DNA of 40,827 bases from positions 1 to 40,827 of the forward strand of contig CANQHV010000016.1 in the NCBI GenBank assembly GCA_947624005.1. The letters are read 5' to 3'. The stretch's first letter is position 1; each line of letters starts with the position of its first letter. Source of the stretch: an uncultured Clostridia bacterium. Its GTDB lineage: Bacteria > Bacillota > Clostridia > Christensenellales > Borkfalkiaceae. Below are positions 1 to 40,827 of the stretch, in pieces. The notes under the pieces were generated by a model. That model was given only the letters and a program-made list of their open reading frames with translations, was not told where the DNA came from and did not search any database. The translations under genes and the position numbers were made by a program.

Positions 1-75
1 ATCTATTCTAACACAGTTGATTTATATGAACTACTTTTTTACCCTCACCCGTTGCACTTGTTATGATAATTCACC
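1..75. repeat. Left copy of a 75-bp terminal inverted repeat
   Basis: Bases 1-75 are the exact reverse complement of 40753-40827. Identity stops abruptly at base 76 (A-run here, AT-rich DNA inside the other copy). The next thing inward is a GC hairpin on both sides. No coding potential beyond a short shared open frame is seen. It is most simply a dispersed intergenic repeat met at both ends of the assembled piece. Confidence 0.9.
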
Positions 76-117
76 AAAAAAGGGGAGGGCGGCGGGCGCA
101 ATCTGCGCCCGCCGCCC
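74..117 (-). terminator. Intrinsic terminator of the minus-strand membrane protein gene
   Basis: A perfect 14-bp stem (87-100 with 104-117, GGGCGGCGGGCGCA arm) has a three-base loop. On the minus strand it is followed after a C-run by a T-run (complement of the A-run ending at base 80). It lies three bases beyond the stop codon of the gene at 121-672. Confidence 0.8.
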
Positions 118-120
118 CTT

Positions 121-672
121 TTACGTTTTCGTCGTAATGTGCGCCAGAGTTTCTATTATCAGCTTTGCAAGAAGCGTAATGCTGTTTTTGTCTGCGTCCA
201 CACAGTTCCGTTCGAGAATTTCCGCGGCTTTTTTCGCGCCCGTGCCCGTAACGTCGCGCTCTATCGCGGCGGCTATTTCCTTAGCCACGCTTTCAGCGTT
301 TTCGCTCGGGACATAGCCCTCGACAAGCGTTTTAATAACCCCCTCGACGGCGGAAAGCCCGTCCTCCTCGCGCACGAATTGCTCGTATAAAACGTAGAGG
401 AGGGTCGATACCCCTCCGACCGTCAGACCGTGTTCGAGAATACCGACGCCGCTGTGAAACAAAACCGAAATATCGAGGTTTATCAATATCTGGTATACGG
501 CGTAAAACAGCGTTCCGAACGCGAACGGAAGAAAGGTGAGTATCTTTTTCTTTTTGGGATTTTTAAAGGCGACGCGCTTTAAAATCTGCACGGCGGCGCA
601 GGTAAGCGCCGCAAGGAAAGTTATGTCGAACCCGTAAAATGAGAAAGCTTCGGCAATTTCAGTCAAAGTCAA
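121..672 (-). CDS. Small membrane protein of unknown function
   Basis: I do not recognise a family. The 183-residue product has a hydrophobic segment at about residues 12-31, a lysine-rich turn (KNPKKKK) near 38-44, a second segment at about 44-64 and a third, glycine-rich one at about 76-99. A soluble, mostly helical, charged tail follows. The start is a TTG preceded by GGAGG at a seven-base distance; no ATG fits as well. A promoter lies upstream (737-764) and a strong terminator directly downstream, so it is a single-gene unit. The three-segment layout with a charged tail recalls holin-like proteins, but no lysis or phage gene is nearby, so I do not make that call. Confidence 0.6.
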   Translation of the reverse strand: MTLTEIAEAFSFYGFDITFLAALTCAAVQILKRVAFKNPKKKKILTFLPFAFGTLFYAVYQILINLDISVLFHSGVGILEHGLTVGGVSTLLYVLYEQFVREEDGLSAVEGVIKTLVEGYVPSENAESVAKEIAAAIERDVTGTGAKKAAEILERNCVDADKNSITLLAKLIIETLAHITTKT

Positions 673-736
673 AATTCAACCTCCGTTTGCCGCCGCCCGA
701 CGCCCGACGGCGTAAATTTTTTCTCACCCGACGCAT

Positions 737-764
737 ATTTTATAACGCGCGGAAAAAATTTCAA
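737..764 (-). promoter_or_regulatory. Promoter of the minus-strand membrane protein gene
   Basis: Read on the minus strand: TTGAAA at 759-764, a 16-base spacer and TAAAAT at 737-742. It points at the TTG start at 672. Confidence 0.5.
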
Positions 765-821
765 ACGCGGAAAAAGAAAATTTTTCTTAAAAAAAGGCGT
801 GACTTTCCCGAACTCAAAGGT

Positions 822-850
822 TTGCTTTTTTGCGCGGCATATGTTACACT
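822..850 (+). promoter_or_regulatory. trmB promoter
   Basis: TTGCTT at 822-827 and TACACT at 845-850 are 17 bases apart. Transcription would start about seven bases later, just before the GAGGTG ribosome binding site of trmB. Confidence 0.55.
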
Positions 851-867
851 TTTTCCGAGGTGAAATT

Positions 868-1536
868 ATGCGTATGCGCAAAAAAGGCAATCTCGAAAGC
901 CGACTTGTTTCTTGTTCCGACCTTATTACGGTCGCGGATACGACCGAAAAGAATATGCGCCGCGCCGCCGCGATAAAAGAGTATCTCGATATGCGCGCGG
1001 CATTCGGGAACGCGCATAAAGTCTATCTCGAAATAGGTTGCGGCAAGGGCGCGTTCGCGGTGGGTATGGCAAAGCTTTTCCCCGAAAGAAATTTTCTTGC
1101 GGTCGAAAAAATTTCGAACGTGCTTATCGCGGCGGCGGAAAAGGCGAAAGAAGAAAATTTAAAAAACCTGCATTTTCTGAACTGCGCCGCCGAAGTACTG
1201 CCAAAATACGTAAAAGACGGCGAAATTGCGGGAATATATCTCAACTTTTCCAATCCTCTGCCCAAAGAGGGCTATAAAAAACAGCGACTTACGCACCCGC
1301 GGTTTTTAAATATGTACCGCGCTTTGCTTTCGCCCGACGGCGTAGTCGAACAGAAAACCGACGATAAAGATTTTTATCTGTTTTCGCTTGAAAGCTATAA
1401 AGAGGCGAGCTATACCGTTTTAGACCGCCGCGAGGACCTTGCGGCGGACCCGCTCGACGTTGACGTCGAAACCGAACACGAGGCGCGCTTCAAAGCCGCG
1501 GGCAAAAAAATATTTTATATAAAGGCGAAACCGTGA
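868..1536 (+). CDS. trmB: tRNA (guanine-N7)-methyltransferase TrmB
   Basis: TrmB uses S-adenosylmethionine to make 7-methylguanosine at position 46 of the tRNA variable loop. The 222-residue product carries the SAM-binding loop EIGCGKG near residue 57. The family signature block appears as NFSNPLPKEGYKKQRLTH, where the usual form is close to NFSDPWPKKRHxKRRLT. The Asp-to-Asn and Trp-to-Leu changes are noteworthy, but the rest of the block and the C-terminal TEHE (the family TEYE position) are kept. The ATG at 868 follows GAGGTG at normal spacing; the open frame extends further upstream, but that part overlaps the promoter. The stop overlaps the next gene by four bases (GTGA), so the two are translationally coupled. 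Confidence 0.9.
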   Translation: MRMRKKGNLESRLVSCSDLITVADTTEKNMRRAAAIKEYLDMRAAFGNAHKVYLEIGCGKGAFAVGMAKLFPERNFLAVEKISNVLIAAAEKAKEENLKNLHFLNCAAEVLPKYVKDGEIAGIYLNFSNPLPKEGYKKQRLTHPRFLNMYRALLSPDGVVEQKTDDKDFYLFSLESYKEASYTVLDRREDLAADPLDVDVETEHEARFKAAGKKIFYIKAKP

Positions 1537-2333
1537 TTGCTCTTTGGATATCTTTGGGGGTTCTCGGCGCGGCGGGGCTTATCGCCGCCGTCTGTCTGTT
1601 TTCGAACAACGCCCTGCAAGTGACCGAATACGAACGCGTATTCGCGGTCGGAAAGACCGTTAAAATAGTCCATCTTTCCGATTTGCACGCGAAAACTTTC
1701 GGAAAGGATAACGCGCGGCTTGTAAAAAAGGTCGCGCGCCTTTGCCCGCAGGTCATAGTGTTTACGGGCGACATCGTGCATAAATGCGCGGAAAAGCAGT
1801 TTTGCGTAGCCGAAAAAACGGTTGCCGCGCTGTCGCGCGTCGCGCCCGTCTTATTTGTTTCGGGCAACCACGAAATGCGGAACAAGGGCTACCGCGAGCT
1901 TAAAAAACGCCTCGTAGCGGCGGGAGCCACCGTACTCGACGACGAGGCGGCGGAAAAGGCGGGCGTCAAATTCACGGGGATAAACTGCGCGCACATAAAA
2001 AACGATACGCTGTTTTCGCTTCCGTCGGGGGCGGACAGGGCGTTGCTTGCGCACTATCCGCACTACTTTCAAAAGTACGCGTCCGCGGGATTCGGGCTTG
2101 TGCTTTGCGGTCACGCGCACGGCGGGCAGTGGAGAATACCTTTTTCGAAAAGAGGAATATATGCGCCCGGGCAGGGATTTTTCCCGAAGTATTGCTGCGG
2201 CGAATACAGGCTCGGCGACAGCGTTATGATAGTGTCGCGGGGGCTTGGAAATTCCGAATTTCCCCTGCGCCTTTTCAACCGTCCCGAGATAGTCGCGATA
2301 ACCTTAAAACCCGAAACCGACAATATATCTTAA
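1533..2333 (+). CDS. Membrane-anchored metallophosphoesterase (YkuE/YaeI type)
   Basis: A calcineurin-like phosphoesterase of 266 residues. An N-terminal hydrophobic anchor (about residues 2-28) is followed by the dimetal motifs in order: HLSDLHA (about 49-55), FTGDIV (about 78-83), GNHE (about 111-114) and GHAHGGQ (about 193-199). The C-terminal GLGNSEFPLRLFNRPEI is typical of the YkuE/YaeI/LpxG-like subgroup, whose members act on phospholipid or cell-wall-linked phosphates at the membrane. The substrate here cannot be told from sequence. The GTG start overlaps the trmB stop (GTGA). It ends at a pair of hairpins shared with the convergent gene. Confidence 0.85.
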   Translation: MIALWISLGVLGAAGLIAAVCLFSNNALQVTEYERVFAVGKTVKIVHLSDLHAKTFGKDNARLVKKVARLCPQVIVFTGDIVHKCAEKQFCVAEKTVAALSRVAPVLFVSGNHEMRNKGYRELKKRLVAAGATVLDDEAAEKAGVKFTGINCAHIKNDTLFSLPSGADRALLAHYPHYFQKYASAGFGLVLCGHAHGGQWRIPFSKRGIYAPGQGFFPKYCCGEYRLGDSVMIVSRGLGNSEFPLRLFNRPEIVAITLKPETDNIS

Positions 2334-2341
2334 CAAAAAAG

Positions 2342-2397
2342 CCGCGCGTAAGCGGCGCGGAACAAAAAAAGCGGCGGCGCATTTTATGCGCCGCCGC
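2342..2397. terminator. Tandem terminators between convergent genes
   Basis: Two hairpins lie between the convergent genes. The first (2342-2360) has a six-base stem. The second has a perfect 11-bp stem (2371-2381 with 2387-2397) and a TTTTA loop. On the minus strand the second is followed by seven T (complement of 2364-2370), so it terminates the carbamoyltransferase gene strongly. The plus-strand U-run is weaker. Confidence 0.75.
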
Positions 2398-2411
2398 AAT
2401 ATTTTAAACTA

Positions 2412-3350
2412 TTATTTTATAAGCAAGGCGAGTATTGCCTTTATAGTATGCAGTTTGTTTTCGCCCTGTTCGAGGACAAGCGAATTTTTGCCGTCTATAA
2501 TTTCCTCGGTGACCTCTACGCCGCGGGTGGCGGGGAGGGAGTGCATAAACAGCGCGTTGTGGTTCGCGACCGTCATAAGTCTGCTGTTCACCTGATAGGG
2601 TTTTAAAATTTCGAGTTCGCATTCCGAGATGGAAGAGTGGTATTCGTAGTTGTCGGTATATACGATGTCTGCGTCGCGCGCCGCTTCCACGGGGTTTTCG
2701 GTTACGGTAATATTTCCGAACTGACGCGCGTCGTCCAGAAGTTCTCGCTTTACCGAAAATTCCTTTGGGGTGGCAAGGGCGACCTGCATACCGCACTTCA
2801 CCGCACCCATAGCAAGCGACGACGCGCCCGCGTTGCCCTTGCCGACGTAGGCGATTTTCAGACCTTCGAGCCTGCCCGTCTTTTCCCAGATTGTAAAAAG
2901 GTCGCACAGGGTCTGCATCGGTATATTGTCGTTGTTGAACGAATTAATAATGGGGATTTGCGAGGCGGCGCAGAACATATCTATGTTTTTCGTGCCTATT
3001 CCGCGGGTGACAATCGCGCCCACGCCGTAGCGCGAGATGACGTTTACTATATCGGTAATGTTTTCGCCCGCGCGCATATCCGCCGCGCTGTAAGGTAAGT
3101 TCACGCACACGCCGCCGAGCTGTCTTATACCTATTTCGAGCGCGGAGCGGGTCCTCAGCGACGTGTCGCCGAAAAGCAGCGCGACCGTAACGCCCTGCAA
3201 AATCCTCGTGTCCTCGTGCGCGATGAACTTCGCTTTCATAGCCTTGGTGGCGTAAAGTATTTCGAAAATTTCTTCCGTCGTGTAGTCGGCAAGCTTTATA
3301 AGGTGCTTGTGCTTTACGTTGTACGACGGGGTGTATTTGTTAATATCCAT
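2412..3350 (-). CDS. Ornithine-type carbamoyltransferase with altered substrate motifs
   Basis: The fold belongs to the aspartate/ornithine carbamoyltransferase family (312 residues, normal length). The carbamoyl-phosphate loop reads SLRTR instead of STRTR, a form also known in acetylornithine and succinylornithine carbamoyltransferases. The other family positions are recognisable but changed: NIPMQTLCDLFTIWE replaces HPxQALADLxTI, GKGNAGASS replaces GDGNNVxxS, no SMG loop is visible after DIVYTDNY, and HSLPATRG replaces HCLPAHRG. The ornithine-binding Asn and Cys positions are therefore lost. A carbamoyl transfer role is likely, but the acceptor amine is open. The ATG at 3350 has GAGG upstream; an ATG 15 codons earlier would overlap queH, with which the gene forms an operon. 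Confidence 0.8.
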   Translation of the reverse strand: MDINKYTPSYNVKHKHLIKLADYTTEEIFEILYATKAMKAKFIAHEDTRILQGVTVALLFGDTSLRTRSALEIGIRQLGGVCVNLPYSAADMRAGENITDIVNVISRYGVGAIVTRGIGTKNIDMFCAASQIPIINSFNNDNIPMQTLCDLFTIWEKTGRLEGLKIAYVGKGNAGASSLAMGAVKCGMQVALATPKEFSVKRELLDDARQFGNITVTENPVEAARDADIVYTDNYEYHSSISECELEILKPYQVNSRLMTVANHNALFMHSLPATRGVEVTEEIIDGKNSLVLEQGENKLHTIKAILALLIK

Positions 3351-3372
3351 AATTGCCTCGCAGAAAATGATA

Positions 3373-3993
3373 TCACGGATTTGAATTTTTTTCAACCCTT
3401 TCGCGCTCTTTTCGCGAAAATACGCAACCGCAATAGTTCTGGCGGTATAAACCGTACTTTTGCGAAAGTTTTACGCTTTCGAGGTAGCCGTTGCGCTTTT
3501 TGAAGTCGGAATAAAGCCATTTCGCGCCGTTTGCGCTCTGTACGCTTTCGCCTAATTCGTTTATAAGCGCGGAGTTTTTAAGGGGCGAAACCGTAAGGGT
3601 GGTGGCGAAATAATCGAAGCCCCCCTCGTCCGCCGCGCGCGCCGTCTTTTCAAGCCTCAATAAAAAACAGCGTTCGCATCTTGCGCCGCCTTCGGGTTCT
3701 CGCTCGAAGCCCTTTGCCGCGGCGTAGAATTTTTCGGCTTCGCGGTCGCAGTCCAGAACGTCGGCGCACCCCGTTTCGCGCAGAAAGCGTAAAAGTTCGG
3801 CTTTCCTTTTTGCGTATTCCTCTTCTTCGAGGTTGGGGTTGTAAAAAAACGCCGTTACCGAAAAATGCGGAGTAAGCCTTGCAAGGCACGCGGTGGAGCA
3901 GGGCGCGCAGCAGCAGTGCAGTAAAAGTTTTTTGCCGCTTCCCGCCGAAAGAATTTCGTCCCGCATAAGTTTGTCGAAGTTGCGCGCGTTCAT
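3373..3993 (-). CDS. queH: Epoxyqueuosine reductase QueH
   Basis: QueH reduces epoxyqueuosine to queuosine in tRNA, replacing the unrelated cobalamin-dependent QueG. The 206-residue product has the family cysteines: HCCCAPCS near residue 27, CERCF in the middle and YCGCVFS near the C-terminus, which ligate an Fe-S cluster and form a redox disulfide. YNPNLEEEEYAKRK and LTVSPLKNS are also typical of the family. The ATG at 3993 directly precedes MNARNFDKL and sits after AAAGG. Longer upstream starts would add a hydrophobic stretch that overlaps the promoter region. The carbamoyltransferase follows 22 bases downstream. Confidence 0.9.
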   Translation of the reverse strand: MNARNFDKLMRDEILSAGSGKKLLLHCCCAPCSTACLARLTPHFSVTAFFYNPNLEEEEYAKRKAELLRFLRETGCADVLDCDREAEKFYAAAKGFEREPEGGARCERCFLLRLEKTARAADEGGFDYFATTLTVSPLKNSALINELGESVQSANGAKWLYSDFKKRNGYLESVKLSQKYGLYRQNYCGCVFSRKERERVEKNSNP

Positions 3994-4021
3994 ACCTTTA
4001 TTGTAACATAGCCGCGCATAA

Positions 4022-4050
4022 ATTACAATCGATTTGAAAAATTTTGTAAA
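4022..4050 (-). promoter_or_regulatory. queH promoter, with a second overlapping candidate
   Basis: Minus strand: TTTACA (4045-4050), 17 bases, TGTAAT (4022-4027) gives a leader of about 25 bases. A second pair, TTGTAA-17-TACAAT, ends exactly six bases before the ATG and would give a leaderless transcript. Both fit; sequence alone cannot choose. Confidence 0.5.
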
Positions 4051-4067
4051 AACCGCGCTATAAAGTT

Positions 4068-4095
4068 TTGTAAAATGCGATTTTCGTGATATTAT
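4068..4095 (+). promoter_or_regulatory. Promoter of the MalK-like ATPase gene
   Basis: TTGTAA at 4068-4073, a 16-base spacer and TATTAT at 4090-4095 preceded by TG, which makes an extended -10. It lies back to back with the queH promoter. Confidence 0.5.
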
Positions 4096-4124
4096 ATAGA
4101 AGTAAACAAAATCGAGGGAAATAT

Positions 4125-5345
4125 ATGGCAAGTTTGAAATTGTGCGACATAAACAAAGTATACCCGTCGGGAAGCCTTGCGCTGTACGACGTGAATTTCG
4201 AAGCGCGCGACAAGGAATTTCTGGTAATTCTCGGCGGCGAAAAAAGCGGTAAATCCACGCTTTTGCGCGTAATCGCGGGTCTGGAAGAGCCGACGAGCGG
4301 CATAGTTATGATAAACGGCAAAGACGCCGCCGACGTCCCCCCGCGCGACAGGGATATGGCTATGGTGTTCAAGGGCGATTCGCTTTACAAAGCCCTTACC
4401 GTATACGAAAATATCGCGTTCGGGCTTCGCGCCCGCCGCGTGCCCAATTCGGTCGTGGAAGAGCGGGTTAAAGCCGTGTCTAACATTCTCGGTCTTAACG
4501 ACCTTCTGCAAAGAAAGCCCAAAGTCCTTACCGCCGCGGCAAAACAGCGCGTTGCGATAGGCAGGGCGCTCGCCCGCGAACCGTCGGTATACCTTTTCGA
4601 CGAGCCGCTTTCGGGTATGGACGACAAGCTTAAATCCGAAATGCTGAATATAATAGTCAACTTGCAGGCGCGCGTTCAGGGCACCTTTATATACGCCACC
4701 AAAAACCTTTCCGAGGCTATGACGATAGGCACGCGCATTATAGTTATGAAGAGCGGCATAATCCAGCAGATAGATACGCCCGCCAACCTTTACGATTACC
4801 CCGCCAACGCCTACGTCGCCTTTTACATAGGCTCGCCCAGCATAAACTTCATACAAAAGGCGAAGATTGTAAAAGAGGGAGAAAACTTTTTTGCGGTTTT
4901 CGGCGAGGGCGGAAAGTTCGCGCTCACCGAAAAGATTGTAAAGCGGTTCGAAAATATAGAGGAATACGCCGAAAGCGGGAACGGGGTTATACTCGGCGTA
5001 CGCCCCGAGGACATAAAGATATGCGCGGACGGCGAAATAGAGGGCAAAATAGGTAAAACCGAACAAAGCGGCGGCGCCGTTTACGCTGAGTTCGACTTCG
5101 CGGGTCAAAGCCTTATAGTCACCGCTTCCGAGGGCGCCTCGGGCGACGGCAAGGCGGCGTTCGATTTAAATAGGCTTTATGTATTCGATTCCGTTACAAG
5201 GCTTTCGCTTCTCGTCCGCGACGAAGGTTATAAAAATACCGACTATCCCGAAGCGGACGTCGCGCCGATGGCGTTTACAGACGAAAACGCGGTAATCGAA
5301 AATTTCAAACCCAAAAAAGACGACAAACGCAGTAAACTCAGATAA
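4125..5345 (+). CDS. MalK/MsmK-family ABC ATPase-like protein with degenerate motifs
   Basis: The 406-residue product has the layout of a sugar-importer ATPase: a nucleotide-binding domain (about residues 1-235) and a C-terminal MalK-type regulatory OB domain (VILGVRPEDI near 300). Walker A survives as GEKSGKST, and Walker B as VYLFDEPLSGMD. The other catalytic elements are changed. The Q-loop reads MVFKGDSLY where Gln is expected after MVF. The signature LSGGQ is replaced by LTAAAKQ. The H-switch (VTHD) is replaced by YATKN. ATP binding is plausible but normal hydrolysis is doubtful. No permease or binding protein gene is nearby. The ATG follows GAGGGA. Function is not assignable beyond family; a regulatory or scaffold role is one possibility. 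Confidence 0.8.
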   Translation: MASLKLCDINKVYPSGSLALYDVNFEARDKEFLVILGGEKSGKSTLLRVIAGLEEPTSGIVMINGKDAADVPPRDRDMAMVFKGDSLYKALTVYENIAFGLRARRVPNSVVEERVKAVSNILGLNDLLQRKPKVLTAAAKQRVAIGRALAREPSVYLFDEPLSGMDDKLKSEMLNIIVNLQARVQGTFIYATKNLSEAMTIGTRIIVMKSGIIQQIDTPANLYDYPANAYVAFYIGSPSINFIQKAKIVKEGENFFAVFGEGGKFALTEKIVKRFENIEEYAESGNGVILGVRPEDIKICADGEIEGKIGKTEQSGGAVYAEFDFAGQSLIVTASEGASGDGKAAFDLNRLYVFDSVTRLSLLVRDEGYKNTDYPEADVAPMAFTDENAVIENFKPKKDDKRSKLR

Positions 5346-5380
5346 CTTTTTCGGCATACCGTTTAAAAGCGCCGAAAAAG
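5346..5380 (+). other. Inverted repeat after the MalK-like gene
   Basis: CTTTTTCGGC at 5346-5355 pairs with GCCGAAAAAG at 5371-5380 across a 15-base loop. There is no T-run after it, so it is a weak terminator or an mRNA stabiliser at best. Confidence 0.35.
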
Positions 5381-5417
5381 GGGCATATATATCACCATAA
5401 CGCTTTAAGGTGAATGA

Positions 5418-6293
5418 ATGTTGGATATACTTTTAGACGCGCTCATCGATACTTGCAAGGTTTTTCCGTTTCTTTTAATCATCTATATTTTAATAGAACT
5501 GTTAGAGCATAAAACCACTTTTGCGCAGAATCGGAAAGTTTTGCAGGGCAGGCTTGCGCCCCTCGTCGGCTCGGCGACGGGTCTTGTGCCGCAGTGCGGA
5601 TTTTCGGTGATGGCGGCAAAGTTGTACGATAAAAGCTATATACGCACGGGAACGCTGCTTGCCGTATTTTTGGCGACCAGCGACGAGGCGTTTATAATTT
5701 TGCTTTCGAGCGGCGAGGCCGCCGCCGCGCTCGCGCCCCTCGCGGCGATAAAACTCGTAGTTGCGGTGGCGGTAGGGTATATCGCCAATTTTTTGCTGTC
5801 GGGCGAAAAACTCGCTTCCCCCACGGACGAGGATATGCACGCTTACAGCTGCGGGCGCGAACACGAGGGCAGAAAAGAACTCGATTTATATCTGTTTTCG
5901 CCCTTTCTGCACGCCCTTAAAATTTCGCTTTATCTATTGCTTATAAATATAATTTTCGGCTTTATAATAGCCGAAATAGGCGAAGACAAAATCGCGGCTT
6001 CGCTGATAGGCGGACCGTATCTTCAACCCCTTATAACGGCGGCGATAGGGCTTATACCCAACTGCGCCTCGTCAGTTATAATCACGGGCGCGTATATAAA
6101 CGGCGGAATACTTTTCGGAAGCTGCGTCGCGGGTCTGTGCGCAAACGCGGGACTCGGGCTTATAGTGCTTTTCAAAAACACCCAAAAACTCAAACGTAAT
6201 ATCCTTATAGTTCTGTTTCTGTACGTCGTTTCGGTCGCGGTGGGGTTGACTACCAACAGCATTATGTCCCTAGCGGGGTTGATTGGCGGATAA
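5418..6293 (+). CDS. Polytopic membrane transporter, ArsP_2 / putative manganese transporter type
   Basis: A 291-residue integral membrane protein with about eight to ten hydrophobic segments. It has two copies of a pore-like motif, GLVPQCGFS near residue 55 and GLIPNCASS near residue 213, which face each other in an inverted-repeat fold. LYDKSYIRTGTLLAVFLATSDEA is the hallmark of the ArsP_2 family (putative heavy-metal or manganese permeases). A soluble loop with an acidic and His/Cys-containing stretch lies near residues 138-152. The ATG follows AAGGTG. It is separate from the MalK-like gene by 72 bases and might share its transcript. Substrate is inferred from family only. Confidence 0.75.
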   Translation: MLDILLDALIDTCKVFPFLLIIYILIELLEHKTTFAQNRKVLQGRLAPLVGSATGLVPQCGFSVMAAKLYDKSYIRTGTLLAVFLATSDEAFIILLSSGEAAAALAPLAAIKLVVAVAVGYIANFLLSGEKLASPTDEDMHAYSCGREHEGRKELDLYLFSPFLHALKISLYLLLINIIFGFIIAEIGEDKIAASLIGGPYLQPLITAAIGLIPNCASSVIITGAYINGGILFGSCVAGLCANAGLGLIVLFKNTQKLKRNILIVLFLYVVSVAVGLTTNSIMSLAGLIGG

Positions 6294-6309
6294 GCGGCGC
6301 ATCTCTTTG

Positions 6310-6585
6310 TCGCGCTTGCGTTTTTTCTCGGTCGTGTACTTCGTTGTACACTCCCCACGAAAAAGCCGCGCGCTCCTCGACCTGCTTGCTTCTCCGCCAC
6401 TCAAATAAGTAGAACGGCGGCGCAATATCAGAATTGCGCGCTCCTCGGTCGCGTACGTATATAGTACGCTCCCGTCGTCGCTTACGCGTCCTCCTTGTCT
6501 TGCTTGCTTCTCCGCCACTCAAATAAGTAGAATGGCGGCGCAATATCGCGCTTGCGTTTTTTCTCGGTCGTGTACTTCGTTGTAC
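6310..6585. repeat. Local 40-bp direct repeat, two exact copies
   Basis: Bases 6310-6349 recur exactly at 6546-6585. Each copy contains GTGTAC-TTCGTT-GTAC, a small hairpin. A related, diverged copy at about 6446-6474 has GCGTAC-GTATATA-GTACGC. The stem changes in that copy are compensated (GT/AC against GC/GC). Confidence 0.85.
6383..6547. repeat. Local 47-bp direct repeat, two copies with one mismatch
   Basis: Bases 6383-6429 recur at 6501-6547 with a single C/T difference. Together with the 40-bp repeat this fills most of the gap between the transporter gene and helD. Open frames here (minus strand) are Arg/Lys-rich and follow the repeat pattern, so I do not call a gene. The rest of 6586-6867 holds only the terminator and the helD promoter. 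Confidence 0.85.
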
Positions 6586-6638
6586 GCCCGCGCCCGCGCG
6601 TTTTCCGACTTGCATACCCGAACAACTGTACAAAAACG

Positions 6639-6663
6639 GCGGCGCAAACTGCGCCGCTTTTTT
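6639..6663 (+). terminator. Intrinsic terminator downstream of the repeat region
   Basis: Perfect 8-bp stem GCGGCGCA (6639-6646) with 6650-6657, loop AAC, followed by six T. It would end a transcript from the transporter gene after a 345-base untranslated stretch that includes the repeats. Confidence 0.7.
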
Positions 6664-6867
6664 CTTCGTTCGCGTACAATTTACATACCGACCGCCGTCG
6701 TCGGCTTTGCGTTTTTCCGATATAAGGAAAAACGCTTTTTTGCGTGCGGCGGGGCGGTTCCGAAAGAATAGGCGGGCGCAAACTGCGGCGGGAAATACAG
6801 GCGGGGCGTTTCGCCTTTTTGCGCGCAAATTCGCGCGCGCGGTAAAGCCGTATTCCGAAAAGGGGTA

Positions 6868-6896
6868 TTGATTTTTGCGCGGATATGAGTTATACT
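6868..6896 (+). promoter_or_regulatory. helD promoter
   Basis: TTGATT at 6868-6873, 17-base spacer, TATACT at 6891-6896. It rules out the in-frame TTG at 6875 as a start, because that codon lies inside the promoter. Confidence 0.65.
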
Positions 6897-6916
6897 TAAT
6901 TATCGGTAGATTGCTT

Positions 6917-9286
6917 ATGCCCGATTTTAAGTATTACAAAAACTTAATATCGCCGCACCGCGAGCCGGATAAGCAGTTTTTTCTCGACTTGTGCGACGGG
7001 GAAAAGTCGCTTGCGTACGAAAGCGAGCGGCTGTCCGCTGTAATGACAGTGCTTAAAGCCGTGCATATTTCGAGGCTGTTAAAGCGCATACGCGAAGCGC
7101 GCGCCGAAAAAGACGCGCTTATGTCCTCGCCCGACTACGACGCGGAAAAGTACCGCAGAGTGTTAAAGCTCAATGCGGAAATTTCGGCGTGCCGCAAAAA
7201 GATAGGGGAGTACAAGCCCTTTTTTACCGAGCCGTATTTCGCGAGAATGGACTTATGCGACAATGTCGAGGGGTACAATTCGTACTATATCGGAAAGCGC
7301 GGCGACGAAAGCCTCGAAATAGTCGATTGGCGCGCGCCCGTCGCACGCAGATACTACCAGAAAAGCCGACTTTCGTTTACGATAAACGAATACGAATACA
7401 AGGTGGCGTTAAGGCGTGCGATACGCGCGCACAACGGCAAAATAGAGGACGTGCGCAACGAATACCTCGCGCTTAAAGACTACCTGCCCGAAAAAGAGGC
7501 GGTCGGGCTTGCGGGCGAGGCGATTTTCGACCCCTTTTTAAAGGAGATACTGCGCGGGCGCAAGGAAAAAGAGGAAATCTCGGACATAATCGAAACCATA
7601 CAGGAAAAGCAGTACGAAATAATAACTCTGCCCGACGGGGACGAGTTCGTATTGCAGGGCGTGGCGGGAAGCGGCAAAACTATGATTATGCTGCACAGAC
7701 TGTCGTATATAATGTACAACAGCGACGCGGTAAAGCCGTCTGACGTGCTTGTAATCACCCCGTCCGATTCGTTCAACGCCTTTATCGACGAGCTTTCGGA
7801 AGTGCTCGAACTCGAAAAGGTGCGCACGTCCACGCTCGAAAACTACTTTTTAAGCCTTGTAAAAAGCGCGGGCGTAGACGCGAAAACCCGCCTCGATTAT
7901 TCGGTAAAGCCGCCCGAGGAATACCTTTCGTACATCTATTCGGAAGAATTTACGCGCGACGTGCGCGCGAAAATCGCAACCGTGCACGACAGCGTTTACG
8001 GGCTTTTCGCTTCCGACGAATGCCGGGGTTTCTGCGCGCGCGCCGAACAGAGCTGCGAGCGCGCCGTTTCGCTGTACGACGAAATCAAAAACGCCTCGCT
8101 CCGCGTCCGCCGTTGCGTACTGGGCGAGATAAAGGAAAAGGAGGGCGGGCTGTACTACACCAAGCCCTTCCGCGAAATGTTCAACTGCGTTTACGACGCG
8201 CGCGAATTTATGTCGCTTACGCTCGGCGACGACAGAATGAAAGAGTACGCCTACTTTTTCAGACAGCTTATAAGCTTTTATAAGTCGGTAAGATTTCTGC
8301 GCCGTTCGTCCGCGGCAGTATGTTCGCACGCCTTAGACGACCTTTCGAAACTTTATACCGACGTCGAAAAGGAAATGAACGACTTAAAGCGTTACAAGCA
8401 GATAATAGGCGGGCAGGAAATACTGACTTACGCCGAGCGCATTGCAAAGCGCGGCGAACTTCTCGGCGAAATCTCCGCCGCCAAAGAAAAGGTGAAAAAC
8501 ATTTCCGCCGAGCTTTCGGTCGTCTGCGAATTTTCGCAGGCGCTCCGCGGCGAGCCGTATTTTGCGGCTATGGGGAAGTGCGCGGGCGCGGCGCAGATAG
8601 CTTCGTTCTTTTACCGCGAAACGGTAAAAAAGGCAAAGGAAAGGCACTGCGTGCCTACCGAAAAACTCTGCCGCTCCGACCCGTACGCGATATCGCTTAT
8701 CCTTGCCGAAACGGGCTTCGAACTTTCGCCCAAGTTCGCGTATATCTTCGTGGACGAGGCGCAGGATATCTCTCTTCCCGAATACGGGGTGTTAAGGCGG
8801 GTCAACCCGCGCGCGGCGTTCAACGTGTTCGGCGATTTAAAGCAAAACGTCACCCCGTGGCGCGGGGTAAAGCGGTGGGAGGCTTTGGGGCTTAAACAGT
8901 TCGACCTTTCCCTAAACTACCGCAACACCAACCAGATTGTGGGTTTTGTCGCGCAAAAGCTCGGCATAAATATGCAACCCGTCGGCTTCGACGGCGAAGA
9001 GGTCGAATTCATCGCGGAAAGCGACATACGCAGGTATCTTTCGGACAAGCGCGGACTGCGCGCCGTGATAACTGCCGAAAACAAGATAGATTATTACTTC
9101 AAAAAGAGCTATTCGCGGCTTTCCGAGGCGGGCAAGGTTTCGAAGAGCAAGATAAACATAATGACCGTGTACGAAAGCAAGGGTCTGGAATTTACCGCCG
9201 TCGCGGTCTGCGAAGAGGGTATGAGCGATAACGAAAAGTACATTGCCTACACCCGCGCCTTAAAACAGCTTGCGATAGTTAAATAA
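6917..9286 (+). CDS. helD: HelD-type UvrD-like ATPase (RNA polymerase recycling factor)
   Basis: HelD is a superfamily 1 motor that releases stalled RNA polymerase from DNA. The 789-residue length matches the Bacillus protein. An N-terminal charged helical hairpin (about residues 40-105) fits the secondary-channel arm. The block YYIGKRGDE then VDWRAPVARRYY (about 130-150) is typical of HelD and absent from UvrD/PcrA. Walker A is GVAGSGKT near 255, the Walker B region is FVDEAQDIS near 610, and later motifs include LNYRN, MTVYESKGLEF and YIAYTRA. The ATG at 6917 lies 20 bases after the -10 box with only a weak GGTAG ribosome site. A terminator lies upstream, so it is transcribed alone. Confidence 0.8.
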   Translation: MPDFKYYKNLISPHREPDKQFFLDLCDGEKSLAYESERLSAVMTVLKAVHISRLLKRIREARAEKDALMSSPDYDAEKYRRVLKLNAEISACRKKIGEYKPFFTEPYFARMDLCDNVEGYNSYYIGKRGDESLEIVDWRAPVARRYYQKSRLSFTINEYEYKVALRRAIRAHNGKIEDVRNEYLALKDYLPEKEAVGLAGEAIFDPFLKEILRGRKEKEEISDIIETIQEKQYEIITLPDGDEFVLQGVAGSGKTMIMLHRLSYIMYNSDAVKPSDVLVITPSDSFNAFIDELSEVLELEKVRTSTLENYFLSLVKSAGVDAKTRLDYSVKPPEEYLSYIYSEEFTRDVRAKIATVHDSVYGLFASDECRGFCARAEQSCERAVSLYDEIKNASLRVRRCVLGEIKEKEGGLYYTKPFREMFNCVYDAREFMSLTLGDDRMKEYAYFFRQLISFYKSVRFLRRSSAAVCSHALDDLSKLYTDVEKEMNDLKRYKQIIGGQEILTYAERIAKRGELLGEISAAKEKVKNISAELSVVCEFSQALRGEPYFAAMGKCAGAAQIASFFYRETVKKAKERHCVPTEKLCRSDPYAISLILAETGFELSPKFAYIFVDEAQDISLPEYGVLRRVNPRAAFNVFGDLKQNVTPWRGVKRWEALGLKQFDLSLNYRNTNQIVGFVAQKLGINMQPVGFDGEEVEFIAESDIRRYLSDKRGLRAVITAENKIDYYFKKSYSRLSEAGKVSKSKINIMTVYESKGLEFTAVAVCEEGMSDNEKYIAYTRALKQLAIVK

Positions 9287-9323
9287 AAGACTTAAAATAA
9301 ACTTCAAACGGGGCTGAAAAAAG

Positions 9324-9352
9324 TTGACTTATCGCACGGCGTTTGATATAAT
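9324..9352 (+). promoter_or_regulatory. rpsU promoter
   Basis: TTGACT at 9324-9329, 17-base spacer, TATAAT at 9347-9352: near consensus, as expected for a ribosomal protein gene. Confidence 0.8.
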
Positions 9353-9399
9353 TTGTTAGCATTGAAATTTAAGCGGTAGGCAAAGGAGGGTAGAAAGGT

Positions 9400-9576
9400 A
9401 TGTCAACCATCAAAGTGGGCGAAAACGAGTCGGTCGAATCGGCGTTGCGCCGTTTCAAAAGAAAGTGCTCGCGCGACGGTATAATCGGCGATTTGCGCCG
9501 CAAGGAGTTTTACGAATCTCCCTCCGTCAAAAGGCGTAAAAAGAGCGAAGCCGCGAGAAAGAGAAACAAAAACTGA
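9400..9576 (+). CDS. rpsU: 30S ribosomal protein S21
   Basis: The 58-residue product begins [10 protein letters not shown], continues [12 protein letters not shown] and ends in a basic tail rich in Lys and Arg, the normal S21 pattern and length. S21 joins the small subunit platform near the anti-Shine-Dalgarno region and helps initiation. The ribosome binding site AGGAGGG is strong. The gene has its own near-consensus promoter and a strong terminator, so it is monocistronic. Confidence 0.97.
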
Positions 9577-9583
9577 TACAAAA

Positions 9584-9615
9584 GGTCTGCCGAACGGGGT
9601 TCGGCGGACCTTTTT
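9584..9615 (+). terminator. rpsU terminator
   Basis: A 12-bp stem (9584-9595 with 9599-9610, one G-T pair), loop GGG, followed by TTTTTC. Confidence 0.9.
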
Positions 9616-9658
9616 CTTTTATTTTCAAGTCGATATAAGTCGAAAAATGCAGGTAGTT

Positions 9659-10036
9659 ATGGACGATATAAAAAGTATGGCGCGCGCCGCGAAAAAGCGT
9701 ATGAAGAGTAATTTCTGGGAAGAATGCAAAAAAAATCTCGACGAAGACGCAAAAAAAGCGATGGACCTCGGCGTGGGCGAAGTGCGCGCCAAGTCCGAAC
9801 TTTCGAGAAGAGTGAAAAACGAGGTAAAGGGCGAAAAGGCGGACGACTTTTATCTGCGCGTCAAAAAACTTTTGGACGAGGAAGGCGAGGTGTCGGACGC
9901 AATAGGCAGGCTCACCGACCACGAGGTGTACGACAAGCTTTCTTACGAAGAAAAGCAAAGGTATAATCTGCAACTTTCGGCAAAGTATCTTGCCGCGCTC
10001 GAAAAATACCGTCGGGAAAAGGAAATTAAATTTTAA
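9659..10036 (+). CDS. Small charged helical protein of unknown function
   Basis: A 125-residue protein with no motif that I recognise. It is rich in Lys, Glu and Asp, has no hydrophobic segment, and looks almost wholly helical. The ATG at 9659 follows AGGTAG; another ATG four codons earlier has no site. It lies between the rpsU terminator and its own terminator, which begins right at its stop codon. No separate promoter is obvious in the 40 bases upstream, so it may depend on read-through from rpsU. Confidence 0.65.
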   Translation: MDDIKSMARAAKKRMKSNFWEECKKNLDEDAKKAMDLGVGEVRAKSELSRRVKNEVKGEKADDFYLRVKKLLDEEGEVSDAIGRLTDHEVYDKLSYEEKQRYNLQLSAKYLAALEKYRREKEIKF

Positions 10037-10079
10037 AAACCGCGGCGCGCGGGGGCAACCCCCGCGCGCCGCGGTTTTT
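10035..10079 (+). terminator. Strong terminator with long GC stem
   Basis: AAAAACCGCGGCGCGCGGGG-type arm pairs perfectly with its complement across a CAA loop and runs into five T. The A-run on the left makes it work in both directions. Confidence 0.9.
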
Positions 10080-10113
10080 CCCCGTTATTTATTCCGATTT
10101 GCGGGGTAAACAA

Positions 10114-10142
10114 TTGAATTTTCAAAAGCGGTATGGTACAAT
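10114..10142 (+). promoter_or_regulatory. pcrA promoter, probably leaderless
   Basis: TTGAAT at 10114-10119, 17-base spacer, TACAAT at 10137-10142. Only six bases (AATACT) separate the -10 from the ATG at 10149, so the expected first base of the transcript is the A of the start codon. No Shine-Dalgarno sequence is present. Confidence 0.6.
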
Positions 10143-10148
10143 AATACT

Positions 10149-12398
10149 ATGGACGAAATTCTCGACAATCTCAACGAAGAGCAGATAAAACCCGTCAAAG
10201 AAACCGAGGGCGCGGTGCTTGTGCTCGCGGGGGCGGGAAGCGGCAAAACCCGCGTTCTTACAAGCCGCATAGCCTATATTCTGCGCGAGGGCAAAGCCAC
10301 CCTTTCGGGAATACTCGCCATAACTTTCACAAACAAAGCCGCGCAGGAGATGAAAGACCGCCTCGCCCGCTTTACGGGCGGCGAGGGCAAATGGATATGC
10401 ACAATTCACTCGATGTGCGTTAAAATTCTGCGCGAATTTGCCGACCGCGCGGGCTTGAAACCCAATTTTTCCATATACGGCGACGCCGAGCGGAACAACC
10501 TTATAAAAAAGATATTCAAAGAACTCGATTTCGACGACGAAAAACTTTTAAAAAGCGCGAAATACCACATAGGCAACGCGAAAATGCTCGGACTCGACCC
10601 CGATATCTACGGCAGAAAATTCGCCTACGAGCGGGGAATGGACGACATAGTTGTGATTTACGAAAAATATCAGCGGCGGCTGCGCGAAAACAACGCGCTC
10701 GACTTCGACGACCTCTTGATGGAAACCCTGCGCCTTTTGCGGCGGGACGTGGAAACGCTCGACTTTCTGTCGGACAAGTTCAGATATATCCTTGTGGACG
10801 AATTTCAGGACACCAACGCCGTGCAGTACAACATAATCAAACTGCTTGCGAAAAAGCACAAAAATCTGTTCGTCGTGGGCGACGACGACCAGTCGATATA
10901 CGGCTGGCGGGGCGCGGAAATAGAAAATATTTTAAAATTCGACAAGGACTTTCCCGAGGCGAAAATTTTCAAGTTGGAGCGCAACTACCGTTCGACGAAG
11001 TCCATTCTCGAACTTGCCAACTGCATAATAAAACGCAATTCTTCCCGCCGCGGCAAAACTCTGTGGACGGACGCGGCGGAGGGTCAGAAACCCGTATACT
11101 ATCAGGCGGAAGAAGAGGCGCAGGAAGCGCTGTACGCCGCGCGCATAATACGCGACGGGGTAGCGGCGGGCGCGCAATATTCCGACTTCGCCGTGCTTAT
11201 GCGAATAAACGCGCTTACGCGCTCGTACGAACAGGAATTTTCGAAATACGGCATACCTTACAAGGTTTTCGGCGGCTTTAAATTCTTCGAAAGAAAGGAA
11301 ATCAAGGATATACTCGCATATCTGCGCTTAATTTCCAACCCGTTCGACAGCGAGGCGGCCGAAAGGATAATAAACGTGCCCCGCCGCGGCATAGGCGAAA
11401 AAACCATAGCCGCGATGTACGAATATTCTGACGGCGCGGGGCTTTCGCTTTACGACGCCGCGCTCGACTGCGACCGACTCGGAATCCCGCAATCCGCCAA
11501 AGACAGGGTGACCGATTTCGCGAATTTAATAAAGGGCTTCGTAATCTCGGCGCAGACGTCGCCGATAGGCGAACTTGTCCGCGAAGTCATATCCCTTTCC
11601 GACCTCCGCTCGGCGTATGACGACGGCACCGACGACGGCGACGCGAAACTCGCCAACCTCGACGAATATATCGCATCCGTGGACGATTTCTGCCGCCTTA
11701 ACCCCGAAGCGACCCTCGACGAATATTTAAGTCAGCTGTCGCTGTATTCCGACCTCGACGATATGGACGACGGCAACTACGTCACGCTCGCAACCATACA
11801 CGCCGTAAAGGGTCTGGAATTTCCCGTCGTGTTCGTCTGCGGTCTTGAAGAGGGGATAATGCCCACTTCGCGCGCCGAAGGCGAGGACATAGAAGAAGAG
11901 CGCAGGCTTATGTACGTCGCGATAACCCGCGCGCAGAAAAAGCTGTATCTCACCCGCTCGAAGTCGCGCTATCTGTACGGCCACAGGGATATAACCGCGC
12001 CCTCGCGCTTTATCGGCGAACTTGCCGAAGTTCTGCCGTCCGCCGCTTCGAACGACGGACTGCGGCAGTATTCCCGATACGACGGATACTCCTATCGCGG
12101 CGCGGGCTACCGTCAGCCACGCGCAAGCGCGTACGAAGACAGCGGGTATCAAAGCGATTTGCCGTTCGGAACGGGCGCGGTTTCGTCTTTCAAACCCTCG
12201 TTCGGCGGGCTTTACGGCTCGCGCGCAAAACAGGCTTCGGAGGGCAAGTACTCCGTGGGTATGCGCGTAAAACACCCCAAGTTCGGCGTGGGAATGGTGG
12301 TAGCCGTTAAAAACGGCGGAAACACAATCAACGTCGCGTTCGACGGGCAGGGCGTAAAAGAGCTTTCCGCTTCGCTCGCGCCGCTTGAAATTTTATAA
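10149..12398 (+). CDS. pcrA: ATP-dependent DNA helicase PcrA (UvrD family)
   Basis: A superfamily 1A 3'-5' helicase for repair and for clearing proteins from DNA. The 749-residue product shows the motifs in order: LAGAGSGKT (I), ITFTNKAAQEM (Ia), LVDEFQDTN (II), GDDDQSIYGWRGA (III), LERNYRS (IV), TIHAVKGLEF (V) and YVAITRAQ (VI). The C-terminal 55 residues hold the PcrA Tudor-like fold (VGMRVKHPKFGVGMVV), which contacts RNA polymerase. The linker before it is rich in Tyr, Ser and Gly. It is followed by ligA after 42 bases, the usual Gram-positive order. The start at 10149 is fixed by the promoter just upstream. Confidence 0.96.
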   Translation: MDEILDNLNEEQIKPVKETEGAVLVLAGAGSGKTRVLTSRIAYILREGKATLSGILAITFTNKAAQEMKDRLARFTGGEGKWICTIHSMCVKILREFADRAGLKPNFSIYGDAERNNLIKKIFKELDFDDEKLLKSAKYHIGNAKMLGLDPDIYGRKFAYERGMDDIVVIYEKYQRRLRENNALDFDDLLMETLRLLRRDVETLDFLSDKFRYILVDEFQDTNAVQYNIIKLLAKKHKNLFVVGDDDQSIYGWRGAEIENILKFDKDFPEAKIFKLERNYRSTKSILELANCIIKRNSSRRGKTLWTDAAEGQKPVYYQAEEEAQEALYAARIIRDGVAAGAQYSDFAVLMRINALTRSYEQEFSKYGIPYKVFGGFKFFERKEIKDILAYLRLISNPFDSEAAERIINVPRRGIGEKTIAAMYEYSDGAGLSLYDAALDCDRLGIPQSAKDRVTDFANLIKGFVISAQTSPIGELVREVISLSDLRSAYDDGTDDGDAKLANLDEYIASVDDFCRLNPEATLDEYLSQLSLYSDLDDMDDGNYVTLATIHAVKGLEFPVVFVCGLEEGIMPTSRAEGEDIEEERRLMYVAITRAQKKLYLTRSKSRYLYGHRDITAPSRFIGELAEVLPSAASNDGLRQYSRYDGYSYRGAGYRQPRASAYEDSGYQSDLPFGTGAVSSFKPSFGGLYGSRAKQASEGKYSVGMRVKHPKFGVGMVVAVKNGGNTINVAFDGQGVKELSASLAPLEIL

Positions 12399-12440
12399 AA
12401 GTCGCAATACAGTTACATATTTTTCCGCGGAGGAACGATA

Positions 12441-14381
12441 ATGGACAGAATACGCTATCTTATAGACACGCTTAACAGATGGGCTTACGAATACTACGTT
12501 CTCGACAGTCCCACGGTTTCGGACAGAGAATACGACAGGCTGTACGACGAGCTTAAACAGCTCGAACTCGAAACGGGCAAAGTCGAATTCGACAGCCCCA
12601 CCCGCCGCGTGGGCGGCGAGCCGATAAAGGCGTTCGCGCGCCACAAGCATATAGCGCGCCTTTACAGCCTCGACAAATGCGTTTCGCCCGACGAGCTTGA
12701 CGCCTTTTTCACCCGACTCAAAAAAATTATAACCCCGTCTATGGGCTACACCGTCGAATATAAATACGACGGGCTTACGATGTGCCTTACTTACGAGGGC
12801 GGCAAGTTCGTCCGCGCGACCACCCGCGGCAACGGCGTCGAGGGCGAGGACGTCACCGCGCAGTGCCTTACCATACGTTCGTTTCCGCTCGCGATAAGCT
12901 ATAAGGGCGTTCTCGAAGTTCAGGGCGAGGCGATAATACGCCTTTCCGCGCTCGAAGAATACAACAAAACCGCGAAAGAACCGCTTAAAAACGCGCGCAA
13001 CGCGGCGGCGGGCGCGATTCGCAACCTCGACCCCGCGATAACCGCCGAGCGCAAGCCCGAAATACTTTTTTACAACGTCAACTATATGTCCGAGGGCGAG
13101 CTTTTGTCGCAGGAGCGGCATTTTGAATTTTTAAAGGAACAGGGCTTCAAAACCTTTCCGTTTCTGCGCGTGTGCGCCACCGAAGCCGACGTCAGGGCGG
13201 CTATCGACGAAATCGAGGTCGGGCGCAAGTCGCTCGACGTTCTCACCGACGGCGCGGTCGTAAAACTCAACGAATGCCCCGCGCGCGAAGTTCTCGGAAA
13301 TACCGACAAATTCCCGCGTTGGGCGGTCGCGTATAAATTCGAGGCGGAAGAAACGGTAACCACCGTAAAAAAAGTCGTCTGGCAGGTCGGCAGGACGGGT
13401 AAACTCACGCCGCTTGCCATCGTGGACCCCGTAAACCTCGGCGGCGCGACCGTAAGAAAAGCCACGCTCAATAACTTCGGCGATTTGACAAGAAAGGACG
13501 TCAAGGTGGGCAGTAAGGTGCTTATACGCCGCTCGAACGAGGTAATACCCGAAATTTTGGGCGCGGTCGAACACGTCGAGGGCAGTATCGACGTGCAAAA
13601 ACCCGAATTTTGCCCCTATTGCGGCAGTAAAATTTACGAAAACGGCGCGAATATTTTCTGCCCCAACCGCTATTGCCGCCCGCGGGTTATCGGAAAAATC
13701 GCGCACTTCGCTTCGAAAGACGCAATGGATATCGAGGGCTTGTCCGAAATGACCGCAGGTCAACTGTTCGACGACTTGGACGTTAAAAACAGTTCGCAGC
13801 TTTACTCTTTGACAGCGGACGGTATCGCCCGCCTCGACGGGTTCAAGTCGAAAAAGATATCAAACCTTTTAACGGCGATAGAAAAAAGCAAGTCCGCGCC
13901 CCTCGACCGCGTGCTTTACGCCCTCGGCATAGACGGCGTGGGCAAGGTTGCAAGCCGCGACCTCGCAAAGGAATACAAAAGTATTGCCGCGCTTTCCGAG
14001 GCGACGGCAGAGGACCTCGTCGCGCTTGAAAACATAGGCGACGTCACCGCGCGCGCGATAGCCGAATGGTTCCGCGACGGCGAAAACGCCGCCGAAGTCG
14101 CGCGCCTCAAACAGGCGGGCATAGACCCGCAATATTCCGCGCGTTCGCCATCGTCGGGCGCATTTTCGGGGCAGTTCGTCGTTCTTACAGGCTCGCTTTC
14201 GTCCTATAAGCGGAGCGAGGCGCAGAAGCTTATCGAAGAGCGTGGCGGCGAATGTCAGTCGTCCGTCACCTCGAAAACCACATTGGTAATCGCCGGCGAA
14301 GACGCGGGTTCCAAACTCGAAAAAGCGCAAAAACTCGGCGTCAGAGTAATTTCCGAACAAGACTTCCTCGCAATGCTGTAA
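12441..14381 (+). CDS. ligA: NAD-dependent DNA ligase LigA
   Basis: LigA seals nicks using NAD. The 646 residues run through an NAD-binding Ia domain (YYVLDSPTVSDREYDRL near 18-34), the adenylation site KYDG (Lys near 109), an OB fold, a four-cysteine zinc finger (CPYCG then FCPNRYC), helix-hairpin-helix repeats and a C-terminal BRCT domain. Some usually invariant positions differ: RGNGVEGEDVT in place of RGDGxxGEDVT, LEVQGE in place of LEVRGE, and LKNARNAAAG in place of FANPRNAAAG. The catalytic Lys and zinc ligands are intact, so it should be active. The ATG follows a strong GGAGG. It is the only ligase in the window and sits behind pcrA. Confidence 0.93.
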   Translation: MDRIRYLIDTLNRWAYEYYVLDSPTVSDREYDRLYDELKQLELETGKVEFDSPTRRVGGEPIKAFARHKHIARLYSLDKCVSPDELDAFFTRLKKIITPSMGYTVEYKYDGLTMCLTYEGGKFVRATTRGNGVEGEDVTAQCLTIRSFPLAISYKGVLEVQGEAIIRLSALEEYNKTAKEPLKNARNAAAGAIRNLDPAITAERKPEILFYNVNYMSEGELLSQERHFEFLKEQGFKTFPFLRVCATEADVRAAIDEIEVGRKSLDVLTDGAVVKLNECPAREVLGNTDKFPRWAVAYKFEAEETVTTVKKVVWQVGRTGKLTPLAIVDPVNLGGATVRKATLNNFGDLTRKDVKVGSKVLIRRSNEVIPEILGAVEHVEGSIDVQKPEFCPYCGSKIYENGANIFCPNRYCRPRVIGKIAHFASKDAMDIEGLSEMTAGQLFDDLDVKNSSQLYSLTADGIARLDGFKSKKISNLLTAIEKSKSAPLDRVLYALGIDGVGKVASRDLAKEYKSIAALSEATAEDLVALENIGDVTARAIAEWFRDGENAAEVARLKQAGIDPQYSARSPSSGAFSGQFVVLTGSLSSYKRSEAQKLIEERGGECQSSVTSKTTLVIAGEDAGSKLEKAQKLGVRVISEQDFLAML

Positions 14382-14420
14382 CGCCAATAAGGTGATTCCT
14401 CACCGCGTTCGGAATAATCA

Positions 14421-14459
14421 ATGCGCGGCGCGCGGGCAGTTTGCCCGCGCGCCGCGCAT
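14421..14459. repeat. GC hairpin 1 of a three-hairpin array
   Basis: A perfect 18-bp stem (14421-14438 with 14442-14459), loop GTT. On the minus strand the tip reads GGGCAAACTGCCC. No T-run follows. It is preceded by TTCGGAATAAT, as is the next hairpin. Confidence 0.85.
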
Positions 14460-14476
14460 ATTAAATCGGAATAATT

Positions 14477-14505
14477 AGTGCCGCCCGCAGATTGCGGGCG
14501 GCACT
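14477..14505. repeat. GC hairpin 2 of the array
   Basis: A perfect 13-bp stem (14477-14489 with 14493-14505), loop GAT. The minus-strand tip reads CGCAATCTGCG, the same tip as the terminator at 87-117. Preceded by ATCGGAATAAT. Confidence 0.85.
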
Positions 14506-14528
14506 CATTCATATTATATTTAAATACC

Positions 14529-14564
14529 GCCGCGCGGGGAAGTTCCCCGCGCGGCACACTTTTT
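14529..14564 (+). terminator. GC hairpin 3 of the array, with T-run
   Basis: An 11-bp stem (14529-14539 with 14545-14555), loop AAGTT, then ACAC and five T. It is a plausible terminator for pcrA-ligA, although 150 bases beyond the stop. Confidence 0.65.
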
Positions 14565-14566
14565 CT

Positions 14567-14627
14567 ATGTTTGAACAGTACGTAACTTCGATAGGAACAG
14601 CGGCAAAAAAGATACACCGTCAAACAT
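14567..14627. repeat. Structured 61-bp element, copy A
   Basis: Outer arms ATGTTTGA (14567-14574) and TCAAACAT (14620-14627) pair perfectly. The right part matches the element at 35587-35646 at 34 of 43 positions. In that copy the arms are ACGTTTGA and TCAAACGT, a compensated base-pair change. Function unknown. Confidence 0.6.
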
Positions 14628-14641
14628 TCGGTTTGAAATTG

Positions 14642-14696
14642 TTGACAAAGTAAATTTTGCGGCGTATACTATAATTAATATATGAATACATATTAA
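14642..14696 (+). promoter_or_regulatory. arsR-cadA promoter with ArsR-type operator
   Basis: TTGACA at 14642-14647, 17-base spacer, TATACT at 14665-14670. Directly on the expected start point lies an AT-rich dyad, TTAATAT (14675-14681) with ATATTAA (14690-14696), containing ATATGAATA, the usual look of SmtB/CzrA/CadC operators. Apo-repressor bound here would block transcription until Zn or Cd arrives. Confidence 0.75.
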
Positions 14697-14723
14697 TATA
14701 TTAATTTACGGGAGAGTAAAACT

Positions 14724-15074
14724 ATGGAAGATATGCGTGGCGAAGAGCGCGAGCACGAAAAGCGGCTTGAAAAGGCGCTCGGGCAAATGCCGTCGGAGGC
14801 GGGGCTTGCCGAAATGGGCGCGAGGTTCAAGCTGCTCGGCGAGGCGTCGAGGCTGAAAATTCTGTTTGTGCTTGCGGCGGGCGAATTATGTGTGGAACAC
14901 ATATCGCAGGCGGTCGGCGGCAAGCAGAGCGCGGTTTCGCACCAGCTTAAAATTTTAAAGGACGCGAAAATTTTGAAGAGCCGCCGCGACGGGCAAAAAA
15001 TTCTGTATTCGCTTTCGGACGGTCACGTCATAACGATGCTCGACGTGGCGAAGGAGCATTTGAACTGTGATTAA
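14724..15074 (+). CDS. ArsR/SmtB-family metal-sensing repressor (CzrA/CadC-like)
   Basis: A 116-residue winged-helix repressor that releases DNA on binding divalent metal. The recognition helix region reads AVGGKQSAVSHQLKILKDAKIL. Both known metal sites have candidate ligands. Helix 3 carries ELCVEHIS, close to the ELCVCD motif of CadC. Helix 5 carries DGH, then ten residues, then HLNC, the CzrA/SmtB pattern D-x-H-x10-H-x2-H with Cys in the last place. A Zn/Cd/Pb response is expected. An acidic and basic 20-residue N-terminal extension precedes the fold. The start follows GGGAGAG. The gene overlaps cadA by eight bases and lies just behind its operator. Confidence 0.9.
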   Translation: MEDMRGEEREHEKRLEKALGQMPSEAGLAEMGARFKLLGEASRLKILFVLAAGELCVEHISQAVGGKQSAVSHQLKILKDAKILKSRRDGQKILYSLSDGHVITMLDVAKEHLNCD

Positions 15075-17376
15075 CGTAATAAAAATCAGCGGGCTTGACT
15101 GTGCGAACTGCGCGCGCGAGCTTGAAGAGGAAATAGAAAAAAAGGCACGGGTCGCCTCCGTCGCCGTAGATTTTATGGCGCAGAAAGTCACCGTCGATTG
15201 CGACGGGGAAGAGCTTGCAAACGTCAAGCGCATATGCAATTCGTTCGAAGAGGTGAAAGTAGTCGAAGAGCAGGCGGTTTTCGGCGAAAAAATCAAGGTC
15301 GAGGGGCTGTGCTGTGCGAACTGCGCGCGCGAACTCGAAGAAATTTTAAACGCTCTCGACGGGGTTGAAGCCTGCGTTGATTTTATGAATTCGAATATAA
15401 CGCTTACGGCGGCGGACGCGGGCGCGCGCGAAAAAGCGGTGTACGAAATCACGCACTTCGAGGACGTGAAAATAGTGGACGGCAGACCGCCGAAAAAGTC
15501 GGTTTTCCGCGAAAAGTTGTATGATATATTGATAATTGCGATTGCGGCGGCGCTGTTTGTGCCTGCAATCGTGCTTGACCTTACGGGCGTGGGCTGGGAA
15601 AGCCTTGCGGGAAAAATTTCGGTTTACGCGCTTTACGGGCTTGCGTTTCTGACGGCGGGGCACCCCGTGCTTATAAACACCGTAAAAAACGTTGCGCACG
15701 GCAGAATTTTCGACGAGAATTTTCTTATGACGGTTGCCGCGATAGGCGCGATGCTGCTCGGAATTTTCGCGCACGACGGATTTTTCGAAGGCGTGGCGGT
15801 TATGATTTTGTATCAGCTGGGCGAGCTGTTGCAATCTATTGCGGTGGGGTCGTCGCGCAGTTCGATTTCCGAGCTTATGGACCTTAAAGCCGAGTGGGCG
15901 ACGGTTGTCGAAAACGGCGTTCAACGCGTGATATCCCCCGACGAATTGAAAGTCGGCGACATAATTCTTATAAAAGCGGGCGAGAAAGCGCCCGTCGATT
16001 GCAGGGTGGTTTCGGGGACGAGTTCGCTCGACCTTAAAAGCCTTAACGGCGAAACGCTTCCGAAAGACGTCGGCGAGGGCGACGAGATACTGTCGGGCAG
16101 TATAAACCTTTCGCGCGCGCTCGAATGCGAGGTGGTGCGCGAGTACAAAAATTCCGCCGTCGCAAAAATTCTGGAACTTGTCGAAAATTCGACGGCGAAG
16201 AAATCCAAACCCGAAAAATTCATCACTAAATTCGCAAAGTACTATACCCCCGCGGTGTGCTTTGCCGCGCTTGCGGTGGCGGGGATTATACCCACGGTTA
16301 TATGCGCCGTGCGCGGCGACTTTTTATGGGCGACTTATTCCGAATGGATTTACAGGGCGCTTTCGTTCCTTGTAATTTCCTGCCCATGCGCGCTTGTTAT
16401 TTCGGTGCCGCTTTCGTACTTCGGCGGTATCGGCAGATGCGCGAAATTCGGTATACTTGTAAAGGGTTCGACCTGTTTGGACGAACTTTCAAAATGCACA
16501 ATCGCCGCGTTCGACAAGACGGGAACGCTTACCGAGGGCGGGTTTGACGTAGTTGCGTATTCGTCCGAGCGCGCTTTGCGCCTTGCCGCCGCCGCGGAAA
16601 AGTTTTCGTCGCACGCGATAGCCGCCGCCTTTGAAGGAATAGACGCGGGCTTTGCGGCTTCCGACGTCGAAGAGATAGCGGGAATGGGCGTAAAGTGCGT
16701 TGTGGACGGCAAAACAGTGCTTGTCGGCAACGCGAAACTGTTGCGTTCCGAGGGCGTGGAATTCGGCGAAAAGGACAGCGTTTCGACGCTTGTTTACGTC
16801 GCGGAGGACGGCGAATATGCGGGAGTTATCGAAATAGACGACAAGTTGAAGCCCGCCGCCGCCGAGGCGGTGCGCGAACTGCGCGCGCAGGGCGTGGAAA
16901 AGTGCGTTATGCTTACGGGCGACAACGCCGCCCGCGCAAAGGTAATTGCCGACAAGGTGGGTCTGGACGGGTGTTTTGCCTCGCTGTTGCCCGACGAAAA
17001 GCTTGAAAAGGCGGAAAGCCTTAAAGCGGAGGGCAAGCTTTTGTATGTGGGCGACGGCATAAACGACGCGCCCGTAATGACCTGCGCCGACTGCGCGGCT
17101 TCGATGGGCAAAGTCGGTTCGGACGCGGCTATAGAAGCGAGCGACGCGGTGCTTGTTTCGGACGATTTGAAACTTCTTCCGAAGGCGAGAAGAATCGCGC
17201 GCGGAACGCGGAGAATAGTATTCGAAAACATAGTCGGGTCGCTCGCTGTGAAATTTGCGGTTATGGGGCTTGGATTGGGGCTTGCGGGCTTCCCTCTGAT
17301 AGTCGCGGTTGCGGCGGACGTGGGAGTAATGCTTGCCGCCGTTCTTAACGCGATGCGCACGCACCTTATAAAATAG
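15067..17376 (+). CDS. cadA: Zn/Cd/Pb-exporting P1B-type ATPase CadA/ZntA
   Basis: A heavy-metal efflux pump of the inner membrane, 769 residues. Two N-terminal metal-binding domains each carry CANCAREL (GLDCANC near residue 10, GLCCANC near 82). The transmembrane metal site is SCPCALVIS, which places it in the P1B-2 Zn/Cd group. The phosphorylation site DKTGTLTEG, the hinge MLTGDN and VGDGINDAP are intact. Two usual motifs vary: the actuator loop reads LNGETLP where TGES is normal (the Glu is kept), and the SEHP-like motif reads SSHA. The GTG start overlaps arsR and has AAGGAG upstream. With arsR it forms a self-regulated metal-resistance operon ended by the terminator at 17399-17432. Confidence 0.93.
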   Translation: MINVIKISGLDCANCARELEEEIEKKARVASVAVDFMAQKVTVDCDGEELANVKRICNSFEEVKVVEEQAVFGEKIKVEGLCCANCARELEEILNALDGVEACVDFMNSNITLTAADAGAREKAVYEITHFEDVKIVDGRPPKKSVFREKLYDILIIAIAAALFVPAIVLDLTGVGWESLAGKISVYALYGLAFLTAGHPVLINTVKNVAHGRIFDENFLMTVAAIGAMLLGIFAHDGFFEGVAVMILYQLGELLQSIAVGSSRSSISELMDLKAEWATVVENGVQRVISPDELKVGDIILIKAGEKAPVDCRVVSGTSSLDLKSLNGETLPKDVGEGDEILSGSINLSRALECEVVREYKNSAVAKILELVENSTAKKSKPEKFITKFAKYYTPAVCFAALAVAGIIPTVICAVRGDFLWATYSEWIYRALSFLVISCPCALVISVPLSYFGGIGRCAKFGILVKGSTCLDELSKCTIAAFDKTGTLTEGGFDVVAYSSERALRLAAAAEKFSSHAIAAAFEGIDAGFAASDVEEIAGMGVKCVVDGKTVLVGNAKLLRSEGVEFGEKDSVSTLVYVAEDGEYAGVIEIDDKLKPAAAEAVRELRAQGVEKCVMLTGDNAARAKVIADKVGLDGCFASLLPDEKLEKAESLKAEGKLLYVGDGINDAPVMTCADCAASMGKVGSDAAIEASDAVLVSDDLKLLPKARRIARGTRRIVFENIVGSLAVKFAVMGLGLGLAGFPLIVAVAADVGVMLAAVLNAMRTHLIK

Positions 17377-17398
17377 GCGGCGGGGGACATAACGAATT

Positions 17399-17432
17399 GC
17401 GGGGCAACCGTTCAATACGGTTGCCCCGCTTT
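17399..17432 (+). terminator. cadA terminator
   Basis: A 13-bp stem (17399-17411 with 17417-17429), loop TCAAT, then TTT. The right arm also contains the -35 box of the next promoter. Confidence 0.7.
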
Positions 17433-17449
17433 GAAATATGTGCTACAAT
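17421..17449 (+). promoter_or_regulatory. ade promoter, probably leaderless
   Basis: TTGCCC at 17421-17426, 17-base spacer, TACAAT at 17444-17449. The ATG at 17456 begins six bases after the -10 (TAGGGT), so the transcript should start at or next to the start codon. Confidence 0.55.
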
Positions 17450-17455
17450 TAGGGT

Positions 17456-19156
17456 ATGGTTAAAAAACTTATCGACGTCGCCGCGGGCAGGATTCCCGCC
17501 GACATAGTTTTAAAAAACGCAACATACGCCGACGTGTTCTCGTGCGAACTGCGCGGCGGAGATATCGCCCTCTGCGGCGGCAAAATCGCGGGAGTGGGGA
17601 AGTATTCGGGCAAAATCGAAATCGACTGCTCGCGCCTTGTCGCGCTTCCCGCCTTTACGGACGCGCACGTGCATATCGAATCGTCAATGCTCTCCGTAGA
17701 GGAGTTTGCGCGCCTCGTCATTCCCCGCGGCACGGGTACGGTAATCGCCGACCCGCACGAAATATGCAACGTATGCGGCGAAAACGGGCTTGAATATATG
17801 AAGCGCGCCGCCGCGCAGACCCCGCTGGACGTAAGGCTTATGTTGCCCTCCTGCGTGCCCGCGACCGCGTTCGAAACAAGCGGCGCAAGCTTCGGAAAAG
17901 ACTTTATACGCGCGCATATGTCGCGCGATTTTCTGCACGGTCTGGGCGAATTTATGGACTACCCTGCGGCAGTTGCGGGCGACGGCGACGCGCTGTCGAA
18001 ACTCGCCGCCGCAAGCGAGGCGGGAAAGGTCGCCGACGGACACGCGCCCGGGCTTTCGGGGCAGGCGCTTAACGCCTATATTTCGGCGGGCGTCGCCACC
18101 GACCACGAATGTCTGACCCCAGAAGAGGCGGCGGAAAAGGTGTCGAAGGGTATGTACGTGCTTCTCCGTCACGGCTCGTCTGCGCGGAACCTCGACGTCG
18201 CCGCCGCGGTGAACGACAAAAATTACAAGCGGTTTCTTATCTGCACGGACGACCGCCACGCCGCCGACCTCGCTTCGAAAGGGCATATCGACGACGCTCT
18301 GCGGCAGTTGATACGGTTGGGCGTGCCGCCCGTTCAGGCGGTATCGATGGCGACTTTAAACGCCGCCGAATGTTATAATCTGCGCGGCAAGGGCGCGATT
18401 GCGCCCGGGTATTCCGCCGATATAACGCTTGTGGATAACCTCGAAGATTTCAATTCGCGGCTGGTTATTCTGCGCGGCAACGTCGTCGCGCGCGAAGGCA
18501 AGGCGAGCTACGACGGCGGCAGATATCTGCCTGATTGCGTTCTCGACACGGTAAGAATGCGCCCTTTGACCGCCCAAAGTTTCCGCATAGAAGCAAGCGG
18601 CAAAGCGCGCGCGATTTACTTTGTTCCCGACACTATTTCCACCCGTTGCGAAATTGTCGACTTGGGAAATTGGGGCGGGAATATACGCAAATTAAAGGAC
18701 GTTTTAAAGCTCGCCGTATGCGAACGTCACGGCAAAAACGGCAATATCGGGCTGGGGCTTTTGAAGGGCTACGGCTTTTCGGGCGGCGCGCTTGCGCTCA
18801 CCGTCGCGCACGACAGCCACAACTTGATAATTCTCGGCGACGACGACGAAAAAATGGCGGAGGCGGGCAACGCGCTCGTCGCCTGCGGCGGCGGTATGGC
18901 GATTGCCTGCGATAAGGGGGTAAAGACGGTAAAGCTCGGCATTGCGGGGCTTATGTCGGAAGAACCCGCCGAAAGGTTTACCGCCGAGTCGGAAAAGCTT
19001 TACGCGCTCGCCCGCAAAATGGGGGTCAGAGACTGTTACGACCCGTTTATGACCCTCGCCTTTGCCGCGTTGCCCGTAATCCCCGAAATCCGCCTGACCG
19101 ACAGGGGGCTTTTCGACGTGAACGCGTTTTGTCACACGACGGTCGAAATAAAGTAA
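17456..19156 (+). CDS. ade: Adenine deaminase
   Basis: Converts adenine to hypoxanthine and ammonia in purine salvage, in the cytosol. The 566-residue length is normal for the bacterial Ade family (amidohydrolase superfamily). The metal-binding motif is DAHVHIESSM near residue 66. RGTGTVIADPHEICNV, GLGEFMDYP, DGHAPGLSGQALNAY and LRHGSSARNL follow in the family order. The C-terminal Ade domain shows TVAHDSHNLIILGDDD and a terminal His/Thr-rich region. The gene has its own promoter and no ribosome binding site of note. Nothing in the short upstream region resembles a purine riboswitch. Confidence 0.95.
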   Translation: MVKKLIDVAAGRIPADIVLKNATYADVFSCELRGGDIALCGGKIAGVGKYSGKIEIDCSRLVALPAFTDAHVHIESSMLSVEEFARLVIPRGTGTVIADPHEICNVCGENGLEYMKRAAAQTPLDVRLMLPSCVPATAFETSGASFGKDFIRAHMSRDFLHGLGEFMDYPAAVAGDGDALSKLAAASEAGKVADGHAPGLSGQALNAYISAGVATDHECLTPEEAAEKVSKGMYVLLRHGSSARNLDVAAAVNDKNYKRFLICTDDRHAADLASKGHIDDALRQLIRLGVPPVQAVSMATLNAAECYNLRGKGAIAPGYSADITLVDNLEDFNSRLVILRGNVVAREGKASYDGGRYLPDCVLDTVRMRPLTAQSFRIEASGKARAIYFVPDTISTRCEIVDLGNWGGNIRKLKDVLKLAVCERHGKNGNIGLGLLKGYGFSGGALALTVAHDSHNLIILGDDDEKMAEAGNALVACGGGMAIACDKGVKTVKLGIAGLMSEEPAERFTAESEKLYALARKMGVRDCYDPFMTLAFAALPVIPEIRLTDRGLFDVNAFCHTTVEIK

Positions 19157-19265
19157 CCGCATATGCCCCGCCGCGGTTTTTAAGTAAAATTGTCGGAAAT
19201 TCCGCGCGCGCAAAAGCGCGCGTAAAAAAAGGTGCGAAAAATTAATAAAATTTCGGGCAAAAAAA

Positions 19266-19294
19266 TTTACAAGCACCCGAAAATATAGTAAAAT
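19266..19294 (+). promoter_or_regulatory. secA promoter
   Basis: TTTACA at 19266-19271, 17-base spacer, TAAAAT at 19289-19294. Predicted leader of about 60 bases. Confidence 0.6.
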
Positions 19295-19303
19295 GGTAAA
19301 AAT

Positions 19304-19342
19304 GCCGTTATGCGCGCGCCGTGCGCGCGTATGTAAGACGGC
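19304..19342 (+). promoter_or_regulatory. Hairpin in the secA leader
   Basis: GCCGT (19304-19308) pairs with ACGGC (19338-19342), and inside it ATGCGCGCGC pairs with GCGCGCGTAT (one G-T pair) across a three-base loop. It begins at the 5' end of the predicted transcript and has no T-run, so it is more likely a stability or translation element than a terminator. Confidence 0.45.
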
Positions 19343-19361
19343 TTAAATACGGGTAAAATTT

Positions 19362-22300
19362 ATGGGATTGATAAATTATATTCTCACGTCGGACGCGCGC
19401 CGCAGTCTGAAAAAACTCAATAAACTCGCCCTTAAAGTCGAGGAGCTCGAACCCAAATATCAGGCTATGAGCGACGAAGAATTAAAAGGGCAGACCGAAA
19501 TTTTCAAAAAACGGCTTGCCGCGGGCGAAACGCTCGACGATATTCTGTTCGACGCATACGCCGCCCTCCGCGAGGCGAGCTGGCGCGTTCTTAAAATGAA
19601 ACACTTCCACGTACAGATAGTCGGCGGTATCTGTCTGCACCAGGGCAGAATAGCCGAAATGCGCACGGGCGAAGGCAAAACGCTTGTTTCCACACTGCCC
19701 GCGTACTTAAACGCGCTTACGGGCAAGGGCGTGCATATCGTCACGGTAAACGATTACCTTGCAAAGCGCGACGCCGAGTGGATGGGCAAAGTGCATAAAT
19801 TTATGGGGCTTACCGTGGGCGTGGTCGTTCCGGGTATGGACGACAGAGCAAAGCAGGAAGCCTATAAATGCGACATAATTTACGCCACCAACAACGAACT
19901 CGGCTTCGATTATCTGCGCGACAACCTCAAAACGTCTATAGCGGCTATGGTCCAGCGCGACCTCAACTTCTGCATTATAGACGAAATCGACTCGATATTG
20001 ATAGACGAAGCGCGTACTCCCCTTATAATTTCGGGCAAGGGCGGGCAGAGCAGTAAGCTGTACGAAGACGTAGACAGATTCGTCCGCACCTTGAACGGCG
20101 GCTTCGACGACGATAAAAAGGACGCGGAAAAAGCCGCGCCCTCGCGCAATAAAAAGAACCTTTCCCAAGCGGAAAAGGAAGCGGGCGAAAAACTCAGGGC
20201 AATCCTCGAAGAGATGGAAAGCTGGGACTATATAATCGACCGTAAAGACAAAAGCGTGCAGATAACCGAAAAAGGCGCGGAAAAAGCCGAAAGATTTTTC
20301 GGCATAAACAACCTCGGCGATATCGAAAACGCCGAATTGAACCACCATATACAGCAGGCGTTGAAAGCGCACGAGCTTTTCAAACGCGACGAAAACTATA
20401 TCGTGAACGGCGACGAAATTCTGATAGTGGACGAGTTCACGGGGCGCGTTCTGAACGGCAGACGGTATTCGGACGGGCTTCATCAGGCGATAGAGGCGAA
20501 AGAACACGTCAAGATAAAGGAAGAAAACAAGACCCACGCGACGGTAACTTTCCAGAACTATTTCAGACTTTACAAAAAGCTTTCGGGTATGACGGGTACC
20601 GCGATGACCGAAGAGGACGAATTCAGAACCATTTACTCCCTCGACGTCATTCCCATTCCCACAAACCGCAAGGTGCAAAGAAAGGACTACCCCGATATGA
20701 TTTACTCCACCGTCGAGGGCAAGAAGAGGGCGATAGTAAACGAGGTGGTAAAGCGGCACGAAAACGGTCAGCCCATACTTATAGGTACGGTTACGGTAGA
20801 TAAGTCGGAGGAAATTTCCCGACTCCTTCGCCGCAACGGCATAAAACACAACATACTGAACGCGAAAAACCACGAACGCGAGGCTGAGATAGTCGCGCAG
20901 GCGGGCAGATTCGGCGCGGTGACGATAGCCACCAATATGGCGGGGCGCGGCACGGATATTCTGCTCGGCGGCAACCCCGAATATCTCGCCAAAAAGCGTA
21001 TGCGCGAAGAGGGATACGACCACGATATGATAGAGGTCGCGATATCTTACGCCGACCGCGTATTCAACGAAGAAGAACAGGTCGCAAGGGCGAGGTACGC
21101 CGAACTTTACGATATGTACAAAGCCGAAACCGACGCCGAAAAGGAAAAGGTAATAGCGGCGGGCGGGCTGTGTATTCTGGGCACCGAGCGGCACGAAAGC
21201 CGCCGTATAGACAACCAGCTCCGCGGACGTTCGGGCAGACAGGGCGACCCCGGCGATTCGATATTCTTCATTTCGCTCGAAGACGACATAGCAAAGCGCT
21301 TCGGCGGCGAAAGAATGAAAAAGCTGTATACCGCTTTCAGACTCGACGACGACCAGTGCCTGCAATCCAAGCTTTTGTCGCACATTATCGAAAACGCGCA
21401 GAAAGCGGTCGAGGGCAGAAACTTCGGTATGCGCAAAAACACTTTGCAATACGACGAGGTTATGAACGAACAGCGCAAAACCATATACGGCGAGCGTATG
21501 AAAGTCCTCAAAGGCGAGGACGTCCACGAGCAGATGCTTAAATTCATTCCCGACTATGTGGAAAAAGTCATAGGCGAGGCGGTAAACACCGACGCCATGC
21601 CCGAAAAGTGGGACGAGGAAGCTTTGAACGAGGCGTTGCGCCGCAGGGTATACCCCGACGAGTGCGATTTTACCGTAACCCGCGAAATGCTCGAAAAATG
21701 GGATTACGAAAAGGCTGTTAAAAAGATTTCGAAGGAAGTTTCGAAAGCTTACGAACAGAAAATTGTCAATATTTCCGAAGAAACGCAGGGCGTAGTGGAC
21801 TATAAGCAGGTCGAGCGCAACGAACTTCTGCGAAGCGTCGACAGAAACTGGATAGACCATATCGACGCAATGGACCAATTGAGAAAGGGCATAGGCTTGC
21901 GCGGCTACGCCCAGCAGGACCCCGTAATAGCCTATAAGGAAGAGGGCTTCGAAATGTTCGACGAGATGGTTGACAGAATACGCACAACCACGATTTCGCG
22001 CCTTTTGAAAGGCAGAATAGTGCGCGTGCAGTCGGACAGAAAGGTCCCCGTAAAGACCTTGCCCGCGCCCGAGGGCAGAACGGCGGTCGAATCTCTCGGC
22101 AGACTCAATCCCGCCGTCGCCGAACGCGCGCGTATGATGATGGAGCGCCGTATCGACGAAAAGGCGAAAGCCGAAGCCGCGCCCGCGGGCGAGCGCAAAC
22201 CTGCGCCGCAGGCGCCCGCAATAGGCGAAGCTCCGTTGCCTCCGCAGTCGGTAAACGCGCCCATAGGCGGTAAGGCCATACCCCGCACCGCGCCCAAAAA

Positions 22301-22379
22301 AGTGGGCAGAAACGACCCCTGCCCCTGCGGAAGCGGCAAAAAATACAAAGATTGCTGTTATTGGAAAGACCATAACTGA
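19362..22379 (+). CDS. secA: Preprotein translocase ATPase SecA
   Basis: The motor that pushes secretory proteins through SecYEG. The 1005-residue product starts with the standard amphipathic N-terminus. It has Walker A MRTGEGKT near residue 103, the DEAD-type motif DEIDSILIDEARTPLIISG, the preprotein cross-linking region, GMTGTA, and motif VI LRGRSGRQGDPG. The C-terminal zinc-binding tail is present (CPCGSGKKYKDCCY), here C-x-C-x8-C-C, as needed for SecB or ribosome contact. It is longer than the usual 840-900. Part of the extra length is an Ala/Pro/Lys-rich linker before the tail, and part an insertion near residue 245-265. prfB follows after 30 bases, a common Gram-positive order. Confidence 0.97.
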   Translation: MGLINYILTSDARRSLKKLNKLALKVEELEPKYQAMSDEELKGQTEIFKKRLAAGETLDDILFDAYAALREASWRVLKMKHFHVQIVGGICLHQGRIAEMRTGEGKTLVSTLPAYLNALTGKGVHIVTVNDYLAKRDAEWMGKVHKFMGLTVGVVVPGMDDRAKQEAYKCDIIYATNNELGFDYLRDNLKTSIAAMVQRDLNFCIIDEIDSILIDEARTPLIISGKGGQSSKLYEDVDRFVRTLNGGFDDDKKDAEKAAPSRNKKNLSQAEKEAGEKLRAILEEMESWDYIIDRKDKSVQITEKGAEKAERFFGINNLGDIENAELNHHIQQALKAHELFKRDENYIVNGDEILIVDEFTGRVLNGRRYSDGLHQAIEAKEHVKIKEENKTHATVTFQNYFRLYKKLSGMTGTAMTEEDEFRTIYSLDVIPIPTNRKVQRKDYPDMIYSTVEGKKRAIVNEVVKRHENGQPILIGTVTVDKSEEISRLLRRNGIKHNILNAKNHEREAEIVAQAGRFGAVTIATNMAGRGTDILLGGNPEYLAKKRMREEGYDHDMIEVAISYADRVFNEEEQVARARYAELYDMYKAETDAEKEKVIAAGGLCILGTERHESRRIDNQLRGRSGRQGDPGDSIFFISLEDDIAKRFGGERMKKLYTAFRLDDDQCLQSKLLSHIIENAQKAVEGRNFGMRKNTLQYDEVMNEQRKTIYGERMKVLKGEDVHEQMLKFIPDYVEKVIGEAVNTDAMPEKWDEEALNEALRRRVYPDECDFTVTREMLEKWDYEKAVKKISKEVSKAYEQKIVNISEETQGVVDYKQVERNELLRSVDRNWIDHIDAMDQLRKGIGLRGYAQQDPVIAYKEEGFEMFDEMVDRIRTTTISRLLKGRIVRVQSDRKVPVKTLPAPEGRTAVESLGRLNPAVAERARMMMERRIDEKAKAEAAPAGERKPAPQAPAIGEAPLPPQSVNAPIGGKAIPRTAPKKVGRNDPCPCGSGKKYKDCCYWKDHN

Positions 22380-22409
22380 TTTGCGGCGCGCGCCGCACGG
22401 AAAAGGAAT

Positions 22410-23510
22410 ATGTTCAAAGCCGACGATTACAGACTTAAACTCAAAACGCTTTCCGACACGCTTGCGGAAGCCAAATACGCCCTCGATATCGACAACCTCG
22501 GAGTAAAACTTGCCGAACTCAAAGCCGAGCAGGAAAAGCCCGAGGTATGGCAGGACCTTGAACTGTCCGCGAAAATCGGCAGGGAAATTTCCGCCGTCGA
22601 AAACAAGACGGCGGCGTACAAAAAGGGCGAAAGCGCGCTTATGGACGCGGCGGCGTTCGTCGACCTTATCGAAGAGGCGGACGACGAAAGTCTTATACCC
22701 GAACTCGAAAGTATGATTTCGGCGGCGGAAAGCGATATAGAAGAAATGCGAATACGCGCGCTGCTTCGCGGCAAGTACGACGGCTGCAACGCCATACTTA
22801 ATCTGCACGCGGGCGCGGGCGGCACCGAGGCGTGCGATTGGACGCAGATGCTGTACAGAATGTATTCGCGCTACTGCGAAAAACAGGGCTTCAAAGTCAC
22901 CGAACTCGACTTCGAGGACGGCGACGAGGCGGGGCTTAAATCGGTAAGCTTCAAAGTGGACGGCGAAAACGCCTACGGCTTTTTGAAATCCGAAAAGGGC
23001 GTGCACAGATTGGTGCGCATTTCGCCTTTCGACTCGAATAAACGCAGACACACCTCGTTTGCCTCGCTCGAAGTAATGCCCGAGGTCGAGGACGACGGCG
23101 AAGTGGAAATACGCGACGAAGATATCAGAATAGACGTGTACCGTTCGTCGGGCGCAGGCGGGCAGAAAGTAAACAAAACCGAAACCGCTATACGCATAAC
23201 GCACTTTCCGACGGGCATAGTCGTCACCTGCCAGAACGAACGCAGTCAGTTGCAGAACAAGGCTATGGCGTTCGAATATCTTCGGGCGAAACTGCTCGAA
23301 CGCAAAATCGCCGAACGCGAGGCGGCGGACGCCGAACTCAAAGGCGAAATCAAAAAGATAGAGTGGGGCAGTCAGATACGCAGTTACGTTTTCTGCCCGT
23401 ATACTCTTGTAAAAGACCATCGCACGGGCTACGAAAATACCGACGTTCAGGCGGTAATGGACGGCGATATACAAGGCTTTATAATAGATTATCTCAAAAA
23501 GACCGTCTGA
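22410..23510 (+). CDS. prfB: Peptide chain release factor 2, without programmed frameshift
   Basis: Reads UAA and UGA stop codons. The 366-residue frame is continuous. The tripeptide anticodon SPF is in RISPFDSNKRRHTS, and the hydrolysis motif is GAGGQKVNKTE. In many bacteria prfB has an in-frame UGA near codon 26 that needs a +1 shift. Here the matching stretch reads AKYALDIDN with no CUU-UGA site, so the autoregulatory frameshift is absent. The ATG follows AAAAGGA. It lies directly behind secA, and the two are probably cotranscribed. Confidence 0.95.
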   Translation: MFKADDYRLKLKTLSDTLAEAKYALDIDNLGVKLAELKAEQEKPEVWQDLELSAKIGREISAVENKTAAYKKGESALMDAAAFVDLIEEADDESLIPELESMISAAESDIEEMRIRALLRGKYDGCNAILNLHAGAGGTEACDWTQMLYRMYSRYCEKQGFKVTELDFEDGDEAGLKSVSFKVDGENAYGFLKSEKGVHRLVRISPFDSNKRRHTSFASLEVMPEVEDDGEVEIRDEDIRIDVYRSSGAGGQKVNKTETAIRITHFPTGIVVTCQNERSQLQNKAMAFEYLRAKLLERKIAEREAADAELKGEIKKIEWGSQIRSYVFCPYTLVKDHRTGYENTDVQAVMDGDIQGFIIDYLKKTV

Positions 23511-23594
23511 AAGGCGAATAACGCGCCTCGGGCGCGACAAATTAAAGATTTTCGCGGAATTTTCCGCACGGTTTTTCCGCATAAGGAGTTGGAA

Positions 23595-24065
23595 GTGGAT
23601 ATGAATTTCGACGTGGCGGGTCTGGAACTTGCCAAAATGGTTTTAAAACTTTATAAAAGCGGACGTTACCGCTCTTTTGCGGGCGTGCTTGCCGAAAAAA
23701 CTCTTAACCTCGGTACGGACGCGGGCGCATACGTCGGAATGGTTGAAAATTACGGCGATATGACGGGACGTTCGTTCGCCACCGACCGCGCCTTGCGCGA
23801 GCTTGACAAACTCGCCTTTACCCTGTACATAATGCGCGGCGAGGGTATTTACACCGAAGAGCAAGTCGCTCCCGTGCTGTCGTTTGCGCGCGAGATAAAG
23901 GACGGGCTTTCGTCCGATTTAAGGCGGTTCGTAGGTTCCGCCGCGCCCGAACCTCCCGTGTACGACGTGCATACCGAAACAGCCGTCGCCGTAGACGACG
24001 GAAACGAACAGATAAGCATAGACCAGATTATGCCCGAAAACGACGGGCTTGACGACGAGGTTTGA
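23595..24065 (+). CDS. Hypothetical protein upstream of tsaD
   Basis: No family recognised. The 156-residue product has a mainly helical N-terminal part (about residues 1-115) with alternating hydrophobic positions and no membrane segment, and an acidic, probably disordered C-terminal tail. Three start codons are possible: TTG 23589, GTG 23595 and ATG 23601. AAGGAG at 23583-23588 is best spaced for the GTG. The stop overlaps the region used by the tsaD ribosome binding site, so it is probably coupled to tsaD. A weak GC palindrome (23554-23567) precedes it. Confidence 0.6.
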   Translation: MDMNFDVAGLELAKMVLKLYKSGRYRSFAGVLAEKTLNLGTDAGAYVGMVENYGDMTGRSFATDRALRELDKLAFTLYIMRGEGIYTEEQVAPVLSFAREIKDGLSSDLRRFVGSAAPEPPVYDVHTETAVAVDDGNEQISIDQIMPENDGLDDEV

Positions 24066-24066
24066 A

Positions 24067-25080
24067 TTGCCCGACCCTACCCCCCTGATTCTCGGCGTCG
24101 AGTCGAGTTGCGACGAAACGTGCGCCGCGGTAATACGCGGCAGAAAGCTGTTGTCAAGCGAAATAATATCTTCGGCGACGGAACAGGCGAAGTACGGCGG
24201 GGTTGTACCCGAAATCGCCTCGCGCGCACACACCGACGCAGTGTCGCGGGTAGTAGCCCGCGCGCTTGAAAGCGCGCATATATCTCCGCAAAACCTCGAC
24301 GCGGTCGCCGTAACCTACGGCGCGGGGCTTTTGGGCGCGCTGCTTGTCGGACTGTCGTTTGCCAAGGGCTTTTGCTATTCTTTGAATATTCCGCTTATAG
24401 GCGTAAGCCATATACGCGGACATATCGCGGCGGCGTATCTCGACTGCGAAACGCTTAAACCGCCTTATATTACGCTGCTTGCAAGCGGCGGACACACCGC
24501 GTTGCTTCTTTCGGAAAGTTATTCTTCTTTCCGCGTTCTGGGCGAAACGGTGGACGACGCGGCGGGCGAGGCGTTCGACAAATGCGCGCGCGTGCTGTCG
24601 CTTCCCTACCCCGGCGGACCCAATATCGAAAAACTTGCGCTCGGCGGAACGCCCTGCATACCCTTTCCCTCGGCGCTCACGCGCGAGGGGGGAGTGCGCT
24701 TTTCGTACAGCGGGCTTAAAACGGCGGTTATAAACTATTGCCGCAATTCCGAACAAAATGGCGTAAAAATAAACCGCGCCGACGTCGCGGCGTCCTTTCA
24801 GAAAGCCGCGCTCGACCCGCTTATAGAAAAGGCGGTAGAACTTGCGCTCGAATACGGCGTCGATACCGTTTGCGCGGGCGGCGGAGTCGCCGCAAACGGC
24901 TATCTGCGCGAAAAGTTGCAATATATGTGCGCAAAAAGCGGGTTAAAAGCGGTATTGCCGCAAAAAAAATATTGCACCGACAACGCGGCAATGATTGCCG
25001 CCGAGGGATATCTGCAATATCTGCAAGGCAATTTTTCGCCTCTTTCTTTGAACGCCGCCGCGCAGGTTCCTCTTAAATAA
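24067..25080 (+). CDS. tsaD: tRNA N6-threonylcarbamoyladenosine synthase subunit TsaD
   Basis: Transfers threonylcarbamoyl to A37 of ANN-decoding tRNAs, working with TsaB and TsaE. The 337-residue product has the ASKHA-fold motifs: ILGVESSCDETCAAV at the start, the metal-binding HIRGH (HxxxH) near residue 118, ASGGHT near 138, DDAAGEAFDK near 160 and the late CAGGGVAANGYLR. I chose the TTG at 24067 because it puts the conserved ILGVESSCDET at the usual distance and has GAGG six bases upstream. A TTG at 24049 is an alternative. tsaB and tsaE are not in the window. Confidence 0.93.
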   Translation: MPDPTPLILGVESSCDETCAAVIRGRKLLSSEIISSATEQAKYGGVVPEIASRAHTDAVSRVVARALESAHISPQNLDAVAVTYGAGLLGALLVGLSFAKGFCYSLNIPLIGVSHIRGHIAAAYLDCETLKPPYITLLASGGHTALLLSESYSSFRVLGETVDDAAGEAFDKCARVLSLPYPGGPNIEKLALGGTPCIPFPSALTREGGVRFSYSGLKTAVINYCRNSEQNGVKINRADVAASFQKAALDPLIEKAVELALEYGVDTVCAGGGVAANGYLREKLQYMCAKSGLKAVLPQKKYCTDNAAMIAAEGYLQYLQGNFSPLSLNAAAQVPLK

Positions 25081-25091
25081 TGTAAATAATT

Positions 25092-25131
25092 AAGCGCCGC
25101 CCGCGGGTTTTCCCGCGGGCGGCGCTTTTTT
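25092..25131 (+). terminator. tsaD terminator
   Basis: A perfect 16-bp stem (25092-25107 with 25112-25127), loop TTTT, followed by T's. Confidence 0.9.
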
Positions 25132-25193
25132 AATACCTTTTAGGATTGTCCGTTTCGCCAAGCAAATAATCGACGCTCGTGCCGTAAAAACGC

Positions 25194-25222
25194 TTTACTT
25201 TTTTGCGCGCGGCGTATATAAT
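25194..25222 (+). promoter_or_regulatory. ileS promoter
   Basis: TTTACT at 25194-25199, 17-base spacer, TATAAT at 25217-25222. Transcription would begin near 25229, at the head of the T-box leader. Confidence 0.75.
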
Positions 25223-25228
25223 ATAGAA

Positions 25229-25467
25229 AAACTTTAAAGGCAACGAAGAGGACAAAGCCTCGGGCAAGCGTTTTCAAGAGAGCTTTCGGTCGGTGTAAGA
25301 AAGTATTCGCCCCCGCGGGATATCGCCTCGGAGCCCGTTCCCCGAATCTGAAAGTAAGGGAACGCGGAGTCGTAACCCGTTAAAATTACGGCAAATGCAG
25401 GTTTGTTTTCGGTGGTTTATAAGCATCTTCGCGGATGTCCGGACGGGACTTCCGCGAAAATTTTTTT
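25229..25467 (+). promoter_or_regulatory. T-box riboswitch controlling ileS
   Basis: The leader shows T-box landmarks in order: AACGAAGAGGACAAAG at the 5' end, AGAGAGC (25277-25283) and GGTGTAAG (25292-25299) in the stem I distal part, a likely specifier ATC for isoleucine at 25322-25324, CCCGTTA (25376-25382) in the stem III region and TGGT (25413-25416) able to pair with the tRNA ACCA end. An intrinsic terminator follows (25428-25435 with 25451-25458, then seven T to 25467). Uncharged tRNA-Ile would favour read-through into ileS. The T-box bulge is not the usual TGGNACCNCG: after TGGT it continues TTATAAGC. Confidence 0.88.
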
Positions 25468-25481
25468 AAGACGGAGAAAAT

Positions 25482-28400
25482 ATGTATAAGAAAGTAGACA
25501 CTTCACTGAACTTCATCGAACGCGAAAAAGAAATCGTGGAATTCTGGAAGAAGAACGATATTTTCGCGCGCTCGGTCGAAAAAAACGAGGGCGGCGAAGA
25601 ATTTTCGTTTTACGACGGTCCCCCCACGGCTAACGGAAAGCCGCACATAGGTCACATTTTAACGCGGGTAATGAAGGACATTATTCCCCGCTATCAGACG
25701 ATGAAAGGCAAGCACGTTTTAAGAAAGGCGGGCTGGGATACCCACGGTCTGCCCGTCGAACTCGAAGTCGAAAAATCTTTGGGGCTGGACGGCAAACCGC
25801 AGATAGAAGATTACGGCATCGAACCCTTTATAAAAAGCTGCAAGCAGTCGGTCTGGAAGTACAAAAGCGCGTGGGAAGAGATGAGCGACCGCGTCGGCTA
25901 TTGGGTCGATATGGACAACCCCTACGTCACCTACGACGACAACTATATCGAGTCGGAGTGGTGGGCGCTTAAAGAAATGTACAAGCGCGGGCTTTTGTAT
26001 AAAGGTCATAAAATAGTGCCCTATTGCCCCCGTTGCGGCACCGCGCTTTCCTCGCACGAGGTGGCGCAGGGCTATAAAACGGTAAAAGAAAATTCGGCGG
26101 TCGCGCGCTTTAAGGTAAAGGGCGCGTCCGACAGATATATACTCGCCTGGACTACCACCCCGTGGACCCTTCCCTCGAACGTCGCGCTGTGTATGAACCC
26201 CGACGAACAGTACGTCGAAATACTTTCGGACGGCGTAAAATATATACTCGCCGAAGCGCTTGCACCGCAGTTTTTCACAGATTACAAGGTAATCTGCAAA
26301 AAGACGGGCAAAGAATGGGAGGGCTTGGAGTACGAGCCGCTTTTTGAAGAAACAAGCGAAGAGGTAAAAAGAATTTCGCCCTCGGGCGCGCCTAAAAAGG
26401 CGCATTACGTCGTATGCGACGGCTATGTAACGATGGCGGACGGCACGGGCGTAGTTCATATCGCGCCTGCGTTCGGCGAGGACGACTATAAGGTCGGCAA
26501 AAAGTACGATTTGCCCGTAGTTCAGCTTATAAACGAGCGCGGCTGTTTCGACGAAAGATTCCAAAGCCTTAACGGGCTGTTCGCCAAAAAAGCCGACAAG
26601 CCCGTGCTTGAAATGCTCGAAAAGAAGGGTCTTTTGTTCAAGGTTATACCTTTCGAACACGACTATCCCCACTGCTGGCGGTGCGATACGCCCCTTTTAT
26701 ACTACGCGAAGTCGAGTTGGTTTATCGAGGTCACAAAGGTAAAGGACGAAATTATCGCCGCGAACCGCTCGGTAAATTGGATGCCCGATAACATAAAAGA
26801 GGGCAGAATGGGGAACTTCCTCGAAAACGTAATCGATTGGGGGCTTTCCCGCGACAGATATTGGGGCACGCCCCTGCCCGTATGGGTCTGCCCCGACTGC
26901 GGCGAAATTGAGGTTATGGGTTCGAAAGCCGAACTCAAACAAAAGTGTAACGTCGCGGGCGATATCGAACTTCATCGCCCCTACCTCGACGACCTGACCT
27001 GCGCCTGCCCCAAGTGCGGCGGCAAAATGAAGCGCACGCCCGAGGTAATAGACTGTTGGTTCGATTCGGGCAGTATGCCTTTCGCGCAGTATCACTACCC
27101 GTTCGAAAACAAAGACCTTTTCGAAGAAACTTTCCCTGCCGACTTCATTTCCGAGGCGGTTGACCAAACCCGCGGCTGGTTCTATACTCTGCTTGTAATA
27201 AACACCATACTTTTCAAGCGCGCGCCCTTTAAAAACTGCATAGTTCTGGGGCACGTCAACGACAAAAACGGGCTTAAAATGTCAAAGCACAAGGGCAACG
27301 TCGTCGACCCGTGGTCGGTACTCGACAAACAGGGCGCGGACGCGGTAAGGTGGTATTTCTACACTTCGAGCGCGCCGTGGCTGCCGTCGAGGTTTTACGA
27401 CGAGGCGGTGTCCGAGGCGCAGAGAAAGTATATGGGCACGCTTTGGAACACCTACGCGTTCTTTACGCTGTACGCCGAAATCGACGGCTACGACCCCTCG
27501 GCTTACGACCTCGACAAGTGCAGGCTGTCGCTTCTCGACAAGTGGATTCTGTCAAAGCTTCAAAGTCTTATAAAGTTTGTGGACGAAAGCCTTTCGCGGT
27601 ACGAAATTTTCGAAAGTTCGCGCGCTATGCAGGACTTCGTGGACGTGCTGTCGAATTGGTACGTCCGCCGCGGCAGAGAACGGTATTGGGGCAAGGATAT
27701 GACGGACGACAAGGCGGCGGCATACACCACGCTTTACACAGTGCTTACCTCTTTTGCAAAGCTCACCGCGCCGTTTACGCCCTTTATGGCGGAGATGATT
27801 TACCAAAACCTCGTGCCCGCTTTTTATAAGGACGCGCCCGCGTCGGTTCACCTTTGCGACTTCCCCGTAAGCGAGCAAAAGTATATCGACAAACAGCTCG
27901 AAACCGCTATGGACGGCGTTTTGGACGTGGTGGTTACGGGCAGGTCGGCGCGCAACGCGGGCAACCTTAAAAACCGTCAGCCCCTTTCCGAAATGATAGT
28001 CGTCACAAACCGCGACGTAAGCTTTTCGGAAGAGGAAAAGGCGATAATTCTCGACGAACTCAACGTCAAAAAGTTCTCGTTTGCTGACGACGCGGAAAAG
28101 TACGTTTCGTACCGCCTCAAACCCCAGCTTAAAACGCTCGGACCCAAGTACGGCAAAAAGCTCGGCGCAATTTCGGCGTTCCTTGCGGGCTGTAACGCAA
28201 AACAGGTCGTAGACGCGGTGCGCGGAGGCGGCGTATACGAAATCCCGAACGAGGGAGTATTCTTAAAACAAGAGGACCTTCAGATTTTCACCGAGAGCGC
28301 GAACGGCTTTGTCGCCGCGGAGGACAAGGGTATTACCGTCGTTCTTAACACCGCGCTCGACGACGCGCTTATAGACGAGGGAATCGAACGCGAACTCGTT

Positions 28401-28619
28401 TCGAAAATTCAGAATATGCGAAAGGACGCTGGATTCGAAGTTACCGACAGAATAGCCGTGCGCTATTGCGCCGAGGGCAGAACGGCGCAAGTTTTAAAGC
28501 GCGCGCTTTTTGCGGGCGACGTCCTTGCCGACAGCGTATGCGAAGGCGCGGGCGAGGGCTTTGAAAAGTCGTTTACGATAGGCGACGACAAGGTTGTTCT
28601 GACTATAAGCAAAAAGTAA
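25482..28619 (+). CDS. ileS: Isoleucyl-tRNA synthetase, type 2 (eukaryote-like)
   Basis: Charges tRNA-Ile. The 1045-residue enzyme has the class I signature GKPHIGH (HIGH at residues 55-58) and KMSKH at 599-603. AWTTTPWTLPSN marks the CP1 editing domain, and WDTHGLPVE is conserved. The DGPPTANGKPHIGH form and the overall layout match type 2 IleRS, shared with the eukaryotic cytosol and many Clostridia; members of this type are often insensitive to mupirocin. The type 1 C-terminal zinc finger is not seen. The ATG lies 14 bases after the T-box terminator with GACGGAG upstream. Its control by tRNA-Ile charging is inferred from the leader. Confidence 0.95.
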   Translation: MYKKVDTSLNFIEREKEIVEFWKKNDIFARSVEKNEGGEEFSFYDGPPTANGKPHIGHILTRVMKDIIPRYQTMKGKHVLRKAGWDTHGLPVELEVEKSLGLDGKPQIEDYGIEPFIKSCKQSVWKYKSAWEEMSDRVGYWVDMDNPYVTYDDNYIESEWWALKEMYKRGLLYKGHKIVPYCPRCGTALSSHEVAQGYKTVKENSAVARFKVKGASDRYILAWTTTPWTLPSNVALCMNPDEQYVEILSDGVKYILAEALAPQFFTDYKVICKKTGKEWEGLEYEPLFEETSEEVKRISPSGAPKKAHYVVCDGYVTMADGTGVVHIAPAFGEDDYKVGKKYDLPVVQLINERGCFDERFQSLNGLFAKKADKPVLEMLEKKGLLFKVIPFEHDYPHCWRCDTPLLYYAKSSWFIEVTKVKDEIIAANRSVNWMPDNIKEGRMGNFLENVIDWGLSRDRYWGTPLPVWVCPDCGEIEVMGSKAELKQKCNVAGDIELHRPYLDDLTCACPKCGGKMKRTPEVIDCWFDSGSMPFAQYHYPFENKDLFEETFPADFISEAVDQTRGWFYTLLVINTILFKRAPFKNCIVLGHVNDKNGLKMSKHKGNVVDPWSVLDKQGADAVRWYFYTSSAPWLPSRFYDEAVSEAQRKYMGTLWNTYAFFTLYAEIDGYDPSAYDLDKCRLSLLDKWILSKLQSLIKFVDESLSRYEIFESSRAMQDFVDVLSNWYVRRGRERYWGKDMTDDKAAAYTTLYTVLTSFAKLTAPFTPFMAEMIYQNLVPAFYKDAPASVHLCDFPVSEQKYIDKQLETAMDGVLDVVVTGRSARNAGNLKNRQPLSEMIVVTNRDVSFSEEEKAIILDELNVKKFSFADDAEKYVSYRLKPQLKTLGPKYGKKLGAISAFLAGCNAKQVVDAVRGGGVYEIPNEGVFLKQEDLQIFTESANGFVAAEDKGITVVLNTALDDALIDEGIERELVSKIQNMRKDAGFEVTDRIAVRYCAEGRTAQVLKRALFAGDVLADSVCEGAGEGFEKSFTIGDDKVVLTISKK

Positions 28620-28666
28620 AAATATGCGAATATATGCCCGTTTTCGAAATTACGGACAAAAAAAAT

Positions 28667-28696
28667 GCGCCCGTTTGCAGTACTGCAAACGGGCGC
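28667..28696. terminator. Bidirectional terminator: perfect 30-bp palindrome
   Basis: GCGCCCGTTTGCAGT is followed directly by its exact reverse complement, so there is no spacer. Eight A's lie to the left and CGTTTTAATTTT to the right. It serves ileS (+) and the convergent membrane protein gene (-). Confidence 0.85.
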
Positions 28697-28722
28697 CGTT
28701 TTAATTTTCGGGGTTAATATTT

Positions 28723-29217
28723 TCAGTCGGCTTCTTCCTCTTTGCGACAGTCCGACGGGGGGGGGGTAGTACGGGATTTAACAAGCCTTGTTCCGAATGC
28801 GAAAAGGCAGTAAATTGCGTCGAAAAGAAAGGCGACGGGCGCAAAAACCGAAAGAACTATATAAAGGGTTTCGCGCGCGCCGCTTAATTTAAGTTCCTTG
28901 TCCGCCGCGGCGCGCGAGCGCAGGCGGTAGTCGGTCAGCCGTAATTTGTACTCGAATACGGCGAATACTATCCACCAGATTACGCCGAGCGATATGGCGA
29001 CCGCCCATTCGAACCACGACATTACTATAAACTGCTCATGCACCCAGACGTGCAGGGAATTTAAAAAGTCGTTGGGCGTTTCGAGGTCGAAATACCACCC
29101 GATTACGGCAAGCGCGACAAAGTAGACCACGACGGCGGTTATAATAAACAACACCAGCTTCGCGGCGGTGACGGCAAGCGCCCGATTAAGTTCAACTTTG
29201 TATTCCGAACGCTTCAT
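28723..29217 (-). CDS. Membrane protein of unknown function with a C10 tract
   Basis: A 164-residue protein with three likely membrane segments at about residues 15-38, 60-82 and 114-138, and a short cytosolic tail ending in acidic residues. No family recognised. The ATG at 29217 has AAAGGAG at ideal spacing; longer upstream starts cross the promoter. The coding strand carries ten consecutive C (28757-28766 on the plus strand as G10), which encode part of TTPPPSDC in the tail. Slippage there would change the last residues only. It has a perfect consensus promoter, so strong expression is likely. Confidence 0.65.
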   Translation of the reverse strand: MKRSEYKVELNRALAVTAAKLVLFIITAVVVYFVALAVIGWYFDLETPNDFLNSLHVWVHEQFIVMSWFEWAVAISLGVIWWIVFAVFEYKLRLTDYRLRSRAAADKELKLSGARETLYIVLSVFAPVAFLFDAIYCLFAFGTRLVKSRTTPPPSDCRKEEEAD

Positions 29218-29241
29218 AGCCGCTCCTTTATTTGTCTTAAT

Positions 29242-29270
29242 ATTATACACGCAAACGCCGTCCGTGTCAA
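29242..29270 (-). promoter_or_regulatory. Perfect consensus promoter
   Basis: Minus strand: TTGACA (29265-29270), 17 bases, TATAAT (29242-29247). It drives the membrane protein gene at 28723-29217. The 120 bases from here to feoA otherwise show only the dyad at 29388-29405. Confidence 0.85.
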
Positions 29271-29387
29271 CCCCGCGGAGCGCGCCGAGGCGATTGTGCG
29301 CGGCGGAATTTGATTGATTTTGCGATAAAGCGGCGGAAAACGCCCGTTTTGCGGCGGCGGGCGCGGGGCATAAAAACTGCGGGGCGT

Positions 29388-29405
29388 TCATAGTTTAAAC
29401 TGTGA
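29388..29405 (+). promoter_or_regulatory. Dyad overlapping the feoA start, possible operator
   Basis: TCATAGTTTAAACTGTGA is an 18-base dyad with one mismatched pair and includes the GTG start of feoA. A repressor bound here would block transcription or translation of the iron operon. It is not a clear Fur, DtxR or MntR box. Confidence 0.35.
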
Positions 29406-29623
29406 ACTTATTCGACATTCCCCTAAAAGGCAGGGCGAAAATCACAAAAATAAACGTCACGGGCAATCTTGCGGCGCGAATGCAATCTTTGGGGCTTTGC
29501 GCGGGCGTGGAAGTGCGGATGCTTGCGTATTCGCTGTTCGGAACGTGCGTGCTTGTGCAGGCGGGCGGCGCGCGGATTTCCGTCCGCAAAAAGACCGCGC
29601 GGCTTATCGAGGTGGAGATATGA
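29402..29623 (+). CDS. feoA: Ferrous iron transport accessory protein FeoA
   Basis: A 73-residue SH3-like protein that supports FeoB. The family pattern is visible: an N-terminal LFDIPLKGRAKITKI strand, then RMQSLGLCAGVEVRML, then GARISVRKKTARLIEVE at the end. The only start that gives the full domain is GTG at 29402, without a clear ribosome binding site. Its stop overlaps the feoB start (ATGA). Confidence 0.85.
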   Translation: MNLFDIPLKGRAKITKINVTGNLAARMQSLGLCAGVEVRMLAYSLFGTCVLVQAGGARISVRKKTARLIEVEI

Positions 29624-31257
29624 AAATTGCGCTTGCGGGCAACCCCAACGCGGGCAAAACCACGCTTTTCAACGCGCTTACGGGTTCGGATTTGAGGACG
29701 GGCAATTTCCACGGCGTGACTACGTGCGTGGCGCGCAAAAAATCTGGCGGCGCGGAATTTTCCGACGTGCCCGGCGCGTACTCCTTTTCGGGGTATTCTA
29801 TGGAAGAGCGTTCCGCCGCCGAAGAAATAGCCTCGGCGGACATAGTGGTAAACGTGGTGGACGCGTCCTGCCTTATGCAGTCGCTTTCGTACACCCGAGA
29901 AATTCTCGCTCGGAACAAAAAAGTCGTAATATATCTCACTAAAACCGCGCGTTTCAGACGGCGCGGCGGCAAGGTTGACGTAAAAAAGCTGTCCGAATAT
30001 TTAGGCGCGCCCGTGTACGACTGCCCGCCGTCGCAACTCAAAAAAATTCTGCTTTCTGGCATTCCGAAAGCGCAAAAAAAGTCAATTGCGCTCGAAGTCG
30101 CGTATACTCCGCCCGATTTTTCGCCCTCCCGCGCCGACAGACTTTTTTACAACCGCTTTTTCGCGCTCGGCTTTTTCGTCGCGGCGATGGCGGCGACCTT
30201 TTTTTTCGCGTTTCACCCGATGATGCCGGGCGCGCTTTTAAAGGACGCGGCGGAAGACGCGATAGTCGTAAAATTGGGCGGCGTTATTTCTGCGCGCCTT
30301 AAAAGCGAGGCGGTAAAATCGCTTGTCGTCGAGGGCGTGCTTCAAGGTGCGGGAACCGTGCTTTCGTTTATACCGCAACTTGCCGTGCTGTATCTTATTC
30401 TCGCGCTTTTGGACGAAAGCGGAATAACCTCCGCGCTCGCGTTCTGCACCGACGGACTGTTCGAAAAGGTAAACCTTTCGGGCAGAGCGGCGTTTTCGCT
30501 TATTTCGGGCTTCGGTTGCACCGCGGCGGCGATTGCGACAACGCGCGGGTATTGCACGCCGTCCGCCCAACGCCGCACGATAGCCGTTCTGCCGTTCGTG
30601 CCGTGCGGGGCTAAACTCCCCGTGTTTTTAACGTTTCTTTCGCCGCTGTTCGAAAACCCCTTTCCCGCGGTCACCTGTCTGTATTTTGCGGGGCTTGCGT
30701 CCGCGCTCGCATTTTCCGCGCTTCTGAAAGGCGGAAGCGAGGATATGCTTTCGGAAGTCGCGCCGATAACCTTTCCGCGCCCCAAAACCGTATTATATAA
30801 GTTGTTTTTTCAGTTAAAAGGGTTTATAATAAAGGTGGCGGGACCCGTGCTCGCGTTTTGCATACTTTCGTGGTTTTTGTCGCATTTTTCGTTTTCGTTC
30901 GAATATACCGAGGTAGAGCGGAGTATGCTTGCGGGCTTGTCAAAAGTGATTTTGCCCGTTTTCAGACCTATGGGAATAGACGATTGGAGGCTTGCGTACG
31001 CCTCGGTCTGCGGATTTATCGCAAAAGAGAATGTCGCGGCGACAATCTCGATGCTCTTTCCCGAGGGGTTTGCGCTGCCGCTTTCCGCCGCGCTTCCGAT
31101 GTGCGCGTTTATTCTGTACTGTCCCGCGTGCGTTTCGGCGTTTTCAGCAAGCGTAAAGGAGGCGGGGCTTAAATTCACGCTTAAATGTTACGCCGTACAG
31201 CTTGCGGTAGCCCTTATCGCCGCTTACGCCGTAAGATTAGTTTTCTGTTTTATATGA
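29620..31257 (+). CDS. feoB: Short, divergent ferrous iron transporter FeoB
   Basis: Imports Fe2+ across the inner membrane. The 545-residue product is shorter than typical FeoB (roughly 650-750). The N-terminal G domain keeps G1 (GNPNAGKTT), the G2 region (GNFHGVTT) and G3 (DVPG), but the G4 motif, normally NxxD, reads YLTKTA and so lacks the residues that select guanine. The helical linker domain is much reduced. The membrane part keeps GFGCTAAAIATTR and LPFVPCGAKLPVF, equivalents of the GCNVPA and PCSARLP motifs with altered residues. The C-terminal gate region and CPACVSAF follow. The ATG overlaps the feoA stop, and its own stop overlaps the next gene, so all three are coupled. Confidence 0.88.
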   Translation: MKIALAGNPNAGKTTLFNALTGSDLRTGNFHGVTTCVARKKSGGAEFSDVPGAYSFSGYSMEERSAAEEIASADIVVNVVDASCLMQSLSYTREILARNKKVVIYLTKTARFRRRGGKVDVKKLSEYLGAPVYDCPPSQLKKILLSGIPKAQKKSIALEVAYTPPDFSPSRADRLFYNRFFALGFFVAAMAATFFFAFHPMMPGALLKDAAEDAIVVKLGGVISARLKSEAVKSLVVEGVLQGAGTVLSFIPQLAVLYLILALLDESGITSALAFCTDGLFEKVNLSGRAAFSLISGFGCTAAAIATTRGYCTPSAQRRTIAVLPFVPCGAKLPVFLTFLSPLFENPFPAVTCLYFAGLASALAFSALLKGGSEDMLSEVAPITFPRPKTVLYKLFFQLKGFIIKVAGPVLAFCILSWFLSHFSFSFEYTEVERSMLAGLSKVILPVFRPMGIDDWRLAYASVCGFIAKENVAATISMLFPEGFALPLSAALPMCAFILYCPACVSAFSASVKEAGLKFTLKCYAVQLAVALIAAYAVRLVFCFI

Positions 31258-32066
31258 AAATTTTTAAAGTTACACAAAACTGCAATTTAAAAGAATTTGC
31301 CACTTCGGTTTTTCCGCAGGGGGCTTTTGCGCTTACGCGGCTTCTTTCCGACCGCGACGTAAAAATAAACGGCGTAAGGACGGGGACGAACGCCGCGCTT
31401 TCGGCGGGCGACGAGGTTACCTTTTATACCACCGCGCGCGAAGAGGCGAAAAAGTCGCATTCCGTCGTCTACGAGGACGAAAATGTAAGAATATGCGACA
31501 AGTTTTGGGGCGTAAGCGTCGAAGGGCTTACTTCCGAACTCAACTTTACGGGCAAGTTTTACCCCGTCCACAGACTTGACACAAATACGCAAGGGCTTAT
31601 TGCTTTCGCCGCCAACGCCCCCGCAAAAGACGATTTGGAGCGCGCTTTCAGCGAAAGGCTGGTTGTAAAAAAGTACCTCGCCGTGTGTAAAAACAACTTT
31701 CCCGCCTCGTGGGACAGCCTGTCGGCGTTTTTATTGAAAGACGCAAAAAGCGGCACGGTGGAGATATACGACCGACCCGTTTCGGGCGGCGTGAAAATAA
31801 TTACCGAATACGAAATTGTCGAAAACAGGGGCGAAACCGCGCTTGTCCTCGTGACGTTGCACACGGGCAGAACTCACCAGATTCGCGCCCACCTCGCGCA
31901 TATCGGCTGCCCCGTTCTCGGCGACGGAAAGTACGGCGAAAAGCCGTTTAACAAACGCTTCAATTGTGCCCGCCAGAAACTTTTGTCGTGCGAACTGAAA
32001 TTTACGGGGCTTAAAACGCTGTCGTATTTGAACGGCACGGTTTTCAGAACGGGTCTGACGTTATAA
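31254..32066 (+). CDS. RluA-family pseudouridine synthase
   Basis: Isomerises uridine in rRNA or tRNA. The 270-residue product has a compact S4-like RNA-binding start (LLSDRDVKINGVRTG near 33-47), the catalytic motif HRLDTNTQGL (Asp in HRLD, near residue 108) and the C-terminal motif TGRTHQIRAHLAHIGCPVLGD. The usual HRLDxxTSG has Thr-Asn-Thr-Gln here. The RluD/RluB-like target cannot be told. It starts at an ATG overlapping the feoB stop, which is an unexpected operon partner for iron transport. It ends at its own terminator. Confidence 0.87.
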   Translation: MKIFKVTQNCNLKEFATSVFPQGAFALTRLLSDRDVKINGVRTGTNAALSAGDEVTFYTTAREEAKKSHSVVYEDENVRICDKFWGVSVEGLTSELNFTGKFYPVHRLDTNTQGLIAFAANAPAKDDLERAFSERLVVKKYLAVCKNNFPASWDSLSAFLLKDAKSGTVEIYDRPVSGGVKIITEYEIVENRGETALVLVTLHTGRTHQIRAHLAHIGCPVLGDGKYGEKPFNKRFNCARQKLLSCELKFTGLKTLSYLNGTVFRTGLTL

Positions 32067-32068
32067 AA

Positions 32069-32093
32069 AAAGCCGCGCCTCGGGCGCGGCTTT
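32069..32093 (+). terminator. Terminator of the feoA-feoB-pseudouridine synthase operon
   Basis: An 8-bp stem GCCGCGCC (32072-32079) with 32083-32090, loop TCG, flanked by A's and T's. Confidence 0.8.
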
Positions 32094-32119
32094 CAAATAT
32101 AGTAAGGTTTTTAAAATAT

Positions 32120-32150
32120 CTGCCCCGCGGAAAAATTTTCCGCGGGGCAG
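32120..32150 (-). terminator. Citrate synthase terminator
   Basis: A 15-bp arm CTGCCCCGCGGAAAA at 32120-32134 pairs with 32136-32150. On the minus strand it is followed by ATATTTT. It lies 27 bases past the citrate synthase stop. Confidence 0.65.
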
Positions 32151-32177
32151 ACCTCATCATTTTCCTTGCCGTCCTTA

Positions 32178-33551
32178 TTATTTGCGTTCGTCCAAAGGCA
32201 CATACGTTCTGCGTTCCTGCACGCATTCGTAAGCGGGACGTATTATCTTGTTTCCGTTTAAAAGTTCCTCTATTCTGTGCGCCGACCAGCCCGCGATTCT
32301 CGCAATCGCAAACAGCGGGGTGTATAGCGCGGTGGGCAGGTTGAGCATAGAGTAAACGAAGCCCGAATAGAAGTCAACGTTGGGATTTACGGGTTTTGAA
32401 AGCTTTTTCTCTTCGCAGATTATCTCGGAAGCGCATTTTGCGACCATATCGTACAGCGCAAATTCCTCTTCGCGCCCCTTTTCTATGGCAAGCTTGCCCG
32501 CGTAAACTTTCAGCACTTCGGCGCGGGGGTCGGAAATGGTGTATACCGCGTGTCCTATGCCGTAAACAAGCCCCGAGTGGTCGAAAGCCTTTTTGTCGAG
32601 CAGTTTCTGCACGTAGTCGTGCACGTTCGTTTCGTTCCAGCTTTTAAGGTTTTCCTTGATATTGTCGAACATCTGCATAACTTTTATGTTCGCGCCGCCG
32701 TGCTTGGGACCTTTCAGCGAGCCGAGCGAAGCCGCGACGGACGAGTAGGTATCCGTACCCGTCGAGGTGACGACGTGAGTTGTAAAAGTCGAGTTGTTAC
32801 CGCCGCCGTGGTCGGCGTGCAGGGTAAGGCAGACGTCGAGAACTTTCGCTTCGAGGTCGGAAAATTCGGTATCTTTCCTTAAAACGTGCAATATGTTCTG
32901 CGCCGTAGAGTATTCGGCTTTGGGTTTATGTACCACAAGCGACCCGTCCTCGCTCGTATCGTATCTGTACGCGCGGTAGCTGTACGCGGCGAGCAGAGGA
33001 AATTGCGCGATAAGCTGTAAACTCTGGCGTAAAACGTTCGAAACGCTTATGTTTTCGGGGTCGGGGTCGTAGCTGTAAAGGTTGAGAACGCACCTTGCAA
33101 GCATATTCATAATGTCTTTCGAGGGCGCCTTCATAATGACGTCGCGTACGAAGTTCCGGGGCAGTACGCGGAATTCCGACAGCATATTTTTGAAGTCGTC
33201 GAATTCGGCTTTATTGGGCAGTTTTCCGAACAGCAGAAGATAGACAGTTTCTTCGAACCCGAACCTGTTTTCCGCTATGCAGTGACCCACAAGCTCTTTC
33301 ACGTTATAGCCGCGGTAGCACAAAATGCCCGGGATTGCGACCTTTTCGCCGTCGCGCATTTCCCAGGAAGTAACTTCCGAAATCTCGGTAAGACCGCACA
33401 AAACGCCCTTGCCGTTTTTGTCGCGCAGACCCCTTTTTACGTCGTAAGCGCTGTAAAGGTCGGCGTCGATACAATTGGAGGCGGAAATTTTCGCGAGTTC
33501 GGAAATTTTATGAGAATATTTAACTATAAGATTCGCTTCGTTAAAATCCAT
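32178..33551 (-). CDS. Citrate synthase (citrate/2-methylcitrate synthase family)
   Basis: Condenses acetyl-CoA with oxaloacetate. The 457 residues include LHADHGGGNNSTFT with the first catalytic His, GSLKGPKHGGANIKV with the second, and GIGHAVYTISDPRA holding the third (GHRVY is more usual, so an Arg is replaced by Ala). The N-terminal extension of about 60 residues and the GGGNNS form are typical of a clostridial type of citrate synthase. The start at 33551 follows GGAGG at seven bases. It has its own promoter, diverging from the sigma operon. No aconitase or isocitrate dehydrogenase gene is in the window. A 2-methylcitrate role is possible but not favoured. Confidence 0.9.
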   Translation of the reverse strand: MDFNEANLIVKYSHKISELAKISASNCIDADLYSAYDVKRGLRDKNGKGVLCGLTEISEVTSWEMRDGEKVAIPGILCYRGYNVKELVGHCIAENRFGFEETVYLLLFGKLPNKAEFDDFKNMLSEFRVLPRNFVRDVIMKAPSKDIMNMLARCVLNLYSYDPDPENISVSNVLRQSLQLIAQFPLLAAYSYRAYRYDTSEDGSLVVHKPKAEYSTAQNILHVLRKDTEFSDLEAKVLDVCLTLHADHGGGNNSTFTTHVVTSTGTDTYSSVAASLGSLKGPKHGGANIKVMQMFDNIKENLKSWNETNVHDYVQKLLDKKAFDHSGLVYGIGHAVYTISDPRAEVLKVYAGKLAIEKGREEEFALYDMVAKCASEIICEEKKLSKPVNPNVDFYSGFVYSMLNLPTALYTPLFAIARIAGWSAHRIEELLNGNKIIRPAYECVQERRTYVPLDERK

Positions 33552-33579
33552 AACGTACCTCCAATCGACAGATAACATA

Positions 33580-33608
33580 ATTTTATCATAAAGTAAAAAG
33601 TTTGTCAA
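33580..33608 (-). promoter_or_regulatory. Citrate synthase promoter
   Basis: Minus strand: TTGACA (33603-33608), 17 bases, TAAAAT (33580-33585). Confidence 0.75.
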
Positions 33609-33670
33609 ACAATATATCGGAATGAGGTAAAAATGCGGCGAAAAGGCGGTAAAATAAGTAAAATATATAA

Positions 33671-33699
33671 TTGACTTACGTGTTTTGCGGGTATACAAT
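33671..33699 (+). promoter_or_regulatory. Promoter of the partner-switching operon
   Basis: TTGACT at 33671-33676, 17-base spacer, TACAAT at 33694-33699: a housekeeping-type promoter. I see no clear SigB-like or SigF-like promoter in addition, so autoregulation by the encoded sigma factor is not evident. Confidence 0.65.
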
Positions 33700-33759
33700 A
33701 TTGATTGCGGGCGTTTTCCGTCAATAAAAAGTGTTTATAAATCATACAGAGGTAATTTT

Positions 33760-34068
33760 ATGCAACAGGTAAAACTGATTTCAACCGAAAACAATCTTTG
33801 CTTTTCGCTTTCGGGCGAAATCGATTCGGCGACCAGCGAAGATTTTTACGCGCAGGTATACGCCGCGTACTGCAACGACAAAAAGGACGTCGTTTTCGAC
33901 TGCGCGAATCTGACTTTTATCGACAGCACAACTCTCGGCACTTTCGTCAAGCTCTTCAAGCAGATAAAGGGCGACGGAAAAAGAATGGTACTGAAAAAGC
34001 TTCAACCGCGCATACTCAAACTCTTCGAGATATGCGCCCTCGACACTATAATGGAGATAGAGAGATGA
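33760..34068 (+). CDS. STAS-domain anti-sigma factor antagonist (SpoIIAA/RsbV type)
   Basis: A 102-residue STAS protein. In this family the unphosphorylated form captures the anti-sigma kinase and frees the sigma factor. The phosphorylation loop reads LTFIDSTTLGTFVKLF. The usual form is MDSSGLG, so the acceptor position is Thr57 in place of the second Ser, and the following Gly is Thr58. The start follows AGAGGT; the frame is open further upstream but lacks a site. The stop overlaps the next gene by ATGA. Confidence 0.87.
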   Translation: MQQVKLISTENNLCFSLSGEIDSATSEDFYAQVYAAYCNDKKDVVFDCANLTFIDSTTLGTFVKLFKQIKGDGKRMVLKKLQPRILKLFEICALDTIMEIER

Positions 34069-34412
34069 AGGAATTCAAAGTTTCGTTCCGCCTTGCCGAC
34101 AGCGAATATTTAACGGCTTTGCGGCTTGTGGCGGGGGCGGTATGTTCGGCTTCCGACCGCGATTTGGACGTGCTTGAAGATTTCAAGGTCTGCGTGACGG
34201 AATGCGCCAATATCCTTAAAAACTGCGGTTTCGAAAGGGGCGTGTTTTCGTTTGAGCGCGACGGCGGCGTAATTTTACGCGCCACGGGCGAGGGCGGCGC
34301 CGCGCACGAGGGCGACAACGAACTGTCGCTTGCGCTTATCTCTGCGCTGGTCGAAAATTGCGATATAGTAAGAGTAAAAGGAATAATAAACGGAATAACG
34401 CTTAAAATATAA
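34065..34412 (+). CDS. Degenerate RsbW/SpoIIAB-like protein
   Basis: Position, size (115 residues) and pattern place it where the anti-sigma kinase SpoIIAB/RsbW sits. FKVCVTECANILKNCGF aligns with the N-box helix, normally SEAxTNAxxH. The Glu (residue 46) is present, but the Asn that should be four residues later is Ile (Asn is at +3). The His is absent, and I see no G1 or G2 glycine box. ATP binding or kinase activity is therefore doubtful; a pseudokinase that still binds sigma or STAS partner is the likely reading. It overlaps both neighbours (ATGA at the start, TAATG at the end). Confidence 0.65.
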   Translation: MKEFKVSFRLADSEYLTALRLVAGAVCSASDRDLDVLEDFKVCVTECANILKNCGFERGVFSFERDGGVILRATGEGGAAHEGDNELSLALISALVENCDIVRVKGIINGITLKI

Positions 34413-35140
34413 TGGACGAGCAAGAGGCGTACGAGCTGTTCAGACAATACCGCGCGACGCGCGATATAGGGATAAGGAACAGGCTTGTCGAAAACTACAT
34501 AGACGTAGCGCGCATACTCGCCAAAAAATTTGCGGGCAGAGGGGTCGAGTACGACGACTTGTTACAGGTCGCGTCCGAGGCTCTTATTTCGGGCGTCGAA
34601 AAATTCGACCCCGACCTCGGCAATAAGTTCACTACATACATAACTCCCACGATAACGGGGGTTATAAAAAACTATTTCCGCGACTATTCGCACTCCATAC
34701 GTATTCCCCGCCGTCTGTATGCACTTGCGGCGCGAATAAAAGAGCAGTCGCAGAAATTTTATCAGGCGCACGGTTGCCAGCCCACCGTAAAACAGCTTGC
34801 GGCGGAACTTGAAACGGACGAAGAATCTGTAATCGAGGCGCTCGAATGTAAGCCGCCCCAAAGTCTGGACGCGACCCTTACGACGGAGGAGGGCGAAGAG
34901 CCGAAAGTGGACGTAGTTTCGGACGGACTGTCGGACTTCGACAGGTTTGAGGATTCCGAGGCGCTTAAAGCGGGGCTTAAAGACCTTGACGACGGCGAGC
35001 GCAAAATTATAGCTTTGAGGTTTTTGCAGGGCAAGTCGCAGTCGGAAACGGGCAAAATTCTGGGTGTAAGCCAGATGTTCGTTTCGCGCGCGGAGCGCAA
35101 AATCCTGCAAAAATTAAAGGAACGTATCGAAAATGATTAG
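34412..35140 (+). CDS. RNA polymerase sigma factor of the SigB/SigF/SigG group
   Basis: A 242-residue group 3 sigma-70 factor. Region 2 is clear (LVENYIDVARILAKKF, YDDLLQVASEALISGVEKFDP, FTTYITPTITGVIKNYFRD). Region 3 begins with IRIPRRLY and PTVKQLAAELE. Region 4 has LDDGERKIIALRFLQGKSQSETGKILGVSQMFVSRAE. An acidic stretch joins regions 3 and 4. Being enclosed by a STAS protein and two RsbW-like proteins, it is controlled by partner switching. Whether the regulon is sporulation, general stress or cell surface cannot be told from this DNA. Confidence 0.9.
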   Translation: MDEQEAYELFRQYRATRDIGIRNRLVENYIDVARILAKKFAGRGVEYDDLLQVASEALISGVEKFDPDLGNKFTTYITPTITGVIKNYFRDYSHSIRIPRRLYALAARIKEQSQKFYQAHGCQPTVKQLAAELETDEESVIEALECKPPQSLDATLTTEEGEEPKVDVVSDGLSDFDRFEDSEALKAGLKDLDDGERKIIALRFLQGKSQSETGKILGVSQMFVSRAERKILQKLKERIEND

Positions 35141-35504
35141 TTTCCGCGTAGACAATTTAAAGCGTATGAGCGCGGAGCTTGCGGCGTTTGCCGAATATCT
35201 GAAAGATAACAGCGTAAGCGACGACGACGTGTTTTTCAGTCGGCTGATTTCGTGCGAGCTTATAACCAACGTCATACGCCACAGTGGCGAAAGCGCGCAG
35301 TTTTCGGCGGAAATTCTCGGCGACGGCATAAGTATTTCGGTCACCGCGCCGAGTTTTGAAAACCTGCCGCTCGACGCCCCCGCGCCCGACGTCTTTGCCG
35401 AAAGCGGGAGGGGGCTTTATATAGTCCGCTCGATTATTTCGGGCGATATCGAACGCGGCAACCACGGCGAAGTAAAGGTTTTTCTTTCGTTCCATAACAA
35501 GTAA
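35133..35504 (+). CDS. RsbW/SpoIIAB-type anti-sigma ATPase
   Basis: A 123-residue GHKL-fold protein. The N-box is intact: SCELITNVIRHS, with Glu42 and Asn46 at the correct distance and His50. The G2-like glycine loop is FAESGRGLYIVRSI near 88-101. The G1 region (LGDGISISV) is less canonical. It overlaps the sigma gene by eight bases, unlike spoIIAB and rsbW, which usually precede their sigma gene. It is thus the active-looking kinase in an operon that also has a degenerate copy in the usual place. Confidence 0.82.
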   Translation: MISFRVDNLKRMSAELAAFAEYLKDNSVSDDDVFFSRLISCELITNVIRHSGESAQFSAEILGDGISISVTAPSFENLPLDAPAPDVFAESGRGLYIVRSIISGDIERGNHGEVKVFLSFHNK

Positions 35505-35526
35505 AAAGCGGCGGTTTCGCCGCTTT
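35505..35526 (+). terminator. Terminator of the sigma operon
   Basis: A 9-bp stem AAAGCGGCG (35505-35513) with 35518-35526, four-base loop, then AAATTTT. It begins one base after the last stop codon. Confidence 0.75.
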
Positions 35527-35536
35527 AAATTTTCGG

Positions 35537-35571
35537 AAAAAAACCGCCCGCCGAGCAAAACGCTCGGCGGG
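35537..35571 (-). terminator. Terminator of the minus-strand membrane protein gene
   Basis: CCCGCCGAGC (35547-35556) pairs with 35562-35571, loop AAAAC. On the minus strand it is followed by CGG and seven T (complement of 35537-35543). Confidence 0.8.
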
Positions 35572-35586
35572 TAATAATTATGTTAT

Positions 35587-35646
35587 ACGTTTGATGGGAA
35601 ATCGGCAGGACAAGAACGGAAGCCGAAAAGATACAACGTCAAACGT
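35587..35646. repeat. Structured 60-bp element, copy B
   Basis: Arms ACGTTTGA (35587-35594) and TCAAACGT (35639-35646) pair perfectly. The interior and right flank match copy A at 14567-14627, including AAAAGATACA. The right arm contains the stop codon of the membrane protein gene. Confidence 0.6.
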
Positions 35647-37168
35647 TAGGTTTGTTGTCGGCTTGGAAGAACTTATCCATAAGCCCGTCGGAAACAAGGT
35701 CGTGTAACCTTCCGAAATAAATGAATACGCTCGAGAAAAACTTTTTGTTGTCGCCGCCGACGCGGTACGAAGGTATGCCTGCAATCGTGCCCTTTTTCTT
35801 TTCGAGGAACACCTGCGCAAATTCGATTTTTTCCTCGTTCGAAAGCGTATTGATAAAGTCGTCGGTAGGTCCGTCGTAAATAGGCTTAACCGTATAAACC
35901 ATACCCTCTTGCGACGGTGCGGGCGCGGGTTGAGGCTCGGATACGGATTGAGCCGTCGCGGGCTGCGCCTGCGGTTGAGCCGCCGTCGCCGCCGCGGGAG
36001 TCGAAACGTTTACGATAACGGGCGGAGCGGGGTTGTTCGCCACGAACCGTTTTTCGTCGGAGCGGTAAAGGTTTGCCGTGCGTTCGAGTTCCGCCGCGCT
36101 TGCGGGCTTTGCGGAGTCGGGCTTTGCGCGCTTTTTCCTGCTTGCCTCGCGAATGTAGCGCGCGACGTATAATACAAATTGGATAAAGGCTATAATCAGT
36201 ATGATAAACGCGAACAGCCCGTAAGACGCGCCGTCTTTTTCAAGGAGCAAGGTAAAGATAAGCGCAAGCGCAATGAATACCATTTCCAGAAGATAGCGCC
36301 AGATTCCGAACATAAGCCTGCCGCTCTTCGTCTTGTGCGTAAGCGCGCCCAGCTCGACCAGAAGGTTGAACACGACGAACGCGCACGCTATTGCGCCGAA
36401 GATAACAAGCAAGAAATTGTATACGTCTATATCGAGAGCGAATTTGAGAAGGTCGCTGCCGAATACGAAGTATAACAGCGTAAGTCCGTCAACACCGTAA
36501 AACGCGGAGGGCGTGGCTTTCAGCTTTGCCGAAAAGTCCGCGAGTTTCGAGGCGGACTTCGAAAAAATTCCGCTTATGGGGAACAGCATAAACACTGCGA
36601 CCGCCGCAAGGACGAACAGAATAAGCCGCATTGCCGCGCCGTTGCCGTTTTTATTGTAGATAAAAGATTGTAAAATCAGCGCGATAAGAGTTCCGCCGAG
36701 CGCAATGAATACCGCGTAGTTAAGCGAAACGGCGCCGTAGCGGGTCATAACAAGCAAGGTGTAAAGTATAAGCACGACAGCCGAAATTATTTCGACGGTA
36801 TACGCGATTTTAAGGCAGGTTGCGCTTTGTTTTTTGCTTACGCACGCGGGTATCAAAAGGATAAGCGCAATCAAAGTCATCGCGGCGTACAAAATCACCA
36901 TCCACGCGGCGAGGTCGATTTCGGGCGTACCCGTAATACCGAAAAAGAGGAAGGGAACGGACGTCGAAAAAGCCGCGCCGTCGGCAAGAAGAGGCGTTTT
37001 AAGAGCAAGCGCTTTTGTGACGACGTCGGGAAGCTGCATAGCGAGCATACCGTCGACGCCCTTTACGCCGAGAGGCACGAAAAAGCCTACGAGCAAACAG
37101 ACCAGCGCTACGGCGTATGTAATAAGCGCCGCAAATTTGGAACGTTCTTTCTTGTTTTCGTTTGCCAT
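35639..37168 (-). CDS. Polytopic membrane protein with cytosolic C-terminal domain, unknown function
   Basis: A 509-residue protein I cannot assign. About eight to nine hydrophobic segments fill residues 12-340. They are followed by a basic stretch (REASRKKRAKPDSAK), an Ala/Pro/Gln-rich linker of about 50 residues near 380-425, and a small folded C-terminal domain (about 440-509) containing SNEEKIEFAQVFLEKKKG and IPSYRVGGDNKKFFSSVFIYFGRLHDLVS. The first segments flank a loop of about 40 residues that may face outside. The ATG at 37168 follows GGAG. It has a perfect consensus promoter and a strong terminator, and is transcribed alone. Its last codons overlap structured element B. Confidence 0.75.
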   Translation of the reverse strand: MANENKKERSKFAALITYAVALVCLLVGFFVPLGVKGVDGMLAMQLPDVVTKALALKTPLLADGAAFSTSVPFLFFGITGTPEIDLAAWMVILYAAMTLIALILLIPACVSKKQSATCLKIAYTVEIISAVVLILYTLLVMTRYGAVSLNYAVFIALGGTLIALILQSFIYNKNGNGAAMRLILFVLAAVAVFMLFPISGIFSKSASKLADFSAKLKATPSAFYGVDGLTLLYFVFGSDLLKFALDIDVYNFLLVIFGAIACAFVVFNLLVELGALTHKTKSGRLMFGIWRYLLEMVFIALALIFTLLLEKDGASYGLFAFIILIIAFIQFVLYVARYIREASRKKRAKPDSAKPASAAELERTANLYRSDEKRFVANNPAPPVIVNVSTPAAATAAQPQAQPATAQSVSEPQPAPAPSQEGMVYTVKPIYDGPTDDFINTLSNEEKIEFAQVFLEKKKGTIAGIPSYRVGGDNKKFFSSVFIYFGRLHDLVSDGLMDKFFQADNKPNV

Positions 37169-37243
37169 TTGAATTCTCCGTTAAAATTTATATTTTCACG
37201 CCCGGGGGCGCGGATTATAAGCCGTTTTTTAAATACCTTTATA

Positions 37244-37272
37244 ATTATAATACCAAATTAAGGCAATGTCAA
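37244..37272 (-). promoter_or_regulatory. Perfect consensus promoter of the polytopic membrane protein gene
   Basis: Minus strand: TTGACA (37267-37272), 17 bases, TATAAT (37244-37249). The 170 bases between it and the promoter at 37446 show nothing I can name. Confidence 0.85.
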
Positions 37273-37445
37273 GAAGTTTAAATTAAAATTATGGCTTTAA
37301 AAGGCATATATATGCGGGTCAATTTCCTTTCGGACGTAAAAAAACGCGCGCCCGTTTAAAACATTTTGCTCCGTTTGCGGCTTTATTATGCGGCGGGGGA
37401 AATTTTTGCCGTCTGCGGGTTGCGAGAAAAAAATCGAAAAGGGTC

Positions 37446-37474
37446 TTGAAAAGATTTCAAACAGGGTGTATAAT
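37446..37474 (+). promoter_or_regulatory. Promoter of the AT-hook regulator gene
   Basis: TTGAAA at 37446-37451, 17-base spacer, TATAAT at 37469-37474, followed by AAGAGG and the ATG at 37498. Confidence 0.75.
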
Positions 37475-37497
37475 ATAACCGATAAGAGGTGGTAAAA

Positions 37498-37914
37498 ATG
37501 GCAGGATACATAGGAAGAAGACCCAAAGGCAGACCGCGAAAAGACGGCGCAATTTCGAAATGGGTGGCATATATACCCCAACCAACGGAGTTTTCCGTAA
37601 ACGACTTACCTAAAAATCCGCTGCTTGACGAACTTGTTATGGTAATGCCGCAAATACACTATAAACGCATACTTTCCGACGTGGATTTGGTGTGCTTTGC
37701 AAAGGTGTTCGAGGACGAACAGCTTATTGCAACTGCGCTCTATTATATTTTCGGCGGAATGAAGGTAGCCGAAACTTCCAAAAATATATATATGCACAGA
37801 AATACGCTTATGTACAGGCTCGACAAAATAAAAGCGATAACGGGTCTGGATATCAGAAATTTCAATCAGGCGCTGACTTTTTTAATCATACACCGCCTGT
37901 ATCTTAAAAAATGA
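37498..37914 (+). CDS. Small regulator: AT-hook-like N-terminus plus PucR/CdaR-type HTH
   Basis: A 138-residue protein. Residues 5-15 (GRRPKGRPRKD) contain the GRP core of an AT-hook minor-groove binder. Residues about 80-136 (FGGMKVAETSKNIYMHRNT, LMYRLDKIKAITGLDIRN) match the C-terminal HTH_30 domain of PucR/CdaR regulators, which normally follows a long sensory region missing here. The middle (about 25-75) has no known domain. A DNA-binding regulator with two contact modes is likely. It overlaps the S41 protease gene (ATGATGA), so it may control or sense that protein. The ATG follows GAGGTGG. Confidence 0.75.
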   Translation: MAGYIGRRPKGRPRKDGAISKWVAYIPQPTEFSVNDLPKNPLLDELVMVMPQIHYKRILSDVDLVCFAKVFEDEQLIATALYYIFGGMKVAETSKNIYMHRNTLMYRLDKIKAITGLDIRNFNQALTFLIIHRLYLKK

Positions 37915-39179
37915 TGAAATTTTTCAAACGCACGTTGATGTTGTCCGCCGCGGCGTTTACGCTTGCGGCGGCAATTTTTTCGGGTTGCTTTCAACGCTAC
38001 CCGACTTTTTTCGAATGGGCTGTGGACGCGGTTGACGCGTACTACCTATACGACGCGGACCTTTCGGGTTTGGAAAACGGCGACATTGAGGGGCTTGTCG
38101 CCCGCCTCGACAGATATTCGCGCTATTACACCGCGGAGGAATACCGCGTTACCGAAAACGAAAGCGCGGGCAAAAACAACGGCGTCGGCATTTCGTCGTC
38201 TTACGTCGAGGGCAAGGGCGACCTTGTCGTTAAAGTTACGGGCAATTCCCCCGCTTTCCATGCAGGCATAAAAAAAGGCGAGTTCATTACGTCGGTCGTA
38301 AGCGGACAAAAAACTTTCGAAGTCAGTCGCGAAAGGAGCGCGGCAAGCGTTTTCGACGACCTTCCGAACGGCGAAAATTTTACGATTGTGACGGATAAGT
38401 CGTCATATACTTTGCAAAATACCGATTATTACGCGACGTATGCCTCGCTTTCGACTTCTAAAACGGGCTGGGCGTTCGGCGACGGCGCGCGCCTTGTCGA
38501 AACGGGCGCAGGAATGGAATTTCTACCCGAGGACTTTGCTTATATGTCGGTTACGCAATTTACGGGCAACGTCGCCGACGAGTTCGGACGGCTGTGCGAG
38601 ATTGTAAACTCGCTCGACGGATGCGACAGCCTTATAATAGATCTCCGCAACAACGGCGGCGGGTACGTTTCTGCGATGCAGAAAATGGCGGGTTGCTTCG
38701 CGGCGGGGACGGCTATGACGGCGCGCTATAAAAACGGCGTCGAAAATTTCGCTTGCGAAAAGATTGACGATAAGTACAGGCTGGACGGGGACATAACTCT
38801 GTACGTCCTCGCCAACTGCAATACGGCGAGCGCGTCCGAGGCGTTTATGGGCGCGCTTATATCTTACGGCAGGCTCGACTATAACAATATCTACCTTTCC
38901 GACTTTTCAGAAGAATATCTTGCGGCTTCGGGCAACGATTCGAAAAATTGCCGCACTTACGGCAAGGGCATTATGCAGACCACGTATTATTATAAGCCCA
39001 CGGGCGAGGCGTTGAAACTCACCACCGCCCGCATATATTGGCCCGACGGCTCGACCTCTATACACGACAGGGGAATTACCGCGGACGACGGTTGCAAAAC
39101 GGTGCCCGCCGAGTGGAACGTAACCTATTCGGACGACGAACTTAAAACCGCAGTTTTGATGATGTCGGGGCAAAAGTGA
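37911..39179 (+). CDS. S41 (CtpA-like) serine protease lipoprotein
   Basis: A 422-residue exported protease. The N-terminal signal ends in the lipobox IFSGC (Cys near residue 26), so it is lipid-anchored outside. A PDZ-like domain (about 85-170; SPAFHAGIKKGEFIT) is followed by the S41 core: DLRNNGGGYVSAMQKMAG, then NTASASEAFMGAL with the candidate catalytic Ser at 307/309, then YGKGIMQTTYYY with the candidate Lys near 352. It is cotranscribed and overlapping with the small regulator. Substrate unknown; family members process C-termini of envelope or signalling proteins. Confidence 0.88.
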   Translation: MMKFFKRTLMLSAAAFTLAAAIFSGCFQRYPTFFEWAVDAVDAYYLYDADLSGLENGDIEGLVARLDRYSRYYTAEEYRVTENESAGKNNGVGISSSYVEGKGDLVVKVTGNSPAFHAGIKKGEFITSVVSGQKTFEVSRERSAASVFDDLPNGENFTIVTDKSSYTLQNTDYYATYASLSTSKTGWAFGDGARLVETGAGMEFLPEDFAYMSVTQFTGNVADEFGRLCEIVNSLDGCDSLIIDLRNNGGGYVSAMQKMAGCFAAGTAMTARYKNGVENFACEKIDDKYRLDGDITLYVLANCNTASASEAFMGALISYGRLDYNNIYLSDFSEEYLAASGNDSKNCRTYGKGIMQTTYYYKPTGEALKLTTARIYWPDGSTSIHDRGITADDGCKTVPAEWNVTYSDDELKTAVLMMSGQK

Positions 39180-39202
39180 TTATATATTCCGCATTTTTCT
39201 GC

Positions 39203-39230
39203 AAAAGGCGCGGTTTTCCGCGCCTTTTTT
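39203..39230 (+). terminator. Terminator after the S41 protease gene
   Basis: GGCGCGG (39207-39213) pairs with CCGCGCC (39218-39224), loop TTTT, flanked by four A and six T; works in both directions. Confidence 0.9.
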
Positions 39231-39297
39231 GCCGTCCTTTCAAACGGGCGCGGCATATTGCCCGCGCCTGTATTTTAGCGCTTTGCGCGCCGTAAAA

Positions 39298-39510
39298 CTA
39301 CGGTATGCGCCTTGCGTTTTTAACCCGCCGCGCCGTCCAGATTACGCACAGCAGAAAGCCGTCGTCAGAGCGGGTGACTTCGAGCGAGGGCGCAGACCCG
39401 CTTTCGAAATATTCTTCTGCAAGCTTTTTAAAATCTTTCAGAAAAAGTTCGCGCTGGGTTTCGGAAACGTCCTCTCTGTCAAGAGAAAGCGTTTTTGAAA
39501 GATTTTTCAT
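39298..39510 (-). CDS. Small protein overlapping the MinD-like gene, possibly MinE-like
   Basis: A 70-residue protein with an N-terminal charged part and a C-terminal part LKDFKKLAEEYFESG, then LEVTRSDDGFLLCVIWTARR. The helix-then-strands pattern, length and position directly after a MinD-like gene (ATGA overlap) recall MinE, whose second half has a similar layout. The similarity is weak, and it is equally possible that it is an unrelated small partner. Confidence 0.5.
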   Translation of the reverse strand: MKNLSKTLSLDREDVSETQRELFLKDFKKLAEEYFESGSAPSLEVTRSDDGFLLCVIWTARRVKNARRIP

Positions 39511-40238
39511 ACCTTGTCCCTCAATCTGCGTTTAAAATAGCCGTGAATACCGTAGTACGGTTTCAGAACGTTGGGGTAAAAGTCGCTTTTGCCGCCGATT
39601 GCCTGCGCCGCTGCCGCGAAAGCCTTTAAAGTGGCGGGTTTTATGCCGCCGACGGGCAGTGTAAGGTCCTCGGGAATGACGGCGATAAGCGAAAGCCGCA
39701 GAAGAGCCGCCGCCTCCTCGGCGCAGACCACGTCGCCGTCGATAACCTGCGCGCCGCTCAACTTGTTTACCGCTACCAAAATTTTTTTCATACCGCCGTC
39801 CGCAAGCATAGCGCGACAGCAATCCGCGCTTTTAAGCGAGGGCGCGTAGGGTTCGGCGACTATAACCGCCTCGTCGCAGGCGGCAAGCGCGGTTTTGTCG
39901 CAAATCACATAGTCGAAAAGCCCCTCGGTTTCGGCGACGGCGCGCACAGCCACGTCCTTTGTGACCGCGCCCAGCGAGGGCATAACGCATAAATTTACTG
40001 CGTCGCGGCAACTTAAAAGGGTCTGTTTGGCGCGGCACGCGCCCTGTTCGAAGTCCGCAAGCGTGTACACCTGCGCGTTTTCAAGCCCCGCGACGTATAG
40101 CCCGCCGCCCGCGACCGCGTCGCCGTCCACAAGCATGACGCGCTCGCCCGTAAGCGCGAGCGCGCGCGCAATATAATAGGCGCAGGTGGTTACGCCCGTT
40201 CCGCCTTTAAGACTCGTGAAATAAATTTTTTTAGCCAT
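39507..40238 (-). CDS. MinD/ParA-like protein with a changed P-loop
   Basis: A 243-residue protein of the MinD/ParA/Mrp fold. The deviant Walker A, normally KGGxGKT[ST], reads LKGGTGVTT: the signature first Lys is kept, but the P-loop Lys is Val. LVDGDAVAGGGLYVAGLE is the switch I/A' region (DxD kept). YVICDKTAL is the Walker B region, where the usual D(T/C)P has changed. VAVNKLSG matches the base-binding NK. The C-terminus (YFKRRLRDKV) is basic and could be a membrane-targeting helix like that of MinD. ATPase activity is uncertain. It has no classical ribosome binding site; a possible -10 lies six bases upstream of the ATG. Confidence 0.75.
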   Translation of the reverse strand: MAKKIYFTSLKGGTGVTTCAYYIARALALTGERVMLVDGDAVAGGGLYVAGLENAQVYTLADFEQGACRAKQTLLSCRDAVNLCVMPSLGAVTKDVAVRAVAETEGLFDYVICDKTALAACDEAVIVAEPYAPSLKSADCCRAMLADGGMKKILVAVNKLSGAQVIDGDVVCAEEAAALLRLSLIAVIPEDLTLPVGGIKPATLKAFAAAAQAIGGKSDFYPNVLKPYYGIHGYFKRRLRDKV

Positions 40239-40244
40239 AACCCT

Positions 40245-40250
40245 ATTTTA
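40245..40250 (-). promoter_or_regulatory. Possible -10 box of the MinD-like gene
   Basis: Minus strand TAAAAT followed by six bases (AGGGTT) and the ATG at 40238, the same spacing as for pcrA and ade. No convincing -35 is seen. Confidence 0.3.
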
Positions 40251-40389
40251 ACGGGCGTATAAGCGCAAAATTTAAGACGCTTTGCCGAAAAATGCGTATT
40301 TTAACATTTTTCGCATAACCGCTTTTCCGCGCCGCTTATTATTAAATAAAAGAAGGGGGGTAGCGCGCTTAATTCGGAAAATTGCAAGC

Positions 40390-40426
40390 CCCCAACCCCG
40401 CCCGCAAGTTGCGGGCGGGGTTGGGG
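40390..40426. repeat. GC hairpin in the right-hand gap
   Basis: A perfect 16-bp stem (40390-40405 with 40411-40426), loop AAGTT. The minus-strand tip reads CGCAACTTGCG. No adequate T-run. It is the first structure in a gene-free stretch from 40251 to 40752; the rest of that stretch holds the hairpins listed next and no gene that I can support. Confidence 0.85.
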
Positions 40427-40520
40427 AAAGAGCGGGGTAGGGTTGAGCGTAATCGAAGTTTTTCGCTTGATTTGAGTGCGAGGCGAACGGAAACGGCGGC
40501 GCTCGGAATAACAGAAGAAT

Positions 40521-40552
40521 GTGAGGTGCGCGGCAATCGCCGCGCACCTCAC
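40521..40552. repeat. GC hairpin, first of the AGAAGAAT-preceded pair
   Basis: GTGAGGTGCGCGGC pairs perfectly with GCCGCGCACCTCAC around AATC. It is preceded by TCGGAATAACAGAAGAAT, which combines the leaders seen before hairpins at 14421, 14477 and 40600. Confidence 0.85.
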
Positions 40553-40599
40553 ATTTAAATTAATTAATAATAAAGTCACAGATTAAAGTTGTAGAAGAA

Positions 40600-40633
40600 T
40601 ATGCGGCGCGCGGCGACTGCCGCGCGCCGCATA
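40600..40633. repeat. GC hairpin, second of the AGAAGAAT-preceded pair
   Basis: A 15-bp stem TATGCGGCGCGCGGC around GACT with its exact complement. Preceded by AGAAGAA. No T-run. Confidence 0.85.
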
Positions 40634-40636
40634 TAA

Positions 40637-40689
40637 AATCGGCGGCGAAAGCATAAGCGACGATATATTTCGTTGAAATATCGCCGATT
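40637..40689. repeat. Two-tier stem between GC hairpins
   Basis: AATCGGCG (40637-40644) pairs with CGCCGATT (40682-40689). Inside, ATATTTC pairs with GAAATAT around GTT. Unlike its neighbours it is AT-rich at the tip. Confidence 0.6.
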
Positions 40690-40706
40690 GAAAGATGCTG
40701 TGGCAA

Positions 40707-40746
40707 AATAATGAGCGGCGCGGCAACTGCCGCGCCGCTCATTATT
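40707..40746. repeat. GC hairpin next to the right inverted repeat
   Basis: An 18-bp stem (40707-40724 with 40729-40746) around AACT, from AATAATGAGCGGCGCGGC and its exact complement. It stands six bases from the right copy of the terminal repeat, as the hairpin at 87-117 stands next to the left copy. Confidence 0.85.
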
Positions 40747-40752
40747 AATAAA

Positions 40753-40827
40753 GGTGAATTATCATAACAAGTGCAACGGGTGAGGGTAAAAAAGTAGTTC
40801 ATATAAATCAACTGTGTTAGAATAGAT
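40753..40827. repeat. Right copy of the 75-bp terminal inverted repeat
   Basis: Exact reverse complement of bases 1-75. Contains GTGCAACGGGTGAGGGTAAA and an AT-rich end; no gene. Confidence 0.9.

Follow-up and report, generated by a model that had tools for sequence, protein, structure and literature searches.

The operon described here raises the question of what two RsbW-like proteins, encoded on either side of a single sigma gene, each contribute to a partner switch, and which genes the sigma factor serves. It lies on contig CANQHV010000016.1 of assembly GCA_947624005.1, from an uncultured Clostridia bacterium of the Borkfalkiaceae, and the whole stretch of 40,827 nt that was analysed is referred to as the window. 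The window's own genome is 77% complete, and many of the genomes compared with it are incomplete metagenome assemblies.

Layout and distribution of the operon

All four genes are on the forward strand. The first encodes a STAS anti-anti-sigma protein of 102 residues with the predicted acceptor Ser56 in the motif DSTT (33760..34068; identified by ORF, Pfam/NCBIfam and alignments). It is followed by a degenerate RsbW-like protein of 115 residues, termed HK1, which we propose to be an anti-sigma factor without ATP binding (34065..34412; ORF, Pfam and alignments), by a probable sigma factor of the SigB/F/G family with 242 residues (34412..35140; ORF, Pfam/NCBIfam and sigma tree), and by HK2, a second RsbW-like protein of 123 residues, which has an N-box and a G2 box, lacks G1 and is the proposed STAS kinase (35133..35504; ORF, Pfam and alignments). 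The overlaps of 4 nt (STAS/HK1), 1 nt (HK1/sigma) and 8 nt (sigma/HK2) agree with the preliminary description of four overlapping ORFs in this order; its further claim, that the products are made in a fixed ratio, does not follow from gene overlaps by themselves.

Upstream of the operon, a sigma-A-like promoter, TTGACT-N17-TACAAT, can be read from the sequence at 33671..33699 (forward strand), and similar pairs were seen by eye, uncounted, in many operon upstream regions of the genus. A SigB/F-like promoter, GTTT-N16-GTTTATAAA, was found by pattern match at 33713..33741 on the same strand. Directly 3' of the HK2 gene, a hairpin recognised by eye, AAAGCGGCG-GTTT-CGCCGCTTT, followed by AAATTTT (35505..35533, forward strand), is a possible terminator. 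The surroundings comprise a citrate synthase gene in divergent orientation upstream of the operon, a 509-residue membrane-protein-like ORF with no Pfam match (window 35642-37168, reverse strand), and a PucR-type helix-turn-helix protein (window 37489-39179, forward strand), the gene of which overlaps an S41 peptidase gene.

The operon is real and conserved. The four genes stand together in 58 of 59 related loci, some of which represent one genome drawn from two collections; 56 of the 58 have each of the three junctions within the range -8 to +3 nt. Related loci on named contigs (n = 29) belong to Candidatus Coproplasma in three cases, the rest being assigned to uncultured Clostridia, Eubacteriales or similar. 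HK2 was found in 32 of the 61 genomes searched, i.e., in 32 of 37 from the window's genus and in 0 of 24 from other families of the order. Of 396 genomes of the order searched with a profile of HK1, 61 matched, spread over 24 of 142 genera, and 40 loci sampled from such genomes show the arrangement STAS-HK1-sigma-HK2 in 30 cases, across eight families; the remaining ten comprise three without a visible HK2 (two of them at a contig edge), six with HK1-sigma alone and one with sigma only. A wider HK1 profile, run on 391 genomes of the class, matched in 303, the weak matches including ordinary SpoIIAB. The four-gene order, which the preliminary description had suggested looking for in relatives, was found across the genus and in many further clostridial families.

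Two loci were excluded from the conservation counts, namely L034, where only the tail of STAS lies on the stretch, and L050, whose contig begins within the sigma gene. L034, from genome G025, is a diverged version of the operon, in which sigma is 47% identical and HK2 lies 334 nt behind sigma. In seven loci of families f4 and f23 (L119, L121-L123, L139, L140, L199), a degenerate HK1 is followed by sigma with no STAS or HK2 match nearby, so that antagonist and kinase must sit elsewhere or be lost.

Residues kept and lost in STAS, HK1 and HK2

The STAS protein is recognised by PF01740 (E = 1e-17) and scores 69.1 bits with TIGR00377, above the cut-off of 53.45. Its motif D55-S56-T57-T58 aligns with the DS of SpoIIAA, the serine of which is the SpoIIAA acceptor. 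Ser56 is kept in 44 of 44 genus rows; D22, S56, K87 and I91 are each conserved in 43-44 of these rows, and R84 in only 29. The preliminary description had named Thr-Thr as the acceptor, a candidate ruled out by the alignment to SpoIIAA together with RsbV, which RsbW phosphorylates at Ser56 according to excerpts of PMC7340262. By alignment, the acceptor is an ordinary serine, Ser56, and the oddity lies at position 58, where the genus rows have Thr (30), Met (8), Ile (5) or Ala (1) and the outgroups mostly Gly.

HK1 matches HATPase_c_2 weakly (16.7 bits, E = 0.008), below the gathering score of 27.4 bits. As first described, it has no proper N-box and no glycine boxes: the position of the N-box Asn is occupied by Ile (43) or Val (1) in the 44 genus rows, and both glycine boxes are absent. 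When aligned to the genome's own SpoIIAB, all 13 HK1 rows retain the Arg and the Glu but neither the N-box Asn nor the G1 Asp, and the N, G1 and G2 motifs are lost throughout these rows bar one stray Gly, whereas three-gene RsbW rows aligned to the same SpoIIAB keep Arg, Glu and all ATP motif residues (3/3). Five of the 115 HK1 columns are at least 90% identical over 37 rows (R20, E38, D39, K41, E46), with R20, D39, K41 and E46 present in 37, 36, 34 and 37 of them, respectively. Counted from the shared Glu, four of these five columns are the positions of RsbW Arg23, Asp42, Lys44 and Glu49 (hypergeometric 3.6e-6), residues that contact RsbV according to excerpts of PMC7340262. T45, which takes the place of RsbW Ser48, is nearly invariant in the genus (43 of 44 rows) and much less common in the wider alignment (13 of 37). 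At the level of alignment, HK1 has lost the ATP-binding motifs and retained the residues that RsbW uses to hold its STAS partner.

HK2 also scores weakly with HATPase_c_2 (25.8 bits, E = 1e-5; gathering score 27.4 bits). All 31 rows compared have E42, N46, G92, R93 and G94, and alignment to the genome's own SpoIIAB shows the Glu, the Asn and both G2 glycines kept in 13 of 13 rows and the Arg missing in 12 of 13. The preliminary description had presented HK2 as the kinase with an intact N-box; E42 and N46 are indeed present, but the loss of G1 was overlooked there, and HK2 is hence partly degenerate. In the 44 genus rows the position of the G1 Asp is Ala (23), Ser (20) or Gly (1), and Asp is absent from all 44. 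An intact kinase is ruled out by this absence. The G1 Asp binds adenine in GHKL proteins, and its loss makes kinase activity of HK2 in the window's family doubtful.

In a wider set of 63 loci, G1 is present in 49 by a loosened pattern, under which L175 and L184 were scored present and L113 was skipped. The presence of G1 is coupled to that of STAS Gly58: both occur in 49 loci and neither in 13, Gly58 without G1 is seen once, and G1 without Gly58 is not seen in any of the 63. The 13 loci lacking both all come from families f1 and f29, so perhaps few events are represented.

Where HK2 stands behind sigma, 0 of 62 HK1 proteins have all three ATP motifs, although single-motif matches in this count are whole-ORF pattern matches that may arise by chance and no HK1 was assigned by the position filter in five loci (L113, L122, L124, L135, L140). 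Among 28 loci without HK2, for which at least 500 nt downstream were required and five shorter loci were set aside, the protein in the place of HK1 is intact in 15 (ten three-gene RsbW-type, five spoIIA-type) and degenerate in 13, two of which (L162, L190) may have a missed HK2 because close relatives carry it. The sample is biased, its loci having been chosen as HK1-profile hits and being mutually related. In a sigma tree of 96 rows, in which L113 was mislabelled as HK2-bearing, only six changes of the HK2 label are required, at least five of them on well-supported branches; the root is unsure, and both a path from bifunctional RsbW to the split form and the reverse are compatible with the tree.

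Promoter motif, chaperone genes and the sigma factor

Upstream of the operon, 42 of 46 distinct genus sequences carry GTTT and, after a gap of N16 (39) or N17 (3), a GKTTATA box. The pattern GTTT-N16-GKTTATAWA occurs at 149 sites in 41 genus genomes versus 46 for the reversed pattern, whereas N17-18 gives 89 versus 92, and the enrichment is thus found at the 16-nt spacing only. In the window's own genome, the N15-17 pattern yields five sites, all N16 (before the operon, groES-groEL and htpG, and two within ORFs), versus four for the reversed control, so that this one genome alone proves nothing about the motif. The SigB/F-like promoter of the operon is probably used by its own sigma factor, i.e., autoregulation, as its position upstream of the operon and its resemblance to promoters of the SigB/F type suggest.

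Of the 149 N16 sites, 112 were fetched; apart from a few others, the sites outside this set belong to the promoter of the operon itself. The gene behind each site was assigned by script, as the best ORF start within 260 nt, and named via short peptide patterns; Pfam was run on one example of each gene group, and the names NfeD and flotillin were given by eye. On this basis the genes behind the 112 sites are groES (27), htpG (18), a CobW-type GTPase (15), an NfeD-like membrane protein (8), DUF3737 (5), AraC-type (3), HAD (3), others (26) and none (7), with no gene or an unrecognised gene behind 29 sites. A groES or htpG site is present in 32 of the 38 genomes concerned. At one locus (L335), a flotillin-like gene lies next to the NfeD-like gene behind the motif, and in two others (L397 of genome G025, L405 of genome G022) the motif precedes genes judged by eye to encode hslV-like proteases, which would fit a proteostasis regulon. 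The operon sigma thus seems, from the genes behind its putative promoter motif, to direct heat-shock chaperone genes.

Genome G025, the sigma of which is the most diverged among the loci compared (47% identity), has seven look-alike sites of the form GTTT-N17-GTTTATATA. The spacing may have shifted to N17 in this genome, but the downstream genes are mixed (transposase-like, ribosomal S6-like and HslV-like, by eye) and two N16 sites occur as well. In three sister genera, the operon and groES sites, inspected by eye, are without one common spacing, which confines the chaperone claim to the genus.

The chaperone genes of the genus also differ from those of relatives in their known control elements. 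Searches for HrcA found it in none of the 23 genus genomes covered, but in 13 of 14 from other families, the lone miss being a genome that is 51% complete. All 17 genomes examined outside the family have a perfect CIRCE upstream of groES, whereas none of the 25 groES loci of the genus has a CIRCE (best match 6-9 mismatches of 18). Within the family, two genomes of genus g26 have a CIRCE with 0-1 mismatches before groES and HK1 was not found in them, whereas in three sister genera the eleven genomes tested each have an HK1 match and no CIRCE (7-8 mismatches of 18); in the genomes tested, the module and CIRCE are therefore mutually exclusive within the family. Two loci (L372, L377) combine a groES with CIRCE and a loose sigma-like match further upstream. 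These comparisons suggest that a partner-switch stress sigma likely took over chaperone control from HrcA/CIRCE.

The chaperone promoters could instead be ordinary sigma-A promoters that merely resemble the operon's, in which case the switch would be real and its targets different. Some groES sites do have TTGAC and a TATAAA-like box, and groES in the sister genera has a near-consensus sigma-A promoter; however, the only enriched spacing, 16 nt, leaves 15 nt between the hexamers TTGAC and TATAAA, which is short for sigma-A. Many htpG and groES sites read GTTTAA rather than GTTTGAC, and the operon's own promoters carry the motif without TTGAC, so we consider sigma-A control unlikely. A highly improbable reading is that the operon duplicates the spoIIA sporulation switch and that its sigma serves sporulation. 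The best model for the operon sigma is the SigB/F/G-family model TIGR02980 (E = 2e-61), with 207.8 bits against a cut-off of 234.35. The protein families are identical, SigF-type NCBIfam models rank among the best for the operon sigma, and the genome has a spoIIA operon, but the equivalog cut-offs for SpoIIAA (TIGR02886, 55.1 of 114.75 bits) and SigF (TIGR02885, 158.8 of 321.45 bits) are clearly missed. The canonical spoIIA-type operon sits apart (L001:753-2229, i.e., G000:C3, reverse strand), with a STAS protein carrying MDSTGIG, a SpoIIAB-like protein with all ATP motifs and a SigF-like sigma, and in the sigma tree six sigma factors from spoIIA-type loci form a separate group. With chaperones among the genes behind the promoter motif as well, a spoIIA duplicate is disfavoured by model scores, by the separate operon and by the tree.

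A proposed divided partner switch and its counterparts

HK1 keeps the grip residues without the ATP motifs, HK2 mostly lacks the gripping Arg and keeps the N-box and G2, and none of the 62 HK1 proteins with HK2 behind sigma is fully intact, so that the anti-sigma and kinase roles look divided. We think it reasonably probable that the operon encodes a partner switch in which the jobs of RsbW/SpoIIAB are split over HK1 and HK2, and which governs its own operon and a set of chaperone genes instead of HrcA/CIRCE. The two-step switch of pseudokinase and kinase proposed at the outset is partly supported by the division of motifs and by the lack of any intact HK1 beside HK2, and is weakened by the missing G1 of HK2 itself.

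The gene order, the pattern of motif loss, the promoter motif with the genes behind it and the missing HrcA/CIRCE are observed in the sequences, and from them we infer binding, phosphorylation, dephosphorylation, use of the motif by the sigma factor, and a signal. HK1 would be a non-catalytic RsbW fold acting as an anti-sigma factor, holding sigma or, alternatively, unphosphorylated STAS. HK2 would phosphorylate STAS at Ser56, and phosphorylated STAS would be unable to bind HK1, leaving sigma held. Under stress, a PP2C phosphatase encoded elsewhere, for which P0004 is a candidate, would dephosphorylate STAS, which would then capture HK1 and release sigma. Free sigma would direct its own operon as well as groESL, htpG, the CobW-type GTPase and others, replacing the HrcA/CIRCE control of relatives. 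Against this model stand the degenerate HK1 without adjacent HK2 in 13 of 28 loci and the second sigma of the same family in the genome's spoIIA operon.

P0004 is proposed as the module's phosphatase by elimination: of the two PP2C genes in the genome, the other (L067) is SpoIIE-like, in a genome that also has a canonical spoIIA operon. It is a genus-specific PP2C of 354 residues (L068:1495-2559, reverse strand), with a weakly PAS-like N-terminal part, present in 35 of 37 genus genomes and with just distant matches in 5 of 24 others. All 12 aligned orthologues share C52, C60, C66, C158 and C302, the first three lying in the PAS-like N-terminus, and P0004 is possibly a redox or metal sensor. 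Its gene neighbours are, by eye, lgt-like and diacylglycerol kinase-like. Control of P0004 by the promoter motif was rejected, as no convincing site was found before the gene in the seven loci scanned (L210-L216). Downstream of the spoIIE-like gene lies a small IS200-like transposase ORF (L067:819-1286, by eye).

In a rather doubtful though possible alternative to phosphorylation by HK2, this protein is not a kinase in the window's family: with G1 and the STAS glycine lost together, switching would proceed without phosphorylation or via another nucleotide, and HK2 may be a heterodimer partner of HK1, not an enzyme. The coupled loss of Gly58 and G1 over the 63 loci favours this reading, as does M. 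smegmatis RsbW3, which works by pairing with RsbW1 according to excerpts of PMC7693655 and PMC10950880. However, the invariance of HK2 E42, N46 and G92-R93-G94 (31/31) and of STAS Ser56 (44/44) argues against a dead enzyme and a dead acceptor, which would not need these residues, and the 13 double-loss loci from two families may reflect few events.

Among known systems that resemble a switch with HK1 as anti-sigma factor and HK2 as STAS kinase, we know of no partner HK2 gene beside M. tuberculosis UsfX/RsbW and of no sigma factor in the SiaB pathway of Pseudomonas aeruginosa. UsfX/RsbW (8ih8, 8jzt) was compared by entry titles and alignments, SiaB (6kko) has 13% identity, and a term search of the SiaABC paper PMC7647112 returned nothing on the SiaB ATP site. 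The RsbV-RsbW-SigB and SpoIIAA-SpoIIAB-SigF systems of B. subtilis each use one bifunctional RsbW with all ATP motifs, whereas here two specialised proteins occur, the second behind sigma. The B. subtilis sigB operon also encodes the kinase RsbT. The preliminary statement that sigB operons have one kinase therefore fails for B. subtilis, the kinase role of RsbT being named in excerpts of PMC10950880.

The closest likeness is to the SigF switch of M. smegmatis, where, according to excerpts of PMC7693655 and PMC10950880, RsbW1 binds SigF without phosphorylating RsfB, and RsbW2 phosphorylates RsfB at Ser63 without binding SigF. Both systems combine a non-kinase anti-sigma factor and a separate STAS kinase, here by motif pattern, with a SigB/F-type sigma. 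The M. smegmatis SigF promoter, GTTT-N17-GGGTAA, resembles the motif described above, and the presence of one SigF-dependent and one SigF-independent promoter at rsbW-sigF is a further likeness (PMC7693655, excerpts). In contrast, M. smegmatis rsbW2 lies beside rsfB, away from sigF, whereas the four genes here form one overlapping operon, and RsbW2 has N, G1 and G2, whereas HK2 of the window's family lacks G1 (PMC7693655, excerpts).

The split switch as such is thus already known from M. smegmatis, the sole close experimental case in the open-access literature searched, and the single-operon form differs from it, being a compact version of the split anti-sigma/kinase switch that is widespread among clostridia. 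As a comparative rule in the loci examined, a second RsbW-like gene behind sigma goes with a first without full ATP motifs (62/62). The residues that make the model testable are HK1 R20, D39, K41 and E46, HK2 N46 and the lost G1, and STAS S56 and T58. The most surprising part, and the easiest to test, is the link to chaperone genes, which suggests an unexpected regulatory replacement at groESL, i.e., of HrcA/CIRCE by a partner-switch sigma, in an uncultured gut lineage. More tentatively, the lineage that made this replacement may also have lost the kinase G1 and the STAS Gly, with HK2 using another nucleotide or acting non-enzymatically and sensing something other than ATP/ADP. If this is true and HK2 uses a different nucleotide, chaperone control would answer to that nucleotide.
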